In this document: in pieces, positions 1 through 64,000 of the stretch
How the letters are laid out: every line of letters starts with the position of its first letter
Position numbering within the stretch: position 1 is the stretch's first letter
The notes under the pieces: model-generated
Seen by the model: the letters and a program-made list of their open reading frames with translations, nothing else
Told to the model about the DNA's origin: nothing
Database searches by the model: none
NCBI RefSeq assembly: GCF_014078545.1
Contig: NZ_MU078712.1
Location: 115,049-179,048 of the forward strand
DNA from: Nitrosopumilus sp. b1
GTDB taxonomy: Archaea; Thermoproteota; Nitrososphaeria; Nitrososphaerales; Nitrosopumilaceae
Direction: 5' to 3'
Length of the DNA: 64,000 bases
Made by a program: the position numbers and the translations under genes

Positions 1-63
1 CCTCTTGACTCTCCTCTATCACTTCTTCTAAAGTCACGATTTCCTCTTGACTCTCCTCTATCA
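1..63. repeat. Direct repeat of 21 nt in the nop5 tail
   Basis: The same 21 bases occur at 1-21 and 43-63, a period of 42 nt. On the coding strand each copy encodes the DRGESR part of the RG-rich Nop5 tail. The array may continue beyond the left edge. Confidence 0.85.
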
Positions 64-1214
64 TTACGAAAATCCCCTCTTGGAGTTGGTTTTTTCTCAG
101 TGGGCTCTTTGTACTTTTTACCAATCTCATCAACTCGAATGTTTAACTTCTCAAGTAATGTCTTGTTAAGGCCTCCACCATACACATCAACTCGTGCAGC
201 AATTGCAGCCTTTGCAGCTACTGCACGTGCTATCTTTCCCCGCTGCCATCTTGGTGCTGCATGAACTAGTGCATGCTGAAATAACAATCCGTGTTTTGGT
301 GGTTGGGAACCTGTCTTTAATGATCTAAATAGTGCCTTTTCTGCGCCAAGAACTTGAATTGTACTGGCAGGCATTGATGCAAGTTTCTTTAATCCACCTG
401 CTCTGGCAAGAATTCTTGCCCCCACTGCAGTTCCAAGAATTGCAGCAAAATTAGGAGCAATCTCATTCATTTGAATTTCAATATGTGATTCTAACTTTTT
501 TCTTAAATCATGTAATTCAACAATTTGTCTTGCCAATGACTGCACAATCACTAGATTTTCATCTGAAATATCTCCTCCTCTACTTTTTTCACTTACTAAA
601 AGCAGCATCTCAACTTTTGATTCTGGAAATCCTGCATCGACAAATACATTCTTTGTTAGTTGAGTTCTTTTACCTGCTAAAACAATCTGTGCATATCCAT
701 ATACACTATCAATAATGTTGTCTAATTCGGGAAAATGTAGCCCATACCACTCTCTTAATCTAGAACTAACTCCATTTCCAATCTTATCAATGTCATCTAA
801 TGTGTTAATAGCCTGAATGATGTGCAAGTCTGGACTTTCTGATACTTCGGTAACTTTTGATGAGGATAACTGAATAGCAAAGTCACGAAGTTTTACCATT
901 GCATCGTTTTGATCTTTTGCAAAACCTGCTGTTACGAGAATTTCAGGCTTTGAAGCATGAATTTCATTTACTCCATCCTCACTCATTAATTGAGCATCAA
1001 TAGAATTTTTTTTCAAAATTGATAACAATGCTTCATCACTTACAGAGATCACACCGTCAAGATTTGCAACATAATCAATCAGATCATCAATTCCAGCTTC
1101 TCCTTTTCGTACTGAAATGTACTCTTTTGATGGATTTGAGAATGGAAATGATTTCTTACATTTTTTCTCCTCGAATACTGCGATTCCCATCTCTGTCAAA
1201 ACGACTGTCTGCAT
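1..1214 (-). CDS. nop5: Nop5 (Nop56/58 family) box C/D RNP core protein, 3' end cut by window edge
   Basis: The reading frame starts at the ATG complementary to 1212-1214 and stays open to the window edge (404 codons seen). It has a long N-terminal domain, a central coiled coil and a NOP domain at about residues 250-370, with the family motif GAEKALFRSLKTG near residue 290 and GLLFQHALVHAAPRWQRGK after it. Nop5 holds the C/D guide RNA together with L7Ae and fibrillarin during 2'-O-methylation of RNA. The visible tail, from residue 371, is rich in Arg, Gly, Asp and Ser and carries DRGESRG twice. Fibrillarin is not in the window; it may lie beyond the left edge. The gene is divergent from pyrD. 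The family call is firm; the true C-terminus is unknown. Confidence 0.93.
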   Translation of the reverse strand, partial: MQTVVLTEMGIAVFEEKKCKKSFPFSNPSKEYISVRKGEAGIDDLIDYVANLDGVISVSDEALLSILKKNSIDAQLMSEDGVNEIHASKPEILVTAGFAKDQNDAMVKLRDFAIQLSSSKVTEVSESPDLHIIQAINTLDDIDKIGNGVSSRLREWYGLHFPELDNIIDSVYGYAQIVLAGKRTQLTKNVFVDAGFPESKVEMLLLVSEKSRGGDISDENLVIVQSLARQIVELHDLRKKLESHIEIQMNEIAPNFAAILGTAVGARILARAGGLKKLASMPASTIQVLGAEKALFRSLKTGSQPPKHGLLFQHALVHAAPRWQRGKIARAVAAKAAIAARVDVYGGGLNKTLLEKLNIRVDEIGKKYKEPTEKKPTPRGDFRNDRGESRGNRDFRRSDRGESR

Positions 1215-1217
1215 AAC

Positions 1218-1274
1218 TAGTTGATTTCAAATCATTCCATTAAAAAAGGTACCAGCAAAGACTAGAATCAACTA
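1218..1274. promoter_or_regulatory. Divergent nop5/pyrD promoter region with a 9-bp inverted repeat
   Basis: TAGTTGATT at 1218-1226 is perfectly repeated in inverse as AATCAACTA at 1266-1274. A TATA-like stretch, attatat at 1274-1280, lies 28 nt before the pyrD GTG. On the other strand a T/A-rich element near 1240-1250 is about 30 nt before the nop5 ATG. The inverted repeat therefore sits next to both promoters and could be an operator; no regulator is identified. Confidence 0.4.
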
Positions 1275-1304
1275 TTATATTCCAAAGTCAAACTAGATTT
1301 AAAA

Positions 1305-2216
1305 GTGAAGCCTTCTCTTGCGACCTCCTTGGGACCTATCAAATTAGAGCGTCCAATAATGCTCGCTTCTGGAATTTTAGGAATTTCACTAGATGTCTTT
1401 AAGAGAATTCATCAATCAGGGGCTGGTGCTGTAGTTACAAAGTCACTGAGCAAAGAACCCTGGGAGGGATATCCAAATCCTACGATATTTAGCGTAAAAG
1501 GAGGTGGATGGATTAACGCAGTTGGTCTCTCAAACCCTGGAGCAACTAACTTTGCAAAGATGATTTCTCAAAACAAGGACGTTCCAATTATTGTCAGTCT
1601 TGTTGGCTCTGTTGGGGAAGACTTTGAATTCATGGTATCTCAATTTGAAAACTGTAACGTTACTGCATATGAGCTAAATCTATCCTGCCCCCATGTAGCA
1701 AAAGTGGGTCTAGAAGTGGGTGATGATCCTGAACTTGTTAAAAAAATTGTAAAGACTGTCAAAAAATCTACTGATGTGCCTGTTATAGCTAAGGTTGGAT
1801 TGGGAACTACTCATTATCTTAATACTGTTGGAGCATGCATTGATTCGGGAATTGACGCAATAACTGCAATTAACACTTTACGTGCCATGGCAATTGATGT
1901 TGAAACACAACGACCAATTCTCAGCAACAAAATAGGAGGATTATCTGGCACTCCGATCAAACCCGTCGCACTTCGATGTGTTTTTGAAATATCATCCAAA
2001 TATGATATTCCAATAATTGGATGCGGAGGAATATCTACATGGGAAGACGCTATAGAATTCTTTTTAGCTGGAGCATCCGCAATTCAAATTGGCAGTGCGA
2101 TTGGGGACAACTGGCTTGAAATATTTAATGAAATCAATGTTGGTATAGAAAAATACATGGAAAGAAAAGGCATTACAAAAATTGAGGAGATGATAGGTCG
2201 TGCAAAGAAATCATAA
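1305..2216 (+). CDS. pyrD: Dihydroorotate dehydrogenase, catalytic subunit (class 1B-like)
   Basis: This 303-residue enzyme oxidises dihydroorotate to orotate in pyrimidine synthesis. It begins at a GTG 28 nt after a TATA-like element. It has an N-terminal KSLSKEPWEG segment, the ELNLSCPH loop whose Cys128 is the expected catalytic base of class 1 enzymes, and the C-terminal phosphate/FMN-binding strands GCGGISTWEDA and GASAIQIGSAI. A PyrK subunit follows with a 17-nt overlap, which is the arrangement of the 1B heteromer that passes electrons through FAD and a 2Fe-2S centre. Family and partner agree, so the call is firm; the acceptor (NAD+ or another carrier) is not shown by sequence. Confidence 0.95.
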   Translation: MKPSLATSLGPIKLERPIMLASGILGISLDVFKRIHQSGAGAVVTKSLSKEPWEGYPNPTIFSVKGGGWINAVGLSNPGATNFAKMISQNKDVPIIVSLVGSVGEDFEFMVSQFENCNVTAYELNLSCPHVAKVGLEVGDDPELVKKIVKTVKKSTDVPVIAKVGLGTTHYLNTVGACIDSGIDAITAINTLRAMAIDVETQRPILSNKIGGLSGTPIKPVALRCVFEISSKYDIPIIGCGGISTWEDAIEFFLAGASAIQIGSAIGDNWLEIFNEINVGIEKYMERKGITKIEEMIGRAKKS

Positions 2217-3012
2217 TCATCCTACAATTTGTACTATTGAGAAAGTAATAGATGAAACACCTACAGTTAGAACTTTGGTATTTTCTGATGATGTAATGTC
2301 TAATGTTTTACCTGGGCAATTTGCGATGGTGTGGATTCCTGGAATTAACGAATTGCCAATGAGTGTCATGATTTCACAAGATAAGGGAAAAGCTGCATTT
2401 ACTGTCCGTAGACATGGTCCTGCCTCTACTGGTCTATACAATATTGGCCCAGGCCAACAAATTGGTGTGAGGGGACCCTATGGAAATTCTTTTGATATTA
2501 AGTCAGGAAAATTATTACTTGTAGGTGGAGGTACTGGACTAGTTCCTTTGATGCGATTAATCACTCATCTTAAACCAACAGATGATGTCACTGTTGTAAT
2601 GGGAGCAAAAACAAAAGATGAAGTTTTCTTTGAAGACTTGGCAAATCATCTTCTGCAAAAAAATAATCACAAAGTTATCGTCACAACTGATGATGGAAGC
2701 TATGGTACCAAGGGATTCGTCACCGATGTAGTCGAAAAATTATGTAAAGAAGTAAAGTTTGATGGAATTTACGCCTGTGGGCCAGAAAAAATGATGTACA
2801 AGACAGTACAAATTGCAAATTCCAATAATCTCTTTGTACAGGCAAGTCTTGAGCGAATGATGAAATGCGGTGTAGGAATATGCGGTAGCTGCTGTGTGGG
2901 TGAAAACCTAGTGTGCAAGGACGGAACGATCTTTGATGGCGATTATCTCTCTTCAAATCCTGAATTTGGTCATTTTTACAGAAACAAGGCTGGAATTTTG
3001 GAAAATTACTAA
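2200..3012 (+). CDS. pyrK: Dihydroorotate dehydrogenase electron-transfer subunit
   Basis: This 270-residue flavoprotein of the ferredoxin-NADP reductase superfamily should carry electrons from PyrD to a soluble acceptor. It shows an N-terminal beta-barrel FAD domain with RRHGPASTG, a nucleotide-binding glycine motif GGGTGLVPLM at about residues 109-118, and a C-terminal 2Fe-2S cysteine set at C223, C228, C231 and C239. The GTG start lies inside the end of pyrD in another frame (17-nt overlap), implying translational coupling. Length and motif order match PyrK of 1B enzymes. Confidence 0.93.
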   Translation: MQRNHNHPTICTIEKVIDETPTVRTLVFSDDVMSNVLPGQFAMVWIPGINELPMSVMISQDKGKAAFTVRRHGPASTGLYNIGPGQQIGVRGPYGNSFDIKSGKLLLVGGGTGLVPLMRLITHLKPTDDVTVVMGAKTKDEVFFEDLANHLLQKNNHKVIVTTDDGSYGTKGFVTDVVEKLCKEVKFDGIYACGPEKMMYKTVQIANSNNLFVQASLERMMKCGVGICGSCCVGENLVCKDGTIFDGDYLSSNPEFGHFYRNKAGILENY

Positions 3013-3063
3013 GACTGGCTAGGAAGGTTTAAAATAAATTAAGAAATTATTGCCCACAAGGGA

Positions 3064-4791
3064 ATGGCACATCCAAAGATAGTATTGACAGCAGATCGTA
3101 CTCTCATGTCGCCATATCGACACCTTTCTTTAGCTACATTTTTTGGCTGTGCTCCTGCACTAGACCCACATCGTGATAAGAAGAGCTTTTGGTATAAAAT
3201 TCTCAAAAACCAAGTGACTCCAAAAATTTTGTTTGATTTTATCTGTAATCCAATAGAACACACAAACGGTGTTGCAAATTATGCTCCGTACGGACTACGA
3301 AAAGTTGAGGCAGGACTGCTACGTGATGGCTTTAGACGAGAAGACGTAGTTGTAGCACATCCTGATCATATTGAGAAATTCATCGGACCTGAAACCCAAG
3401 TAGTTGGAACATACGAAATGGATCCACTTGGAATGGGACCTGTTACTATGACCTTTACTTATGGACGAAAGCAGATGTCATACGATGAATTTTACAACAG
3501 AGATTTACACATGAGAATTAATGCCGCAAAGAAGAAGAATGGAAGCAATGCCAAAGTTATTGCTGGTGCTTCTGGAACTTGGCAATACAACTATGATCCT
3601 GAAAAAATCGAGGAGTATGGACTATATGCAATTTTAGAAGGAGAACTTGGAGGTATAGCCCCTGAAATTGATGGACATGCAGGACGCTTTTTCAATTATT
3701 TGATTAATGGTGACTTTGAAAACATGAATCCATTTAGAAAACGAAGTGATTTCAAAGTAAACATCAAAGAATTCCAACGTGAAGGTCGTACACTACATGG
3801 AAGATTTGTAAACTTTTGGGACAGACCAGACCTTGAAGATATTCCAGATATTGTAGAACCAAGTATGCATGGAATGGTTGAAGTAATGAGGGGATGTGGA
3901 CGTGGATGCAAGTTTTGTGATGTTACACTTAGAGCATTAAGATACTATCCACCTGAAAAAGTCAAAAAAGAGATTGAGATAAACCTCAAAAAAGGTGGAG
4001 AAAAATCTGCATGGATACATAGTGATGACATCTTTGTTTATGGAATGGATCCAAAGACAAGCAAAGGCATGGAGCCAAACAGAGAGGCATTAGAGGATCT
4101 GTTTACTGCAATAATGTCTACTGGCGTTGAACACACTAACCCAACTCATGGAACTCTTGCAGGTGCAATTGCTGATGAAAAACTAATTCCAAACATCTCA
4201 AAAATTATTCGCTCAGGACCAGAGAACTTGATTGGTGTTCAATGTGGATTTGAGACTGGCAGTCTACGATTAATTGAAAAATATGCTGATAGAAAACTTG
4301 CTCCATACCGTCCAGAAGAATGGCACTGGGTAGTAAAAGAAGGAGTAAAAACTCTTAATGAACACTATTGGGTTCCAGCATTTACCTTGATTATGGGTCT
4401 AGATAATGATGAGACCCCAGAAGATTCATGGGAGACAATTCAGATAATTAACGAATTAGAAAAAGAACAACCTGATTCCATGTTTACTACAACACCTTTG
4501 ACATTTGTCCCAATTGGCTTGCTAGAAAAATCTGAATTCTTTAACATTGGAAACGAGATGGACCCGGCACAACTTGGTGTCATGTACAAGACTTGGCAAC
4601 ACAACTTCAAGTATGGTATTCAAAAATTCATGACAAAGACTGGAGGTCAAAAAGGTCCAAAGAAATACTTCTTTAACATGATTGCACGATCCTTGGGAGG
4701 CGTTCCATTGGGCGCAATGGAGAGATATGCCAGACGAAAGAGCCGTGAACACGAGCGAGTAATTGAGAAGATCAAAGCCAATTATTGGTAA
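3064..4791 (+). CDS. Radical SAM protein with N-terminal cobalamin-binding-like domain
   Basis: A 575-residue protein with the radical SAM 4Fe-4S cluster motif CGRGCKFC (C278, C282, C285). About 265 residues precede the motif and contain a region that looks like the Rossmann-type B12-binding half of B12-radical SAM enzymes, though no DxHxxG signature is visible. The region after the cluster has the expected TIM-barrel features, for example GVQCGFETGS and AFTLIMGLDNDE. The substrate is unknown and no pathway neighbour helps: pyrK lies 51 nt upstream and S30e downstream. Radical SAM membership is secure; a methyltransferase or methylthiotransferase role is only a possibility. Confidence 0.85.
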   Translation: MAHPKIVLTADRTLMSPYRHLSLATFFGCAPALDPHRDKKSFWYKILKNQVTPKILFDFICNPIEHTNGVANYAPYGLRKVEAGLLRDGFRREDVVVAHPDHIEKFIGPETQVVGTYEMDPLGMGPVTMTFTYGRKQMSYDEFYNRDLHMRINAAKKKNGSNAKVIAGASGTWQYNYDPEKIEEYGLYAILEGELGGIAPEIDGHAGRFFNYLINGDFENMNPFRKRSDFKVNIKEFQREGRTLHGRFVNFWDRPDLEDIPDIVEPSMHGMVEVMRGCGRGCKFCDVTLRALRYYPPEKVKKEIEINLKKGGEKSAWIHSDDIFVYGMDPKTSKGMEPNREALEDLFTAIMSTGVEHTNPTHGTLAGAIADEKLIPNISKIIRSGPENLIGVQCGFETGSLRLIEKYADRKLAPYRPEEWHWVVKEGVKTLNEHYWVPAFTLIMGLDNDETPEDSWETIQIINELEKEQPDSMFTTTPLTFVPIGLLEKSEFFNIGNEMDPAQLGVMYKTWQHNFKYGIQKFMTKTGGQKGPKKYFFNMIARSLGGVPLGAMERYARRKSREHERVIEKIKANYW

Positions 4792-4834
4792 ATTTTATAC
4801 AAATACATAAATTCACATCAAATCATGATTAATT

Positions 4835-5017
4835 ATGGCAACTCACGGTTCGCTTACTAAAGCGGGAAAAGTTAGAGGACAAACTCCAAAAGTTGAAGGA
4901 AGAAAAAAAGTCGGTACTAACTCTAGCCTTAGAAACAAGAGCAACTTTAAGAAGCGATTTGTACTCAGTCGTATTCCTGGTCAAAACAAACCCGGACAAA
5001 GAAAAAGACGTCGCTAG
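4835..5017 (+). CDS. rps30e: 30S ribosomal protein S30e
   Basis: A 60-residue, strongly basic protein with the S30e hallmark HGSLTKAGKVRGQTPKVEG at residues 4-22 and a basic C-terminus with RFVLSR and QRKRRR. S30e is a small-subunit ribosomal protein shared by eukaryotes and part of the archaea (in eukaryotes it is made as the FAU fusion; here it is free). It stands as a single gene between the radical SAM gene and radA. Confidence 0.93.
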   Translation: MATHGSLTKAGKVRGQTPKVEGRKKVGTNSSLRNKSNFKKRFVLSRIPGQNKPGQRKRRR

Positions 5018-5067
5018 ATCTTTTTAGCTAAACTAACTCTTTTAGAATAATTTAACAAAACAACATC

Positions 5068-5077
5068 CTTATAAAGT
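5068..5077 (+). promoter_or_regulatory. TATA box of radA
   Basis: cttataaagt is centred 26 nt before the radA ATG, the distance expected for an archaeal promoter that yields a leaderless transcript. Confidence 0.6.
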
Positions 5078-5082
5078 ACTAG

Positions 5083-5099
5083 TACCGTACCTTACGGTA
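5083..5099. promoter_or_regulatory. 7-bp dyad touching the radA start codon
   Basis: TACCGTA at 5083-5089 and TACGGTA at 5093-5099 form a perfect inverted repeat around CCT. The right arm ends on the A of the radA ATG and the dyad lies between the TATA box and the start, so a bound protein could block initiation. It is a candidate operator only. Confidence 0.45.
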
Positions 5100-6193
5100 T
5101 GGTAGAAGATTTAAGATTAGATAGTTTGGAGGGTGTAGGCCCTGTAACTACAAGAAAATTAACTGACGCAGGAATCCACAATATTATGGATCTCATAGTC
5201 CGAGGTCCAGTCGAAATTGCCGAAATTACTGGCATGGAGAAAGACACTGCAGATAAAATTGTCAACAAAGCACGACAGCAACTAGTCGAAGAAGGATTAA
5301 TTGCAAAAGACTTTGTTAGTGCAACTGATATCTACAAAAGAAGACAGGATATCGGAAAAATCACCACGGGTACTAACTGTCTTGATACATTATTGGATGG
5401 AGGCTTAGAAACACAAGCCCTTACTGAAGTTTATGGTGAGTTTGGTTGTGGTAAAACACAATTCTGCCACACAATGTGTGTTAATGTTCAAAAACCAAAA
5501 GAAGAAGGTGGTCTGGATGGAGGTGTCTTGTACATTGATACTGAGAATACCTTTAGACCAGAAAGAATTGTTGCTATCGCAAAAGCAAATGAGATGGATC
5601 CAGAAAAAGTTCTAGATCGAATCATTGTTGCTAGAGCATACAACAGTGCACATCAAGTACTAATTCTCGAAGAGGCAGGACCAATAATTGAAGAACACAA
5701 CATCAAACTAATCGTTGCAGACTCTGCTGTAGGTTTGTTCCGCTCTGAATATCTTGGACGAGGAACATTATCTGCACGACAGCAAAAACTCAATCACTTT
5801 GTGCATCTGCTATCCCGTATAGCAGAGACATACAATTGTGCTGCAATTGCAACAAACCAAGTTATGGCATCTCCTGATGTCTTCTTTGGTGATCCTACAA
5901 GACCAATTGGAGGAAACGTTGTGGCACATACAAGCACCTATAGAATCTACTTTAAGAAATCTGGCAAAAAGAGAATTGCAAGAATGGTAGACAGTCCACA
6001 TCATCCTGAAGAAGAAGTCATCTTTGCATTGGGTGAAGCCGGTGTAATTGATCCTGATGAGGATGGAAAAAAGACAAAAAAGACTACAAAAAAGACTAGC
6101 AAAAAAGAAGAAACAACAACTGACGTCAAAGAAGAACCATCTGCAGAACCAACGGAATCTAGTGTAGACGAATCAGAACCAACAAACGAATAA
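5099..6193 (+). CDS. radA: DNA repair and recombination protein RadA
   Basis: The archaeal RecA/Rad51 recombinase, which forms filaments on single-stranded DNA and drives strand exchange. Residues 1-65 are the helix-hairpin-helix N-terminal domain (LEGVGPVTTRKL). The ATPase core has Walker A GEFGCGKTQ at 113-121, Walker B LIVAD at 204-208, and the L2 region with ATNQVMASPD. After residue 319 there is an unusual 46-residue hydrophilic tail, first Lys/Thr-rich and then Glu/Ser/Pro-rich, with no counterpart in the standard length of about 320-350. The start is fixed by a TATA box 26 nt upstream. The core call is very firm; the role of the tail is unknown. Confidence 0.97.
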   Translation: MVEDLRLDSLEGVGPVTTRKLTDAGIHNIMDLIVRGPVEIAEITGMEKDTADKIVNKARQQLVEEGLIAKDFVSATDIYKRRQDIGKITTGTNCLDTLLDGGLETQALTEVYGEFGCGKTQFCHTMCVNVQKPKEEGGLDGGVLYIDTENTFRPERIVAIAKANEMDPEKVLDRIIVARAYNSAHQVLILEEAGPIIEEHNIKLIVADSAVGLFRSEYLGRGTLSARQQKLNHFVHLLSRIAETYNCAAIATNQVMASPDVFFGDPTRPIGGNVVAHTSTYRIYFKKSGKKRIARMVDSPHHPEEEVIFALGEAGVIDPDEDGKKTKKTTKKTSKKEETTTDVKEEPSAEPTESSVDESEPTNE

Positions 6194-6206
6194 TTTTTTT
6201 CTCCTG

Positions 6207-6250
6207 TTGTTGCCCATCGGGCAACAAATCATTTTCTTTTTTAATTTTTA
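6207..6250 (+). terminator. Stem-loop and T-rich tract after radA
   Basis: TTGTTGCCC (6207-6215), loop ATC, GGGCAACAA (6219-6227): a perfect 9-bp stem with a 3-nt loop beginning 14 nt after the radA stop, followed by T-rich sequence to about 6250. Archaeal termination relies mainly on T tracts, so the hairpin may instead protect or process the radA 3' end. Confidence 0.6.
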
Positions 6251-6343
6251 AAAAAATCCTATCCTTAAAAATACAAAAGTTATGGCAAAAAATCAACTTT
6301 TACTACGCTTGGCGTTTTTCCTATTTTTTTTGATATAATTCCA

Positions 6344-6430
6344 ATGAATCTAATGGTAAGAATTCAAAAGCGCATAATAGAGCACGAAATAAAGAAACTA
6401 AAGCATGAGCTCTACACCCTAGAGGAATAA
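6344..6430 (+). CDS. Possible 28-residue microprotein
   Basis: An ATG-to-TAA frame encoding a basic, helical-looking peptide with RIQKRIIEHEIKKLKHEL. A TATA-like ccttaaaaata at 6263-6273 would start a transcript with a leader of about 50 nt. There is no clear ribosome binding site, and no family is recognised. The helical periodicity argues for coding; the small size argues for caution. Confidence 0.35.
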   Translation: MNLMVRIQKRIIEHEIKKLKHELYTLEE

Positions 6431-6522
6431 TCCTCTACTTTTTCATTATTCGAATACTTTGATCGGTAGGCTTGATTTCACGGTAAGTGTTAAAATAGGG
6501 CTATTCGAGATTTTACTCAGAT

Positions 6523-6825
6523 ATGACAACGAAAAAGCCATCTGGCCGCTCACATGGATTCAAGCATAAATCCAGGTCAGTCATGACAAAAAGCTCCCAA
6601 CGAGGTGTTTCATTTCTACTACGAGAATATAATGTAGGGGAGAGAGCACTAGTCATTATTGATTCCAGACAGCATAAAGGAATGCCTCACAGACGATATC
6701 ATGGAAAGGTGGGCACAGTCACAGAAGTTGGAAGACGTGCAGTAACCCTGGACGTCAAACTAGGTAACAAGACGAAAACCTTAATCACTAGATTTGACCA
6801 TATCAAACCGTTCGGTGTTCAATAA
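6523..6825 (+). CDS. rpl21e: 50S ribosomal protein L21e
   Basis: A 100-residue basic protein of the large ribosomal subunit, with the L21e features SHGFKHKSRS near the N-terminus, HKGMPHRRYHGKVGTV in the SH3-like core and TRFDHIKP near the end. It is the first gene of a tight unit: its last base is the first base of rpoF (1-nt overlap), followed by DUF655, ksgA and a HemK-like gene, a gene order seen widely in archaea. Confidence 0.96.
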   Translation: MTTKKPSGRSHGFKHKSRSVMTKSSQRGVSFLLREYNVGERALVIIDSRQHKGMPHRRYHGKVGTVTEVGRRAVTLDVKLGNKTKTLITRFDHIKPFGVQ

Positions 6826-7151
6826 TGGAAGAGATAAAGAAGAAACAGGCTATTTCGATTTCTGAGGTCAAGGAGATTCTTGAGAAAGGAGATCCAGAAT
6901 CAATGGACCAAATTCAACGCTGGACATATGATTATGTTTCCAAGTTTGTAAAGATTGATCCAAAAGATGCAAAAAAAATGAAACAGCAATTAGTAAAAGA
7001 ATGTGATCTTACTGAAGAAGAAGCTGTAGAAATCGTAAACATTAGACCAACTACATTGGCAGAACTACGTTCTTTCACATTTGGTTGGAAAAAATTAATT
7101 CTTGCTGAAACGCTAGAAAAAATGCTGAAGATAATCAAGGAGAACTCCTAA
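6825..7151 (+). CDS. rpoF: DNA-directed RNA polymerase subunit F (Rpb4-like)
   Basis: This 108-residue protein is the archaeal Rpb4 homologue, which with RpoE (Rpb7) forms the stalk of RNA polymerase and binds emerging RNA. The HRDC-like helical C-terminal half includes KECDLTEEEAVEIVNIRP followed by the typical TLAELR segment. It overlaps L21e by one base and is followed nine bases later by DUF655. Family size and gene context match RpoF. Confidence 0.93.
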   Translation: MEEIKKKQAISISEVKEILEKGDPESMDQIQRWTYDYVSKFVKIDPKDAKKMKQQLVKECDLTEEEAVEIVNIRPTTLAELRSFTFGWKKLILAETLEKMLKIIKENS

Positions 7152-7160
7152 CTCTTTTAG

Positions 7161-7736
7161 GTGACTTTTTTGGAAAGGGCCAATGTACCCCCTAGAAAAT
7201 ATGAAGAATACGCTTACGTATTGGATTTTAACGCAAGGGGAAAATCATCCACTGTTCGTGGTCGTGAAGGAATAATTGTTACTGCCATAGGTGAAGACAG
7301 GCTAACTCTATTAGAAATTTTAGGAATACCAAATTCAGCATTTGAAGTTGGAGAGCGAATATACATTGGAAAAGATGGAAGAACTAAAGTTTTGTCGGTG
7401 TTGGGAAAACTACAGTATGAAAAAATTTCCTCATCTGCACAAAGCGAATTACCTGGAGTAGTTGAAGACATTGTTACAGAAAACGAAGAGAGATTTGTAA
7501 ATTATCTAAACAATGCACAGCCATTAACTCCAAGAATTCATGCACTTGAACTTATTCCTGGAATAGGTAAAACATACATGAAAACAATGCTAGAAGAGCG
7601 AGAAAAGAAAAAATTCACTAGTTTTGATGATATACAAGAACGAGTTGGGCTAAAAGAACCAATAAAGCATATCTCTCAAAGAATCCTAGAAGAAGTAACT
7701 GGCGAAACTAGAATGAATCTTTTCGTCAAAAAATGA
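7161..7736 (+). CDS. DUF655 family predicted RNA-binding protein
   Basis: This 191-residue protein belongs to an archaeal family of unknown function always found near rpoF and ksgA. The N-terminal part (about 10-75) has a small beta barrel beginning YEEYAYVLDF, and the C-terminal part (about 125-185) has a helix-hairpin-helix segment, LELIPGIGKTYMKTML. Such a combination suggests nucleic-acid binding and, by context, a role near rRNA maturation or transcription. The start is a GTG nine bases after rpoF. It overlaps ksgA by 4 nt. Confidence 0.9.
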   Translation: MTFLERANVPPRKYEEYAYVLDFNARGKSSTVRGREGIIVTAIGEDRLTLLEILGIPNSAFEVGERIYIGKDGRTKVLSVLGKLQYEKISSSAQSELPGVVEDIVTENEERFVNYLNNAQPLTPRIHALELIPGIGKTYMKTMLEEREKKKFTSFDDIQERVGLKEPIKHISQRILEEVTGETRMNLFVKK

Positions 7737-8428
7737 TAAAGCGAAAGCGACTAGGACAACACTTTCTAACATCTAATTCCATTGCAGAAAAGATAGTCCG
7801 TGCAGCAAAGATAACTAACACAGATACTGTCTTGGAGATAGGAACTGGGAAGGGAATTCTCATAAGCCTATTATGTAAAAATGCAAAAAAAGTAATCTCA
7901 ATTGATGCAGACAAAATGCTTTACGAGAAGGCAAAAAAACAATTCAGCAATTTACCAAATCTTGAATTGCAACATGGTGACGGATTCAAAACTGGAGAAA
8001 AATTTGATGTGCTTGTCTCTAATTTGCCTTACTCAAAGAGTAGAGAGGCAATTGAATGGTTAACTCAGCAAAAATTTGACCGTGCAGTAATAATGGTTCA
8101 AAAAGAATTTGCAGAAAAATTACTCTCAAATACTGAAAAAAGAGCAATAAGCATTCTTGCACAATATTGTCTGGATATAGAAAAGGTACTCCATGTAGGA
8201 AAAGAAAATTTTAATCCTCCACCCAAAATTGATTCCGTTGTTTTGTCAATTACATCCAAGAGAACTCTTTCTCTGAAAATGATTCATGCTGTAAACAGGC
8301 TCTTTTCGTACAGGAGAAAGACACTTCAGAACATTCTAAAACGATTCGATATTACTTCTGATTCTAAAAAGCGCCTTGATGAAATAGATGGAGATGAGAT
8401 AATAAAAATTGCAAAACAAATTGCATAA
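7733..8428 (+). CDS. ksgA: 16S rRNA dimethyladenosine transferase (KsgA/RsmA/Dim1)
   Basis: It dimethylates the two adjacent adenosines in the 3'-terminal hairpin of 16S rRNA, using S-adenosylmethionine. The N-terminal GQHFL motif (8-12), motif I LEIGTGKG (34-41) and catalytic NLPYS (97-101) are all present. At 231 residues it is a little short because the C-terminal domain is compact. ATG start with a 4-nt overlap of the DUF655 gene; the next gene overlaps its end by 20 nt. Confidence 0.94.
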   Translation: MIKRKRLGQHFLTSNSIAEKIVRAAKITNTDTVLEIGTGKGILISLLCKNAKKVISIDADKMLYEKAKKQFSNLPNLELQHGDGFKTGEKFDVLVSNLPYSKSREAIEWLTQQKFDRAVIMVQKEFAEKLLSNTEKRAISILAQYCLDIEKVLHVGKENFNPPPKIDSVVLSITSKRTLSLKMIHAVNRLFSYRRKTLQNILKRFDITSDSKKRLDEIDGDEIIKIAKQIA

Positions 8429-8939
8429 AGGGCAATATGATCCTGCAGAAGACACTTTCTTCTTAGAGGACTGCATTAAAAATGAAAAAGGCAAATCTGC
8501 CCTTGAAATAGGAACTGGATCCGGATACCTAACAAAAGTACTTGAGCGTTCATTTGATTTTGTTGTAGGAACAGACATCAATCTTGATGTTTTAAAAAAC
8601 CAGACATATGCATCGCAGAATCTTTTGTGTTGTTTTGGGGCAGATGCAATTAATTTACAATTTGATCTTGTGATTTGCAATCTTCCCTATCTTGCTACTG
8701 ATGAAATACTTGATATTGCAACCGATGGTGGAAAAGAAGGCCTTGAGATTCCATTACAAATAATCAAATCTGCAATTCCAAGCATCAGGGAGGGGGGGAA
8801 ATTTTTCTTTATAACTTCGTCTCTGTCAAATTTTACAAAACTTGTGGAGGAGACAAATAAGATGGGTTTGAAAGCAAGAATTTTTGCAACAAAGAAATTA
8901 TTTTTCGAAGAATTAATTGTTGTTGAAGCGGTAAAATAA
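8409..8939 (+). CDS. HemK2/Mtq2-like methyltransferase
   Basis: A 176-residue class I SAM methyltransferase with motif I LEIGTGSGYL and the motif IV NLPYL at 91-95. In archaea and eukaryotes this short HemK-related family (Mtq2/HEMK2) methylates the Gln of the GGQ loop of the release factor. The usual motif is NPPY, and here Pro is replaced by Leu, so the glutamine methyltransferase assignment is likely by family and context but not proven. The start is a TTG inside ksgA (20-nt overlap), the only frame-consistent choice that keeps the N-terminal YDPAEDTFFL segment. Confidence 0.8.
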   Translation: MQNKLHKGQYDPAEDTFFLEDCIKNEKGKSALEIGTGSGYLTKVLERSFDFVVGTDINLDVLKNQTYASQNLLCCFGADAINLQFDLVICNLPYLATDEILDIATDGGKEGLEIPLQIIKSAIPSIREGGKFFFITSSLSNFTKLVEETNKMGLKARIFATKKLFFEELIVVEAVK

Positions 8940-9974
8940 TTATTTTCTTAGCTTTTCTTTTGCAATGTTTGTAATTGCATCTGCCATTTGTGTTGTAGTT
9001 GCATTTCCACCAATATCAAATGTAACGTATTTTCCTTCATTGATTACTTGATTTGTTGCATCAAAGATTGCGTTTTTAATATCTGGCTCACCCAGATATT
9101 CTGCCATCCATGCACCAGATAGTACAGTAGCAGTAGGATTAACTTTGTTTTGTCCTGCAAAAGATGGTGCACTTCCATGAGCTGCCTCAAACATTGCGTA
9201 ATTCTCACCCATATTTGCAGAATAGATTAATCCTATTGAACCAATTAATCCTGATGCAAGCTCTGAGATAATATCCATAAAGAGATTTGTACTAACAAGT
9301 ACTGCCCCATTGAATTGCTCAGGGGCTACTACTAGCTGTTGGGCCATATTGTCAATGTAAATTTCTGATAACTCAATGTCTGGATGATCTTTTAGTGCAG
9401 TTTGTATCTCATCCCAAAATATTCCGTCTGTTTGTTTTAGAATATTTCTTTTGGTAATGGCAACCATTTTTTTCATATTGTAATCATTTGCCCACTTTAA
9501 TGATGCCTTGATGAATCTTCTACATCCTTGTCTTGAAATTTTTCTGATGGCAATTGCAACATCGTCTGTTAGTGTAGCCTCTACTCCGGTGTATAGGCCC
9601 TCAGTTGCTTCTCTAAAACAAACACAATCAAGATTTCTATTTGGAGTTAGTCTCTGATATGTCTTACATGGTCTTATATTGGAAAATAATTCAAATTTTT
9701 GTCTGAGGGTTACTGCAACACTTCTTGGTGCTCCTGGAACTGGTATTGTAGTGGTTGGTCCTTTAAAACATGCATCAGTCTCTTCTAAAACCTTCATGGT
9801 TGAATCGGGAATGTAGGATTTGTCCTTTCTGCCGTTTCTGTCCCATTGTTCAGAACCTGCTTCACATAAAATTAATTCTGATTGCATGTTGCATTCTTTT
9901 AGCATCTTAAGCATGGCATCAACTACTTCGGGACCTATACCATCTCCTTTCATGATGGCTGCTTTCTTTGCCAT
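8940..9974 (-). CDS. Isocitrate/isopropylmalate dehydrogenase family protein
   Basis: A 344-residue NAD(P)-dependent beta-decarboxylating dehydrogenase. It has the N-terminal GDGIGPEVV, the substrate-binding arginines in VTLRQKFELFSNIRPC, the catalytic Tyr segment REATEGLYTGVE, and the nucleotide site FEAAHGSAPSFAGQ with NPTATVLSG. The alternatives are isocitrate, 3-isopropylmalate or homoisocitrate dehydrogenase. I favour isocitrate dehydrogenase because no leu genes are nearby, but homoisocitrate is possible since this chromosome also makes lysine through homocitrate. It ends one base from the HemK-like gene (convergent). A TATA box (9997-10008) lies about 29 nt upstream of its ATG. Confidence 0.88.
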   Translation of the reverse strand: MAKKAAIMKGDGIGPEVVDAMLKMLKECNMQSELILCEAGSEQWDRNGRKDKSYIPDSTMKVLEETDACFKGPTTTIPVPGAPRSVAVTLRQKFELFSNIRPCKTYQRLTPNRNLDCVCFREATEGLYTGVEATLTDDVAIAIRKISRQGCRRFIKASLKWANDYNMKKMVAITKRNILKQTDGIFWDEIQTALKDHPDIELSEIYIDNMAQQLVVAPEQFNGAVLVSTNLFMDIISELASGLIGSIGLIYSANMGENYAMFEAAHGSAPSFAGQNKVNPTATVLSGAWMAEYLGEPDIKNAIFDATNQVINEGKYVTFDIGGNATTTQMADAITNIAKEKLRK

Positions 9975-9996
9975 GTCAGTTGCAAGTCATGATGTT

Positions 9997-10008
9997 ACTT
10001 ATTTAACT
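9997..10008 (-). promoter_or_regulatory. TATA box of the isocitrate/isopropylmalate dehydrogenase gene
   Basis: On the minus strand agttaaataagt is centred about 29 nt before the ATG, consistent with a leaderless transcript. Confidence 0.5.
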
Positions 10009-10051
10009 CTACCCTGAAAATAACCCTCTAGTCTACGAATTTTGTATAGAG

Positions 10052-10061
10052 ACAATTTATT
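10052..10061 (+). promoter_or_regulatory. TATA box of the phosphoesterase gene
   Basis: acaatttatt is centred about 28 nt before the ATG at 10086, so transcription should begin at or near the start codon. Confidence 0.45.
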
Positions 10062-10085
10062 AGAGCAATTGAAAATAATTTTGTC

Positions 10086-10832
10086 ATGTTACTAGTTCAA
10101 CTTTCTGACTTGCATGTTGGTTCTCAATTTCAGCAAGAAGTCTTTGATAAAGTTCTACAAGAAGTAAACGAGTTAAAGCCTGATGCAATCATAATTACAG
10201 GAGATTTAACAAATGAGGGACTGGTAAGTGAATATACAAAGTGTAAAGAACTAGTATCTAAATTTAATACAAAAAAAGTCATAGCCCTTAGTGGAAACCA
10301 TGATTATCGAAACACCGGTTATCTTGTGTTTAAAAAATTCTTTCCTTTTGAAACAATTAACGAATTAGAAGAAGATGTAGTTGTAGTTACTCTTGGTACT
10401 TCCAGACCTGATAGAAATGAAGGTGAGGTTGGATACAGACAAAACTTGTGGCTAGAGCGAACAATGAAAAAATACAAAAACCGTGTAAAGATACTGGCCA
10501 TGCATCACCATCTTATTGGAATTCCAGACACTGGCTCTGATCGATTAACTGTGATTGATGCCGGTGATGTGTTGAGAACAATTCTTGATACAGATGTAGA
10601 TCTTATTTTATGTGGTCATAAACACCGACCATGGATTTGGAATTTTAAAAATTTACAAATTGTAAATGCTGGAACTGCAACATCTGAACGAGTCCGTGGG
10701 TTGTTTGAGAATACATACAATATTATCAAAATCGAGAACAAAAAAGTTCAAGTTGATTTGAAGATTGTTGGTGGAAAACGTGTTCCAATTGAGGATATCG
10801 TAAAAAACTACTCTAGATTTGGCGAAGAATGA
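10086..10832 (+). CDS. Calcineurin-like metallophosphoesterase
   Basis: A 248-residue cytoplasmic phosphoesterase with a complete two-metal site: D8 and H10 (SDLH), GD at 39-40 in TGDLTNE, GNHD at 70-73, the histidines at 140-142, and GHKH at 177-180. This arrangement is like that of cyclic nucleotide or DNA phosphoesterases of the CpdA type, but the substrate cannot be told from the motifs. It is divergent from the dehydrogenase gene and followed by tRNA-Ser. Confidence 0.88.
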   Translation: MLLVQLSDLHVGSQFQQEVFDKVLQEVNELKPDAIIITGDLTNEGLVSEYTKCKELVSKFNTKKVIALSGNHDYRNTGYLVFKKFFPFETINELEEDVVVVTLGTSRPDRNEGEVGYRQNLWLERTMKKYKNRVKILAMHHHLIGIPDTGSDRLTVIDAGDVLRTILDTDVDLILCGHKHRPWIWNFKNLQIVNAGTATSERVRGLFENTYNIIKIENKKVQVDLKIVGGKRVPIEDIVKNYSRFGEE

Positions 10833-10864
10833 ATTTATTTACAGATTAAGTTTAGCATGCGTGT

Positions 10865-10951
10865 GCGGAGGTCGCCTAGCCTGGTAGGGCGTGGGATTGC
10901 TAATCCCATGTCCGCAAGGACTCGGGGGTTCAAATCCCCCTCTCCGCGCCA
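10865..10951 (+). tRNA. tRNA-Ser (anticodon GCT), CCA encoded
   Basis: The acceptor stem GCGGAGG pairs with TCTCCGC (10941-10947, one G-T pair), with discriminator G. The anticodon stem TGGGA/TCCCA encloses the loop TTGCTAA with anticodon GCT. A long variable arm TCC-GCAA-GGA marks a class II tRNA, and the T-arm is GGGGG-TTCAAAT-CCCCC. CCA is encoded at 10949-10951. No intron is visible. A TATA-like atttatttac lies about 28 nt upstream. Confidence 0.95.
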
Positions 10952-10989
10952 TCCTTAGACTTAATAGACCGTTTCATGGATTTTTAAGA

Positions 10990-11151
10990 ATGGGGCGTAG
11001 AAAGACCCAAAAAATTATCAAGACTGGGCCAAAGAATGTCACTACTGGAATGTGTCCACTGTGCAAAACTATTGGTAGAATATTCATTATAGGACAAACA
11101 GGAAAAGAGAGAGCAAAATGTCCTGCATGCAATCAAGAATTTGATTTGTAG
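10990..11151 (+). CDS. Elf1-like zinc-ribbon transcription elongation factor
   Basis: This 53-residue protein begins MGRRKTQK and carries two zinc knuckles, CPLC and CPAC, the second followed by NQEFDL. The basic MGRRK start and the spacing of the knuckles match eukaryotic Elf1, a chromatin-associated elongation factor, for which orthologues have been reported in Crenarchaeota. An in-frame extension upstream to 10891 crosses the tRNA gene and is not real: a TATA-like cttaatag (10960-10967) lies about 27 nt before the ATG. The family call is by motif; the wider zinc-ribbon class is the fallback. Confidence 0.72.
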   Translation: MGRRKTQKIIKTGPKNVTTGMCPLCKTIGRIFIIGQTGKERAKCPACNQEFDL

Positions 11152-11224
11152 TTCAAAAAGCTAACAAAGGCCTCAACAAAATTACCCATAACTTTTTAAG
11201 GAAAAATTCTCCTTTTACAACATC

Positions 11225-11395
11225 ATGAGTGAAGAAGCAGAAACCATCTATGAGAGAGTCGCACGACTTGAAGATGAGGTCGCATCTCTAAGAAGCGAAC
11301 TTGATGTCTTCAAAAAGGCCCTTCGCAACAAGATTGCAAGACATGAAATAAGAATGATCAAAGAAGGCAGAGATATCTCGTCTATTATTGACTAG
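11225..11395 (+). CDS. Small coiled-coil protein (56 aa)
   Basis: An acidic-then-basic helical protein, MSEEAETIYERVARLEDEVA onward, with heptad-like spacing to about residue 40 (coiled coil). A TATA-like ctttttaagga at about 11190-11200 lies 29 nt before the ATG. The 3' end overlaps the convergent SirB1-family gene by 11 nt. I do not recognise the family; the arrangement suggests a small DNA- or protein-binding homodimer. Coding is well supported by promoter and composition. Confidence 0.65.
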   Translation: MSEEAETIYERVARLEDEVASLRSELDVFKKALRNKIARHEIRMIKEGRDISSIID

Positions 11396-12209
11396 ACTTA
11401 TCTTTGATACTTTTAATTAATTCTAAAATAAAATCCACGTCTTCTCCATTTGGATTCATCTCCAGATATTGATTCAGATATTTTAGGGCTACATCGGAAT
11501 TTAGCATTCGTTCTTCAAGAATTCCTTTGTCTCTGATATCTTCAGGCGAATTCTTTTCCAATGCAAGAACCATATTGGTACATCTTAGGGATTTCTCATA
11601 GGCATAAGACTGCGCATAAGAGTTCTTCAAATTTCTTGCAAGCCTAATGAGAATCATTTCTGTTGTTATCTCATCTAAAAAATTTGGCTCAAACTCCACT
11701 CCTTCACCAAAGTTTCTATCTAAAATTTCCTGAAGATCTGTAATTTCTAATAACCTTCCACCATAAAATGGATCGAGGATCATCTCTTCGTTGTATTTTA
11801 CTACAACATGGCTTGGAAATCCTACGATCTTTAATTCTAAACCAATATGCTTTGCAACTTCTACATAAAGAATTGACAAAGTAATTGGTATTCCTGATTT
11901 TTTATCAATTACAGCGTTTAGAAAATTGTTTTTTGGATTATAGTAATCTTCTTCATCTGCTTGATATCCAAAATTATCAAACAACACTTCATTTAGCATA
12001 GAGATTAGGTATGTGGGATTTTTTACTTCAGTTACTGAAACTTTGAGTGCCTTGCCAATCTCATTTATTTTTTGTACATAGGAATTAATGTCAAGCTCTG
12101 GATACTCTAGAATCTGTGCCATCTTGAGACATTTTTCTACTAAATTATACTGATCACTTTTTGTAAAAGATATCCATTCTGCTAAAAAAGGGTCAAACTT
12201 TTCTTCCAA
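11385..12209 (-). CDS. SirB1/transglutaminase-like family protein with TPR-like C-terminus
   Basis: This 274-residue protein matches the SirB1 family (transglutaminase-like core type 2): SGIPITLSILYVEVAKHIGL near residue 105-125 and GFPSHVVVKY after it are the family hallmarks. As in most of that family, the catalytic Cys of true transglutaminases is not evident. The C-terminal 80 residues look like tetratricopeptide helices. The molecular role of the family is not established. It lies 5 nt downstream of the zincin-like gene and is probably co-transcribed with it. Confidence 0.82.
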   Translation of the reverse strand: MEEKFDPFLAEWISFTKSDQYNLVEKCLKMAQILEYPELDINSYVQKINEIGKALKVSVTEVKNPTYLISMLNEVLFDNFGYQADEEDYYNPKNNFLNAVIDKKSGIPITLSILYVEVAKHIGLELKIVGFPSHVVVKYNEEMILDPFYGGRLLEITDLQEILDRNFGEGVEFEPNFLDEITTEMILIRLARNLKNSYAQSYAYEKSLRCTNMVLALEKNSPEDIRDKGILEERMLNSDVALKYLNQYLEMNPNGEDVDFILELIKSIKDKSSQ

Positions 12210-12214
12210 TTTTT

Positions 12215-13438
12215 TTAAATTCTTTTCAGGTATGATGATGGGTCTTTTAGCTCTCTAGTGGAAGGATGGTTCTCAATTAACATCTTAAATGCCTGCTTTC
12301 CGTGCTTTTCAAAAACAGATGATGTAAAGTCCTTACCCATACTTTTTCTCACTCTGTATGAAGAATAATCAGTTCCCATAAACGTTGTAAGATAATTTTG
12401 AAAATCGTCGTCATCTCTGAGAATATCTTGTACTGCAAATTCTGCCATGCCTTCCATCGTAGTAAATGCAGCATGATGGGTCTGAATTGGACCTAGCCAT
12501 CTCTGATAGATGTCTAATAACTCAGGAACCATTTCAGAAATTTTCGGGTCTACTTCCACTTTAGTAAACGTCATAACATCTGGCCCTAGCACGTTTACGA
12601 TAAAATTATCTGGATTTAGCATAAAAAACAGATTTGCTCTTCTTGCAACTGGGAATTCATCAGGAACAGAAGGAAGCTGAAGATACTCTGATAACTTTGA
12701 TGAAGTCTGATCATCTAAGGCTAAAATTATCCTTGCAAGCTCTTCATTTAGAGTATTTACCTTGATTACTGCTTCTTTGTTTACTCTGTGAAGGTTTTCT
12801 TGAAGGGAATGAACTGTTTCTTCAAGCATCGTCATCTTTAGTGCACCAGTGTATCCTGATCTGACTGACTCTGCTCTTGATTCATAGGGTGGACCCTGTT
12901 TGTACAAAATTATTTGTGGATAGCTAGAAAGAACAAATTTGTTTAGGTAAATTTTAGAGTCAAGATAGTCTCCATAGGTAGTTGATATCTTTGAGATGTA
13001 TCCTTTGGCATAAGTTGAATAAACTAAAAACTTTGCAGTATCTTCCTTTATCAAATTAGAAATCTTTTCTAAATTTTCATTTGCAACTGCATCAAATAGC
13101 TTGTCAGTAAATATTCTGCCAGCATCATCTGCAAAGACCTTTTTTCCTTTTAGCATTTTAAAATCATGCAAATCCGGATATGTTATCTTCAAATCATTTG
13201 AAACAGGAATTCCAACATATTGGGAGATCTTTTCTTTGAGTGAGTCAAAAATTTGTTGGCATGACTTTTCAATATCTTCAAATTTTACTGTAAAACTAGA
13301 GTCTTCTGAAATTTTTTTGGATAGCTCTGAAATCTCTTTTTCCTCATTAATCTCCACTGATAATTGATCCATTAATGCCTCAGCAAACTCTTCATACTCT
13401 CCCATAGTGACTTGATTTTTTAGAACTAAATTTAACAC
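12215..13438 (-). CDS. Uncharacterised zincin-like protein
   Basis: A 407-residue protein (395 if it begins at the internal ATG at 13405, which is as likely as the GTG at 13438). I do not recognise a named family. It has a segment LEETVHSLQENLH at 205-217, where a gluzincin peptidase would have HExxH, and TMEGMAEFAVQ at 327-337, which resembles the third-ligand motif EGxAE of such peptidases. The first His of HExxH is replaced by Glu, so it may be an inactive or altered metalloprotease. No signal peptide or membrane segment is seen. It precedes the SirB1-family gene by 5 nt. Confidence 0.6.
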   Translation of the reverse strand: MLNLVLKNQVTMGEYEEFAEALMDQLSVEINEEKEISELSKKISEDSSFTVKFEDIEKSCQQIFDSLKEKISQYVGIPVSNDLKITYPDLHDFKMLKGKKVFADDAGRIFTDKLFDAVANENLEKISNLIKEDTAKFLVYSTYAKGYISKISTTYGDYLDSKIYLNKFVLSSYPQIILYKQGPPYESRAESVRSGYTGALKMTMLEETVHSLQENLHRVNKEAVIKVNTLNEELARIILALDDQTSSKLSEYLQLPSVPDEFPVARRANLFFMLNPDNFIVNVLGPDVMTFTKVEVDPKISEMVPELLDIYQRWLGPIQTHHAAFTTMEGMAEFAVQDILRDDDDFQNYLTTFMGTDYSSYRVRKSMGKDFTSSVFEKHGKQAFKMLIENHPSTRELKDPSSYLKRI

Positions 13439-13471
13439 TATCTAGCTTTGTGAATACGTATTAATCCAAAT

Positions 13472-14362
13472 TTGCAGATAAAATTTACAATGCATCAATC
13501 AAGTCTGAATTTCATTTTTTGTGTTAGATGCAATGGGCCACTTGAGCTAGATGTTTTTTCATGTTCTGATGAAATCAAGGAAGGATTTCTACTTTGTAAA
13601 AAGTGTGATATTTTGTATCCAATTGTATCTGGTGTTGCGATTCTTTGGAATGATTTTGTATCCTATTTGAGCAGAAGAAAAAAACTAGGAGGTCAACTAT
13701 TCAATGAGGCAAAAAATTCCAAACTAAAATCTCATATCAAAAAAACTCTTTCTGAAGTAGAAAAAAATGTGGAGGATCAGACTCTAATTGAGAAAAGATG
13801 GGCAACAATTTACCAAAATAATTCAAAATCAAAATTTTATTCAAAGATAAAGTCGATATTAAATCAGATTGAATCTGATGTCTCCTTGGAGCATGGTTGT
13901 TCTATAGGTACCATCTCTGAACATATGGCAAAGACAAGCAATCAAGTTTTTGGTATTGATAAATCATTTTTTGCAATAAAGACTGCAAAAGAAAAGAAAT
14001 TATCTAATGCTGATTTCTTCGTGGCCGACTCTCTTTTACATCCTTTTGCAAATCAAAAATTTGGCTTAATACTTGCCCTAAATCTTCTTGAAATTATAGA
14101 ACCAATTGATCTGATCAAAACTATATCATCTCAGATGCAAAAGGGTTATCTAATAATTTCTGACCCGTATGATTTTGATAGGGGTAAAAATTCTGTAAAG
14201 CATACTGTAAACGAAAAAGAACTTAGGGATGAACTAAAAAAATATTCTTTTTCAATATCTAGTGATACAAAAAAGGAATCATTTATTCCATGGAATTTAC
14301 AAATAGCAAAAAGAACTGAACTAAAATACTTGGTAGATGTCGTGCTTGCAAAAAAATTATAG
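13472..14362 (+). CDS. Class I SAM methyltransferase with N-terminal zinc domain
   Basis: A 296-residue protein. The N-terminal 55 residues form a Trm112-like zinc unit, with CVRC and CKKC pairs and LYPIVSGVAIL after them. Residues 130-230 hold a divergent SAM-binding fold (LEHGCSIGTISEHMA, then FVADSLLHPF and FGLILALNLLEII). Such fusions methylate diverse small or macromolecular substrates, so no substrate is given. Divergent from the zincin-like gene with a 33-nt gap; its end overlaps the convergent acetyltransferase gene by 6 nt. Confidence 0.75.
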   Translation: MQIKFTMHQSSLNFIFCVRCNGPLELDVFSCSDEIKEGFLLCKKCDILYPIVSGVAILWNDFVSYLSRRKKLGGQLFNEAKNSKLKSHIKKTLSEVEKNVEDQTLIEKRWATIYQNNSKSKFYSKIKSILNQIESDVSLEHGCSIGTISEHMAKTSNQVFGIDKSFFAIKTAKEKKLSNADFFVADSLLHPFANQKFGLILALNLLEIIEPIDLIKTISSQMQKGYLIISDPYDFDRGKNSVKHTVNEKELRDELKKYSFSISSDTKKESFIPWNLQIAKRTELKYLVDVVLAKKL

Positions 14363-14797
14363 TGATTTTGTAAACGATAGACCAGATTGCTCAAAGCCAA
14401 TCTTTTTGTAAAATTCATGGGAATCTGTTCTTTGATTTCCTGACTCTAGTCTTATTCTATGACAGTTTTTTTCTTTGCCTTGTTTTATGCAAGAATCAAT
14501 TAGCATCTTTCCTAGTCCTTTTCGCTGATGTTTTTCTGAAACGATTAACTCTGGTATGTACAGCTCAGGTCTTTTTTGATTTAATCTTGTTAAAAACATC
14601 ATACTTGCCATCCCGATTACTTTAGAGTCGTCTTTTACAACTAGAATTTCCTTATCGCTATCTTCGATGTATCTTTTTAGCATGTAGCGGAAAAATTCGG
14701 AATCTGACTTGTCTTCAGGTTTTGGTCTTCCTAATTCCTCTAGTAATTCAAGCATGTCTGAAATGTCATTGATTGATGCAGATTCCACCACACCCAT
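14357..14797 (-). CDS. GNAT family N-acetyltransferase
   Basis: A 146-residue acetyl-CoA-dependent transferase with motif A in LIVSEKHQRKGLGKMLID (the R-x-x-G-x-G coenzyme A loop being RKGLG) and a C-terminal HEFYKKIGFEQSG that is typical of motif B. Substrate unknown; RimI-like protein or small-molecule acetylation are both possible. Overlaps the methyltransferase gene end to end by 6 nt. Confidence 0.85.
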   Translation of the reverse strand: MGVVESASINDISDMLELLEELGRPKPEDKSDSEFFRYMLKRYIEDSDKEILVVKDDSKVIGMASMMFLTRLNQKRPELYIPELIVSEKHQRKGLGKMLIDSCIKQGKEKNCHRIRLESGNQRTDSHEFYKKIGFEQSGLSFTKSL

Positions 14798-14917
14798 AAC
14801 TATACCTGGTAGACTTCTCTTAAGAACAATTCCTTGGGCGTGCCTTAACTTAATTCAATCACTAGTTCTAAAATAATTAATTCGAAGCTATCTAAACGCC
14901 GCCTGTAATGACTAATC

Positions 14918-17614
14918 GTGAATTTAGCAATTTTTGCACTATTGGCATTTGGCCTTTTATCTCTAGGTCTAAGCACGTCTGTATATGCGGCCTCTGAGCC
15001 TGATCCTCCAAAAAACCTCTTAGCAGATGACATATCTCCTACGGCAATTGACCTCTATTGGAGTGCTCCTAACGATGATGGCGACTCTCCAATCACCGGA
15101 TACAAAATCGAGTTTAAAATCGTTCCAGATGGGTATAATGTTCTAGTTGCAAACACTGGCTCAAATAGCACCTTTTACTTCCACACCGGATTACAAACCG
15201 ATAAAACCTATGTTTATCGTATTTCTGCAATTAATGCCATTGGTACAAGTGAGCCTTCTTCTGAAGCAGTAGCTACTACTTCTGCATCATCATCTCCACC
15301 CCAACACATTCCACCAAATCCTCCAACTGATCTTACAGCAAATGACATGTCGCCTACTCAGATTGACCTTACATGGAAAAAACCTTCAGCTAATAATGGC
15401 CCACAAGTAACTGGTTACAAGCTTGAAAAAAAGTCAAACTCTACATCATATTCTGTTCTAGTAAACAACACGGCATCCACTAGTTATTCTGATACTGGCG
15501 TAGTAACTGGAACCACATACACCTACCGTGTATTTGCAATAAACTCTGTTGGAATTAGCAACTCTTCAGCAACTGTATCTGCTAGTACATCTGAAGCATC
15601 AGCGCCCCCTGTTGAGGAACTCGCTCCTAATTCACCAAGTGGATTGTCTGCATTACCTGTGTCTCCAAGTGAAATAACACTTAGCTGGAACAAGCCTGCA
15701 GCAAACAATGGGCCACCTGTTACAGGATACAAGATTGAAGTAAAATCTGGAACTGGTTCATACAATGTGTTAGTAGAGGATAATGGTCCAAACAGATTCT
15801 TCAAACACACTGGTCTTAACACTGATACAAAATACACATACAGAGTTTATGCGATAAACTCTGTTGGATTAAGCAATGCCTCGCCTGAAAGTACTGCACA
15901 ACCAAAACATACTTTTGTTCCAACTCAATTGATTGCCACAGATGTTTCCCCAACACAAATTGATCTTGAATGGCAGGCACCTTCACAAACCTACGGACAA
16001 AGCATTGTAGGATACACAATACAGGAAAAAATTACAACTGGAGTTTATCAGACTATAGAGCAGACAAGTGATAAAAATACACGCTATTCTGTGACTGACC
16101 TTGAAACTGACAAAACCTATACCTTTGTAGTATTTGCAAGATATTCACTAGGCTCTAGTGATTTATCCGCAGAAGCATCTGCGACTCCTACCTCTGCATC
16201 AAAACCGCCTGTAACTGACACCGTTCCTTCTCCACCACGAAACCTCAAGGCTGCTGCAAGCTCACCCATTCAAATTGACCTTACCTGGGATGCTCCAATC
16301 AATAATGGTGGAACTGATGTCACTGGATATAGAATCGATGCCAAAGTTGGCGCTGGTTCCTACTTTACTCTACTTCAAAACACAGAGAGCTCAGTTAGAG
16401 CCTTCTCACATCCGGAACGTGAGCCAGGGACGTCTTACACCTACAAAGTTTATGCAATAAACTCTGTTGGAACAAGTGCTGCATCAAATAGCGCAACAGC
16501 AACTCCCAGCTCATCATCTCTACCAAAAATTTCCGGAACTACTCCATCACCTCCAACTGCATTAGAAGCTGTCTTGTCTTCACCAAACCAAGTTACGCTA
16601 ACATGGAAAGTTCCAACCATAGATGGTGGAACTGAAATTACAGGATACAAAATAGAATCAAAGACTGGCTCAGGTGCCTTTGTAACGCTATCACAAAATG
16701 CAGGAACAAAAACAACTTACACTCACTCTGATCTAAAATCATCTACAACATACTCGTATAGAGTTTCAGCCGTAAATGTAATTGGCACAAGCAACCCCTC
16801 AAATCTTGTAACAATTACAACAGAGTTTATTCCTAACCCTGACCCAACAAAAAGAATTCCGGGATTTCCTGACCCCACAAAGGATCCTCAATACTATGTA
16901 GAGCGATACCAAAATGAACCAGAGTACAAAGCTTGGTTTGATGAAAACTTTCCGGACTTTACCATCTATGAAGTAGTTGGATTACCTGAACCATCCACTG
17001 ATCCTTTAACAGTCATTCCAGGATTTCCAGATCCTGAAGTTGACCCACAGTACTATGTAGATAGATACAATGAAGAAGAATCATACAAAGCTTGGTTTGA
17101 TAAAAACTTTCCAAACCATACTATCTATGATGTGGTTGGTGCAGAGCCTCCTCCAGAGCCAGAGTTTGGAGTCTGTGGACCTCAAACCACTTTGATTAAC
17201 GGCACGTGTGAAAAAATTTCTGCTAATCCCGGAGGTGGCTGCCTTATCGCAACTGCAGCATATGGAACCGAGATGGCACAACAAGTACAGCTTCTCAGAG
17301 AAGTAAGAGACAACACTTTACTATCAACTGAATCTGGAACATCATTTATCACTGGATTCAATGGTATCTACTACTCCTTCTCACCAACAATTGCAGACTG
17401 GGAGAGAGAAAACCCAGCATTCAGGGAAGCTGTAAAGGCATTCATCACTCCGATGGTATCCACACTATCAATAATGACATTGGCTGACCAAGGCTCAGAA
17501 GAACAAGTGTTACTGCTTGGAATCTCTGTCATTGCATTGAACCTTGGAATGTACATTGCAGCACCAGCAGTGGTTGCAATCAAGGTAAGAAAGCACTTGA
17601 AATTAGGAGAGTAA
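14918..17614 (+). CDS. Secreted multi-fibronectin type III surface protein with CFI-box-like C-terminus
   Basis: An 898-residue exported protein. Residues 1-24 are a signal peptide ending VYA. Six fibronectin type III domains follow (about 29-121, 132-225, 236-328, 332-425, 436-530, 542-636), each with a TW/SW-P...G..VTGYKIE core and an AINSVG loop. Two tandem 42-residue repeats come next (about 648-689 and 700-741) with PGFPDP, DPQYYV and YKAWFD. Then a Cys pair (C753, C764) and, at 774-822, GCLIATAAYGTE with LREVRD and YYSFSP, which resembles the CFI-box domain. A hydrophobic segment at about 864-888 could anchor it. Probable adhesion or envelope function; no catalytic site. GTG start. Confidence 0.85.
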   Translation: MNLAIFALLAFGLLSLGLSTSVYAASEPDPPKNLLADDISPTAIDLYWSAPNDDGDSPITGYKIEFKIVPDGYNVLVANTGSNSTFYFHTGLQTDKTYVYRISAINAIGTSEPSSEAVATTSASSSPPQHIPPNPPTDLTANDMSPTQIDLTWKKPSANNGPQVTGYKLEKKSNSTSYSVLVNNTASTSYSDTGVVTGTTYTYRVFAINSVGISNSSATVSASTSEASAPPVEELAPNSPSGLSALPVSPSEITLSWNKPAANNGPPVTGYKIEVKSGTGSYNVLVEDNGPNRFFKHTGLNTDTKYTYRVYAINSVGLSNASPESTAQPKHTFVPTQLIATDVSPTQIDLEWQAPSQTYGQSIVGYTIQEKITTGVYQTIEQTSDKNTRYSVTDLETDKTYTFVVFARYSLGSSDLSAEASATPTSASKPPVTDTVPSPPRNLKAAASSPIQIDLTWDAPINNGGTDVTGYRIDAKVGAGSYFTLLQNTESSVRAFSHPEREPGTSYTYKVYAINSVGTSAASNSATATPSSSSLPKISGTTPSPPTALEAVLSSPNQVTLTWKVPTIDGGTEITGYKIESKTGSGAFVTLSQNAGTKTTYTHSDLKSSTTYSYRVSAVNVIGTSNPSNLVTITTEFIPNPDPTKRIPGFPDPTKDPQYYVERYQNEPEYKAWFDENFPDFTIYEVVGLPEPSTDPLTVIPGFPDPEVDPQYYVDRYNEEESYKAWFDKNFPNHTIYDVVGAEPPPEPEFGVCGPQTTLINGTCEKISANPGGGCLIATAAYGTEMAQQVQLLREVRDNTLLSTESGTSFITGFNGIYYSFSPTIADWERENPAFREAVKAFITPMVSTLSIMTLADQGSEEQVLLLGISVIALNLGMYIAAPAVVAIKVRKHLKLGE
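16858..17144 (+). repeat. Tandem 42-residue protein repeat in the surface protein
   Basis: Two copies of a sequence beginning IPGFPDP, containing QYYV-x-RY and YKAWFD, and ending VVG are encoded at about 16858-16985 and 17014-17142. They are spaced by 52 codons and similar at the DNA level, indicating a recent duplication. Confidence 0.8.
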
Positions 17615-17691
17615 TTATCAACTTTGGAAATTATTAGCACTAGATGATAATCAATCTTTCCCATAAATATAGAAAAAGGCAATACGGAGTA

Positions 17692-17880
17692 ATGGATAAA
17701 AAACTCGTTTTGATGGGAATTGCTTTAATGGCCATAGGAATAGGATTTGGTGCAGCGGGAATAGTGGATGTACAAGTTGAATTTTGGCAAGGAGCTTCAA
17801 TTTGGACTGTAGGTGGAATTGCGATGATTTCAGGAATAACCATTTTTAATAAAGAAGAAGGATTTTTGGCAGGAAAGTAG
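17692..17880 (+). CDS. Small membrane protein (62 aa)
   Basis: A protein of two hydrophobic segments (about residues 5-22 and 32-48) with lysines at both ends, MDKKLVLMG and NKEEGFLAGK. The ATG at 17692 is chosen over an in-frame upstream codon at 17644 because a TATA-like cataaatata lies about 28 nt before it and ggagt precedes it. Unknown function; no family recognised. Confidence 0.6.
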   Translation: MDKKLVLMGIALMAIGIGFGAAGIVDVQVEFWQGASIWTVGGIAMISGITIFNKEEGFLAGK

Positions 17881-17981
17881 GTATTGAATAATTAATTTAG
17901 ACAGATTTTTTATTAATTACTTTACAAATATTCAGTTAATATTATCTATTCTTTGCATTCATATAGAAATTCTTTGATTGC

Positions 17982-17990
17982 CTTAAAATA
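17982..17990 (+). promoter_or_regulatory. TATA box of the RAM-korB operon
   Basis: cttaaaata is centred 26 nt before the ATG of a 12-codon leader ORF (18012), so the transcript should be leaderless and begin at that codon. Confidence 0.5.
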
Positions 17991-18011
17991 CTTTTACGAG
18001 CATAAGACAGC

Positions 18012-18050
18012 ATGACAGCATCAAAAAGTGATCCAACGGGGGTCAGATAA
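18012..18050 (+). CDS. Possible 12-codon leader ORF coupled to the RAM gene
   Basis: ATG at 18012 opens a frame MTASKSDPTGVR that stops at 18048-18050, sharing its last base with the ATG of the RAM-domain gene (TAATG). The predicted transcription start coincides with this ATG, so the ORF would be translated first from a leaderless message. This may couple translation to the next gene. A G-rich ggggg precedes the junction. Confidence 0.4.
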   Translation: MTASKSDPTGVR

Positions 18051-18289
18051 TGAAAAAAGCCTATGTCTTAATCAATTGTGCACTAAATAAAGAAGAAGAA
18101 ATTCTCAGAGATTTACGAAATCAAGATAGTGTCAAAGAGGCCCATGGAACATTTGGTGCTTACGATATCATTGTAGAAGTTGTATGTGATACTGCAGAAT
18201 TACTACGAGAGACCATAACTTGGAAGATTAGAAAGATGCCTCACATTAGATCCACACTAACTTTGATGGGAATAGGGGGACAAATCTAA
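18050..18289 (+). CDS. Stand-alone Lrp/AsnC ligand-binding (RAM) domain protein
   Basis: At 79 residues this is only the effector-binding domain of the Lrp/AsnC family, without the DNA-binding helix-turn-helix. It shows VKEAHGTFGAYDIIVEV and the end segment TLTLMGIG. Such domains sense amino acids or assemble with full-length Lrp partners. First complete gene of a unit with a Cys-rich mini-protein and korB; regulation of the oxidoreductase by an amino acid is an inference. Confidence 0.85.
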   Translation: MKKAYVLINCALNKEEEILRDLRNQDSVKEAHGTFGAYDIIVEVVCDTAELLRETITWKIRKMPHIRSTLTLMGIGGQI

Positions 18290-18293
18290 GAAG

Positions 18294-18449
18294 ATGAAAC
18301 AAAGTCTTTCGTTCAAAAAAGATGATGATGATTATCTAAAATGCGATTCATGTCAGATAAAACTGCCTCACTGTCATTGCAAGTGCCCTTATTGTGGAAA
18401 GCGTGATGAATGTGAATGTGCCCTCTTTGATGCAGCAACTGGAGGATAA
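18294..18449 (+). CDS. Cysteine/histidine-rich mini-protein (51 aa)
   Basis: A frame starting 4 nt after the RAM gene and ending 2 nt before korB. It has eight cysteines and two histidines in KCDSC, HCHCKCPYC and CECALF, which could bind two zinc ions or an iron-sulfur cluster. Its gene ends with GGAGGA, which doubles as the ribosome binding site of korB. I know no family. The tight packing and Cys pattern make coding very likely. Confidence 0.7.
   Translation: MKQSLSFKKDDDDYLKCDSCQIKLPHCHCKCPYCGKRDECECALFDAATGG
18441..18445 (+). promoter_or_regulatory. Shine-Dalgarno GGAGG for korB
   Basis: Six bases separate it from the TTG start of korB, and it lies inside the end of the mini-protein gene, supporting the non-ATG start and coupled translation. 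Confidence 0.6.
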
Positions 18450-18451
18450 CT

Positions 18452-19417
18452 TTGGCACAAAAACTTGCAGAGTTTAAGACCAATGTACACAATGATTGGT
18501 GTGCAGGCTGTGGGGATTTTGGAATTGTTAATGCAATTCAAATGGCGCTTGCAAATTTGGAAATTCCAAGACATAAGGCAGTAATTTTTTCTGGTATAGG
18601 ATGCTCTGGAAAAACTTCTCATTTTGTAAATGTGAATGGAGTTCATTTTCCTCACGGAAGATTATTGACTGCAGCTCAGGGTGCAAAGATGTGTAATCCC
18701 GAATTAACTGTAGTTGGTACAGCTGGAGATGGAGATGGATTAGGAATTGGCGCAGGACATTTTGTTGCAGCAGGAAGGCGTAACATCGATATCACTTATT
18801 TGATTTATGATAATGGTGTTTACGGATTAACAAAGGGTCAGGCATCTCCCACACTGAAACTTGGAGACAAAACAAAATCACTTGGCAACCCCAATCCAAA
18901 TTACTCCGTTAATCCTATAGGCCTTGCAATAGCTAGCGGTTTTACATTTATTGCACGAAGCTATTCGTATAGCGTAAAGCACTTGATGAATATCATAATG
19001 CAAGGAATAAAACACAAAGGACTTTCCTTTATTCAAGTTCTCCAGCCCTGTCCTACATATAATGACATTAACACGAGGGATTGGTATTCGGGATTTGATA
19101 ACATTGATCCTAAAACAAACAAACCCATTCCAAGATTATATGATCTTGAAGAGACAGGATATGACCCAGTTGTAAGGCAAAACTCTCAAGCAGAACTCAA
19201 TGAAAAATTAACTCAAGCACTAATCAGATCACTTGAGTGGGGTGACAAAATTCCAATAGGATTGTTTTACCAAAATCCATTGATTTCAACATGTGATAGA
19301 AGGCTCTCAGAAAATAACCCAAATTATAAGGAAAATCCTCCGGCATATCAGAAAATTGAGGAAAATAGCAAGCCTACTACTGACGTCTCAAAAATGCTTG
19401 ATTCCTTAGAGATTTGA
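18452..19417 (+). CDS. korB: 2-oxoacid:ferredoxin oxidoreductase, beta subunit
   Basis: This 321-residue TPP-binding subunit oxidatively decarboxylates a 2-oxoacid (2-oxoglutarate or pyruvate) to the acyl-CoA, or carboxylates in reverse, with ferredoxin. Key features are WCAGCGDFG (16-24), GIGCSGK (48-54), GDGDGLGIG for TPP-Mg2+ (92-100) and DNGVYGLTKGQ. Its alpha partner is not beside it: upstream lie a RAM protein and a Cys-rich protein. The long C-terminus beyond residue 250 continues with hydrophilic sequence. TTG start fixed by the GGAGG signal. Confidence 0.9.
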   Translation: MAQKLAEFKTNVHNDWCAGCGDFGIVNAIQMALANLEIPRHKAVIFSGIGCSGKTSHFVNVNGVHFPHGRLLTAAQGAKMCNPELTVVGTAGDGDGLGIGAGHFVAAGRRNIDITYLIYDNGVYGLTKGQASPTLKLGDKTKSLGNPNPNYSVNPIGLAIASGFTFIARSYSYSVKHLMNIIMQGIKHKGLSFIQVLQPCPTYNDINTRDWYSGFDNIDPKTNKPIPRLYDLEETGYDPVVRQNSQAELNEKLTQALIRSLEWGDKIPIGLFYQNPLISTCDRRLSENNPNYKENPPAYQKIEENSKPTTDVSKMLDSLEI

Positions 19418-19460
19418 GGTAATAATCAAGACACAAATTCAGTAATGGTGTAAGGTCTTC

Positions 19461-20312
19461 ATGGATAAGATTTGTTGGGCAAATACAGAAAGATTTGAGG
19501 AAGCTAATTATGTCATTGTGGGAATCCCTGATGAATCCCAATCTCACGCACTACGAAAGGGCACTGAAGAAGCCCCCTATAGAATTAGGCAGATCTCAAA
19601 TGAGCGTGATTCTTTTGAGCGGAGCGGAAAAACTTCGTTAGGGCGTCCATTTACTGGTAGTACCAAGAAAGTTTTTGATCTTGGAAACATCACAAGAGTG
19701 GAGATTGATGAAACATTTGATAAAATTACTTCTTCCTCAAAAATTCCAATATCAATTGGTGGGGATCACTCTATCACTAGACAAATTATTCATTCCATGG
19801 CAAACCGCTTTGAAAAAATTTCACTAGTATACTTTGATGCACATCCTGATTTTGTAAGTTCCACTACAAACTATTATGGTTCTGTGGTACATGATGTAAT
19901 TCCAAACATTGATGTTGATTCAAGCATTCAGATAGGAATTAGAACCCCAGAACAAGAAGAACTAGATAACATCAACAAATACAACTTGCAAGTGATAACT
20001 CCTTTTGATATTCAAGAGCAAGGCATAAAAAAAATCACAGAATCTGTTTTGAATAAAATTGGAAAGAATGTGTATGTCTCATTTGATATGGATTGCATAG
20101 ATCCTGCGTTTGCACCTGGAGTTTCTGTTCCAGTTCCAATGGGTTTGAGCAGTACGGATGCCATGTATATTTTAAAAGCAATTGCAGCTAAAGGTATAGT
20201 TGGAATGGATATAATGGAAGTCTGCCCGAGTTTTGATGTTAAAGACAGAACATCACATCTTGCATCACGAATCATCTCTGAAGTTATTTATTCATCAGGT
20301 GAAACACAATGA
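19461..20312 (+). CDS. speB: Agmatinase-like ureohydrolase
   Basis: A 283-residue member of the arginase/agmatinase fold with the Mn2+-binding residues in GGDHS (100-104), DAHPD (126-130) and SFDMDCIDPAFAPG (207-220). The last motif, with PAFAPG, is more like agmatinase (agmatine to putrescine and urea) than arginase. It lies 43 nt after korB and overlaps the P5C dehydrogenase gene by 4 nt (ATGA), so it is linked to amino-acid catabolism or polyamine metabolism. Exact substrate is inferred. Confidence 0.85.
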   Translation: MDKICWANTERFEEANYVIVGIPDESQSHALRKGTEEAPYRIRQISNERDSFERSGKTSLGRPFTGSTKKVFDLGNITRVEIDETFDKITSSSKIPISIGGDHSITRQIIHSMANRFEKISLVYFDAHPDFVSSTTNYYGSVVHDVIPNIDVDSSIQIGIRTPEQEELDNINKYNLQVITPFDIQEQGIKKITESVLNKIGKNVYVSFDMDCIDPAFAPGVSVPVPMGLSSTDAMYILKAIAAKGIVGMDIMEVCPSFDVKDRTSHLASRIISEVIYSSGETQ

Positions 20313-21880
20313 CTGAATTTGAAAATGAATTTACTTGGGGCAAGGCAGTGCAAAATAATTCTACTAACGAGTTTCATGCAAATTTTGATAAAGCAATAGA
20401 TGAAGTACAAAATAATTTTGGAAAAACATATCCAATAATTGTAAATGGCAAAGAAGTCTTTTCTGATTTTTGTTTTACAGTAAAATCCCCTGCAGATACT
20501 AGAATCTCAATTGCAAAATTTCCAAAGGCTTCCATTGAGGATACCCAATCAGCCATTGCTTCAGCAAAAGAATCCTTTGAAAAATGGAGTAATATCTCAT
20601 ACCAAAAAAGAGCCGAGATCTTTAGAGACTGTGCAAACATCTTCTCAATGGAAAAGTTCTCCTTGGCTGCACTCATGACATTTGAGAACGGAAAAAATCG
20701 CCTTGAAGCAATGGGTGATGTTGATGAGGCAATCGATTTTATGCGATTTTATGCCTACCAACTAGAAAAAAATGAAGGATTCTGCAAACCCACATTTCAC
20801 CCCAATCCTAATGAAAAGACCCAAACTGTTCTCAAACCATTTGGAGTGTGGGGTATTATTGCACCGTTTAACTTTCCATCTGCAATTGCAATTGGAATGA
20901 CTACTGGTGCACTAATCACCGGTAACACTGCAGTACTAAAACCTGCAAGCGATGCACCATTATCATCATACAAATTTGCAAAAATTATATTCCCAAAACT
21001 TCCTGCAGGAGCACTCAACTTTTTGACTGGTTCTGGAAGCGTTGTTGGTCAGACTCTGATTGAGAGTCAAGATGTTGATGGAATTGCGTTTACTGGTTCA
21101 CGCGAAGTCGGCATGTCTGGATTTAAGGAATTTACAAAATCATCTGCAAGACCCTTTATCTCAGAGATGGGTGGTAAAAATCCTGTAATCGTAACAAAAA
21201 ATACTGATTTGGATAAAGCAGCAGATGGTGTATTAAATGCAGCATTTGGTTTTGGAGGACAAAAGTGTAGTGCATGCTCCAGAGTTTACGTGCAAAATGA
21301 AATTGCAGATCAATTTGTTTCAAAACTTGTTGAAAAAACAAAAAAGCTAAAGATAGGAATGCCTTGGCAAAAAGAAGTATTTCTGGGACCAGTGATTAAC
21401 CAAGATGCAAAATCAAAATTTGAAGATGCTGTAAACGTTGCAAAAAAAGATGGCCAAGTACTTGCTGGCGGCTCTGTAATTAATGCTGTTGGTCTTGAGC
21501 ACGGATATTTTATAGAGCCTACAATTGTAACTAAACTTCCTGAATCCCACAAGCTAATGAAAGAAGAACTCTTCTTACCCTTTTTGTGTGTACAAAGATT
21601 TGAAAACTTTGATGATGCAATAAAGCTTGCAAACCAAACAGAGTATGGCCTTACTGCAGGAATTTTTAGCAATGATCAAAAACAGTTAGATGATTTTTTC
21701 TCAAAGATTCAAGCAGGTGTTGTTTATGCCAATCGTTCTGCCAGTGCAACAACTGCTGCATTAGTATCTAGTCAGCCATTTGTAGGTTGGAAAAATTCCG
21801 GTTCTACAGGTAAAGGTGCGGGTGGAGAGCAGTATCTGCAACAGTTTATGCGTGCCCAGACTCAAACCCGCTGTGACTGA
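20309..21880 (+). CDS. 1-pyrroline-5-carboxylate dehydrogenase
   Basis: A 523-residue aldehyde dehydrogenase. It oxidises the semialdehyde of P5C to glutamate with NAD(P)+. The catalytic Cys320 lies in GGQKCSACSRV, a sequence typical of P5C dehydrogenases, and Glu286 in SEMGGKN is the general base; FTGSREVG marks the nucleotide site. It is coupled to the agmatinase-like gene by a 4-nt overlap. Its 3' end overlaps the convergent proline dehydrogenase gene by 19 nt, which supports the pathway. Confidence 0.9.
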   Translation: MTEFENEFTWGKAVQNNSTNEFHANFDKAIDEVQNNFGKTYPIIVNGKEVFSDFCFTVKSPADTRISIAKFPKASIEDTQSAIASAKESFEKWSNISYQKRAEIFRDCANIFSMEKFSLAALMTFENGKNRLEAMGDVDEAIDFMRFYAYQLEKNEGFCKPTFHPNPNEKTQTVLKPFGVWGIIAPFNFPSAIAIGMTTGALITGNTAVLKPASDAPLSSYKFAKIIFPKLPAGALNFLTGSGSVVGQTLIESQDVDGIAFTGSREVGMSGFKEFTKSSARPFISEMGGKNPVIVTKNTDLDKAADGVLNAAFGFGGQKCSACSRVYVQNEIADQFVSKLVEKTKKLKIGMPWQKEVFLGPVINQDAKSKFEDAVNVAKKDGQVLAGGSVINAVGLEHGYFIEPTIVTKLPESHKLMKEELFLPFLCVQRFENFDDAIKLANQTEYGLTAGIFSNDQKQLDDFFSKIQAGVVYANRSASATTAALVSSQPFVGWKNSGSTGKGAGGEQYLQQFMRAQTQTRCD

Positions 21881-22734
21881 ATAAGTGAGCTTCCCAAAAG
21901 CAAAATGTTTCGCTTTCTCTCCTTGATTCTTCTAATGGAATATGGTAGCCAGTTTGTGCCATAAGGGATATAGTCTGATACAACAAATTTTCGCTTTATT
22001 AGGCCTGGTTTTATGTCATCCCGAATTCCTCTAAGCATCTGAAATTCAAATTTTTTAGGATATCTTTTTGATAATCGCTCTACTTTAGATATAATTTTTC
22101 CATCATGTGTTGCAACACCAAACTCGTTACCGTTTTTGAAAAGAATCCTTACAAGCCTCATGAAATTTTTATCAACCTCCTCTTTTGACTTGAATGCAAT
22201 CTCTGCATTCTCACTGTATGCTCCTTTTACTAGACGTATCTTGGCACCTATCTCGATTAAATTTTTCAGATCATCTTCAGTTCTCTTTAGATTTGCCTGC
22301 AAAGCAATTCCCAGTCTTTCATATTTAGAGAAAAAGGAATTGTATATCTCAATTGTCTCATCAGTGTGATCAGCTGATTCCATGTCTATCCAAACAAAGA
22401 TGTGCTGCTCTCGGGCATTTTGAATAATCTTTTCAAAATTTTTATGACATTCTCTTTGGCTAATTGATAAACCTACTTGAGTTGGTTTTACAGAGATTGC
22501 TCCTCGGATATTCCACTTTCTTAATGAATTTGAAATCTTTTGGTACTCCTTTACAGTTGTAGAAATTTGGCTTTTTGATGTATGATACTCTCCAAGCTTG
22601 TTAATGATCACATTTCGTCCATTCTTGTATGCTTCCTTTGCAGAAGTTAAGGCATCATCAATTGTGTTTCCTGCTATCCACTGCTTGGCAAACTTGAAAA
22701 GCACTTTTTCCATTAATTCTATTCCAAATGACAT
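21862..22734 (-). CDS. Proline dehydrogenase (monofunctional, FAD)
   Basis: This 290-residue enzyme oxidises proline to P5C, feeding the neighbouring dehydrogenase. The FAD barrel is shown by RLVKGAY, GVATHD, FQMLRGI and the C-terminal YIPYGTNWLPYSIRRIKER, which is the signature of the PutA/PRODH proline site. Length suits monofunctional PRODH. The convergent 19-nt overlap with P5C dehydrogenase places both at one locus but on separate transcripts. Confidence 0.92.
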   Translation of the reverse strand: MSFGIELMEKVLFKFAKQWIAGNTIDDALTSAKEAYKNGRNVIINKLGEYHTSKSQISTTVKEYQKISNSLRKWNIRGAISVKPTQVGLSISQRECHKNFEKIIQNAREQHIFVWIDMESADHTDETIEIYNSFFSKYERLGIALQANLKRTEDDLKNLIEIGAKIRLVKGAYSENAEIAFKSKEEVDKNFMRLVRILFKNGNEFGVATHDGKIISKVERLSKRYPKKFEFQMLRGIRDDIKPGLIKRKFVVSDYIPYGTNWLPYSIRRIKERKRNILLLGSSLIQSQRV

Positions 22735-22760
22735 CTACTGTAATTGGATTGATTAATTAT

Positions 22761-23411
22761 TTATTTTAGTCCAAAAATTGGATGCGCAGCTTTTAGCTTT
22801 ACTACAGGCAGATATGGATACCCATGCTGAAACTTGTTTGTAAATTCCGCCTTTCCTCCCTTATGGCCTGAATACTTTAGGTATGGAGCAGGAGGCTCAT
22901 TATCTTGCTCTACATAATTAAAACAGAAAAACGTATCCTCAAGATCAAACTTTGTAATGTATCCGATGTACCATTTTTTCTTTTTAGGAAATGCAAGCAG
23001 TGTGAACTCATAATCTTCTGGCCACTCTGGGTCGTATGTCAGCCTAGCAAGGTCGCCTAGCTCATGCACCTTGATTGGCTTGAACTTGTCCTTTATTGTC
23101 TTTGTCAGCTTTATCGGAAATGGTAACGAATCAAGCTCTACAATTGGGGCATAATTTCCTGCCCTTGTAATTTCATCTACAATAGAAAATGTCTCCTTTC
23201 CACCCAGAGGATCATAGGAGATGTATCTGCCGTCTTTTTCTGATACTGTGAAGAGATGTAAGATTGACTTTGATAGAATCTTTCTTGTTGAAAAGATGTT
23301 CTTTTTTTTGTAAGAAAACTGGTAAACCCTCAGTGGGTGCTCCCTTAGTGCGCACACATATCTTGCAAAATCTGCAAAACTAGCAGTCTCCACAAAATAC
23401 TGAAAAACCAA
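22761..23411 (-). CDS. Conserved hypothetical protein (216 aa)
   Basis: A cytoplasmic protein without a signal or membrane segment. It is rich in aromatic residues (YISYDPLGGKE, DLEDTFFCFNY, PAPYLKYSGHKGGKA). I do not recognise the family, and no catalytic motif stands out. It sits between PRODH and the RHH regulator on the same strand, 32 nt after the latter, and is possibly its co-transcribed partner. Confidence 0.65.
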   Translation of the reverse strand: MVFQYFVETASFADFARYVCALREHPLRVYQFSYKKKNIFSTRKILSKSILHLFTVSEKDGRYISYDPLGGKETFSIVDEITRAGNYAPIVELDSLPFPIKLTKTIKDKFKPIKVHELGDLARLTYDPEWPEDYEFTLLAFPKKKKWYIGYITKFDLEDTFFCFNYVEQDNEPPAPYLKYSGHKGGKAEFTNKFQHGYPYLPVVKLKAAHPIFGLK

Positions 23412-23443
23412 TAATTTGTTGACTTGCTAATGCTTGATTAATG

Positions 23444-23986
23444 TTATGTGGGTTTTTCTGTATCGACTTCAAACGATAAGGATTTTTCTGTATAATCAAA
23501 GTCAACTTTCTTTAAACCAAAACAGTCAAAGATGTGTTTGTACAAACCTGATAGATATATCGACCATTTTGGGCCCATCTCGTGCTGAATGATAAAACTG
23601 TGTAATGTTCCATCAATTTGATGGCTGTAAGGATATCCTGAAATTTTTATCCAAGTTTCAATTACATTTAATGATGATTCGATCGTGTATTTTTTTCTTA
23701 ACAGTAAGACAATATCTTTAGTAGTAGCTCCTGCGATTTCTTCTGAGATGGAAAGGATTTCCTTTCCTGAAAATTTTTCTAGGAGTCTCATGATCAACTG
23801 TTTTCTTAATGACACAAAACCCGCTTGGGAAGCTGATGAATGCCAGTCAACATATGAGCTGATGATTTGATTTGCGAGAGTATTAAGTGAAATCTGTTTG
23901 TTACTGGCTTCTTCGTGTAGGAGTTTTAGTTTCTCAGGATCTAGTCTGAATGTGACACTTGTTTTTGGCAATTGAGGAGAGCTCAT
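23444..23986 (-). CDS. Ribbon-helix-helix-type regulator with extra C-terminal domain
   Basis: 180 residues. The N-terminal SVTFRLDPEKLKLLHEEA (9-27) and SLNTLANQIISSYVDW look like an RHH DNA-binding unit (beta strand, helix, helix). The remaining 120 residues form a helical domain, SKEILS-type helices then WSIYLSGLYKHIF, of unknown role. A TATA-like gtatttattta at about 24010-24020 lies 29 nt upstream. Two palindromes lie just beyond it (see the entries at 24023 and 24045), plausible binding sites for the RHH dimer. Confidence 0.7.
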   Translation of the reverse strand: MSSPQLPKTSVTFRLDPEKLKLLHEEASNKQISLNTLANQIISSYVDWHSSASQAGFVSLRKQLIMRLLEKFSGKEILSISEEIAGATTKDIVLLLRKKYTIESSLNVIETWIKISGYPYSHQIDGTLHSFIIQHEMGPKWSIYLSGLYKHIFDCFGLKKVDFDYTEKSLSFEVDTEKPT

Positions 23987-24022
23987 ATGTTATTACTTTC
24001 ATTTTGTTAAATAAATACTTGC

Positions 24023-24063
24023 AGTGCACTAATTTGTATTCTATTTTAGACACTGTATCTAAA
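24023..24063. promoter_or_regulatory. Divergent RHH/response-regulator promoter with two dyads
   Basis: AGTGCACT at 24023-24030 is an 8-bp palindrome next to the TATA box of the RHH gene. TTTAGA (24045-24050) and TCTAAA (24058-24063) form a second dyad with a 7-nt spacer. Both lie between the divergent RHH and response-regulator genes. Confidence 0.4.
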
Positions 24064-24113
24064 TTTCATATTCTATGAGATTTTTTTGCAAAAAATAGAT
24101 CAGATTTTAATAC

Positions 24114-24125
24114 TTTTTATAATTT
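24114..24125 (+). promoter_or_regulatory. TATA box of the response-regulator gene
   Basis: tttttataattt is centred 26-27 nt before the TTG at 24146, which supports that start over the in-frame TTG at 24086. Confidence 0.5.
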
Positions 24126-24145
24126 ATGCAAAATGTAAGAAAATA

Positions 24146-24562
24146 TTGACAGAAAATCCACCCACTAAAAAATTAAATCAAAAGATACGAGTAGTGCTAG
24201 TTGATGATGACTCAGACATCACTACAGTCCTAAAAGAATTATTGGAATTAAATAACATTAGCGTAGTTGGAATTGGTTCAAATGGTATGGATGCCATAGA
24301 ACTATACCAGTATCATAGACCTGACGTGATAATTACTGATCTGATTATGCCGCAATTTGACGGCTTTTTTGCAGTAAGGGAGATTAAAAATTTTGAAGCG
24401 AATTCCAAAATTATTGTGTACTCTGGTTCTGAATCAGTAAATGTATCTCTTTTGAAAAGGCAGGGTGTTTCCGCTATAATACAAAAACCATATCAGATCG
24501 ATAGACTACTAAATGCAATTAATGAAACACTTGGAATTAATGTAGTGAGGTTACATCGGTAA
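24146..24562 (+). CDS. Stand-alone response regulator receiver protein
   Basis: A single CheY-like receiver domain with acidic residues DDD at 20-22, phosphoacceptor Asp65 in ITDLIMPQFDG, Ser93 in VYSGSE and Lys114 in IQKPYQ. It has no output domain, so it probably acts by protein-protein contact. It ends 1 nt before the TrmB-like gene, suggesting that the two proteins work together. No histidine kinase lies in the window. The TTG start at 24146 is preferred. Confidence 0.85.
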   Translation: MTENPPTKKLNQKIRVVLVDDDSDITTVLKELLELNNISVVGIGSNGMDAIELYQYHRPDVIITDLIMPQFDGFFAVREIKNFEANSKIIVYSGSESVNVSLLKRQGVSAIIQKPYQIDRLLNAINETLGINVVRLHR

Positions 24563-24563
24563 A

Positions 24564-25367
24564 GTGAATGAACAGCAAGATCTTTTTTATGATCTTGAGT
24601 ACTTTGGATTATCTGCTGATGAATCCACATTGTACTTGGCAATGTTGAGATATGGGCCAATTCCTGTCGGATTATTAGCAAAAAAGACTGAGTTAGATAG
24701 AGGAAAAGTCTACAGAATGTTAGACCATCTACAAGGTTTAGGTGTAGTAAAGTTTACTTTTTCAAATCCTGTAAAATGTATTGCCGCCAAACCTGATGAA
24801 TGCCTCAATAACATAGTTCAAAAAAAAGAGTGTGAAGTAGAAACTATGAAAAAACTCATTCCCCGAGTTAATTCTTCTTTAAAGTCTGTTTCTTTTGATA
24901 ATTCTTCTACTCAAGAGCATGAGCTAAACATTGTGCAAGGTAGAAACATAGTATATGCTCATATTGCAAAATTAATTTCTAATGCAAGAAATACTGTCTA
25001 CATTGTTTCCTCAAAAGAAGATTTGATAAGAATGTATTACACACAAATTCCTGAAATAGTAAAAAAAGCCAAGAAGCAAAATATCAAAGTTAGAATTTTG
25101 ACCGAAAAATCTGATCCAAAAGAGGAATCGATACTTCAAAAATTCGAAGCTGAGGAAATACGATATGGAATTCTTCCCTCAAAGAGTAGGATGATTGTAG
25201 AAGAAAGGAGAAAATTAATCATGTCTGGGCTAATAGATGAAACCTCCGGCCATAATGACTCTAAGGATTCCATACTGGATACAAATTCTCCAGAAATGGT
25301 CAGCAACATTAGCAGACTCTGTATTCTTTTATGGAATCGTGCGCGAAGAATAATGCCTAATCAGTAA
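24564..25367 (+). CDS. TrmB-family transcriptional regulator
   Basis: 267 residues. The N-terminal winged helix-turn-helix is at about 12-75 (LSADESTLYLAMLRYGPIPV, then KKTELDRGKVYRMLDHLQGL). The C-terminal half, about 125-245, includes the strand-rich PLD-like domain of TrmB (AHIAKLISNARNTVYIVSS). TrmB proteins usually sense sugars; here the partner is the response regulator just upstream (GTG start one base after its stop). Target genes unknown. Confidence 0.85.
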   Translation: MNEQQDLFYDLEYFGLSADESTLYLAMLRYGPIPVGLLAKKTELDRGKVYRMLDHLQGLGVVKFTFSNPVKCIAAKPDECLNNIVQKKECEVETMKKLIPRVNSSLKSVSFDNSSTQEHELNIVQGRNIVYAHIAKLISNARNTVYIVSSKEDLIRMYYTQIPEIVKKAKKQNIKVRILTEKSDPKEESILQKFEAEEIRYGILPSKSRMIVEERRKLIMSGLIDETSGHNDSKDSILDTNSPEMVSNISRLCILLWNRARRIMPNQ

Positions 25368-26525
25368 TTATTTGATAGATTTCTTCAGCGATTTTCTTAC
25401 TCTACTTTGTAGTCTCTTATCACTAATGTCTGGAATAATCCTATCTGGGGATAACTCCTTTCTGGATAAGGTCTCTGCAATTGCTATTGATGAGTTGTAC
25501 AGGACATCTAATGTGATGTTCCTTATTCTAAGATCCAGTATGGCCCGCATAAAATATGGAAAAACAAGTGCATTGTTGACTTGATTTTTGTAATTGTACG
25601 AGCCAGTAGCTACAATCTTTGCCCCAGATTGTTTGGCTAGTTGTGGCGTAATCTCTGGGTCTGGGTTAGTCAACGCCAAGATTATTGGATTCTTTTTCAT
25701 ACCTTGTATCATCTCTTTTTTTAGCAAATTCTTTATTCCTGAAACTCCAACAAAAACATCCGCATCTATCAAACATTCATGCAATGATCCTCTCTCTTTT
25801 GGTCTAGTGATGCCTGCAATCTCTTTTTTGAATTTGTTAGTGTTTTTTCTTTTCTGATAAATTACTCCCTTAGAGTCTACTACAACTAACTTTTTACATC
25901 CTGCATGAGCAAATAACTTTGTAATCCAATATCCTGCAGAACCTGAACCTACTATTACAGTTTTTATTTCTGAGATGTTCTTCTCGACTAATTTTAGTGA
26001 ATTAATTACTGCAGCCAAGGCAACCATTGCAGTTCCTTGACCATCGTCATGAAATACCGGTATGTTTAATCTACTGTCTAATTCCTGTGCAATTTCTAAA
26101 ACTTTTGGAGACTCGATATCTTCAATGTTAATTGCACCAAAGACCGGCTCTATTGCAATTACTGTATCTATGATTTCCTTTTTGTTTGTAGTTGAAAGAC
26201 AGATTGGATATGCGCTAACGTTTCCATACTTGCGGTACAACATTGCCTTGCCCTCCATTACAGGTAACGCACCATCTGGTCCGATATTTCCTAAACCAAG
26301 AACCCTTGTTCCGTCTGTAACTATTGCAACATTGTTTGACTTGGATGTTAGTGTGTACTTTAGCTTTGGATTCTTGCTAATCTCTTTGCAAACTTTGGCA
26401 ACCCCGGGCGTGTAAATTAGCTTGATGTCTTTTTGAGTAATCTTGTCTAGCTTGCTTTGGACAAAAATTTTTCCTCCTAGTTTTTTATGAAAAGCTATGG
26501 GATCCTTTGCCAAGTATATCCTCAT
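25368..26525 (-). CDS. NAD(P)-dependent malic enzyme
   Basis: This 385-residue enzyme decarboxylates malate to pyruvate and CO2. It has the malic N-terminal domain (LIYTPGVAKVCKEI, RVLGLGNIGPDGALPVMEGK) and the catalytic NIPVFHDDGQGTA region, then a Rossmann fold with VIVGSGSAGYW and ALTNPDPEITP. Length is typical of archaeal-bacterial enzymes lacking extra regulatory domains. It converges with the TrmB gene directly (stop to stop). It could supply pyruvate or NADPH. Confidence 0.93.
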   Translation of the reverse strand: MRIYLAKDPIAFHKKLGGKIFVQSKLDKITQKDIKLIYTPGVAKVCKEISKNPKLKYTLTSKSNNVAIVTDGTRVLGLGNIGPDGALPVMEGKAMLYRKYGNVSAYPICLSTTNKKEIIDTVIAIEPVFGAINIEDIESPKVLEIAQELDSRLNIPVFHDDGQGTAMVALAAVINSLKLVEKNISEIKTVIVGSGSAGYWITKLFAHAGCKKLVVVDSKGVIYQKRKNTNKFKKEIAGITRPKERGSLHECLIDADVFVGVSGIKNLLKKEMIQGMKKNPIILALTNPDPEITPQLAKQSGAKIVATGSYNYKNQVNNALVFPYFMRAILDLRIRNITLDVLYNSSIAIAETLSRKELSPDRIIPDISDKRLQSRVRKSLKKSIK

Positions 26526-26610
26526 GGTTTTTCGTCTAAATAAGAGGTAGCTATAGCACCTAGTTCATTTTTTATTGAGTGCTTGAGTTGTAAAAAGCTA
26601 ATTCCTTGCC

Positions 26611-26618
26611 TTATATTT
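26611..26618 (+). promoter_or_regulatory. TATA box before the microprotein ORF
   Basis: ttatattt is centred 25 nt before an ATG at 26639, the spacing of archaeal leaderless promoters. Confidence 0.45.
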
Positions 26619-26638
26619 GGGTCATTGATTGTAGCCCT

Positions 26639-26719
26639 ATGTTCAAAAACATCTTTTCAAAACTGAAAAAAAGCAACAAAGAAACAACTGAAAAAAAGGC
26701 AGAAAACTCTAAACAATAA
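26639..26719 (+). CDS. Possible 26-residue lysine-rich microprotein
   Basis: The frame MFKNIFSKLKKSNKETTEKK onward is highly basic (eight Lys in 26 residues) and helical at its N-terminus. The TATA box placed 25 nt upstream argues for expression. No family known; coding is uncertain because of the small size. Confidence 0.45.
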   Translation: MFKNIFSKLKKSNKETTEKKAENSKQ

Positions 26720-26825
26720 GTAAAAAACTGTACAGTTTTAGTTCTAAGATCCTAACGAAAACCAATACCGATTTTTGGACATACGTTCCGGTATGAGGAT
26801 TATTTTTCCACGTGGTAGCTTGTAA

Positions 26826-26920
26826 TGCCGGGGGTGGGTTTCGAACCCACGACCTCCAGATTATGAGTATTGCCTTCTTTGGAGAAGCTGGCACTCTAGG
26901 CCAGGCTGAGCTACCCCGGC
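26826..26920 (-). tRNA. tRNA-Met (CAT, elongator-like) with a 19-nt intron at a non-canonical site
   Basis: Read on the minus strand: acceptor GCCGGGG/CCCCGGC with discriminator A, D stem GCTC/GAGT, T-arm GTGGG-TTCGAAA-CCCAC. The anticodon arm is completed only if 19 nt are removed: CCAG joins ACTCATAA TCTGG to give stem CCAGA/TCTGG with loop CTCATAA and anticodon CAT. CCA is not encoded. The acceptor and anticodon arms resemble elongator tRNA-Met rather than tRNA-Ile(CAT). The intron site is between positions 30 and 31, not 37/38. Confidence 0.88.
26869..26887 (-). other. tRNA-Met intron with a bulge-helix-bulge motif
   Basis: The 19-nt intron begins CTTCT and ends GCAAT. TGCC of the exon pairs with GGCA of the intron to make the 4-bp central helix. 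It is flanked by 3-nt bulges AG^C and AT^A (cuts at ^), an inner TTCT/AGAA stem with loop CCAA, and an outer GAG/CTC pairing. This is a near-ideal BHB for the archaeal splicing endonuclease. Confidence 0.85.
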
Positions 26921-26990
26921 ATGAGATTATGCGTAAAATATTGCAAATTAAATGATTCTAAACCTCAAAAATGACTCAATAGCACTAATT

Positions 26991-27368
26991 CTAAAGATAT
27001 TCCTGAATTTTTTTTGTATCGATATGCTGCTCAAACTTTGCAATCTTTTGTTCATGCAATGTATACACGTGGCAAAAAGGTACTCTGCCTTCCTTGCCTG
27101 ATTTGGATTTTACATGGTAATTTCCGAAAACTACTACTCTATCCTTTCTGTCAAGAAATTCTTTTGGCAATGCGTGAAACTCACCAAAATTGGATAGCAT
27201 CTTTGGAAAATAATCTTCCATTATTGCTTTGAATCCAACATATCTGCCTCCATTGGGCATGCCCTTCATAGTAATCCACTCTATGTCGTCGTGGAAAAAA
27301 TCATTCAGTGTGTCCTTCCTTTTGAAGGAATCATAAAATTTCTTTATGATTTCCTTATTTGATGTCAT
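26991..27368 (-). CDS. SnoaL-like/NTF2-fold protein
   Basis: A 125-residue alpha+beta-cone protein from the ATG at 27368 (in-frame codons upstream reach 27458, but the fold begins at MTSNKEIIKKFYDSF). It has the fold sequence FFHDDIEWITMKG near 28-40 and VPFCHVYTLHEQKIAKFEQH near the end. SnoaL-like proteins bind or isomerise small molecules; no substrate can be named. An upstream in-frame start would overlap the zinc-finger gene by 50 nt. Confidence 0.72.
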   Translation of the reverse strand: MTSNKEIIKKFYDSFKRKDTLNDFFHDDIEWITMKGMPNGGRYVGFKAIMEDYFPKMLSNFGEFHALPKEFLDRKDRVVVFGNYHVKSKSGKEGRVPFCHVYTLHEQKIAKFEQHIDTKKIQEYL

Positions 27369-27408
27369 CCTGTTAGGATGATTCCAATACATGGTATAAT
27401 CCTTCAGA

Positions 27409-27618
27409 TTAAAAATCACACGGATGGATGGACTCTGAATATTCTCGTGATTCATCATCTGTCAAAAACGTCTTGTTAAACTCTGCCAATCTGATCAAGT
27501 TTGAAAATGCCTGACATGGGCCATCAGTTGTGAACAAATCTTCGCATTTTGGGCATTGAATTATTGTGTGCTTTCCCCAATCACATTCTACATCTGAAAT
27601 AATTTCAAAAATCACCAT
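27409..27618 (-). CDS. Small zinc-knuckle protein with a doubtful 5' end
   Basis: From the ATG at 27618 the protein has 69 residues with one CPKC pair. The open frame continues upstream to 27684 and encodes TLQCSSCEN, the missing partner knuckle, but without any ATG, GTG or TTG codon. An ATG at 27688 with GGAG before it lies in another frame and stops after eight codons, next to a run of six A. A rare ATT start, a frameshift or a base error would restore a CSSC/CPKC zinc ribbon. Family unknown. Confidence 0.5.
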   Translation of the reverse strand: MVIFEIISDVECDWGKHTIIQCPKCEDLFTTDGPCQAFSNLIRLAEFNKTFLTDDESREYSESIHPCDF

Positions 27619-27753
27619 ATTCTCACAAGAGCTGCACTGTAAGGTCTTGTTCTGAATTTTTTCAATGCAGTCTAGAAAATGACTTCATCTCCAAATGAAT
27701 ATGAATTCTTTAGTATGTATAGTTTTGATAATATTAAAAAATGGAAAAACGAA

Positions 27754-28470
27754 TTATCCCAAATCAATAATTTTGTTAGATAGTGTTGGAATATCTCGCT
27801 CAACTGTTAGTGTTGCACCCGTTGAAAGTACTACTTCTACTCTTATCTTATCTAGTGCTCCTGGTCTTTCTTCAACAGATTCATCACTATCAAATCCAAT
27901 TGCCAAAGTTGCATGCTCTCCTTGATCTAATATTGCATTTTGTGTTCCTCTAGAAACACTCCAATATGTGAAAGCATATGTCCCAGTGGTTAATCCACCA
28001 TCAACTGGATTTTGTCCAGCAACCAATTCTGATAGTGCAGTAATTCCGGCATCAAAGCCTCCTTCTATGCTAGTTGCAGTTGCAGTAGTAATTGGTCCAA
28101 TGTAAATGTCATCATATGATATTGTGTTGCTTAGATATCTTACTTGGATATAGTCCTCATCGAGATTAACTACGTCTCCACCTGATGCGATTCGAAGTGG
28201 AATTCCAGTGGCATTTAGGTATGGCGTTGTTCCACATCCTTGTGCTGATTCTGTACAAGCCACTCCTGTGACTTTACCTGCAACCTCCAAGCTACTTGAT
28301 GCTTCATTCAATCCTGAAATGATTGCAGTCTTTGCCTCTTGAGTAACTGAAAATCCAGAATTTAACACTACAAATGCAAGTGCGGCTGCCACAACTACGA
28401 ATGCAATCATTACGATAGCTGCTTCGACGCCAATGACTCCTCTGTGTTTACTTCTATTTGCTAGTTTCAA
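27754..28470 (-). CDS. Archaellin (archaeal flagellin)-like protein
   Basis: A 238-residue pilin-like protein with a class III signal peptide: a basic KHRG, then VIGVEAAIVMIAFVVVAA (hydrophobic helix), cleaved after G11 by an archaeal prepilin peptidase. The rest is Ser/Thr/Gly-rich beta structure, as in FlaB archaellins, and includes VACTESAQGCG with a cysteine pair. The start is a TTG. No archaellum operon (flaGHIJ) accompanies it here, so it is a lone archaellin or a type IV pilin-like filament subunit. Confidence 0.85.
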   Translation of the reverse strand: MKLANRSKHRGVIGVEAAIVMIAFVVVAAALAFVVLNSGFSVTQEAKTAIISGLNEASSSLEVAGKVTGVACTESAQGCGTTPYLNATGIPLRIASGGDVVNLDEDYIQVRYLSNTISYDDIYIGPITTATATSIEGGFDAGITALSELVAGQNPVDGGLTTGTYAFTYWSVSRGTQNAILDQGEHATLAIGFDSDESVEERPGALDKIRVEVVLSTGATLTVERDIPTLSNKIIDLG

Positions 28471-28477
28471 TGTGGAC

Positions 28478-28500
28478 CATACGTATGTAGGGACTATATC
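28478..28500 (-). promoter_or_regulatory. Archaellin promoter with palindrome CATACGTATG
   Basis: On the minus strand a TATA-like gatatagt lies about 26 nt before the TTG. Between them CATACGTATG (28478-28487) is a perfect 10-bp palindrome, well placed for a repressor. Confidence 0.45.
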
Positions 28501-28576
28501 TTAGTGTCTGTTTGAATAAGTTAAACATGACGTAAGCCACTCATAAAGTATTACTATATGATATATGCTAATTTTT

Positions 28577-28611
28577 TGAAATGAATAAAAATAATAAAAA
28601 ATAAAGAAAGA
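28577..28611 (-). terminator. T-rich terminator of the basic protein gene
   Basis: Minus-strand sequence after the stop of the basic-protein gene is rich in T tracts, tctttctttattttttatta. This suits archaeal T-tract termination. Confidence 0.45.
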
Positions 28612-28614
28612 CCC

Positions 28615-28935
28615 TTATCGGGTACTTTTTGCTCTTTTTGCAGCTTGTGTGAAAGCAGATTTTCTCTTTCGTGCTGATTTCTCAGCTTGTCTTGTTGCCT
28701 TCTTCAAAGACTTTATTTTGTTTAGTGCCTTTTGAAGTTCGTTCTTTCTCTTTCTGGCAACACCTTCTGCTTTTCTCTTAGCTTTGCTAGCTCCGCTACC
28801 TCTTGATGATCTTCGCTTTCCAGCAGCAGATCTTCTTGAGCTCTTGCGTTTTCCACCTGCAGATCTTCTCTTTCCACCTGCAGCTCTTCGCTTTGTAGCT
28901 GTTCGTCTAGCTGTTCTTTTTCTTCTTGCAGCCAT
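28615..28935 (-). CDS. Histone H1-like, Arg/Lys-rich protein
   Basis: A 106-residue protein from the ATG at 28935 (a codon 12 nt upstream is possible). The first 55 residues are Arg/Lys/Ser/Gly/Ala-rich with repeated GGKRRS/AGGKRKSS/AGKRRSS units, and the second half is a Lys-rich helix (KKATRQAEKSARKRKS). This composition resembles eukaryotic or bacterial H1-like proteins and suggests nucleoid or nucleic-acid binding. A TATA-like cttttatcg lies about 29 nt upstream. No fold beyond low complexity is visible. Confidence 0.75.
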   Translation of the reverse strand: MAARRKRTARRTATKRRAAGGKRRSAGGKRKSSRRSAAGKRRSSRGSGASKAKRKAEGVARKRKNELQKALNKIKSLKKATRQAEKSARKRKSAFTQAAKRAKSTR

Positions 28936-29135
28936 GTTAAAACGCAAAGATCAAACGATAAAAGTAGTGCTTGTATAGTTTTTTTTGATAATTGACAACT
29001 TTATTTGTTAATTTTTTTTTGATTTTGATCATTTTTTCTTTTATTTCATTGAAAAATAGAATTGCATAGTAAGCTTTAACTGCATAAAACCAACTAAAGT
29101 TGCGATCAAAACAAGATGCAACGGTATGGTATCAA
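28936..29135. other. AT-rich spacer between the H1-like gene and the HYR protein gene
   Basis: Long T and A runs (for example at 28980-29060), the promoter of the minus-strand H1-like gene near 28960-28968, and TATA-like gcataaaacc at 29081-29090 for the plus-strand gene. No ORF with support. Confidence 0.5.
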
Positions 29136-29738
29136 ATGAACAATTTTGTTCTAATTTTGTCTGTAATGACATTGATGATTAGCTCAATGAGTGCTAGTGC
29201 ATATGCATTATCAAATAGTGATGTTAAACCACAAATCTCATCAGGTGGTGATATCTACCGTGTCTCTAAAGTTCCAATACCTGTATCATTTGATGTAAAA
29301 GCTAGTGACTCAAGTGGCACATTGCATGTTCAGTGCGATAAGACATCAGGCTCTGTATTCAAGGTTGGCAAGACAACTGTTAGATGCATGGCAACAACAT
29401 CCTCTGGTGATGCGTTGAGAACTTCTTTTGTTGTAACTGTAGGATATGATATTGTGCAAATTCCAAACTGGTTCAAGCATACGACAAAACTTTGGACCTC
29501 ATCTAGCATCTCTGATCAAGAGTACATCAACACGTTGCAGTTTCTTTTAGAAAAAGACATGATCAAGGTTCCCTTCTCAAAACCTCCAAAAGCACCATCT
29601 CCTACCGAAATTCCTATCTGGATTAAATCAAACTCTGCAAAGTGGTCATCTGGTGGAATGACAAACGATGAGTTTTCAATTGGAATCCAATGGATGCTTG
29701 AGCGAGGAGTTTTGCATAATCAAAAGGGCAGAGTCTGA
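29136..29738 (+). CDS. Secreted HYR-domain protein with two IPxW repeats
   Basis: 200 residues from the ATG at 29136, chosen because it opens a clear signal peptide (NNFVLILSVMTLMISSMSA, then SAYA). Residues about 45-110 form a HYR (hyalin-like) beta-sandwich (FKVGKTTVRCMATTSSG). Two repeats follow, IPNWFKHTTKLWTSSSI and IPIWIKSNSAKWSSGG, each ending in a helix such as QWMLERGVL. Such repeats are frequent in thaumarchaeal secreted proteins. Function unknown, probably envelope or binding. Confidence 0.78.
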   Translation: MNNFVLILSVMTLMISSMSASAYALSNSDVKPQISSGGDIYRVSKVPIPVSFDVKASDSSGTLHVQCDKTSGSVFKVGKTTVRCMATTSSGDALRTSFVVTVGYDIVQIPNWFKHTTKLWTSSSISDQEYINTLQFLLEKDMIKVPFSKPPKAPSPTEIPIWIKSNSAKWSSGGMTNDEFSIGIQWMLERGVLHNQKGRV

Positions 29739-29760
29739 TTGTTTGGAGTGGAAACAATGG

Positions 29761-29812
29761 TTACCGTCTGTTTACCGTGGGTGTGCAGAAACTACACACC
29801 AAACGTCTAATA
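29761..29812 (+). promoter_or_regulatory. Direct repeat TTACCGT and promoter before the zinc-ribbon gene
   Basis: TTACCGT occurs at 29761-29767 and 29772-29778, an 11-nt period (one helical turn). GGTGTG and CACACC (about 29780-29800) form a small inverted repeat. A TATA-like taatactt near 29809 lies 25 nt before the ATG at 29834. Possible activator site. Confidence 0.35.
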
Positions 29813-29833
29813 CTTTTTTTTAGAGCAGTAACC

Positions 29834-29995
29834 ATGAGAATAGATTCATGCAGATGCTGTGGACTAACACTTTCTGTGAAAAAGTTTTGTGAAGTCTGTA
29901 GCCAGCCACTTCATTTACAGTGTGATAACTGCTCCACCTTTTCTGATGATCCTATTCATCTTTTATGCCAGCTACCACGAATCAGCGCTGCATGA
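29834..29995 (+). CDS. Zinc-ribbon mini-protein (53 aa)
   Basis: Three Cys pairs, CRCC at 6-9, CEVC at 19-22 and CDNC, plus a His-rich end, suggest binding of one or two zinc ions. The ATG at 29834 is preferred over an in-frame codon at 29777 because of the TATA box 25 nt before it. No partner is obvious; the next gene is convergent. Probably a nucleic-acid or protein-binding zinc ribbon. Confidence 0.6.
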   Translation: MRIDSCRCCGLTLSVKKFCEVCSQPLHLQCDNCSTFSDDPIHLLCQLPRISAA

Positions 29996-30014
29996 TTTTG
30001 ATAAATAAAAAAGA

Positions 30015-30815
30015 TTAGAGTTTGGGCATACCAAACTTTGATTTTGCTGAAATCATAATGACTCCTGCTATTGCAATTATCATAATCACTGATGCAATTG
30101 CTCCAAATTCTGGAACAACACAGGTGCCGATAATTTCTATCTCTTCAGTTCCGCCTGCAAAGTTGATTGTAACTTGTCGCATGTTGGCGTCTTTGGTTTC
30201 TTCAAAGCTATCTTCTTCACCGTCAACTAGTACAAACAGACTATCATCGTCTCCTGTACAACCTCCAAGTCTTGCATCAAGAATTTCTCTTGGCAAGTCA
30301 ACAACTATCTGTCCGTCACCTGTAGATGCAATACCTAGAACCAGTGACTTTGCTTGCTCATCTGCCATAACATCAAGCAAAGTACCTCCTGTGATTACAT
30401 GTTCAAGTGTAATCTTTGCAGGCTGTTTTGGTGCAGGTGTCGGGGCCGATACAGCTCCTCCTACTGTGAATGTGAATTCAGATGTCTGTTGCAAGTCTGG
30501 GTGACTGGCTACTACCTTGTATGCGCCTGACATGAATGATGGTAAAGTTGGATGTATCAAATAGTTGAAGCTTCCATCTCCGCTTACCATCAAGTTAGGT
30601 GAGTAGATTAGCTTTCCAGTTGGGTCATACACTGAGAGGTTCACTCTCTTGTAAGATGTGATTCCTTCAGCGGTTCCAACTATCAGAATGCTGTCACTTG
30701 GGTTGATGTTTGTTTTGTATCCTGAAATCTCAATGCCTGGTGCGGCATAAGCATAGTTTACCGTGAAAACGCCTATTGTGAAAATTGCTAGCACAAACAA
30801 AACGCTTGTTTTCAT
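30015..30815 (-). CDS. PEFG-CTERM secreted surface protein
   Basis: 266 residues. An N-terminal signal peptide ends at about residue 24 (YAYA). An Ig-like domain follows (about 27-115, YKRVNLSVYDPTG), then a Pro-rich linker (APTPAPKQP), a second domain, and the C-terminal sorting tag VVPEFGAIASVIMIIAIAG followed by a short basic end. PEFG-CTERM tags are known in Thaumarchaeota and are thought to be cleaved by a dedicated archaeosortase and anchored in the envelope. No sortase gene is in the window. A TATA-like tttataacc lies 26 nt before the ATG. Confidence 0.85.
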   Translation of the reverse strand: MKTSVLFVLAIFTIGVFTVNYAYAAPGIEISGYKTNINPSDSILIVGTAEGITSYKRVNLSVYDPTGKLIYSPNLMVSGDGSFNYLIHPTLPSFMSGAYKVVASHPDLQQTSEFTFTVGGAVSAPTPAPKQPAKITLEHVITGGTLLDVMADEQAKSLVLGIASTGDGQIVVDLPREILDARLGGCTGDDDSLFVLVDGEEDSFEETKDANMRQVTINFAGGTEEIEIIGTCVVPEFGAIASVIMIIAIAGVIMISAKSKFGMPKL

Positions 30816-30877
30816 ATTAGACGAGATGTTCTTGGAGGTTATAAAATTTGGCTATGTTTTGTATCTGTACCAATTAC

Positions 30878-31066
30878 TCACTTGCATTTTTTCTTGTGCT
30901 TTTTCAAATTGTCTGAGGAGAGAAACTCTTGACCACATTCTTCGCATATGTTCTTCTTGTCCCCGTGAGCCTTTTCTTGATGTCGCTTTAGTCTTTCAGG
31001 ATCATGAAGCTCAGTGCCGCACTTTTTGCACTTTGTACCATTACTTTTGCCAAAAAGGCCTACCAT
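30878..31066 (-). CDS. Small two-finger C2H2 zinc protein
   Basis: 62 residues with finger 1 CKKCGTELHDPERLKRHQEKAH (C-x2-C-x12-H-x4-H) and finger 2 CEECGQEFLSSDNLKKHKKKC (C-x2-C-x12-H-x4-C). These resemble eukaryotic C2H2 fingers closely, though only two are present and the last ligand is Cys. DNA or RNA binding is likely. It lies between the PEFG protein and topoisomerase IB genes. Confidence 0.8.
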   Translation of the reverse strand: MVGLFGKSNGTKCKKCGTELHDPERLKRHQEKAHGDKKNICEECGQEFLSSDNLKKHKKKCK

Positions 31067-31110
31067 ACGTTGTTTCTATAACGCCGAGGAAGAAGATTAA
31101 CCTTTCAAGA

Positions 31111-32679
31111 CTAGTACTGCTGGGAGATGTCTTTCCACTTTACATCGGCATTTTTTACCCAGAGGAACTTTTTCTGCAATGCTGCTGTGTATAGCTTTTC
31201 CCACTCTGCGCCCACCTCATCTGTCCATGCCTTAAAGACTCGAGGATCGATATAGTTTCTCAATGATGTGCCAAGGTTGTAATCTTTGGTCTTTTCAGAT
31301 AGGTCAATTTGCAGCTTTAATTTTTCAATTCTGTCTTTGAGCTTTTCCTTTTGCTTCTCTGTCTTTGGGGTGGATTCCTTTGCCTTCTTCAGGGTTTCCT
31401 TTTTCTTTTGCAGTGCAGATTCGTATGTCTTTGGAATAGTTCTTTTATGGTTACACATCTTTGCAGCCTCTAGGTTTGCCATCTTTGCATGATACAACTT
31501 TTCATTTGGTGATTTTGTTTTCACTTTATCATGATTCTTGAGATAGTTGTTTACAACAGTTGATGCTAGGTACGTTCTAAACACTTTAGCTGTTAATCCC
31601 TTCACTATGCTGGAATAGTACGCATTAACGTGTCTTGAGGTAATTCCATCAAAGATTTCATCTTTGGGTTTTTTGTTTGAAATTAATTTCTCCAAGTTAT
31701 CGTAAAATTGCTTGTCCTGTCCTTCAGCTGGAACTGTCTCCTGCCATCTCACGCTGTCCTTTCCTAGAAAATCAAACTCTATTGCTTTTCCTGTTAGCTT
31801 GATGTGTTCTTTTCTTAGAGTGGTTGCACCAACGGTGTCTGCTTCATCGGGATCCTTTTCGTCTCCTACTCTCATTGCAGTTCTGTAAATGAGATAACAT
31901 GCAGTTGCAATCCTGCTTAGCTTAGGATCCTTACTCTTCATATCTTTGACAATGCTGTTCTTTATTTTCTCAATCTCCTTTGCAAGCTTTGTTGCTTTGT
32001 CGTACTTTGCTTGGTCTCGCTCCTGCTTTAATCCTGCGGTGTCTGCAAGCCAAACGTATTTTCTTTTTTGTGTTAAATCATCCATCCAGCTTGCAAGCCA
32101 CATGGAATTTTGGTCATGAATTATTTTGCCCCATTTACCTGGCGGCACCTTTGCATCCTTTCCTAGATTTAGTATGACATCTTCTGGAGTGACTCTCTTC
32201 TTCCACTTTCCTCTTAACGGGTGCTCCCCTCTTCCGATAAAAATTCCTGGAGGCTCTGCCATGTAGTTTGCAACCTCAACTTCTTGGCCGTCCATTACTG
32301 CCTTGCCGTACTTTTCTTTCATCTTTTCACGGAGCTCTTTTCTTTTTGCAGCAAGTGATTTTTTTTCTTCCTTTGTCATCATCTCTTTGAGGTCTTTTTC
32401 TTTGTCTACAACTTTGAAAGCTTCTGAAAAGTCAATATCCTCATACTTTATTCCTTTGAACTTTGGATCTAGTGTCTTTGCAAAGTCTGCTGTAAAGTTT
32501 TTCTGAAAAACTTTGTCCTGAGCGTATGGTGTGTCTTTCTTTTTTGCCCACTGGTATATCATCTCCTCTTGGAGTAAGTCAAGGCCCACCTTCTCTCCCT
32601 TGACCTTTATCTTGATTCCCTGAGACTCGAAATCTGGGGGAAACAGTATTCCGTTATGCTGTAGTGTTTTCCATTTCAT
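31111..32679 (-). CDS. DNA topoisomerase IB (eukaryote-type)
   Basis: A 522-residue enzyme that relaxes supercoils through a 3'-phosphotyrosine. It has the core active-site arginines in YRTAMRVGDEKD and RTYLASTVV, the DTVGATTLRKEH segment, a Lys-rich coiled-coil linker (about 410-460) and the C-terminal catalytic Tyr476 in LGTSLRNYIDPRV, matching human Top1. TopoIB of this type among archaea is a mark of Thaumarchaeota. The N-terminal tail of eukaryotic Top1 is absent. Confidence 0.95.
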   Translation of the reverse strand: MKWKTLQHNGILFPPDFESQGIKIKVKGEKVGLDLLQEEMIYQWAKKKDTPYAQDKVFQKNFTADFAKTLDPKFKGIKYEDIDFSEAFKVVDKEKDLKEMMTKEEKKSLAAKRKELREKMKEKYGKAVMDGQEVEVANYMAEPPGIFIGRGEHPLRGKWKKRVTPEDVILNLGKDAKVPPGKWGKIIHDQNSMWLASWMDDLTQKRKYVWLADTAGLKQERDQAKYDKATKLAKEIEKIKNSIVKDMKSKDPKLSRIATACYLIYRTAMRVGDEKDPDEADTVGATTLRKEHIKLTGKAIEFDFLGKDSVRWQETVPAEGQDKQFYDNLEKLISNKKPKDEIFDGITSRHVNAYYSSIVKGLTAKVFRTYLASTVVNNYLKNHDKVKTKSPNEKLYHAKMANLEAAKMCNHKRTIPKTYESALQKKKETLKKAKESTPKTEKQKEKLKDRIEKLKLQIDLSEKTKDYNLGTSLRNYIDPRVFKAWTDEVGAEWEKLYTAALQKKFLWVKNADVKWKDISQQY

Positions 32680-32749
32680 GATTTTTTCCCAAAATTGTAG
32701 ACTTTGATAAATTCAGAATCTTGCGTATATCAATTTAACGTAGGTCTTG

Positions 32750-33580
32750 TCATGCCCCAAAGAGCTCTTTTTTCAAATAATTTTCAAACTCAATGTCTGT
32801 CTTCATCTTCTTTGCTTCAAGAAACATTGATGCATCATTTCCTACAACGTACCTTGGTAGTGGGGGGTTATCTGATATTGCCTTGCTGATGGCCTTTGCA
32901 ACCTCTATTGGAGGGGTGCCCATCTCTGCCATCATCTTAATTCCTGCAATTACCTTATGTGTTATCTCAGTGTATGGCGAATCTGTTTTTGGTTCTGTAA
33001 CCTTCATTGAATCAAAAAAGTTTGTCTTGATTACCCCTGGTTCAATGATAATTGTTTTTACACCAAACTGACCAAGCTCATACCTCAAGCATTCACTCAG
33101 TCCCTCTAGTGCAAACTTTGAGCTAATGTATGCAGGAGATCCTGGAAATCCAATCTTTCCTGCAACAGAGCTGATGTTGACGATAAATCCGTCACCCTGC
33201 TTTCTCATAATTGGTGCGACCTGTTGAATGAGCCTTATTATTCCAAAAAAGTTTGTCTCAAACTGTGCTTTGAATTCCTCAACTGATACATCTTCAAGAG
33301 AACCAAACAAACCGTATCCTGCATTATTTACTAAAATGTCGATTCTTCCTTTCTTCTTTAGGATCTCACTTATCGCCGATTCAATCGATTCTTTCTTGTC
33401 TACATCAAGCGCTAAAACCTCAACCTTTAGATTTTCTTTTTTAGCAATATCTAGAATTTTTTTACCCTTCTGTACATCTCGCATTGTGGCAAATGTAACG
33501 TATCCGTTTCTTGCAAGCTCTAGTGCGGTTTCATGGCCGATACCACTCGAGCTGCCAGTTACAACTGCAACTTTTTCCAT
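32750..33580 (-). CDS. Short-chain dehydrogenase/reductase
   Basis: A 276-residue NAD(P)-dependent oxidoreductase of the classical SDR type: TGSSSGIGHETA (8-19), NNAGYG, the catalytic Ser in VNISSVAGK, and Tyr/Lys in YISSKFALEG. Sequence after PGVIKTNFF places it near enzymes acting on hydrophobic alcohols or ketones; substrate unknown. It starts 13 nt downstream of the sugar-dehydrogenase stop. Confidence 0.88.
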   Translation of the reverse strand: MEKVAVVTGSSSGIGHETALELARNGYVTFATMRDVQKGKKILDIAKKENLKVEVLALDVDKKESIESAISEILKKKGRIDILVNNAGYGLFGSLEDVSVEEFKAQFETNFFGIIRLIQQVAPIMRKQGDGFIVNISSVAGKIGFPGSPAYISSKFALEGLSECLRYELGQFGVKTIIIEPGVIKTNFFDSMKVTEPKTDSPYTEITHKVIAGIKMMAEMGTPPIEVAKAISKAISDNPPLPRYVVGNDASMFLEAKKMKTDIEFENYLKKELFGA

Positions 33581-33592
33581 GATTCAAGGTAT

Positions 33593-34906
33593 TTACTTTG
33601 ACATATTTATCATATGGTCATCAGGATGATGATCTGCTGCCCAGCCAATATCAATTAATTTTTGATAGCTGGATGTCTTCACACATGCTGGAACCCATCC
33701 GTTTGCTTTGAAGATCAGCTTTAGTCCTTCATTGCACTGAATCATGTGGGGGTCCACCCCTGAATCCATCTGTTTTTTTGGAGTAGCAACTGGTTCGAGT
33801 GATGTCTTTTCTACTAGGGGGACAATTCTGAGAATTCTATCATCATTTACCGCGGGTCCTCCCCTTCCGTCTCTGTTGCTTGTCAAAATGTACAGATGTC
33901 CGTCAGGACCAACGCTTGCATCTCGTAGCCTTCCAAATTCTCCCGAGAATAATGCTTCACTCGATAAAACTGCATTATTTTCAAGATCAAAATCAATCAT
34001 TCGAAGATGCACCCCTCGAAGTGTAGCTACAAAAAACTTTTCACTCCACTCTGAAATTTTATCTGATTTATAAAACGCAGCACCTGATGGCGCCCAAGTT
34101 TCATCTCCTGTGTGAAGTATTGGGGAGACAAATTTTTCATCTGTCTCATCGCCAACTATCTCTGGCCATCCATAGTTTTTGCCTGACTCTATCACATTTA
34201 CCTCATCGTGTGCAAATCCCCTCTCCCCTGACGGTCCGTGTTCTGTAGCCACAAGATTTCCTAAAGAATCCCAATCAAGACCTTGGGGATTTCGGTGTCC
34301 AAGTGAATAGATGAGTGAATCCTCAAACGGATTGTCTTTGGGAATGCTTCCATCTGAATTAATTCTTAAAATTTTTCCTGCAAGAGAATCCATTTTCTGT
34401 GAGCGACTGTAATCTGATGCATCGCCAAGTGTAACGTACAGTTTTCCATCAGGACCGAACTTTATCCTTCCGCCATCATGCCATGGTGCACCTGGAATCT
34501 TGTCTAGCAGTACAAACTCGTCGTGTAATGTATTATCTGATTCGGTATAACGAACAACCTTGTTGTACGTGTTTAAGAAATCATTGTATGTGTAGTAAAG
34601 ATACACATAATGATTCTCACTAAAATTTGGATCTAACGCAATACCAAGTAAACCGCCTTCTGTTCCTGCAACATCTAGTGTTAGTGCCGGTTCTGGATTT
34701 AGAACTCCGTCTTGAATCACTCTTACTTTGCCAATTCTTTCGGTAAAGAAGACTCTGTCGTCTGGTGCAAATGCAATTGCCCAAGGAACTTCAAGATTTT
34801 CTGCAACAGTTTCCACCTTGACTCCATATTCGGGAAATTCCTGCGCATAAGATGTTGGAATAATTACAATCAGCAGTGCTGCAAATATTATGAAAATTCC
34901 TTTCAT
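33593..34906 (-). CDS. PQQ-dependent sugar (aldose/sorbosone) dehydrogenase-like secreted protein
   Basis: A 437-residue exported protein: signal peptide ending TSYA near residue 21, then a six-bladed beta-propeller with PWAIAFAPDDRVFFTER, GGLLGIALDPNF, PWHDGGRIKFGPDG and YSLGHRNPQGLDWD, typical of soluble quinoprotein glucose/sorbosone dehydrogenases. The last 70 residues (after KKQMDSG) are an extra domain with one Cys pair. PQQ use is inferred from the family; no PQQ genes are seen. Confidence 0.85.
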   Translation of the reverse strand: MKGIFIIFAALLIVIIPTSYAQEFPEYGVKVETVAENLEVPWAIAFAPDDRVFFTERIGKVRVIQDGVLNPEPALTLDVAGTEGGLLGIALDPNFSENHYVYLYYTYNDFLNTYNKVVRYTESDNTLHDEFVLLDKIPGAPWHDGGRIKFGPDGKLYVTLGDASDYSRSQKMDSLAGKILRINSDGSIPKDNPFEDSLIYSLGHRNPQGLDWDSLGNLVATEHGPSGERGFAHDEVNVIESGKNYGWPEIVGDETDEKFVSPILHTGDETWAPSGAAFYKSDKISEWSEKFFVATLRGVHLRMIDFDLENNAVLSSEALFSGEFGRLRDASVGPDGHLYILTSNRDGRGGPAVNDDRILRIVPLVEKTSLEPVATPKKQMDSGVDPHMIQCNEGLKLIFKANGWVPACVKTSSYQKLIDIGWAADHHPDDHMINMSK

Positions 34907-35041
34907 GATGTAACTCTCTTCAACAACAATATAATCTTGAAGGATTTCTTTTAGGTGTAATATCGGACAATTTTTTTACAATTGAGGCTGAAAATCAGGG
35001 GATCGTTTTTATGCAGTTAGGAAAAATTGCATGCTGGGAGC

Positions 35042-35158
35042 ATGGGTGGAATGGAGAAAGAACTATCTCAAAAAGAAAAAGATGAGCTAAACTCTAGAAT
35101 TATCAAAGCTTGTAAAGAAGATCCCGGCCACACAAAAACTCTATCACAAGATTCTTAA
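35042..35158 (+). CDS. Possible 38-residue acidic/basic microprotein
   Basis: The frame MGGMEKELSQKEKDELNSR onward is hydrophilic and helical, with a KACKEDPGH end. A tttttatg element at 35006-35012 would place the transcript start close to the ATG at 35042. It stops two bases before the end of the helicase gene (convergent). Family unknown. Confidence 0.45.
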   Translation: MGGMEKELSQKEKDELNSRIIKACKEDPGHTKTLSQDS

Positions 35159-35160
35159 TT

Positions 35161-37674
35161 TTACACAAGCGGTCTGTCGCCTTCAGTTGGATCCTCTAGT
35201 ACTGTCTTCTCACCATTATTGATTCTCTGCAAAACTTCAAGGGAAGAGTACTTGTGAAGATACTCGTTGTTGTTTCCGCATCTGTACGAGAATGTGCACC
35301 TGGGACACCCTGCCTCGTTTTTGCAAGGACACTCTTTTACTATGTACATGCTGCGCTCAAGGGCCTTCTCAAATCTATCATAGAGTGCTTTGCTTGCGCC
35401 ATTTCCACCAATTGCACCATCGTAAATGAATATCAGACCTGATGCTCCTAGAGAGATTCCACCAAGGTCCTGCGATACACCTCCGGTAATCATGTTGCTT
35501 CCTTCTATTACCACATGCTCTGTTGCATGGTATCCGCTTGCCTCAACATACTCTTGGTCTTCAGACTTTGCGATCTCTTTTTCAGGTCTTGGTGCATGAA
35601 ATACTATTCCTTTAGTTACAAAGTCATACTCTAGCTTCTTCTCGAGAAGAACTTTCTTTCCCTGCGATACTTCTTGGCCTAGCTCGATGTTGACATAACC
35701 GTAAACGCTCTTTTGTATATGCAGCTTGCAAAATGCAACTTCCATCCCAAAGACCTTCCTTTGCTCATACACTGTTTCAATTGTAGGCCACTCTTCGGTT
35801 AGCGCTTTGGTATAGTATGGATAGTCTCTTGGAATGCGTTCAAGCTTTGCAAAGTTTTTTTCAGGATACTCGAACTCTTTTACTTTGTATCTGATTCCTG
35901 CAAGAAAGTAGATTGCATCCTTGTGCAGTTCCTCTAATGCAATCGGCAAAATTCTATCTCCTACTTTTCTTCCATCAAGAAATATGTCAACTGAGCTTCC
36001 TATGCCTCTAATGCTAAACTCGCTTAGCAGTTTGTGCACCGTGTCATAGTTTGGAACAATTCTGTTTTCTACCAAGACAAGGTTTCCGTCTCGGAGATGC
36101 TTTTCAATGACATCTGAGTGCTCTTTTAGCTCATGCCTCGAGATTGGCTTGTCACAAGCCATAGCCAGCATCTGAAACTCTTCTACAAAAGGATTCTTTG
36201 GGTCAATGTACGTCTTTTCTGTGTCATCAAAATAGTCATCAGGATGGTTCTTGTAGTACTGAGATATAGGATCATTTCCCAATGCCAGAAATGCATATCC
36301 TCTCTGTCCTTTCCTTGCAGCCCTTCCAATTCTTTGAACCAGTCTGTTTACAGGAATTGTAGATGATATCACTCCGTCAACGTTTCCCACATCAATGCCA
36401 AGCTCAAGTGTTGGCGTGCATGATATGGCCTGTAGCGCATCTTCCTTGAATGCCTTTTCAACAGACCTCCGATAGTTTGCCATCAGCCCTGCCCTGTGAA
36501 CCTTGATGCCAATCTTTTGCTTTCTTGCCTGCATTGCAAGAAGCTCCGAGTTTAGGTGCGAGTTGCTAAACACCATCGTCTTGTGTTTTTTTTGTGTAAG
36601 CTTTTTTGTCAAATCAACCATCAGGGCACGCTGTGTTCTCAAGGAGGGAAAAAGCATAACAAAGTCTGTTTCGCTCTTGTTTCCAGAACCGTGAATGAGA
36701 TTCATCTTTTCTCCAAACAGCTTTTCTGTAAACTCTACTGCATTATCGAGAGTAGCTGATGCTGCAACAAACTGAATTTTTTTTCCAATTCTTTTTAGCC
36801 GTTTGATGATGTAGTGAACATTCGAGCCAAATATTCCGGTGTACACATGTGTCTCATCAGCAACAAGAAACCTTATTGATCCAAGAAGAGACGCAAACTT
36901 TGTTTGGTGGAACATGTGGTAGTGCAGCACATCAAAGTTTGTTACGATAATCTCTGGTGGTTCATCTAGAATTTTTGCGCGCTCTATCTGTTTTGTGTCT
37001 CCGTCAAACACTCCAACTTTGATTCCAACTCTTTGTGCAAGCGAGTTTATTTTTGGAAACTGATCTCTTGCAAGTGACTTTGTCGGATATACAAACAGTG
37101 CAAATATTTTCCCAAAGCTCTCCTTCTCAGATAGAATCTTCTGTACAATTGGAATCAAAAATGCTTCAGTCTTTCCTGATGCAGTTGGGGCCTCAATGAT
37201 TACATTATTCCCATAGATGATCTCCGATATTGCATCTTCTTGAAATTTGTAAAATGAGTCAATTCCTTTTTCAGACAAATATTTTGATATTTCACTGTCC
37301 AATCCAAATTCTGATACCTTTTGACCCATTTCTGGCTCTGGTTTTTTCATTACCTTGTAAAATGACACGTAATCCTTCTTTGAGTACAGTACAGATTTTG
37401 TAACCTCGTCTAGCTTTGCAGTGCCAATCATCTTTTTGATTTCTGTCTCATCGCGAATTATCCCCTGCTGTTGCAGTCCTTGCTGCATCTGGTCCTTGTT
37501 TGGTATCTTTCCCTTGTCAAATCTTGTTAGAAAATTCAGATAAGCCTCATCGAGATTTTTTGTAAATTCTAAAATGTCTTCTAGCTTGCAACCTGGGCAA
37601 AAAATTACCATCTTCTTGTTGAATGTCCTTTGTATCTCCAGACTCGTCTTGCAGTTAGGGCAGCTGTACTTCAT
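35161..37674 (-). CDS. DEAD/DEAH-box helicase of the MrfA/Hrq1 type with C-terminal zinc module
   Basis: 837 residues. An N-terminal zinc ribbon (C5, C8, C26, C29) precedes a superfamily 2 core: Walker A APTASGKT at 162-169, DETH at 273-276, SASATLD, and the C-terminal motifs with GIDVGNVDG and QRIGRAARKGQRG. Near the end, C782, C784, C790, C793 form the cysteine cluster of the MZB/DUF1998 module found in MrfA and Hrq1, which act in DNA crosslink repair. The zinc ribbon at the front is not typical of Hrq1. It is a single gene convergent with a microORF. Confidence 0.88.
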   Translation of the reverse strand: MKYSCPNCKTSLEIQRTFNKKMVIFCPGCKLEDILEFTKNLDEAYLNFLTRFDKGKIPNKDQMQQGLQQQGIIRDETEIKKMIGTAKLDEVTKSVLYSKKDYVSFYKVMKKPEPEMGQKVSEFGLDSEISKYLSEKGIDSFYKFQEDAISEIIYGNNVIIEAPTASGKTEAFLIPIVQKILSEKESFGKIFALFVYPTKSLARDQFPKINSLAQRVGIKVGVFDGDTKQIERAKILDEPPEIIVTNFDVLHYHMFHQTKFASLLGSIRFLVADETHVYTGIFGSNVHYIIKRLKRIGKKIQFVAASATLDNAVEFTEKLFGEKMNLIHGSGNKSETDFVMLFPSLRTQRALMVDLTKKLTQKKHKTMVFSNSHLNSELLAMQARKQKIGIKVHRAGLMANYRRSVEKAFKEDALQAISCTPTLELGIDVGNVDGVISSTIPVNRLVQRIGRAARKGQRGYAFLALGNDPISQYYKNHPDDYFDDTEKTYIDPKNPFVEEFQMLAMACDKPISRHELKEHSDVIEKHLRDGNLVLVENRIVPNYDTVHKLLSEFSIRGIGSSVDIFLDGRKVGDRILPIALEELHKDAIYFLAGIRYKVKEFEYPEKNFAKLERIPRDYPYYTKALTEEWPTIETVYEQRKVFGMEVAFCKLHIQKSVYGYVNIELGQEVSQGKKVLLEKKLEYDFVTKGIVFHAPRPEKEIAKSEDQEYVEASGYHATEHVVIEGSNMITGGVSQDLGGISLGASGLIFIYDGAIGGNGASKALYDRFEKALERSMYIVKECPCKNEAGCPRCTFSYRCGNNNEYLHKYSSLEVLQRINNGEKTVLEDPTEGDRPLV

Positions 37675-37872
37675 GGTGTCTCATAATTGACTGTGAATGG
37701 ATTTATTGTTTGAGAATTCATTTGAGCTGTATCTGGGGGCATACCTCATTGATCGCACTACTGTATACCTGTACCATGCCTCGACTGCAAAATCCCGAGT
37801 CAAGGTAAACTCATCAGGTGTTTAAATTGGTAAACATGCCAGAGTTATCTATCATGTACTGATACTAGAAGC

Positions 37873-38067
37873 ATGGCCAGTTACACAAACGAAGTAGCAA
37901 AGATTCATCGAAGCTTTCAAGCAGCTATCAAAAAAGCAAAATCAAGACAAGCTGTTCTAAACGCATACTGGAAGCACAAGAGAGAACACGAAAAGCTACT
38001 TGCAAAGCATCTCAAAGAAGAGATGGCTCTAGTCAACAAAATCAAAGGCAAGATGGAATACCGATAG
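37873..38067 (+). CDS. Small basic helical protein (64 aa)
   Basis: MASYTNEVAKIHRSFQAAIK onward is rich in Lys, Ala and Glu and appears to be a pair of long helices with about 14 Lys. No known family. Upstream (37675-37872) there is a TATA-like gtttaaattgg near 37820-37830 and no other gene. It precedes the DNA methyltransferase by 36 nt and may be co-transcribed. Confidence 0.6.
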   Translation: MASYTNEVAKIHRSFQAAIKKAKSRQAVLNAYWKHKREHEKLLAKHLKEEMALVNKIKGKMEYR

Positions 38068-38103
38068 CAGAATTTTACAACAACTATTCCATCTTTATTT
38101 TTC

Positions 38104-38913
38104 ATGACATTATTAAGCAAGGATTCCATAACAAATCTAAAATTGAAATCACTCACTCCAAACAAAATCTACAATGTAAACTGTATTCAGGGAATGAGTG
38201 AGATACCTGACAAGAAAATTGATCTTATAGTAACTGATCCTCCATTTGCAATAAATTTCAAAGCTACAAAGGCAAACTACAACCGAACAGCTTCACGAGT
38301 CATGCAGGGCTATAACGAAATAAAACCTGAGGATTACTATGACTTTACTTTTCAATGGATGTCAGAAGCATTTCGAATCCTAAAGGATTCGGGAAGCATG
38401 TATGTCTTCTCTGGATGGAACAATCTCAAGGATATTCTAATGGCTTTAGATGACGTTGGTTTTGTAACGATTAATCATCTAATTTGGAAGTATCAATTCG
38501 GTGTAGTGACAAAGAAAAAGTTTGTCACGTCACATTACCATTGCCTCTATGTCTGCAAGAATCCAAAGAAGAGAAAGTTTTATCCATTTTCTAGATTCAA
38601 AAAAGATTCCAAAAATAAAGAAGGCCGTAGTCTCCACTATAAGGACAAAGAAGATGTCTGGGAAATAAAAAGAGAGTACTGGACTGGTGATGAAAAGACT
38701 CCGACGAAACTTCCGTCAGAAATAATTGAAAAGATCATGCAGTATTCTAGCAAGCGGGGTGATCTTGTACTGGATCCATTCCTTGGCTCTGGACAGGTTG
38801 CAGTGATTAGCAAAAAGAACGGACGAAAGTTTCTTGGGTTTGAGATTGTAAAGGAATACTATAGCTTTGCAAAAAAGCGATTAGACAAAAACATCTACAG
38901 AATTAAAAAATAA
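38104..38913 (+). CDS. DNA (adenine-N6 or cytosine-N4) methyltransferase, orphan
   Basis: A 269-residue beta-class amino-methyltransferase: the catalytic DPPF at 45-48 comes first and the SAM motif DPFLGSGQV follows near residue 220. A central variable part (YPFSRFKKDSKNKEGR) is the likely target-recognition region. No endonuclease gene is adjacent, so it is an orphan or regulatory methyltransferase. ATG start with a short gap after the small basic protein gene. Confidence 0.88.
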   Translation: MTLLSKDSITNLKLKSLTPNKIYNVNCIQGMSEIPDKKIDLIVTDPPFAINFKATKANYNRTASRVMQGYNEIKPEDYYDFTFQWMSEAFRILKDSGSMYVFSGWNNLKDILMALDDVGFVTINHLIWKYQFGVVTKKKFVTSHYHCLYVCKNPKKRKFYPFSRFKKDSKNKEGRSLHYKDKEDVWEIKREYWTGDEKTPTKLPSEIIEKIMQYSSKRGDLVLDPFLGSGQVAVISKKNGRKFLGFEIVKEYYSFAKKRLDKNIYRIKK

Positions 38914-38915
38914 TT

Positions 38916-39269
38916 TTATTCTGTCTTTTCTGACTCTGACTTTGGCTCAATTGGTTTTCCAATCCTTGTTGAAATTATCTCTCTTAGCTCATCTGTTGTC
39001 TTTCCAGCAAAATTAATTCCCAATGATTTTGCAATCATCTCTAGCTTTTCTCTTTCGTTTTGCACAGGACCTGAGACCTGAACATTTTGTGTGCTAAAGT
39101 CCTTCATCTGATTCTGTACTTCATCTCTAGCTTTTCTGTATTCAGCAGAAGCACGTCCTAATTTTTTTGCTGCTTCTGGCAGCTTGTTAGTTCCAAGAAT
39201 TAACACAAGTGCCACAAAAATAATGATTATCCATTCACTGCCTGCAACATTTAGGGAAAAATCAATCAC
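38916..39269 (-). CDS. tatA: Sec-independent protein translocase TatA/TatB-like protein
   Basis: A 117-residue membrane protein: a short N-terminus, a transmembrane helix at about 13-25 (WIIIIFVALVLIL), a hinge GTNKLPEAAKKLGRA, and a long amphipathic helix to about residue 60. It forms the translocation pore for folded proteins. The tail of about 45 residues ends in acidic sequence. No tatC is adjacent. The hinge Phe-Gly of bacterial TatA is GT here. Confidence 0.85.
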   Translation of the reverse strand: MIDFSLNVAGSEWIIIIFVALVLILGTNKLPEAAKKLGRASAEYRKARDEVQNQMKDFSTQNVQVSGPVQNEREKLEMIAKSLGINFAGKTTDELREIISTRIGKPIEPKSESEKTE

Positions 39270-39293
39270 GCATAAAATTACTCAAATCTTAAA

Positions 39294-40451
39294 TTAAAGA
39301 TTTGGATTCTTCTGTGGTTCTAATTCCTTATGCTTGATTATCGAAAGAATCGTCACTCCTATTCCTATTACAAAAAATATCAGATATGGGGTACTGTTTG
39401 CTTGAATCTCAGAAATAAAACCTGCCGAAATTGGACCTATGGCCCATCCTATTCCAAAGATTGTCTCATATGATCCAATGATGGTGCCTGAAAACTCCTT
39501 TCTTGTTTTACTCAGGATTATTTCTATAGTCAATGGGAAGAAGATGCTAAACCCAAATCCCATAAGCAAAAATGCAACCGCAAACTCTATGATTGATTCT
39601 GCACCAAACGATATTAACAATCCTGTGGCAATTGATGCAGTGGCTGCAATCAGAGTGTGACTGGTTCTTCTTGCCAACTTTCCCGCAACTAAAAGTGTTA
39701 CAATGCGAGAAATACCAAATATGAAAAATAACATCTCGATTTGTACATCGCTCATAGAATTATCATTTAGAAACGCAGGGTACACAGTCAAAATTATGCC
39801 AAATGTAGATGTGCAGTAGATTAGCATTATGATCACATGTGGGAATTTTTTCATCTCCCTTATTGCATCAAAAGAAAACTTGGTAGTATGCTCGCGTATC
39901 TTGTATCTAGATGATGATAGTGATGAAATTATTGCAAACGCAAGAATGAATGCTGCAATCTGAAACACTACTCTTAATGATACATCAAGATTCTCCAAAA
40001 GTATAGAGCCAATCAAGGGCCCAATGGTGAATCCTGCAACAAAGAATCCTGTAAACCTTGCAATGTTTCTTACTCGCTGTCGTCCCTCACTGACATTGGA
40101 TATGATTGCCACACTTGGGGGCCAAAAGAATGCATGTGCTATTCCTGTCATAATTCTAAATCCCATTATCTCAGGAACTGACTGTGCAATGGATAACAGA
40201 TACACAGAGGTTGAGTTGATTACGACTCCTATAGATAAGAGATACCCGTTGTTGAATCTATCTAGCAGTAATCCAACAAACAACGGGATAAACATGTATG
40301 GAATAAAATTTGCAAATCCGATGAGTCCGATTTCTGTGTATGATGCACCGATTACATTTTTTGCAAAGACTGGCAGCATTGGGCCGTGTAATCCATAAGA
40401 GATTCCAACTAAGAGTCCAGTTACATTTACTAAAATTAAAGCTCTTTTCAT
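39294..40451 (-). CDS. Major facilitator superfamily permease
   Basis: A 385-residue polytopic membrane protein with about 12 hydrophobic segments. The MFS signature is in the loop LLDRFNNGYLL (about 65-75) and again in AGKLARRTSHTL (about 255). Substrate unknown; the drug-efflux branch is one possibility. It starts within the end of the UbiE-like gene (4-nt overlap), and the two are probably co-transcribed. Confidence 0.85.
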   Translation of the reverse strand: MKRALILVNVTGLLVGISYGLHGPMLPVFAKNVIGASYTEIGLIGFANFIPYMFIPLFVGLLLDRFNNGYLLSIGVVINSTSVYLLSIAQSVPEIMGFRIMTGIAHAFFWPPSVAIISNVSEGRQRVRNIARFTGFFVAGFTIGPLIGSILLENLDVSLRVVFQIAAFILAFAIISSLSSSRYKIREHTTKFSFDAIREMKKFPHVIIMLIYCTSTFGIILTVYPAFLNDNSMSDVQIEMLFFIFGISRIVTLLVAGKLARRTSHTLIAATASIATGLLISFGAESIIEFAVAFLLMGFGFSIFFPLTIEIILSKTRKEFSGTIIGSYETIFGIGWAIGPISAGFISEIQANSTPYLIFFVIGIGVTILSIIKHKELEPQKNPNL

Positions 40452-41140
40452 TTGTATGCGGCAACCATTATTGCCCCGCCCATAAGATCTTTCTCAAATT
40501 CTACTTTGGAAAATTTCTCCCTTAACATCTCTTCGAGTTTTTTGTTCTTTGGCCATCTCTTGTATGTTCCATACAGTGTTCCAAACTTCAAGCCTAGTCT
40601 GCCTCCAGCAATTAGTGCCACTATTGGAAGAATCATTCTAAGATAAAATGAAACTCCAAATCTGATAAATGACTCATCAGGTTTTCCAAGATCTACTATT
40701 ACAAATCTGCCCCCATCCTTTAGCACTCGGTGAATCTCTGAGATTGCAATTTTCAAGCTGATGGCATCTCGTAATGAATAACCGCAAAGTACAGCATCAA
40801 ACTTTTCATCTTGAAATGGAATGTGTTCAAAAACTCCACAAGACATGTCTGGTGTTTTTTGAAAAAATGTCCCTGTGTTTTTTAGCATTGGAACTAGTGG
40901 GTCATACAGTGTAATTATGATATCTTCATTGCAAATCTTTGATGCAGTTTTTGACATGTTACCAAAGCCTGAGCCTGCATCAAGAATTTTATTCCCTGGA
41001 AGAACTCTGCCCGAAATTCCACGCCTTCTGTGTTCCTTGTCTTTTCCCAATGAAATGTATGAATTTACTTTATCATAAACTGGAATGATCTCACTTAGTA
41101 CTTGAATTACCTCTGCCCAGTAGCTACTACCTAATCCCAT
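40448..41140 (-). CDS. UbiE/MenG-like SAM methyltransferase
   Basis: This 230-residue protein resembles the C-methyltransferases of ubiquinone and menaquinone synthesis: IPVYDKVNSYISLGKD, motif I LDAGSGFGNMS, FDAVLCGYSLRDA, and the end FGTLYGTYKRWP with a long hydrophobic stretch. A quinone-related role is plausible, as Thaumarchaeota use menaquinones, but not certain. Its end overlaps the MFS gene by 4 nt. Confidence 0.82.
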   Translation of the reverse strand: MGLGSSYWAEVIQVLSEIIPVYDKVNSYISLGKDKEHRRRGISGRVLPGNKILDAGSGFGNMSKTASKICNEDIIITLYDPLVPMLKNTGTFFQKTPDMSCGVFEHIPFQDEKFDAVLCGYSLRDAISLKIAISEIHRVLKDGGRFVIVDLGKPDESFIRFGVSFYLRMILPIVALIAGGRLGLKFGTLYGTYKRWPKNKKLEEMLREKFSKVEFEKDLMGGAIMVAAYK

Positions 41141-41199
41141 TTAGATTAAAACCTCGTCAAAATAATTTTTTAATTTATTAGCAAAACTAAAGAGCAAAA

Positions 41200-41925
41200 C
41201 TATACTTTGAATTTTTGACTAGCAATTTGCTGATATTTTTCAATCTCGCCTTCTGTGATCTTTTCTAAAACTTTCTTCTCGGTAGTAATCTTTGCCATCT
41301 TGATATTTTTTACACCATCTTTCTTTTCTGCTTTAATGCTGATGGCAGCTACTGCAAGTGCTGCTGCATCTTCTAAACTCAAGTCATCACTGTATGTTTT
41401 CTCCAAAAAGTCTGTTACTTCATCCGCTGAAGCCCCGATTGCAACTGCTGCATATGGAACAAACGTTCCACTAGGATCTGTAACATAGATTGATTGACCC
41501 TTCTGGTCAACTCCTGCAATGATTAGTGCCACACCATATGGTCTGACTCCAGAATATTGTGTAAACTGATGACACTGGTCGGCTAGGTGCTTTGCAACTG
41601 TTTCTACTTCTACTGGCTCATCATAGGTCATCTTGTTTCCTTGTGAGAAGAATCTTGCATTATCGACTTGGACTCTGGCATCTGGAATGTATCCTGCTGC
41701 GGCCACCCCAATATGCTGGTCTACTTGGAATATTTTTTGAGTAATATTTGATGTCTGCAATGCACGTGGTTTTTCCTCAACTGCCATGATAATACCCTCT
41801 TTGGATTTTATCCCAATTGCTAGGGTTCCACGCTTGACTGTCTCAATGGCATATTCTACTTGGTAAATCCTACCATCTGGTGAATACATGGTAGGCGTCA
41901 TATCATAACCGCGTGATGCCATCAT
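41200..41925 (-). CDS. psmA: Proteasome subunit alpha
   Basis: 241 residues. The alpha-type N-terminus (RGYDMTPTMYSPDGRIYQVEY, with the conserved YSPDGR and QVEYA) gates the 20S core. The rest follows the alpha fold: IGVAAAGYIPDARV, SGVRPYGVALIIAG. It lacks a catalytic N-terminal Thr as expected. Two adjacent ATG codons occur at the start. Single gene, promoter TATA-like ccttaaattg about 30 nt upstream. Confidence 0.97.
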   Translation of the reverse strand: MMASRGYDMTPTMYSPDGRIYQVEYAIETVKRGTLAIGIKSKEGIIMAVEEKPRALQTSNITQKIFQVDQHIGVAAAGYIPDARVQVDNARFFSQGNKMTYDEPVEVETVAKHLADQCHQFTQYSGVRPYGVALIIAGVDQKGQSIYVTDPSGTFVPYAAVAIGASADEVTDFLEKTYSDDLSLEDAAALAVAAISIKAEKKDGVKNIKMAKITTEKKVLEKITEGEIEKYQQIASQKFKV

Positions 41926-42043
41926 TTCAAAACGAGTTCATGCTAAGTCAATTTAAGGGTAATTGTTATCTCCAGTCTCATTACTGTGTATGATATGGTA
42001 TAGATCTGGAAATACTGTTTTATGCTTTTTTCAACAATCATGC

Positions 42044-42442
42044 ATGATAGAAAGTATGAGTATTTCACAATTAATGGAATTCCGACAAGTCCTACGATCT
42101 TCAGAACTAAGCCCTGAACGAAAGATTGATCGGCAAACAAAAAAACTCTTGATGTATCTTTTTACCAGTACAAGAGGAGGATTTACAAGATTACGAATTG
42201 TAATGATGCTTCTCAAGCAACCTCTTAACACACATCAACTATCGCAAGAACTTGATTTGGACTACAAGGCAGTTCAACATCACATGAGGGTTCTTGAAAA
42301 AAATAACCTCGTCTCAAAAATTGGAGAAAAATATGGTGCGATGTATCATCTATCTAATTTTCTAGAAATAAACATTAGAGCATTAGATGATGCAATTGAA
42401 AAATTAGAGAGACAGATGACATTCAAAAAAGTGTACATCTAA
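42044..42442 (+). CDS. Winged-helix (ArsR-like) transcriptional regulator
   Basis: 133 residues from the ATG at 42044 (42056 also possible; longer in-frame sequence up to 41963 lacks support). A winged helix at about 40-110: RLRIVMMLLKQPLNTHQLSQ, then LDLDYKAVQHHMRVLEKNN and a beta wing with KYGAMYHL. The C-terminal helix could dimerise. No sensory motif is visible. It lies between the proteasome and GDH genes and may regulate either; that is a guess. Confidence 0.8.
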   Translation: MIESMSISQLMEFRQVLRSSELSPERKIDRQTKKLLMYLFTSTRGGFTRLRIVMMLLKQPLNTHQLSQELDLDYKAVQHHMRVLEKNNLVSKIGEKYGAMYHLSNFLEINIRALDDAIEKLERQMTFKKVYI

Positions 42443-42503
42443 TCATTGAAAATTTATCAATTAGCGATCAAAAATAAATTTCCAAGTTCAGCTAAGGACA
42501 GCG

Positions 42504-42513
42504 TTTAAATACA
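42504..42513 (+). promoter_or_regulatory. TATA box of the glutamate dehydrogenase gene
   Basis: gtttaaatac is centred 31 nt before the TTG at 42540. The predicted transcript start falls after 42531, favouring 42540 over the in-frame TTG at 42531. Confidence 0.45.
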
Positions 42514-42539
42514 ATTCTAAGATCATCAAGTTGGTTAAT

Positions 42540-43814
42540 TTGGCAAATGTAGATCCATTTGAGAATGCATCACAACAAGTTCACGATGCATGTGACATTT
42601 TAGGAATAAAAGACAAAGGAATGCGTGATTACCTTACAATGCCAAATCGATTACTTAGAGTTAAACTGCCAGTAAAGATGGATAACGGAAAGATTCGCGT
42701 CTTTACTGGATTTAGAAGCCAACACAACAATGACCGTGGACCATACAAAGGTGGAATCAGATACTTTGACCCTGAAGGTGGCGTAAAGTACATGGAAAGA
42801 GAAGTCATGGCACTATCATCATGGATGACTTGGAAGTGTGCAGTAGTAGATGTTCCATTAGGTGGTGGTAAAGGTGGTGTTTTTGTTAATCCTAAAAAAG
42901 AAAAACTTAGCGAGGGTGAGCTAGAAAGAATTACTCGAAGATTTGCTTACATGTTATCTGAAGTAATAGGTCCAGGAAAAGATATCCCTGCACCAGACGT
43001 CTACACAACTGGAAAAGAGATGACGCAAATCATGGACACCTTTAGCAAATTAAATGAAAACAAATACTCTCCAGGTGTAATTACTGGAAAGCCAATCTCC
43101 ATGGGTGGCTCTCTGGCTAGAAATGTTGCAACTGGATTAGGTGCTGCTTATTGTGTTAGAGAAGCTGCAAAATCAATTAAACTAAAACTCAAAGGTGCCA
43201 AAGTCGTATTACAAGGATTTGGAAACGCATCAACATTTGCAGGTGAGTATCTTGAGAAGATGGGCGCTAAAGTTATTGGAGCAAGTGATTCTAAGGGTTC
43301 CATAATTGTGCAAAATGGTTTCAAAGTTAACAAGTTAATCGAATACAAGAAAAACAGGGGCTCTGTGGTTGGATTCCCTGGAAGCAAAAAGGTATCCACT
43401 GAGCAATTACTTACAACAAAATGTGATATCTTGATTCCTGGTGCTTTGGAGAATCAAATCGATAAAAAGATTGCAGCAAAATTACAATGTAAAATTATTG
43501 CCGAAGCTGCAAACGGTCCAACATTACCTGAAGCAGATCCAATAATTTACCAAAAGAAGATTATTGTTGTGCCAGACATTTTAGCAAACTCTGGCGGAGT
43601 ATGCATATCATACCTTGAATGGGTTCAAAACAACATGGGATACTATTGGTCATTTGAAGAAGTTGCAAACAAAATGGAAGCAAACATTACTCGAGGCTTT
43701 AGAGATACACATGCACTATCAAAGAAACATAAAATTGACATGAGACGAGCTGCAATGGTTTTAGCAGTTGGTAGAGTAGTAGAAGCATTCAACCAAAAAG
43801 GTATCTGGCCTTAG
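42540..43814 (+). CDS. gdhA: Glutamate dehydrogenase
   Basis: This enzyme interconverts glutamate and 2-oxoglutarate plus ammonia. It has the substrate domain YKGGIRYFDPEG with the catalytic segment MTWKCAVVDVPLGGGKGG, and the nucleotide domain LQGFGNASTFAGEYLEKMGA (NAD(P) fold). About 424 residues from the TTG at 42540. Coenzyme preference is not clear from sequence alone. Likely central for ammonia assimilation in this organism. Confidence 0.95.
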   Translation: MANVDPFENASQQVHDACDILGIKDKGMRDYLTMPNRLLRVKLPVKMDNGKIRVFTGFRSQHNNDRGPYKGGIRYFDPEGGVKYMEREVMALSSWMTWKCAVVDVPLGGGKGGVFVNPKKEKLSEGELERITRRFAYMLSEVIGPGKDIPAPDVYTTGKEMTQIMDTFSKLNENKYSPGVITGKPISMGGSLARNVATGLGAAYCVREAAKSIKLKLKGAKVVLQGFGNASTFAGEYLEKMGAKVIGASDSKGSIIVQNGFKVNKLIEYKKNRGSVVGFPGSKKVSTEQLLTTKCDILIPGALENQIDKKIAAKLQCKIIAEAANGPTLPEADPIIYQKKIIVVPDILANSGGVCISYLEWVQNNMGYYWSFEEVANKMEANITRGFRDTHALSKKHKIDMRRAAMVLAVGRVVEAFNQKGIWP

Positions 43815-43819
43815 ATCTT

Positions 43820-44212
43820 CTATACCAAATACGATTCATAACATACTAGTTGTTCGATAAATCGAATCTTTCCTTTTGTAATCTCTACAAGCTTTTTCTT
43901 GTACGATAAATCGATTCTAGTCCTTCTTTGTATCTGATAGATTATACGTGCAGTCAGATATCCGCCCTTTCTGTCACCATCAAGAAGCATTATTACTGTA
44001 TCATAATTTGCAATATGATCAGAAAACCTTGTAATTCCTCCAAATTTATGAAATTGAATTACCTTTCCTGAAAATCCAATCTTTTTCAAGGCTAATTCGT
44101 CACGTTTACCTTCAACTACGACTATACTTTGGGTTTGATTGTTTAGCATATCTACAAAGTTTTGAATATCTTGAATCTCTTGTAATGAAACTTGCACGAT
44201 AACAATAGTCAC
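43820..44212 (-). CDS. Toprim-domain protein (UPF0292/RNase M5-like)
   Basis: A 130-residue protein made of a Toprim domain: the Glu motif VVVEGKRDELAL at 32-43 and the Asp motif MLLDGDRKGGYL near 75-86. Toprim enzymes of this small type resemble RNase M5 and primase cores and are proposed to cut or bind nucleic acid. The catalytic residues are intact. Convergent with GDH (5 nt apart), divergent from the amidotransferase. Confidence 0.85.
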   Translation of the reverse strand: MTIVIVQVSLQEIQDIQNFVDMLNNQTQSIVVVEGKRDELALKKIGFSGKVIQFHKFGGITRFSDHIANYDTVIMLLDGDRKGGYLTARIIYQIQRRTRIDLSYKKKLVEITKGKIRFIEQLVCYESYLV

Positions 44213-44247
44213 TTGAACATATTAAGAACTTTGGTGGATAATAACAA

Positions 44248-44931
44248 ATGAGTGATGTTCTTGCAATTCAGAACACTCGTATTGAGGGCTCAGGGCTCCT
44301 TGGAAAAATTCTTGCATCTGATGGGTTTGATGTAACATCAATTAATGCAAAGCATGAAAAGATTCCTGATGAAGAATATTCATTTCTACTTGTTCTGGGT
44401 GCACCAGAATCTGCAAACGATGATAGAGATTACTTGAAGAAAGAACAAGAGATGATTCGTAGATACGTTTCAAAACAAAAACCTGTCTTAGGAATATGTC
44501 TAGGTTCCCAGTTAATTGCAAAAGCATTTGGTGCTAAAGTTTTTCCTGGCTTAAAAAAAGAGATTGGATTCTATCATGACCTAATTCCAGAATCACAAAC
44601 TGGACTCTTTTCTGGATTTGATAATCCGTTTACAGTATTTCACTGGCATGGTGACACATTTGATCTTCCAAGTTCTGCAAAAAGATTGGTCCACTCTTCA
44701 GTATACCAAAATCAGGCTTTTCAGATTGGAACTGCTGTAGGTCTTCAGTTTCATCTAGAGGTTGATGATTCCATGGTGAATCTTTGGTTGGATAATACTC
44801 AAGAAAAGATTGACAAAATCCCGTACATTAATCCTCAGAAAATTCGTGATGATATTGATGAAAATATCGCACTTGTTAATGATAATTTAAGAAAATTCTA
44901 CAAAAACTTCAAAACAGAATTTGACCTTTGA
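44248..44931 (+). CDS. Class I glutamine amidotransferase-like protein
   Basis: A 227-residue single-domain amidotransferase. The catalytic triad is visible as Cys84 (LGICLGSQL), His169 and Glu171 (GLQFHLEVD). The sequence is like the GMP-synthase glutaminase relatives that hydrolyse glutamine or gamma-glutamyl compounds. No synthetase subunit is coupled to it. It precedes the acyl-CoA synthetase gene by 15 nt to its first possible start. Confidence 0.82.
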   Translation: MSDVLAIQNTRIEGSGLLGKILASDGFDVTSINAKHEKIPDEEYSFLLVLGAPESANDDRDYLKKEQEMIRRYVSKQKPVLGICLGSQLIAKAFGAKVFPGLKKEIGFYHDLIPESQTGLFSGFDNPFTVFHWHGDTFDLPSSAKRLVHSSVYQNQAFQIGTAVGLQFHLEVDDSMVNLWLDNTQEKIDKIPYINPQKIRDDIDENIALVNDNLRKFYKNFKTEFDL

Positions 44932-44937
44932 CCAAAG

Positions 44938-44946
44938 TTTAATATA
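44938..44946 (+). promoter_or_regulatory. TATA box of the 3-HP-CoA synthetase gene
   Basis: tttaatata at 44938-44946 would begin transcription near 44968, before the ATG at 44974 but after the in-frame TTG at 44947. Confidence 0.5.
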
Positions 44947-44973
44947 TTGAATTTCGCCCTCACCGATCGACTT

Positions 44974-47890
<2,917 letters not shown>

Positions 47891-47978
47891 GCTATCCCTA
47901 ATTTTCCTTCTTATTTTGTTAAATTACTAGTCGGTACCGTGTGAAAAGCTTATTATAATTTGAGAATGCATTTTGGTC

Positions 47979-48329
47979 ATGGCAACTGAGCAAACTCAAA
48001 AAATTGTAACTGTCACTCCAAAGGCTGCTGAAAAGATCAAAGAGTTCATGGCTGAGGAATCTGAGAAACCTGAGTATCTTCGAGTTTATGTTCAAGGTGG
48101 AGGTTGTTCAGGATTATCCTATGGAATGGGATTTGAAAAACAACCAGAAGAAGATGATAAGGTAATTGAAGAAAACGGAGTAAAACTCGTTATCGATAGT
48201 TACAGTATCGACCATCTACAAGGTGCAAACGTCGACTATATCGAGAGTCTGATGGGTTCTGGATTCAAAATCAACAATCCAAACGTAACCAAATCATGTT
48301 CTTGTGGTCATTCATTTAGCACAGAGTAA
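47979..48329 (+). CDS. HesB/IscA-family iron-sulfur cluster assembly protein
   Basis: A 116-residue A-type carrier with the three cluster-binding cysteines: GGGCSGLSYG near residue 43, and SCSCG near the C-terminus. It receives and passes on Fe-S clusters. The ATG at 47979 is preferred over a TTG two codons before it; TATA-like ttattata (47949-47956) lies about 26 nt upstream. A T-rich tract (48335-48358) follows the gene. Confidence 0.92.
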   Translation: MATEQTQKIVTVTPKAAEKIKEFMAEESEKPEYLRVYVQGGGCSGLSYGMGFEKQPEEDDKVIEENGVKLVIDSYSIDHLQGANVDYIESLMGSGFKINNPNVTKSCSCGHSFSTE

Positions 48330-48330
48330 A

Positions 48331-48358
48331 CACTCTCTTTTTTCCATTTTTATCTTTT
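48331..48358 (+). terminator. T-rich tract after the IscA-like gene
   Basis: Runs of T within ctcttttttccatttttatc directly after the stop are suitable for archaeal T-tract termination. Confidence 0.4.
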
Positions 48359-48434
48359 AGAAGAGGATCCCAAGCTCAAAATTCGAGAAATTTTTGCAGA
48401 TTTTACGGATTTTCTGTAAAAACTATCGATAAGC

Positions 48435-48488
48435 AAATATATTCAACTCTAGAAGTATTCTCATTATGTATAAGGAGATGATAATGTT
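48435..48488 (+). promoter_or_regulatory. DnaG promoter and strong Shine-Dalgarno
   Basis: TATA-like aaatatatt (48435-48443) is followed by a leader of about 25 nt with AAGGAGATGA at 48472-48481, 7 nt before the dnaG ATG. This leadered message contrasts with the mostly leaderless genes around it. Confidence 0.6.
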
Positions 48489-49631
48489 ATGTCAAAATCA
48501 GGAATTGTCAAATATCATGTTAAGCTTTCCTATGAAGTTGATGGACTCGTTGAAAGGGCAGATATAATCGGCGCAATCTTCGGTCAAACAGAAGGACTGT
48601 TGGGACCAGAGATGAATCTCAACGAGTTACAAAGGGTTTCCAAAGTTGGAAGAATTGAAGTAAACACCAATAGCACTGCAAACACTACAAAGGGTGACGC
48701 ACTAATTCCAATGAGTACTGACATTGATACCTGCGCACTAATTGCTGCAGCTATTGAGAGTATTGATAAAGTTGGACCATTTGATTGTAAATTTACTTTA
48801 GATGCAATTGATGATGTAAGGGCTGCAAAGAAAGACGATATTGTCCGAAGAGCAAAAGAGATCAAGCAAAAATGGGCAACGAAAACTGTTAGCGAAGGTG
48901 ACACCATGCTAAAAGATGTTCATGAAGGCAACTCTGGTAAAGTTATGACATATGGCCCATCAAATCTTCCATGTGGTTCTGGCGTCTTTGACTCCAGTTG
49001 GGTAATTCTCGTTGAAGGTCGTGCAGATATCATCAACTTACTTCGAGCTGGTTATGATAATACACTTGCAATTGAAGGTGCAAGAATAGATGAATCAATA
49101 AAGGAACTCTGTAACAAAAAAGATCACATTGTGGCATTTTTGGATGGTGACAGGTCTGGCGGTTTTATTCTCAAAGAGCTAAAATCAGTTGTTAACATTG
49201 ATTATGAACTTCGTGCAGATTCTGGAATTGAAGTTGAAGAACTCACTCCAACAAGAATTGATGAAATTCTTGGTCCAATTGCAAAAGAAATTGAAGGAGG
49301 CTCTAAACCAAAGACAGCTGCAAAGACTGAGGATAAACCTATTGCAGATTTGGCCTCACAGATTTATCCTAATCTCAATGAAACTCTAGAAGCAATTGCA
49401 CTTGATGGTGACAAAAAAGAGATATTCAAAGTACCAATCAGTGAACTTGTTAGCAAATTATCTAGTCAATCTGGAGTCAAGTATCTTGTACTTGATGGAA
49501 TCATTACACAAAGATTACTTGAGGGTGCAAAGAATGCAGGAATAGAATGTGTAATTGGTCATAGAGTTGCAAAACTAACTAATGCAGACGGATTAACTCT
49601 AAGAACCTTTTCAGAACTAGGCGTTGTTTAG
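48489..49631 (+). CDS. dnaG: Archaeal DnaG primase-like protein
   Basis: 380 residues. The N-terminal domain (LSYEVDGLVERADIIGAIFG) is the conserved archaeal DnaG part. A Toprim domain follows at about 165-270, with the catalytic Glu in LVEGRADIINLL and Asp-x-Asp in FLDGDRSGG. The archaeal DnaG is associated with the exosome and primes or processes RNA. The linker (about 270-300) is Lys/Ala-rich. It is followed by RibK with an 8-nt gap. Strong SD upstream. Confidence 0.94.
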   Translation: MSKSGIVKYHVKLSYEVDGLVERADIIGAIFGQTEGLLGPEMNLNELQRVSKVGRIEVNTNSTANTTKGDALIPMSTDIDTCALIAAAIESIDKVGPFDCKFTLDAIDDVRAAKKDDIVRRAKEIKQKWATKTVSEGDTMLKDVHEGNSGKVMTYGPSNLPCGSGVFDSSWVILVEGRADIINLLRAGYDNTLAIEGARIDESIKELCNKKDHIVAFLDGDRSGGFILKELKSVVNIDYELRADSGIEVEELTPTRIDEILGPIAKEIEGGSKPKTAAKTEDKPIADLASQIYPNLNETLEAIALDGDKKEIFKVPISELVSKLSSQSGVKYLVLDGIITQRLLEGAKNAGIECVIGHRVAKLTNADGLTLRTFSELGVV

Positions 49632-49639
49632 AATTTTTA

Positions 49640-50326
49640 ATGACTGATATCAAGATTCAACACATTCTTACGCTATCTTATCTCTTATCAAAAGGCGCAA
49701 AATACAATTTTGTACCAGTGACTACTTCCTCGCTGGGTAAGAACATAAAAAAATCTCAGCAAGCAGCATCCAAGCACCTTGTGGAATTAGAACAAGGAGG
49801 TTTCATAGAAAGAATCCTAAATGGTAGGGTGTCTTCTGTAAAAATTACCTCAAAAGGATTTGCAGAGATGATAAAACTCTCAACAATACTGAATTCTAGT
49901 CTGAAATCTTCGCCCTCACACATTGAGCTTCGTGGAAATCTGATCTCTGGAATGGGGGAAGGTGCATACTATATGTCGCTTAAAGGTTACACAAAACAAT
50001 TCAAAAGTAAAATCGGATATGTGCCATTCCCAGGTACTCTAAATGTAAAACTAGATTCAAAAGAAAACATTGAATCCATCCGACAATTTGATGCCTTAGA
50101 TGGAGTGTTGATTAAAGGATTCTCTGATGGAAAGAGAACCTATGGCTGGGTCAAGTGCTTTTTGGCTACACTAAACAAATCAGTTGATTGCCAGTTAATC
50201 AGACTAGAGAGAACTCACCATGATCCTTCTGTAATTGAGCTGATATCAAAAACAAATATTCGCAAGCATGCAAAATTATCTGACGGCTCCAAAGTTGTAA
50301 TTAAAATTCCAATCAATTCAAAATAA
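49640..50326 (+). CDS. ribK: CTP-dependent riboflavin kinase (RibK) with N-terminal winged helix
   Basis: 228 residues. Residues 1-80 form a winged helix (SKGAKYNFVPVTTSSLGKNI, then KHLVELEQGGF), and the C-terminal part from about residue 92 is the archaeal RibK domain, which phosphorylates riboflavin to FMN using CTP: LRGNLISGMGEGAYYM, then GYVPFPGTLNVKLD. This fusion is known from many archaea. It could also regulate riboflavin genes. FAD synthase lies 0.6 kb away on the other strand. Confidence 0.92.
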   Translation: MTDIKIQHILTLSYLLSKGAKYNFVPVTTSSLGKNIKKSQQAASKHLVELEQGGFIERILNGRVSSVKITSKGFAEMIKLSTILNSSLKSSPSHIELRGNLISGMGEGAYYMSLKGYTKQFKSKIGYVPFPGTLNVKLDSKENIESIRQFDALDGVLIKGFSDGKRTYGWVKCFLATLNKSVDCQLIRLERTHHDPSVIELISKTNIRKHAKLSDGSKVVIKIPINSK

Positions 50327-50380
50327 TTTCAAATGTACGAGAGTTAATATCATTGAGTGAATCAAAAAAAGGGAGAATTA

Positions 50381-50857
50381 ATGAACGCAAAAAAATCAAG
50401 TGATTCCAAGGCTGAGATGATACTTAGAATGTTTCCAACGGATGCAAATCCTGCTGGTAATGTCTTTGGTGGGGAAATTTTAAAACAAATTGATACTGTT
50501 GCAGGAATTGTAGCCCAAAGACATTGTGAATCCAATGCAGTAACTGCAAGTATTGATCGTGTTAATTTTCTAAAACCAGTATACGTTGGCAATGCCTTGG
50601 TTTTACATGCACAAATTAACTATGTCCATCGCTCATCAATGGAAATTGAGGTAGCTGTTGAGGCAGAAGATCTTCGAACTGGCAAAAAAGTGCTTACTAA
50701 TACTGCCTTTGTAACCATGGTTGCATTAGGTGAGAATGGCAAACCGACACCAGTTCCAGAACTAATTCTTGAAACCGATGATGAGAAGAAACGATTTCAA
50801 GAAGGGGAAAAACGAATGCAGCAAAGAATCAGTGAACGAAAAAAATCTCACGTTTAG
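50381..50857 (+). CDS. Hotdog-fold acyl-CoA thioesterase
   Basis: A 158-residue acyl-CoA hydrolase from the ATG at 50381, which is preceded by the ribosome-binding-like gggagaatta; an in-frame GTG 24 nt earlier is less likely. The core has MFPTDANPAGNVFGGEIL and the helix KQIDTVAGIVAQRHC; the GGEI segment and Asp are typical active-site elements of the BFIT/YciA type. The tail of about 30 residues is charged. Substrate unknown. Confidence 0.85.
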   Translation: MNAKKSSDSKAEMILRMFPTDANPAGNVFGGEILKQIDTVAGIVAQRHCESNAVTASIDRVNFLKPVYVGNALVLHAQINYVHRSSMEIEVAVEAEDLRTGKKVLTNTAFVTMVALGENGKPTPVPELILETDDEKKRFQEGEKRMQQRISERKKSHV

Positions 50858-50970
50858 AAGAAACTAATTTTGATAATCTAAATTCGAATCCGGCAGGATT
50901 AAGAGTATTTTGTTAACAATTTTGGTACCAAATGCTGCTTAATTTTTATCAAAACAATATCTTACAAACT

Positions 50971-51588
50971 TTAGATATCGTGTATCGCATCGCCATATTC
51001 TTTTTCAATCTTAGAGCTTGAAATCTCTGGCACAGGGGATTGCAACCTTGCAACCTTGATATCTAGATTGAGTTTTTTGCATCCATCTGTGATGAACTTT
51101 TCCTGGTGAACTTGATCATATCCTAATGCAATGATCTGAGGATTTACAAACTCGACAGTCTTGAAGATGTCTCCTTTCTGACCAATAATGCACAAATCAA
51201 CCATTGAAAGAGAATTCACCAAAACCCTTCGCTCATTTTGATTGTGAAGTGGTCTTCTCTTCTTCATCTTTTCAGCAGTATCATCTGTTGCAACCACGAC
51301 AACTAAGACATTACCAAGCTCTTTTGCAGAATTTAATGTGTGGATATGACCTGGATGAATGATATCAAAGACTCCTCCCGTCAATACCACACGCAAGGAA
51401 GTCCTGCCAACTTCTGTGAGGGTGTATTTTTCCTTCTCAATTAACCCATTATTTCTTAGACTCAAAATTCTATCATTAACAAATTCCTCCGAAAGATTGC
51501 TCTTTTGCCTGACTAATTTCACAGGATCCCCCCCAATGAGGGATGAAACAAAAATTGAACATAGAATTGAGTTATCTATCTCATCCAA
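50971..51588 (-). CDS. ribL: FAD synthase (RibL-like) with N-terminal winged helix
   Basis: 205 residues. Residues 5-65 look like a small winged helix, then GGVFDIIHPGH (71-81) is the nucleotidyltransferase HxGH region, and ISSSKI (close to the end) the second motif. RibL adenylates FMN to FAD. This gene is last of the minus-strand unit with lysK and dphB, and RibK is nearby but on the other strand. The helix-turn-helix addition is less common, so a regulatory role is possible. Confidence 0.85.
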   Translation of the reverse strand: MDEIDNSILCSIFVSSLIGGDPVKLVRQKSNLSEEFVNDRILSLRNNGLIEKEKYTLTEVGRTSLRVVLTGGVFDIIHPGHIHTLNSAKELGNVLVVVVATDDTAEKMKKRRPLHNQNERRVLVNSLSMVDLCIIGQKGDIFKTVEFVNPQIIALGYDQVHQEKFITDGCKKLNLDIKVARLQSPVPEISSSKIEKEYGDAIHDI

Positions 51589-51630
51589 ACTGTATAATGT
51601 AATTCTGACCCTTTCTTTAACTCATCGATA

Positions 51631-52668
51631 CTACATTTTGGGGTCCATGCCCTTTGCAATTCGTAGCGCATCTACTAGCCCATCAGCATAACCTATGCTA
51701 AGAATTGCCACATCATCTTTTCCTTGCTCCAAAAATTTCTCTGCATCTTGCACATACAGCTCTGCATTCTCTAGTATCTCACAATATTCCTTTGAGTCTT
51801 TGTAATGCGGGGCAATCTCTTTAATTGCTTCTCTAACCATTGGAACATATTTCTCTAGCATTTGAGTTGGAATCTTTTTAATTTTCTCAGAGTTACTAAT
51901 GGGTTCATCCAGACATTTTGCCAAAACTTTCAATGCATCAGACTCTGTAAAGTGCAAATTGCCAGGAATAATTATGGTGTGTGGCGGCTTGCCAAAATCT
52001 ACCTTTTGAATCTTGCTAATGCTTCCACAAATAATTTTTTGAGTTTTAAATCCAATTCTTGATGCAACAATTACAAATGTTGATTTGCTAATTACTTTTC
52101 TTATCTGCTCTGCTTCTGTCTCTAGCAAATCGTGTAATGCATCATTTGGCTTTAAAAAAAAGTCCTTGTCTTGGTTGTACTCTAAAAGCAAAATTGTGTG
52201 ATTTCCTTCAATCAAATTTTTGTATGTGACATAATACGGAGTTGTTAGTGATTTTGCTTCGCTCATAATTGTTGCAATTCTTCCGACTTTGTAATAGTGC
52301 AATCCACACTCCCCAACCATAGATGTTATGGATGACGCAGCATGAATGGAATAAGTTTTAATTTTTTCATTTATTGCGCGAGTTCTTAGCTCTATATGGG
52401 TAGTTGCAATGTATGGATCGCCATATGAAATTAATGAAACTTTTTTCTTTTTAGAATTTTTTAAAATCTCTTTTCCGTCTTCTACCATCCATCGTTTAGC
52501 AATCTTAAACTCGCCCTTGATCTTTTTCTTAAACTTTGATAGCTCTACTTTACTTATTGGGCTAGTAAATGCCTCAAGGTAGACAATATCTGATTTTTTT
52601 AATACATCAAGTGTTTCATTGGATAATGAACTCAGTCCAGAAACTCCGATGCCAATAAACCACAGCAT
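51631..52668 (-). CDS. dphB: Diphthine synthase fused to a DUF357 domain
   Basis: 345 residues. The first 255 or so are the SAM-dependent methyltransferase that makes diphthine on elongation factor 2: LWFIGIGVSGLSSLS, SLISYGDPYIATTHIEL and HAASSITSMVGECGLHYYK. The last 75 residues (from about 268, QMLEKYVPMVREAIK) match DUF357, a helical domain that is usually encoded alone next to archaeal FAD synthase genes. Here it is fused to dphB and sits 42 nt from the FAD synthase gene. It overlaps lysK by one base. Confidence 0.88.
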   Translation of the reverse strand: MLWFIGIGVSGLSSLSNETLDVLKKSDIVYLEAFTSPISKVELSKFKKKIKGEFKIAKRWMVEDGKEILKNSKKKKVSLISYGDPYIATTHIELRTRAINEKIKTYSIHAASSITSMVGECGLHYYKVGRIATIMSEAKSLTTPYYVTYKNLIEGNHTILLLEYNQDKDFFLKPNDALHDLLETEAEQIRKVISKSTFVIVASRIGFKTQKIICGSISKIQKVDFGKPPHTIIIPGNLHFTESDALKVLAKCLDEPISNSEKIKKIPTQMLEKYVPMVREAIKEIAPHYKDSKEYCEILENAELYVQDAEKFLEQGKDDVAILSIGYADGLVDALRIAKGMDPKM

Positions 52669-53795
52669 TATTGGTTTTTTCTATCGTGCAGTCTTTTTAA
52701 ATGATGCAAGGTCTTCTTGAGGACTTCGATTCCTCTTAGGTACTCATCAATTGACACCTTTTCATCAATGGTGTGGGCCTGATGGGGATCGCCTGGTCCA
52801 TAAGTGACTACTGGAATCTTTAGTCTGTTTCCTATGACGTTCATGTCACCTGTACCTGTTTTTCTAATCAAGGTTGGTCTTGCATGCTCCACCTCCATTA
52901 CTCCCAAGGTAAATGCTCGAACCAGTGGTGAGTTGTGCGGTGCCTCAAATGGCTCTGTCTCATCGAGAATAGAGTAGAATGCTTCCACCTCTCTTTTCCT
53001 TGATACCTCTTGAACTGATTTTGCAATCTTTTCTTCAACCATCTTGCAATTCATGTCGACTGGAATTCTAATATCCAAAATGGTTTCACATTCTTTTGGA
53101 GTTACGTTGTGGCTTGTACCGCCTTTGATTTCGGTAATGGTGGCAGTTAGCATCATGCTCTTTTTCTTTCCATCTTGTCCTGCTTCTAGTGCTCTCTTTA
53201 CCTCCTGAGTAAACACAGCTGACTCTTCAATCGCGTTTTTTGCAAGCCATGGGGCACTTGCGTGTGCACTGTCGCCAACATTGATCTTTAGATTAATTGC
53301 CAAACGACCCTTGTATGCAATGGTGACCTGCCTGATTCCACTAGGTTCGCCAAACACAGCATAGTCTAAATCAAGTTCTTGTTGGACTAGGTTTTTGATT
53401 CCTGTTGCGTTTCCTTCCTCATCAACTGCGCCACAAAATATCACTGTTCCATTATTGTTCTGCACCGATGCTGCTGCAAATAACATTGCCATCAATGGGG
53501 CTTTAGCATCAGATGCTCCTCTGCCAAACAGATTGTCTCCTTCTTTTCTAACTTTAATTTTTCCTGGAACTGTATCCATGTGTCCACACAAAAGAATTCT
53601 TGGCGAACCAGATCCCTTCTTTGCAATAATGTTTCCAACCTCATCAATGTGAATGTCTTCAAAACCAAGATCATCACACTTGTCTGCAAGAAATTCCGCA
53701 ACTGGCTTTTCACTTAGGGATGGTGTGTACAATCGTAGAACTTTCTCTAGCATCTTTACTGCAAATCGTGGTGTGACTGTAAACGTGGAATCCAT
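52668..53795 (-). CDS. lysK: [LysW]-lysine/ornithine hydrolase
   Basis: This 375-residue M20-family metallohydrolase releases lysine (or ornithine) from the LysW carrier in the last step of the AAA pathway. Metal ligands are in LCGHMDTVPG (His and Asp), GRGASDAKAPL, and VDEEGNATG (Glu pair). The C-terminal catalytic His is in YGPGDPHQAHTIDE. It follows lysX by 2 nt in the lysW1 unit, which fixes its substrate class. Confidence 0.93.
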   Translation of the reverse strand: MDSTFTVTPRFAVKMLEKVLRLYTPSLSEKPVAEFLADKCDDLGFEDIHIDEVGNIIAKKGSGSPRILLCGHMDTVPGKIKVRKEGDNLFGRGASDAKAPLMAMLFAAASVQNNNGTVIFCGAVDEEGNATGIKNLVQQELDLDYAVFGEPSGIRQVTIAYKGRLAINLKINVGDSAHASAPWLAKNAIEESAVFTQEVKRALEAGQDGKKKSMMLTATITEIKGGTSHNVTPKECETILDIRIPVDMNCKMVEEKIAKSVQEVSRKREVEAFYSILDETEPFEAPHNSPLVRAFTLGVMEVEHARPTLIRKTGTGDMNVIGNRLKIPVVTYGPGDPHQAHTIDEKVSIDEYLRGIEVLKKTLHHLKRLHDRKNQ

Positions 53796-53797
53796 TT

Positions 53798-54646
53798 CTA
53801 TCTTTTAGATTCCAATGCATAATCAATCATCAGTGATGGAATATCTACTTCACAGACTCTAACTGTGTTTTTGTATTCTGTAGTGTTGTTGACTTCGTGA
53901 ACGACCAGTCCTCTATCATCGCTTTCCATTAAATCAACGCCTACGATTTGTCCCTGAACTGCATTTTTAGCTTTAATACAAATATCTTCTAATTCATTGG
54001 TGACCTCGCATTTTTCGGCTCGTCCGCCTAATGCCATGTTTGTCTTCCAATTTCCATCTCCAGAATTTCTATAAATTGCCGCCACTACTTTATCCCCTAC
54101 CATAATTGCTCTAATGTCTCTTGGTGGTCTTTGTACAAACTCTTCTAAATAATGTATTTGATAAATTGGATACATCTTTTCTCTTCCTTCAATGATGCCT
54201 TCTGCAGAATCTTTGTCATTAATTTTTGATATCATTCTTCCCCAACTTCCAACTGTTGGTTTGATGACTTTGGGATATCCTTCTTTTTCAAGTGCTTCAA
54301 TTGCAGATTCTTTTGAGAATGCAACAGTAGCGTAAGGTGTTGGAACTCCGAACTTTCTTAGCAACATATGAGTATACAATTTGTTTCCTGCAAAAATTCC
54401 TGTATTGAGACAGTTGATTACGTTGACTCCCATTCCTTCAAGTGCTGCAGTAGAGTGAACATTTCTGTAGTAACTTACGCACCTCTGGATAACTGTTCCA
54501 AAACCATCTCGTTTGCTGTCTAATTGTAATGAAAGTTTCTTACAATCAAACATTTCTAGATTAACGTTCTTTTTTTTTCCCGCTTCTAGTAACGCTTTTT
54601 CTTCCCATCGGATGGTATCGTAAAGAACAGTAATGTCAGGGGTCAC
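53798..54646 (-). CDS. lysX: Alpha-aminoadipate/glutamate-LysW ligase, LysX
   Basis: 282 residues from the GTG at 54646, which shares 4 nt with the lysW1 stop (GTGA); an in-frame TTG at 54655 is less likely. It is an ATP-grasp ligase (RimK-like) that joins the amino group of an amino acid to the LysW C-terminal Glu. Features: KEGYPKVIKPTVGSWGRMIS, EEFVQRPPRDIRAIMVGD and the substrate-side GGRAEKCEVT. The second ligase (59578-60432) reads GADPELCEIT there, which may separate lysine from arginine substrates. Called LysX because homocitrate synthase and lysK are its operon partners. Confidence 0.85.
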   Translation of the reverse strand: MTPDITVLYDTIRWEEKALLEAGKKKNVNLEMFDCKKLSLQLDSKRDGFGTVIQRCVSYYRNVHSTAALEGMGVNVINCLNTGIFAGNKLYTHMLLRKFGVPTPYATVAFSKESAIEALEKEGYPKVIKPTVGSWGRMISKINDKDSAEGIIEGREKMYPIYQIHYLEEFVQRPPRDIRAIMVGDKVVAAIYRNSGDGNWKTNMALGGRAEKCEVTNELEDICIKAKNAVQGQIVGVDLMESDDRGLVVHEVNNTTEYKNTVRVCEVDIPSLMIDYALESKR

Positions 54647-54810
54647 TGCCCCCAATCCTCGCCTACCGTTTGGGCGGGCTTTAGATCAAAACCTCCTGAT
54701 GATTTAACTAATTCATAACTTGCACCACATTCTGGGCAGGTTACAATCTCTCCTTCTACTGCATCGCTTGGGATTGAAATATTTGCGTCACATTCATCAC
54801 AACTTGCCAA
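54643..54810 (-). CDS. lysW: LysW-type carrier protein 1, ending in Gln
   Basis: A 55-residue acidic zinc protein with CDEC and CPEC pairs, then GASYELVK and the tail VGEDWGQ. LysW holds the amino acid on its C-terminal Glu (usually EDWGE), but the last codon here is CAG, giving Gln. The TTG start is preceded by a G-rich ggaag, and the gene lies 23 nt after homocitrate synthase and shares its stop with the lysX start. It is too short for most ORF lists. The family call is firm; activity as a carrier needs the Gln explained. Confidence 0.9.
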   Translation of the reverse strand: MASCDECDANISIPSDAVEGEIVTCPECGASYELVKSSGGFDLKPAQTVGEDWGQ

Positions 54811-54833
54811 TTTGATCTCTCACTTCCTCTCCA

Positions 54834-56000
54834 TTATTTGTCATTAATTATCTTTCTTTCCAGCCTGTCTTCTAGTGGGATCTCAATCAAGTCCCCCATT
54901 CGAAGGTTTTTCAAGCCTGCAGCCACATCTTTGGCTCCTTGGTCGTCTTTTTCCAAGCCCAACAATGACATTAGATAGGCAGCACCAGTCTTTCCTGCCA
55001 GTTCTCCAAAAACAATTCTCCTTCTATTTCCAACTATTCTTGGCGGGATTGGCTCGTATGCAGCAGGGTTTCTTAGAATAGCTGCAAGATGAGTTCCTGC
55101 TTTATGCTTGTATGCTGAGGTTCCTACGATTGGTTTTGAATCATAGGGTGGAATTGAAGTATAGTCTTCAATCAATCTAGAAAGATCCTGTAGCATGTCT
55201 AGCCTCAAATCATTTGGTGATTTGTAAAGATAAGTTAAAGCCACTGCTACTTCGGCAAGTGCTGGAATGCCTGTCCTTTCACCAATTCCATCAATAGTAG
55301 TGTGAATCTGATCCACTCCTGCATCACATGCTGCAAATGCATTTGCTAATGCAAAGCCGATATCATTGTGTACATGAGCATCTAGCGGTGTATCTATTTC
55401 ATCTCGAACTTTTTTAACAAAATTATACATTCCAATTGGTCTCATAATTCCAACTGTATCAGGCAAGCTAATTCTATCTACACCTGCATCCGATATTGCT
55501 CGGCACACTTCAAGCAAAAATTTAGGATCTGCTCTACTACCATCCTCCACTGTGAATCTAATTTTAAGACCATGTGACTTTGCATACTCTACGGTTTCCA
55601 CTGCACGACGTAGTGCCTCTTCTCTTGAAATCCTTAACTTGTCTTTAAGATGAATATCTGAAATGCCTAGATAACCTGCAACCCATTTTGCATCACAGCT
55701 AAGGGACACATCAATGTCCTCTTTTAACGCTCTACCATGAGAAACAATATCTGCCTTTAACCCTTGTTTGATAATTGTTTTAGTTGCTTCTTTATGATCT
55801 TGTGATACTACTGGTGAGATTTCAATCTGGTCTACACCAAAATAGTCAAGCATCCATGCAATCTGAATTCTTTGTTTGTTTGTAAAAGATACTCCTGGAT
55901 GTTGTTCCCCTTCACGAAGGGTGCTGTCAAGAATTCGTATCTTCTTTGGATTCTTTGAATATGCATTGTACTGGTTTGCATAGTGATTCGGATCGTTCAT
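54834..56000 (-). CDS. Homocitrate synthase-type alpha-isopropylmalate synthase family enzyme
   Basis: A 388-residue Claisen-condensing enzyme. N-terminal LDSTLREGEQHPGVSF, metal-binding LDAHVHNDIGFALAN with HTTIDGIGERTGI, and the C-terminal helices, without the long LeuA leucine-binding domain, fit homocitrate synthase (2-oxoglutarate plus acetyl-CoA), the first step of lysine synthesis. Its position directly ahead of lysW1 and lysX supports this. It is the first gene of the second unit; a TATA-like gtttatattt near 56030 lies about 30 nt upstream. Confidence 0.87.
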   Translation of the reverse strand: MNDPNHYANQYNAYSKNPKKIRILDSTLREGEQHPGVSFTNKQRIQIAWMLDYFGVDQIEISPVVSQDHKEATKTIIKQGLKADIVSHGRALKEDIDVSLSCDAKWVAGYLGISDIHLKDKLRISREEALRRAVETVEYAKSHGLKIRFTVEDGSRADPKFLLEVCRAISDAGVDRISLPDTVGIMRPIGMYNFVKKVRDEIDTPLDAHVHNDIGFALANAFAACDAGVDQIHTTIDGIGERTGIPALAEVAVALTYLYKSPNDLRLDMLQDLSRLIEDYTSIPPYDSKPIVGTSAYKHKAGTHLAAILRNPAAYEPIPPRIVGNRRRIVFGELAGKTGAAYLMSLLGLEKDDQGAKDVAAGLKNLRMGDLIEIPLEDRLERKIINDK

Positions 56001-56115
56001 TGCAGAATTCGTTAATCAAGTCAGTAAATATAAACATATTCGTACTAATTTCGTCGATTTTAACGCTTTTTGATCCTAGATTAGTTAAAAGGAAAATTAA
56101 AGATCCGATTCTCGC

Positions 56116-56535
56116 TTAGCTTATTGTTTTGAGAATAATTACAGAGTTGCTATCCACCACGCCAGGAACTTTTCTTATTGCATCAATACTACTGTTTATT
56201 TCTGTGATGTTTGGTGCACTCATGATGACAATAATGTCGTACTGTCCTGTAATCTCATAGACTGTTTTTACTCCGTCTAGTTTTGTTAGTTTTGTAGACA
56301 CCTTTGATGTATCCATCCCTGAATCCACTGAAACTAGAATAATTGCTTTTGTTGCATTCTCTTCTCCTACTTCAATGGTGAATTTTTTAATCGTGCCGCT
56401 ATCGACTAGATTTTTTACTCTGCGTCTTACTGCCGATTCTGATAACTTTAGTTTTTTTCCAATGTCTACAAATGATTCTCTAGAATCGTTTCGGAGGGCT
56501 TCGATTATTTTTTCATCGATTTTATCTCTAAACAT
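56116..56535 (-). CDS. Lrp/AsnC-family transcriptional regulator (LysM-like)
   Basis: 139 residues: helix-turn-helix at about 5-55 (DSRESFVDIGKKLKLSES, then AVRRRVKNLVDSG) and a RAM effector domain at about 60-139. In Sulfolobus a similar regulator (LysM) controls the LysW-type lysine operon. Here it ends the argG-lysJ unit, overlaps lysJ by 8 nt and precedes the homocitrate synthase promoter, so control of lysine genes by amino acids is likely. Confidence 0.9.
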   Translation of the reverse strand: MFRDKIDEKIIEALRNDSRESFVDIGKKLKLSESAVRRRVKNLVDSGTIKKFTIEVGEENATKAIILVSVDSGMDTSKVSTKLTKLDGVKTVYEITGQYDIIVIMSAPNITEINSSIDAIRKVPGVVDSNSVIILKTIS

Positions 56536-57709
56536 TACGTCTTTCTTCCTCTCTTGTTAGCAATACATCTAGTGTATCTAAAACTTTTGTAATATCTTCT
56601 TCGGAAATCACAAGAGGGGGTAATAGTCGTAGTATGTTTCTGCCTGAGTAAAGTAGTAAAATTCCTTCCTTGATGCCCTCCATCAAAATGTCTTTTACTT
56701 CAAATTTCAATTCCACTCCAATCATTAGGCCTTTTCCCCTTACTTCTCTGATGATGTCGTGTTTTTCTTGTAGCTTTTTCAAACCGTCAATGAATTTTCC
56801 TCCATTTTTTTCTGCATTTTTTATCAATCCATCTTGTGTAAGTGCATGGATTGTTCCAATACCAGCTGCACAAGAGAGTGGATTTCCTCCAAATGTTGAA
56901 GAATGTTCTCCTTTGCTCATGCACGAAAGAATCTCTGGTTTGACAAGGGTTGCACCCATTGGTACTCCACCTGCAATTCCTTTTGCAAGGCACATAATAT
57001 CTGGTGTTGTATTCCAGTGCTCTGATGCCCACATTCGGCCTGTTCTGCCAAGACCTGCCTGAATTTCGTCAAAAATTAAGAGGATTCCTTTTTCATCACA
57101 CAGCTTGCGTACCTCTTGCAAGAATCCGTCTGGTGCAACATGTATTCCACTTTCTCCTTGGATTGGTTCCATTATAACAAATCCTGTATCATCATTAATT
57201 GTAGAACGTAATTCGTTAATGTCACCAAATGAAGAAAATGATACTTGCTCTACTAGTGGCTCAAACATCTTTCTATATTTTGGATTAAATGTTAGTGATA
57301 ACGCACCCATTGATTTTCCATGGTATGATCCTTTCATTGCAACCATTCCTTTCTTTCCAGTAAATTTTCGCGCAAATTTTATTGCAGCTTCTATTGCTTC
57401 AGCTCCACTGTTGTTGAGATGAACTTGAGACAATCCTTTTGGAGTTTGTTTCATTAATGTTTCAAGAAATTCTTCTCTTGTCTTGTTGTATAGTGAACTA
57501 TGAACTGTAATTATTTTATCTAATTGTGATTTGATTGCATTAACAACTCGTTCATTTCTGTGGCCTACTAGTGCTACACCATAACCTCCCATGCAATCAA
57601 CATACTCTTTTCCGTTTACATCCCAAACGTGGGAACCAAGTCCTTTTTCAATTGTTACTGGAAATCTTTGGTACAGACTTCCCATAAAGTCATCTTCAGT
57701 CATTTTCAA
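56528..57709 (-). CDS. lysJ: [LysW]-aminoadipate/glutamate semialdehyde transaminase
   Basis: 393 residues, class III PLP aminotransferase of the ArgD/LysJ group: LNNSGAEAIEAAIKFAR, IFDEIQAGLGRTG (Asp214), and the PLP Lys243 in LAKGIAGGVPMG. It aminates the semialdehyde held on LysW, with glutamate as donor. Overlaps lysZ by 14 nt and the Lrp gene by 8 nt. Likely acts in both lysine and arginine branches. Confidence 0.93.
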   Translation of the reverse strand: MKMTEDDFMGSLYQRFPVTIEKGLGSHVWDVNGKEYVDCMGGYGVALVGHRNERVVNAIKSQLDKIITVHSSLYNKTREEFLETLMKQTPKGLSQVHLNNSGAEAIEAAIKFARKFTGKKGMVAMKGSYHGKSMGALSLTFNPKYRKMFEPLVEQVSFSSFGDINELRSTINDDTGFVIMEPIQGESGIHVAPDGFLQEVRKLCDEKGILLIFDEIQAGLGRTGRMWASEHWNTTPDIMCLAKGIAGGVPMGATLVKPEILSCMSKGEHSSTFGGNPLSCAAGIGTIHALTQDGLIKNAEKNGGKFIDGLKKLQEKHDIIREVRGKGLMIGVELKFEVKDILMEGIKEGILLLYSGRNILRLLPPLVISEEDITKVLDTLDVLLTREEERRNV

Positions 57710-58499
57710 TTACCGTACAATTGTCATGTGCAATAGCACTTGAGATTGGATTTTCCTTTTGTCCATTTGCAATTAGGGCTTGTTTAACTCCCATATCTAA
57801 TGCTTCTGTTGCAGCAAGAATCTTCTTTTCCATTCCCGGTCCAATCTTTGGACGTATCTCTTTTGCTTCTTGTAGAGATAGTTTTTGAACTAGCTTATCA
57901 TCCATTAGTAATCCATCAACATTGGTGACAAAAAGTACCTTGTCTGATTTTACTTTTCCAGCTACATATGCTGCTGCTCTATCTCCGTCTACATTAAGAA
58001 AGTCGCCTTCTTCACTAATGGCAATCGGTGAAATTACAGGAGTTAACCCTCGCTCTAGCAGGGATTTTATGAAATCTGCATTAATTTCAGTAATCTTTCC
58101 TGTATATCCGCCATCTATTGCCTGTTTTCGACCTTTTTCATTAATGATGAGAAGTTTTTTCTTCCTCTCTGCCTGAATTGTTTTTGCATCAACTCCTGAA
58201 ATTCCAACTGCATTAATTCCATTTTTTTGTAGCATCTGAACAATTGTTTTGTTAATTCGCCCTGACATTACCATTGTAAAAATTTCTGCAGTATCTTTGT
58301 CAGTGTATCTACTTTTGATTCCGCTTGGTGATGTAACAAACTTTGGTTCTTTTCCAAGTTGTTCGCAAACTTTAGTAACTTCTTTTCCACCACCATGTAC
58401 AAGAATCACTCCTTCTTGTTGTGAAATTTTTTTTATATCTTGAATTGTACTTGGATGTAAATTATCAACTACACTCCCACCAATCTTTATTGTAATCAT
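57696..58499 (-). CDS. lysZ: [LysW]-aminoadipate/glutamate kinase
   Basis: 267 residues of the amino-acid kinase family (ArgB-like). N-terminal TIKIGGSVVDNL, VLVHGGGKEV, the central DGDRAAAYVAGKVK and the end KKILAATEALDMGVKQAL fit LysZ. It phosphorylates the side-chain carboxylate of the amino acid bound to LysW. Starts 3 nt after lysY and overlaps lysJ by 14 nt. Confidence 0.93.
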   Translation of the reverse strand: MITIKIGGSVVDNLHPSTIQDIKKISQQEGVILVHGGGKEVTKVCEQLGKEPKFVTSPSGIKSRYTDKDTAEIFTMVMSGRINKTIVQMLQKNGINAVGISGVDAKTIQAERKKKLLIINEKGRKQAIDGGYTGKITEINADFIKSLLERGLTPVISPIAISEEGDFLNVDGDRAAAYVAGKVKSDKVLFVTNVDGLLMDDKLVQKLSLQEAKEIRPKIGPGMEKKILAATEALDMGVKQALIANGQKENPISSAIAHDNCTVIEND

Positions 58500-58502
58500 T
58501 TC

Positions 58503-59549
58503 TTACACTGGTGTTAATGGAGTGTATCTTAAACCATCCATCTCATCAAAGCCTGCCATTACATTCATGTTTTGAATTGCAGAGCCTGCTGCGCCTTTCA
58601 TTAGATTGTCTGATGCTGAGATGGCAATTAGTCTATTGTTGTCTTCATCTAAATCAAATCCGATATCACAAAAGTTTGAACCTACTAGGAATTTTGGATC
58701 TGGGAATTTGTAAAGACCTTTTTTATCACGAATTAATCTAACAAATCTTTCTTCACCATATGCTTGACGATACAATTTCCATAATTCTTTCTCTTCTATC
58801 TCTTTTGTCATGAATGTGTGGTTAGTACAAAGTATTCCTCTGACTACATCCACTGCATGTGGACTCATCGATACACGAATTTTCTTTCCTGCAATCTCAC
58901 TAAGCTCTTGCTCAATTTCTCCTGTATGTCTGTGCTTTGCTGGTTTGTATGGTCTGATAACTCCTGCACGCATTGCATGACTGGTTCCTGCACCTGCTCC
59001 TGCACCTGATGAACCAATCTTTGAATCAACTACAATGTGTTCGGTATCGATGATATTGTTCTTGATTAATGGAGCAAGGGCTAGCATTGAAGTTACTGCC
59101 ATGCAACCTGGGCATGATACAAGTTGTGCATTTTTTATCTTCTCTCTGTGTAATTCTGGGACTCCAAATACTGATTTTGAAAGATAGTCTGGATGTGGAT
59201 GTTCCCAACCATACCACTTGCCATAGTCTTCTGGATTGTGCAATCTATAGTCTGCACTAAGGTCGATTATCTTTAGACCTCTGTCATAGAGTGCCTTTAC
59301 AATTTCTGTTGCAGTTCCATGTGGTACTGCAGTAAAGACCAGATCACACTTGTCTGTCATTTTATCATAATCTAGTTCTGAAAATGTTAAATCTGTAAAT
59401 CCTTTCAAACTTGGTTGAACCCTATGAAGATACTCTCCGACATGTTGTCTGGAGGTAACCATTGTGATCTCAACTTTTGGATGGTTTACTAGTAATCGTA
59501 ATGTTTCTCCTCCAACATAACCTGAGGCTCCAACAACTCCTACTTTCAT
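58503..59549 (-). CDS. lysY: [LysW]-aminoadipyl/glutamyl phosphate reductase
   Basis: 348 residues, ArgC-like NADPH-dependent reductase. N-terminal GVVGASGYVGGETLRLL, IDLSADYRL, and the catalytic Cys149 in SCPGCMAVTS. It reduces the acyl phosphate on LysW to semialdehyde. 28 nt after the second ligase gene and 3 nt before lysZ. Length and motifs match the LysW system. Confidence 0.94.
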   Translation of the reverse strand: MKVGVVGASGYVGGETLRLLVNHPKVEITMVTSRQHVGEYLHRVQPSLKGFTDLTFSELDYDKMTDKCDLVFTAVPHGTATEIVKALYDRGLKIIDLSADYRLHNPEDYGKWYGWEHPHPDYLSKSVFGVPELHREKIKNAQLVSCPGCMAVTSMLALAPLIKNNIIDTEHIVVDSKIGSSGAGAGAGTSHAMRAGVIRPYKPAKHRHTGEIEQELSEIAGKKIRVSMSPHAVDVVRGILCTNHTFMTKEIEEKELWKLYRQAYGEERFVRLIRDKKGLYKFPDPKFLVGSNFCDIGFDLDEDNNRLIAISASDNLMKGAAGSAIQNMNVMAGFDEMDGLRYTPLTPV

Positions 59550-59577
59550 GATATCCCCTCTAGTAGGGAGGTATAAT

Positions 59578-60432
59578 TTATTTCCTAACGGAGTTTACTG
59601 CAAATTCTATCATTTCTTTTGGAATGTTTCGTTTTGCAACTCTTGATAACCCCTTAAACTCTACTGTATTGTTTACTTCGTGCACTACTAGCCCTTTTTC
59701 TTTGTCCTCCATCATATCTACGCCTAAAATTCCTCCTCCGACGGATTTTGATGCCTTGATTGCCAAGTCTTCGATCTCATTAGTTATTTCACAAAGCTCT
59801 GGATCCGCACCTAAGGCAATATTTGTCTTGAATCCTTCCGACTTTCTGTACATTGCACCTACTGCTTGTTCCCCTACTGTTATTACACGAATGTCTCTTG
59901 GAGGTCTATTAATCATCTCTTGAAGGTAGTAAATTCTATCATGAGGACCATCAGTGAGTTCTCGTATTTCAAAAACTGCATCCATTGTGTCTTTGTCTTT
60001 GAGTGGTATGACTCCCCTTCCCCAACTGCCGATTACCGGCTTTATCACCATCGGAAACCCAATTTTGGAAAGATTTTCTTCTGCTCCTTCTTTTGAGAAT
60101 GAAAAGTATGTTTTTGGAGTTGGGACTTTGTTTTTTGCCAAGCACAAAGTCATAAACATCTTGTTTCCGCAATTTGTCGCAACGCTGAATTTGTTGATAA
60201 CTGGAATGTCTAAAAATTCAAGGCATGATGTAAAATGAAGGCCTCTAAAGTAACTGACACATCTCTCTAGTACTACTTGACCGAAATCATAGTCAGTCTT
60301 CTTACTCTCCGTGTTTAGTTGTGTGATCTTTGCATCTATCATAGATGTGTCATATCCAAGAGATTCTGCCTCCTTTTGGAGCATCTTCTCTTCTGATCTT
60401 AATCGATCAAATACGACACAAATCTTTGACAT
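59578..60432 (-). CDS. argX: Glutamate/aminoadipate-LysW ligase (ArgX-like)
   Basis: 284 residues, a RimK-type ATP-grasp ligase paralogous to LysX. KIGFPMVIKPVIGSWGRGVI is the ATP-grasp loop, QEMINRPPRDIRVITVGEQ the next motif, and GADPELCEIT the substrate-side segment, which differs from GGRAEKCEVT in LysX. It shares one base with lysW2 (TAATG). I call it ArgX because it sits with argG, but the exact division between lysine and arginine is inferred. Confidence 0.85.
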   Translation of the reverse strand: MSKICVVFDRLRSEEKMLQKEAESLGYDTSMIDAKITQLNTESKKTDYDFGQVVLERCVSYFRGLHFTSCLEFLDIPVINKFSVATNCGNKMFMTLCLAKNKVPTPKTYFSFSKEGAEENLSKIGFPMVIKPVIGSWGRGVIPLKDKDTMDAVFEIRELTDGPHDRIYYLQEMINRPPRDIRVITVGEQAVGAMYRKSEGFKTNIALGADPELCEITNEIEDLAIKASKSVGGGILGVDMMEDKEKGLVVHEVNNTVEFKGLSRVAKRNIPKEMIEFAVNSVRK

Positions 60433-60599
60433 TACTCTCCCCAGTCTTCGCCAACACTTTCTGCTTGTTTTAGCTGTACGTTTGAACCTTCTTTCTTTGC
60501 AATCTCAAAGTCAGCACCACAATCAGGGCAGGATACGATCTCTCCTACAGCGGCGTCATCGGGAATGTTTAGATTTGCATCACATTCTGGGCAATTCAT
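60432..60599 (-). CDS. lysW: LysW-type carrier protein 2 (C-terminal EDWGE)
   Basis: A 55-residue acidic carrier: CPEC at 3-6, CPDC at 24-27, GADFEIAKKEG, and the expected tail ESVGEDWGE with the attachment Glu. It lies between argG and argX and shares its last base with the argX start. The standard tail, and its location, suggest it serves arginine and possibly lysine synthesis. It contrasts with LysW1, which ends in Gln. Confidence 0.95.
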   Translation of the reverse strand: MNCPECDANLNIPDDAAVGEIVSCPDCGADFEIAKKEGSNVQLKQAESVGEDWGE

Positions 60600-60607
60600 A
60601 ATTTTCT

Positions 60608-61795
60608 TCACCTTTTCTTTTGTAATTTATTAGCTTCTGTTGATTGCATTCCCCACAATTCAACAAAACCTTTGGCCAATTTTTGGTCAAATGTGGACTC
60701 TGATCCATATGTGGCAATATCGTGACTATATAGGGAGTATTTTGACTTTCTTCCAACAACTCTCATGCTTCCTTGGAGCATCTTGATCTTTACAGTGCCT
60801 GTGACTCTACTCTGGGATTCTTCAATAAATGCATCCAAGTTGGACTTTAATGGATCCTGCCATAATCCAGAATACGCCAACCAAGACCATTCATCATCAA
60901 CTATTGCTTTGAATTTAGTTTCATGTTTTGTATGAACCATTTTTTCAAGATCAGAATGAGCTTCTATCAGACATGATGCTGCTGGGGTTTCATAGACCTC
61001 ACGTGATTTGATTCCGACTACTCTGTCCTCAATATGATCAACTATTCCCACACCTGCAGCACCAGCCTTTTTGTTTATGTATTCGATGAGGTTAATTGGC
61101 TGCATAACTTTCCCATCAACTGCTACAGGAACTCCTTTTTCAAATTTTATCTCAAGATAAGATGGCTTTGTTGAAAGATTTTTTGTCTTAACCCAAATGA
61201 ATGCATCAGCAGGAGGTTCATTAAATGGATCCTCTAGCACTCCGCCTTCTATTGCTCTTCCCCAAAGATTTTGATCAATACTGAATCTTTTTGCAACGTT
61301 ATCGATTTTAATTCCATGTTTATTTGCAAATTTTAATTCTGTTGTTCTATCCAAATTCATATCTCTGATTGGAGCAATAATAGGTAAATTAGAGCCTGCA
61401 CGTAATGTAATGTCAAATCTTACTTGATCATTTCCTTTTCCTGAACAGCCATGTGCAAGAGCGGTAACTTTTTCTTTCTTTGCAATTTCTAAAACTTTTT
61501 CAGCAATTAGCGGTCTTGCAAGTGCTGTTGCTAAACAATATTTTTTCTGATAAAGTGCATTCGCTTTAATTGATGGGAAAATATATTTTTCAACAAATTC
61601 TTTTCGCGCATCAATATTATAATGCCGTTTTACTCCAAGTTTCTTTGCTTTTGCAGCTATCTTTTTTTGGTCATCTCCTTGACCTACGTCAATTGTTACA
61701 GTTACAACATCCAAGTTGTGTTGTTCTTGGAGATACTTTACAACCACTGATGTATCTAAACCACCAGAGAACGCAAGTATTGCTTTTCCAGTCAT
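60608..61795 (-). CDS. argG: Argininosuccinate synthase
   Basis: 395 residues from the ATG at 61795 (an in-frame extension to 61888 is unlikely). The P-loop AFSGGLDTSVVVKYL begins the ATP pyrophosphatase domain, and YCLATALARPLIA, GKGNDQVRFD, and the end EHF-like segment are typical. It joins citrulline to aspartate. Eight nt upstream of lysW2 on the same strand, so it is the first gene of the arginine/lysine unit. A TATA-like agataaattt at 61821-61830 lies about 30 nt upstream. Confidence 0.95.
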   Translation of the reverse strand: MTGKAILAFSGGLDTSVVVKYLQEQHNLDVVTVTIDVGQGDDQKKIAAKAKKLGVKRHYNIDARKEFVEKYIFPSIKANALYQKKYCLATALARPLIAEKVLEIAKKEKVTALAHGCSGKGNDQVRFDITLRAGSNLPIIAPIRDMNLDRTTELKFANKHGIKIDNVAKRFSIDQNLWGRAIEGGVLEDPFNEPPADAFIWVKTKNLSTKPSYLEIKFEKGVPVAVDGKVMQPINLIEYINKKAGAAGVGIVDHIEDRVVGIKSREVYETPAASCLIEAHSDLEKMVHTKHETKFKAIVDDEWSWLAYSGLWQDPLKSNLDAFIEESQSRVTGTVKIKMLQGSMRVVGRKSKYSLYSHDIATYGSESTFDQKLAKGFVELWGMQSTEANKLQKKR

Positions 61796-61875
61796 ATCGC
61801 ACCTGACTGACTGTAGCTTGAAATTTATCTTTTGTGTTGGGAATTTAAAAAATATTTTGAGGGCAACTAAAATGA

Positions 61876-61924
61876 TTTGCTGCAGCAAACTAGCTTAAGC
61901 TAAAATCCGATCATTATTTATCGG
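61876..61924. promoter_or_regulatory. Three adjacent palindromes between argG and the ABC transporter genes
   Basis: TTTGCTGCAGCAAA at 61876-61889 (14 bp, perfect), TAGCTTAAGCTA at 61891-61902 (12 bp, perfect), and CCGAT (61907-61911) with ATCGG (61920-61924) around an 8-nt A/T core, cattattt, that is also the likely TATA region (about 27 nt before the ATG at 61944). Candidate operators for argG, the transporter or both. Confidence 0.45.
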
Positions 61925-61943
61925 TCAGATATAACGCTGTTTT

Positions 61944-62975
61944 ATGAAAATTACCGTGGTAGCTATTGGTATTGGAATTGTTGTAACTTTAGCTATAACT
62001 GCCGCACTGTCTGTTCAGTTGGAAAATTCTCAAGATGAAATTCGTGTTGGATATTTTCCAAATATTGGTCACGCAATACCTATTGTAGGTCTTGAAAAAG
62101 GATTTTTTTCTCAAAATCTGCCTGATGTACAAATTAAAACAAGAGTTTTTGATAGTGGACCTCAAGCAATAGAGGCATTGTTTGCAAATTCTATTGATAT
62201 TGCTTATGTTGGACCTGGTCCTGCAGTTAATGGGTTTTTAAAATCTGATTCTAATAATATACGAATTTTGGCAGGTGCAGCAAGTGGAGGTGCTAGTTTT
62301 ATTGTTCATCCTGATTCTCACATCAATTCTGTTGATGACTTTGAAGGAAAAAGAATTGCAGCGCCACAGATTGCAAACTCGCAAGATGTTTCACTTAGAA
62401 CTTATCTCAAGGAAAACGGTCTTGAAACTGCTGAACGGGGTGGCTCTGTTTATGTATTGAATGTTGCAAATCCTGAAATCTATACGTTATTTATTAAAGG
62501 AGACATTGATGGTGCTTGGATTCCAGAACCATGGGCAACCATCTTTGTTGAAAAATTAAATGGTAAAAGACTATTCTTTGAAGAAGATCTTTGGCCAGAA
62601 AAAAGATTCTCATCTGTATTACTAATTGCAAGAGCTGATTATGTTGAAAAAAATGATAGCATAATACAAAAATGGTTAGAGTCTCATCAAGAAACAGTAG
62701 AGTGGATTAATCTGAATAATGAAGAAACAGGAATTATTTATAATGACTTTTTGAATAACGAACTTGGTACTACGCTATCTGAATCTGTACTCAAAGAATC
62801 TTTTTCAAATATAGAAATTACATCAGATCCAATTCCAAAATCAATTGAAATTTTTGCAAAACGATCATATGATTTGGGATATCTTGGAAGAAACGGGTAT
62901 GATCTGTCTGGAATTTATTATTACAATCAAACTCTTGGGACCAAACACATGGAGATGATTTCACATTATGACTAA
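61944..62975 (+). CDS. ABC transporter substrate-binding protein (SsuA/TauA/NMT1 type)
   Basis: 343 residues with an N-terminal hydrophobic helix (about 4-24) that may be a signal or anchor without an obvious lipobox. The NMT1/SsuA fold follows: VGYFPNIGHAIPIVGLEKGF, the binding loop FANSIDIAYVGPGPAVNGF, and IDGAWIPEPWATIFVEK. This group binds small anions such as nitrate, bicarbonate, sulfonates or taurine, and thiamine precursors; the substrate cannot be told. Its stop overlaps the ATPase gene by 8 nt. Confidence 0.88.
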   Translation: MKITVVAIGIGIVVTLAITAALSVQLENSQDEIRVGYFPNIGHAIPIVGLEKGFFSQNLPDVQIKTRVFDSGPQAIEALFANSIDIAYVGPGPAVNGFLKSDSNNIRILAGAASGGASFIVHPDSHINSVDDFEGKRIAAPQIANSQDVSLRTYLKENGLETAERGGSVYVLNVANPEIYTLFIKGDIDGAWIPEPWATIFVEKLNGKRLFFEEDLWPEKRFSSVLLIARADYVEKNDSIIQKWLESHQETVEWINLNNEETGIIYNDFLNNELGTTLSESVLKESFSNIEITSDPIPKSIEIFAKRSYDLGYLGRNGYDLSGIYYYNQTLGTKHMEMISHYD

Positions 62976-63732
62976 ACTTGAAGCAAAAAATATTGTAAAA
63001 TATTTCAAGCACGAAAAATACAATCTAAAAGCACTAGGAGGAATTAATCTCCAAGTTGAAGACGGCGATTTTGTATGTCTTGTTGGTCCTTCAGGATGTG
63101 GCAAATCTACATTCTTACGCATAGTAGCTGGACTTGAGAATCCCGATGAGGGTGAGATACTCTTTGATGGAAAGCCAGTTTCTGGTACTGGACCTGAAAG
63201 AATAATGGTATTTCAGGAAGGTGCCCTTTTTCCATGGTTAAAGGTCATTGATAATGTTGAATTTGGCTTGAAGATGGCCGGAATACCAAAGGAAAAAAGA
63301 TCACAAATTTCTCATCGTTATCTAGACATGATGCAGCTTACCAAATTTGCAGATTCATACACATATCAGCTATCAACAGGAATGAAACAAAGAGTGGCAA
63401 TTGCCCGAGCACTAGTAATGGATCCTGATGTGTTGCTAATGGATGAACCGTTTGCTGCACTTGATGCACAAACTCGTGACCTATTGCTAGTTGAAATGCA
63501 ACTTATCTGGGAAAGAACCAAAAAAACAATCTTGTTTGTTACTCATAATGTTTCTGAAGCTGTAGTTCTTGGCTCAAAAGTTGCAATATTTAGTAACCGA
63601 CCCTCAACAATAAAAAAAGAATTAGCAATTGATTATAGAAGACCAAGATTAGCCGAAGACGAACAACTAATGAAACACCAACAAGAGATTTTATCTGAAT
63701 TAAGACCTGAGGTTAAGAAAACAAAAGAGTGA
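62968..63732 (+). CDS. ABC transporter ATP-binding protein (SsuB/TauB type)
   Basis: 254 residues: Walker A GPSGCGKST at about 39-47, the Q loop VFQEGALFPW, the signature LSTGMKQRVAIARAL, Walker B VLLMDEPFAALD and the H loop VTHNVSEAV. In the signature the first Gly of LSGG is Thr, as in some NitT/TauB relatives. It energises the importer of the preceding binding protein. ATG start inside the end of that gene. Confidence 0.94.
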   Translation: MTKLEAKNIVKYFKHEKYNLKALGGINLQVEDGDFVCLVGPSGCGKSTFLRIVAGLENPDEGEILFDGKPVSGTGPERIMVFQEGALFPWLKVIDNVEFGLKMAGIPKEKRSQISHRYLDMMQLTKFADSYTYQLSTGMKQRVAIARALVMDPDVLLMDEPFAALDAQTRDLLLVEMQLIWERTKKTILFVTHNVSEAVVLGSKVAIFSNRPSTIKKELAIDYRRPRLAEDEQLMKHQQEILSELRPEVKKTKE

Positions 63733-63736
63733 TGAT

Positions 63737-64000
63737 ATGAAATCTAAAATGTTATGGAAAAAAATCGCATTTTACATTGCAGTAATTGCAACATGGCAAA
63801 TAATTGGAGATTTAAATTTCTGGCCCAATGAAATTTTTCCCTCTGCATATGAGGTAGCCGAAGATCTGGTGTATAGTGCATCAGATGGAAGCTTGTTTTA
63901 TGGAATTGGAACCAGCATTGCAAGATTAATCGTTGGATTGGCAATTGCAATTGTAGGTGGTATTGTACTTGGAATTTTCATGGCAAGAGTTGAGACTGTG
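63737..64000 (+). CDS. ABC transporter permease (SsuC/TauC type), cut by the window edge
   Basis: 88 codons are visible, from the ATG at 63737, 4 nt after the ATPase gene. The protein begins MKSKMLWKKIAFYIAVIAT, then a periplasmic-type loop NEIFPSAYEVAEDLVYSA, and a second helix AIAIVGGIVLGIFMAR typical of the BPD-transport inner-membrane component. The 3' end lies beyond the window, so its length is unknown. Confidence 0.9.
   Translation, partial: MKSKMLWKKIAFYIAVIATWQIIGDLNFWPNEIFPSAYEVAEDLVYSASDGSLFYGIGTSIARLIVGLAIAIVGGIVLGIFMARVETV

Follow-up and report, generated by a model that had tools for sequence, protein, structure and literature searches.

An encoded C-terminal glutamine in the lysine-type LysW of Nitrosopumilaceae: a conserved and recurrent carrier variant that is probably matured by deamidation

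The lysine-type carrier protein LysW of Nitrosopumilus sp. b1 is encoded with a C-terminal glutamine, in the position of the glutamate which is the working residue in all LysW proteins described in the literature covered here. The gene lies in a 64,000-nucleotide stretch of contig NZ_MU078712.1 (positions 115,049 to 179,048 of the forward strand), hereafter denoted the window. The Gln-tailed LysW is a genuine variant of the known carrier, both conserved and recurrent; as encoded it lacks one defining feature, which it most likely regains by deamidation. In the published LysW/ArgW proteins the last residue is Glu, and in a haloarchaeal homologue this residue is essential, since an E54A substitution leads to arginine auxotrophy (PMC10433800). 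A Gln-tailed LysW was not found in the literature searched (LysW together with Thaumarchaeota or with deamidation), the main structural papers lying outside that search; in a metabolic model built for Nitrosopumilus maritimus, both amino acids are taken to be made through LysW, with no remark on the tail in the passages covered (PMC6038301).

The window encodes two LysW proteins (Table 1), and what the earlier note had read from the letters is confirmed: the lysine-cluster copy ends EDWGQ, with CAG before TGA, the other copy has the normal Glu, and both are 55 residues long with matching zinc knuckles (two CxxC pairs in each; 58% pairwise identity). The translated lysine-cluster LysW, read from 54810 to 54643 on the minus strand, is MASCDECDANISIPSDAVEGEIVTCPECGASYELVKSSGGFDLKPAQTVGEDWGQ; the plus strand of the same interval does not code for protein. 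Both copies pass the cut-off of 75 bits of NF041070, the curated NCBIfam model of the archaeal LysW/ArgW carrier, and both miss the equivalog cut-off of TIGR01206 (53.2 bits), the Glu copy scoring 36 and the Gln copy 33.7 bits. The zinc-binding Cys pairs and the EDWG tail are present in the Gln form, as judged from its sequence and its alignment with PDB 3vpb chain E and 3wwl. An encoded C-terminal Glu, a defining feature of LysW/ArgW, is lacking in the lysine LysW of the window, and we therefore place it outside the canonical members, as a variant that functions as LysW does.

Table 1. Positions and supporting evidence for the two lysW genes of the window and the genes grouped with them
Feature	Position in window	Strand	Evidence and remarks
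lysW (lysine-type carrier)	54643..54810	minus	55 aa; TTG start; C-terminus EDWGQ; stop TGA; ORF and translation; NF041070 90.1 bits (cut-off 75); orthologues
C-terminal CAG (Gln) codon replacing the canonical Glu codon	54646..54648	minus	direct reading of the sequence
lysX, ligase for the lysine carrier	53798..54646	minus	TIGR02144 317 bits (cut-off 275.6); alignment to 3vpd/1uc8
lysK-type M20 hydrolase ([LysW]-lysine hydrolase)	52668..53795	minus	TIGR01902 282 bits (cut-off 163.1)
Homocitrate synthase-like gene (LeuA/CimA/LysS superfamily), upstream of lysW	54834..56000	minus	profile matches and context
lysW/argW (arginine-type carrier)	60432..60599	minus	55 aa; ATG start; C-terminus EDWGE; GAG then TAA; NF041070 92.6 bits
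argX, ligase for the arginine carrier	59578..60432	minus	profile match and motif
argC/lysY-type reductase	58503..59549	minus	one copy in cluster; TIGR01850 418 bits
argB/lysZ, [LysW]-aminoadipate/[LysW]-glutamate kinase	57696..58499	minus	one copy in cluster; NF010662 311.7 bits (cut-off 194)
argD/lysJ aminotransferase	56528..57703	minus	one copy in cluster; TIGR00707 429 bits (cut-off 410)

The gene for the Gln form is placed between a homocitrate synthase-like gene and lysX-lysK, the genes with which the earlier note had grouped it. The assignments of lysX and lysK stand, each passing its curated cut-off; the best matches of the synthase are to 2-isopropylmalate and homocitrate synthase models, and it passes the curated cut-off neither of these nor of the citramalate model, so that its substrate rests on context. 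The arginine-type lysW is grouped with argG, argX, argC/lysY, argB/lysZ and argD/lysJ, followed by a LysM-type regulator; the single argC/lysY reductase probably serves both carriers. LysX and ArgX are both RimK-family alpha-L-glutamate ligases (TIGR00768), and a ligase bearing GSWGR, the motif which recognises the LysW tail (PMC10433800), adjoins lysW together with LysK. The window LysX carries the Asn-Thr substrate motif (EYKNT), like Sulfolobus LysX, whilst ArgX carries Gly-Leu (EFKGL), near the Gly-Phe of Sulfolobus ArgX (motifs from PMC10433800). By its gene context and the Asn-Thr motif of its ligase, the Gln LysW is the lysine carrier.

LysW tails were detected in 190 of the 200 genomes searched from the family of the window, the Nitrosopumilaceae. 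Among distinct LysW-ligase pairs of this family, the lysine-type LysW ends in Gln in 104 of 107, with the codon CAG, and the arginine-type LysW ends in Glu in 80 of 81; the three lysine-type exceptions (G142, L094 and L100) fall together in a single clade when their ligases are placed on a tree. Another genome of the window's own genus has the Gln tail as well. A sequencing error or a one-genome oddity is excluded by the Gln in this congener and by the 104 Nitrosopumilaceae pairs, which come from independent assemblies. The comparison with thaumarchaeal LysW proteins which the earlier note had proposed thus found close relatives to be nearly all Gln, where Glu throughout would have spoken against the reading, and the feature, treated there as a peculiarity of this genome, is instead an old trait of a whole clade.

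Within the class, Gln tails are found in the Nitrosopumilaceae and two further families, f2 and f3 (the latter comprising Nitrososphaeraceae-like genomes), and in none of the other families sampled. The carriers of the other families of the order end in Glu, on both copies where two are present. Archaeal amoA was found in 10 of 10 genomes tested from these three families and in 0 of 6 other genomes tested, so that we take the three families to be ammonia oxidisers. The tie between the Gln tail and ammonia oxidation is not strict, since one amoA-bearing f2 genome (G255) has Glu on both carriers; with Gln also found in f32, f37, f55 and f58, a trait strictly of ammonia oxidisers is rejected. The f3 genera differ among themselves: both carriers end in Gln in g25, g28, g46 and g48; the states are swapped in g30 and g36 (L212 and L231), with Glu on the lysine LysW and Gln on the arginine LysW; and three closed g24 genomes (G238, G243 and G246) have a single LysW with a Gln end whilst retaining LysX and ArgX, the latter confirmed by genome search for G238 and G243. 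Genus g41 has LysX only, with one Gln carrier. One genome of the Nitrosopumilaceae (G023) has lost the lysine LysW, keeping LysX, ArgX and a sole carrier ending in Glu.

Beyond the class, genuine lysW operons with a Gln-tailed carrier were found in f32 (all six g91 genomes, and two of the five examined from g118), f37 and f58. A Gln LysW lies beside a ligase in an f55 genome (G529) whose sister in the same genus, G494, has Glu. The Gln carrier is the sole LysW of the genome in most of these cases, for example in f37 g97 and f32 g91; the f58 genome G505 has a second LysW, which ends in Glu. In such other Thermoproteota, with a sole LysW ending in Gln, the Gln arose independently.

The last residue was compared over 186 LysW proteins, sampled by profile and not by tail pattern (one further match was not a LysW and was left out). 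It is Glu in 122 and Gln in 64, and no other residue occurs. Such a strict limit is expected of a site that must become a gamma-carboxylate; decay or relaxation is disfavoured, since it would let in Lys, Asp, Ala, Gly and Val, each one base away from the Glu codons. On the ligase tree we count at least 13 switches between Glu and Gln, including gains in f32, f37 and f55, beyond the ammonia oxidisers. Over all LysX/ArgX columns and 10 supported independent pairs, no ligase residue was found to track Gln versus Glu; the GSWGR motif and the same conserved columns accompany carriers of both kinds, and the same ligases pair with Glu carriers in close relatives (G529 versus G494, and the G142/L094/L100 clade). 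With ligases that stay the same across the switch, the residue presented to them is probably always Glu, which would have the Gln converted first.

The reading we favour, with some confidence, is that the working LysW is made as a Gln pro-carrier and deamidated to Glu after translation, with LysK as the likeliest enzyme; both the deamidation and the part of LysK are proposed from the comparisons given here. In this scheme the C-terminal Gln of newly made LysW would be deamidated to Glu once per molecule, and LysX would join alpha-aminoadipate to the newly formed gamma-carboxyl. The shared LysZ, LysY and LysJ would then work on the loaded carrier, and LysK would cut lysine off, giving back the Glu form for more rounds. 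LysK would also remove the amide, much as Dop both frees Pup from its targets and deamidates PupQ. Deamidation before loading, in the manner of Pup, was one of three options raised in the earlier note and is the best supported of them, although we infer the conversion itself rather than having proof of it.

LysK hydrolyses the gamma-glutamyl amide by which lysine is held on LysW. In a C-terminal Gln this bond recurs with ammonia in place of lysine, which is what makes LysK the leading candidate, although its part in the step is overall less likely than not. In the operons compared, no gene additional to LysK was seen in the Gln operons of ammonia oxidisers; together with the repeated origin of the trait, this argues that the enzyme is probably one already present. 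A LysK relative was found in 25 of 25 genomes tested, every Gln genome tested included, and genomes of the Nitrosopumilaceae and of f3 have no second one. Genomes with Glu carriers throughout have LysK too, so that finding it does not tell the two states apart, and in the Gln genome of f55 (G529) the nearest relative is distant (33% identity) and lies away from the lysW locus. A Dop/PafA homologue as the deamidase is rejected, as PF03136 was absent from the 14 genomes searched, that of the window included, in a search which detected its positive control. Possible substitutes for LysK in this step are LysX, acting on the amide with ATP, and another amidase. A weak point against deamidation is that, if the Glu form works at once, reversion should be easy, but it is seldom seen: the Gln codon shows one change over the 107 Nitrosopumilaceae sequences, where transversions at several neighbouring sites are likewise few.

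Among the alternatives, the one that survives best, whilst still improbable in our judgement, dispenses with a dedicated step. Slow non-enzymatic deamidation, or Glu placed at CAG through incompletely amidated Glu-tRNA(Gln), would supply some Glu-ended carrier, and recycling would make it enough. Archaea make Gln-tRNA(Gln) by way of Glu-tRNA(Gln), the carrier acts catalytically, and no new gene is visible in the repeated origins of the trait, all of which fit; however, an essential pathway would be poorly served by such leakage, and selection should favour a one-base return to GAG, whereas Gln persists family-wide.

We consider it slightly less probable again that the Gln is used as it is and that a Glu form never exists, the amino acid being attached to another group (the C-terminal alpha-carboxyl, in RimK-like fashion) or the side-chain amide being activated. 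The RimK-family membership of LysX and ArgX and the survival of the amide in whole lineages agree with this, as does the attack of the PupQ amide oxygen on ATP that has been proposed for Dop (PMC8599861). Against it, the carrier of one and the same ligase lineage can change between Glu and Gln with no tracking change in the ligase residues or in GSWGR, two linkages would face the shared downstream enzymes within one cell, and carriers of the Glu form are known to be gamma-linked (PMC10433800).

That the Gln serves as an address code, by which the ligases would tell the lysine carrier from the arginine carrier, is very unlikely. The Nitrosopumilaceae rule for the two carrier types holds well and is what such a code would give, but elsewhere genera have Gln on both carriers, swapped states, or one common carrier of either kind; no ligase residue tracks the tail, and two-carrier families elsewhere in the order have Glu on both. 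The second option of the earlier note, that Gln changes which ligase uses the lysine-cluster carrier, accordingly finds no support, given the swapped states of g30 and g36, the double Gln of g25, g28, g46 and g48, and the single carrier which serves LysX and ArgX in g24 (Gln) and in G023 (Glu).

We give marginally less weight still to the base being held at the DNA level by overlapping translation signals, Gln versus Glu being otherwise neutral. In the window (54643-54660, minus strand) the GTG start of lysX overlaps the CAG-TGA end of lysW by four bases (GTGA), and in the Nitrosopumilaceae the sequence suggests that a ribosome-binding sequence for lysX lies inside the region coding for the lysW tail, in the GEDWG codons. 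The Glu codon at -5 is GAG in 107 of 107 lysine-type genes of the family, neither CAA nor GAA is used as their last codon, and the GGAGAG-TAATG of the arginine type resembles a ribosome-binding site built from Gly-Glu codons. The overlap may thus help to hold the base in the Nitrosopumilaceae. As an explanation of the trait in general it fails, since other lineages differ in codon, stop and spacing: in f2, f3, f32 and f37, Gln also occurs with CAA, with TAA or TAG stops and with no overlap. A CAGTGA overlap artefact as a general cause is rejected on these differences between lineages, and neutrality would in any case still need the Gln form to become usable.

Finally, that the Gln form is a non-loaded decoy (the third option) or a decayed gene is the least likely reading of all. 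The haloarchaeal E54A result makes an unloadable form conceivable, but the Gln form is strongly conserved, and no residue other than Glu or Gln is seen at the site. A decoy is refuted for those genomes, complete ones among them, that have an otherwise intact pathway and no other LysW (the closed g24 genomes of f3, with f37 g97 and f32 g91).

The Gln-tailed LysW shares with the LysW/ArgW carriers (Thermus LysW with Glu54, Sulfolobus and Thermococcus LysW, haloarchaeal ArgW) its size, two CxxC pairs, EDWG tail, GSWGR ligase neighbour and kind of operon. It differs from them in encoding Gln, so that the substrate-bearing gamma-carboxyl would be missing until deamidation. Like Pup, LysW is a small carrier, with C-terminal Gln in some species and Glu in others, which forms an isopeptide through its gamma-carboxyl. 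Deamidation of PupQ and cleavage of the isopeptide are both the work of Dop (PMC8599861), and the proposed likeness is that of a single enzyme for isopeptide hydrolysis and deamidation, with LysK the candidate here. The proteins are unrelated, however, no homologue of the PF03136 family is present in the 14 genomes searched, and LysW serves biosynthesis, not protein degradation. A further likeness is to RimK and ribosomal protein S6, in that LysX and ArgX are ATP-grasp ligases acting on a protein C-terminus; RimK, in contrast, adds glutamate chains to a Glu tail, whereas LysW receives one amino acid, which is modified and then released. More tentatively, a LysK with two roles, deamidating the Gln pro-carrier and releasing the finished amino acid, might have evolved in parallel to Dop, within a biosynthetic pathway unrelated to it, and ammonia-oxidising archaea could possibly control their lysine and arginine synthesis at this point.

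Ammonia-oxidising archaea count among the most abundant marine archaea. If the favoured reading is true, their lysine synthesis, and in some lineages that of arginine too, depends on a maturation step undescribed in the open literature searched, and LysW is a second protein carrier, after Pup, to mature by deamidation of a C-terminal Gln, with a testable enzyme indicated. For annotators, lysW genes ending in Gln are not to be dismissed as defective.

Several minor observations were made alongside. The lysine-cluster LysW of the window has a TTG start (54808-54810, minus strand), where most orthologues seen have ATG. In two genomes of genus g16 (G015 and G033; loci L226 and L228) a second LysW also ends in Gln and is isolated beside unrelated genes, with argX elsewhere in the genome. 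The LysW tails at L277 and L278 (f33 and f45) read EDYGE, not EDWGE. In G023 a GC-rich low-complexity repeat (L233, about 730-3207) lies between the synthase gene and lysX. L039, labelled Nitrososphaeraceae, has a Nitrosopumilaceae-type LysW and LysX inside, and is probably a mislabelled or mis-binned assembly.
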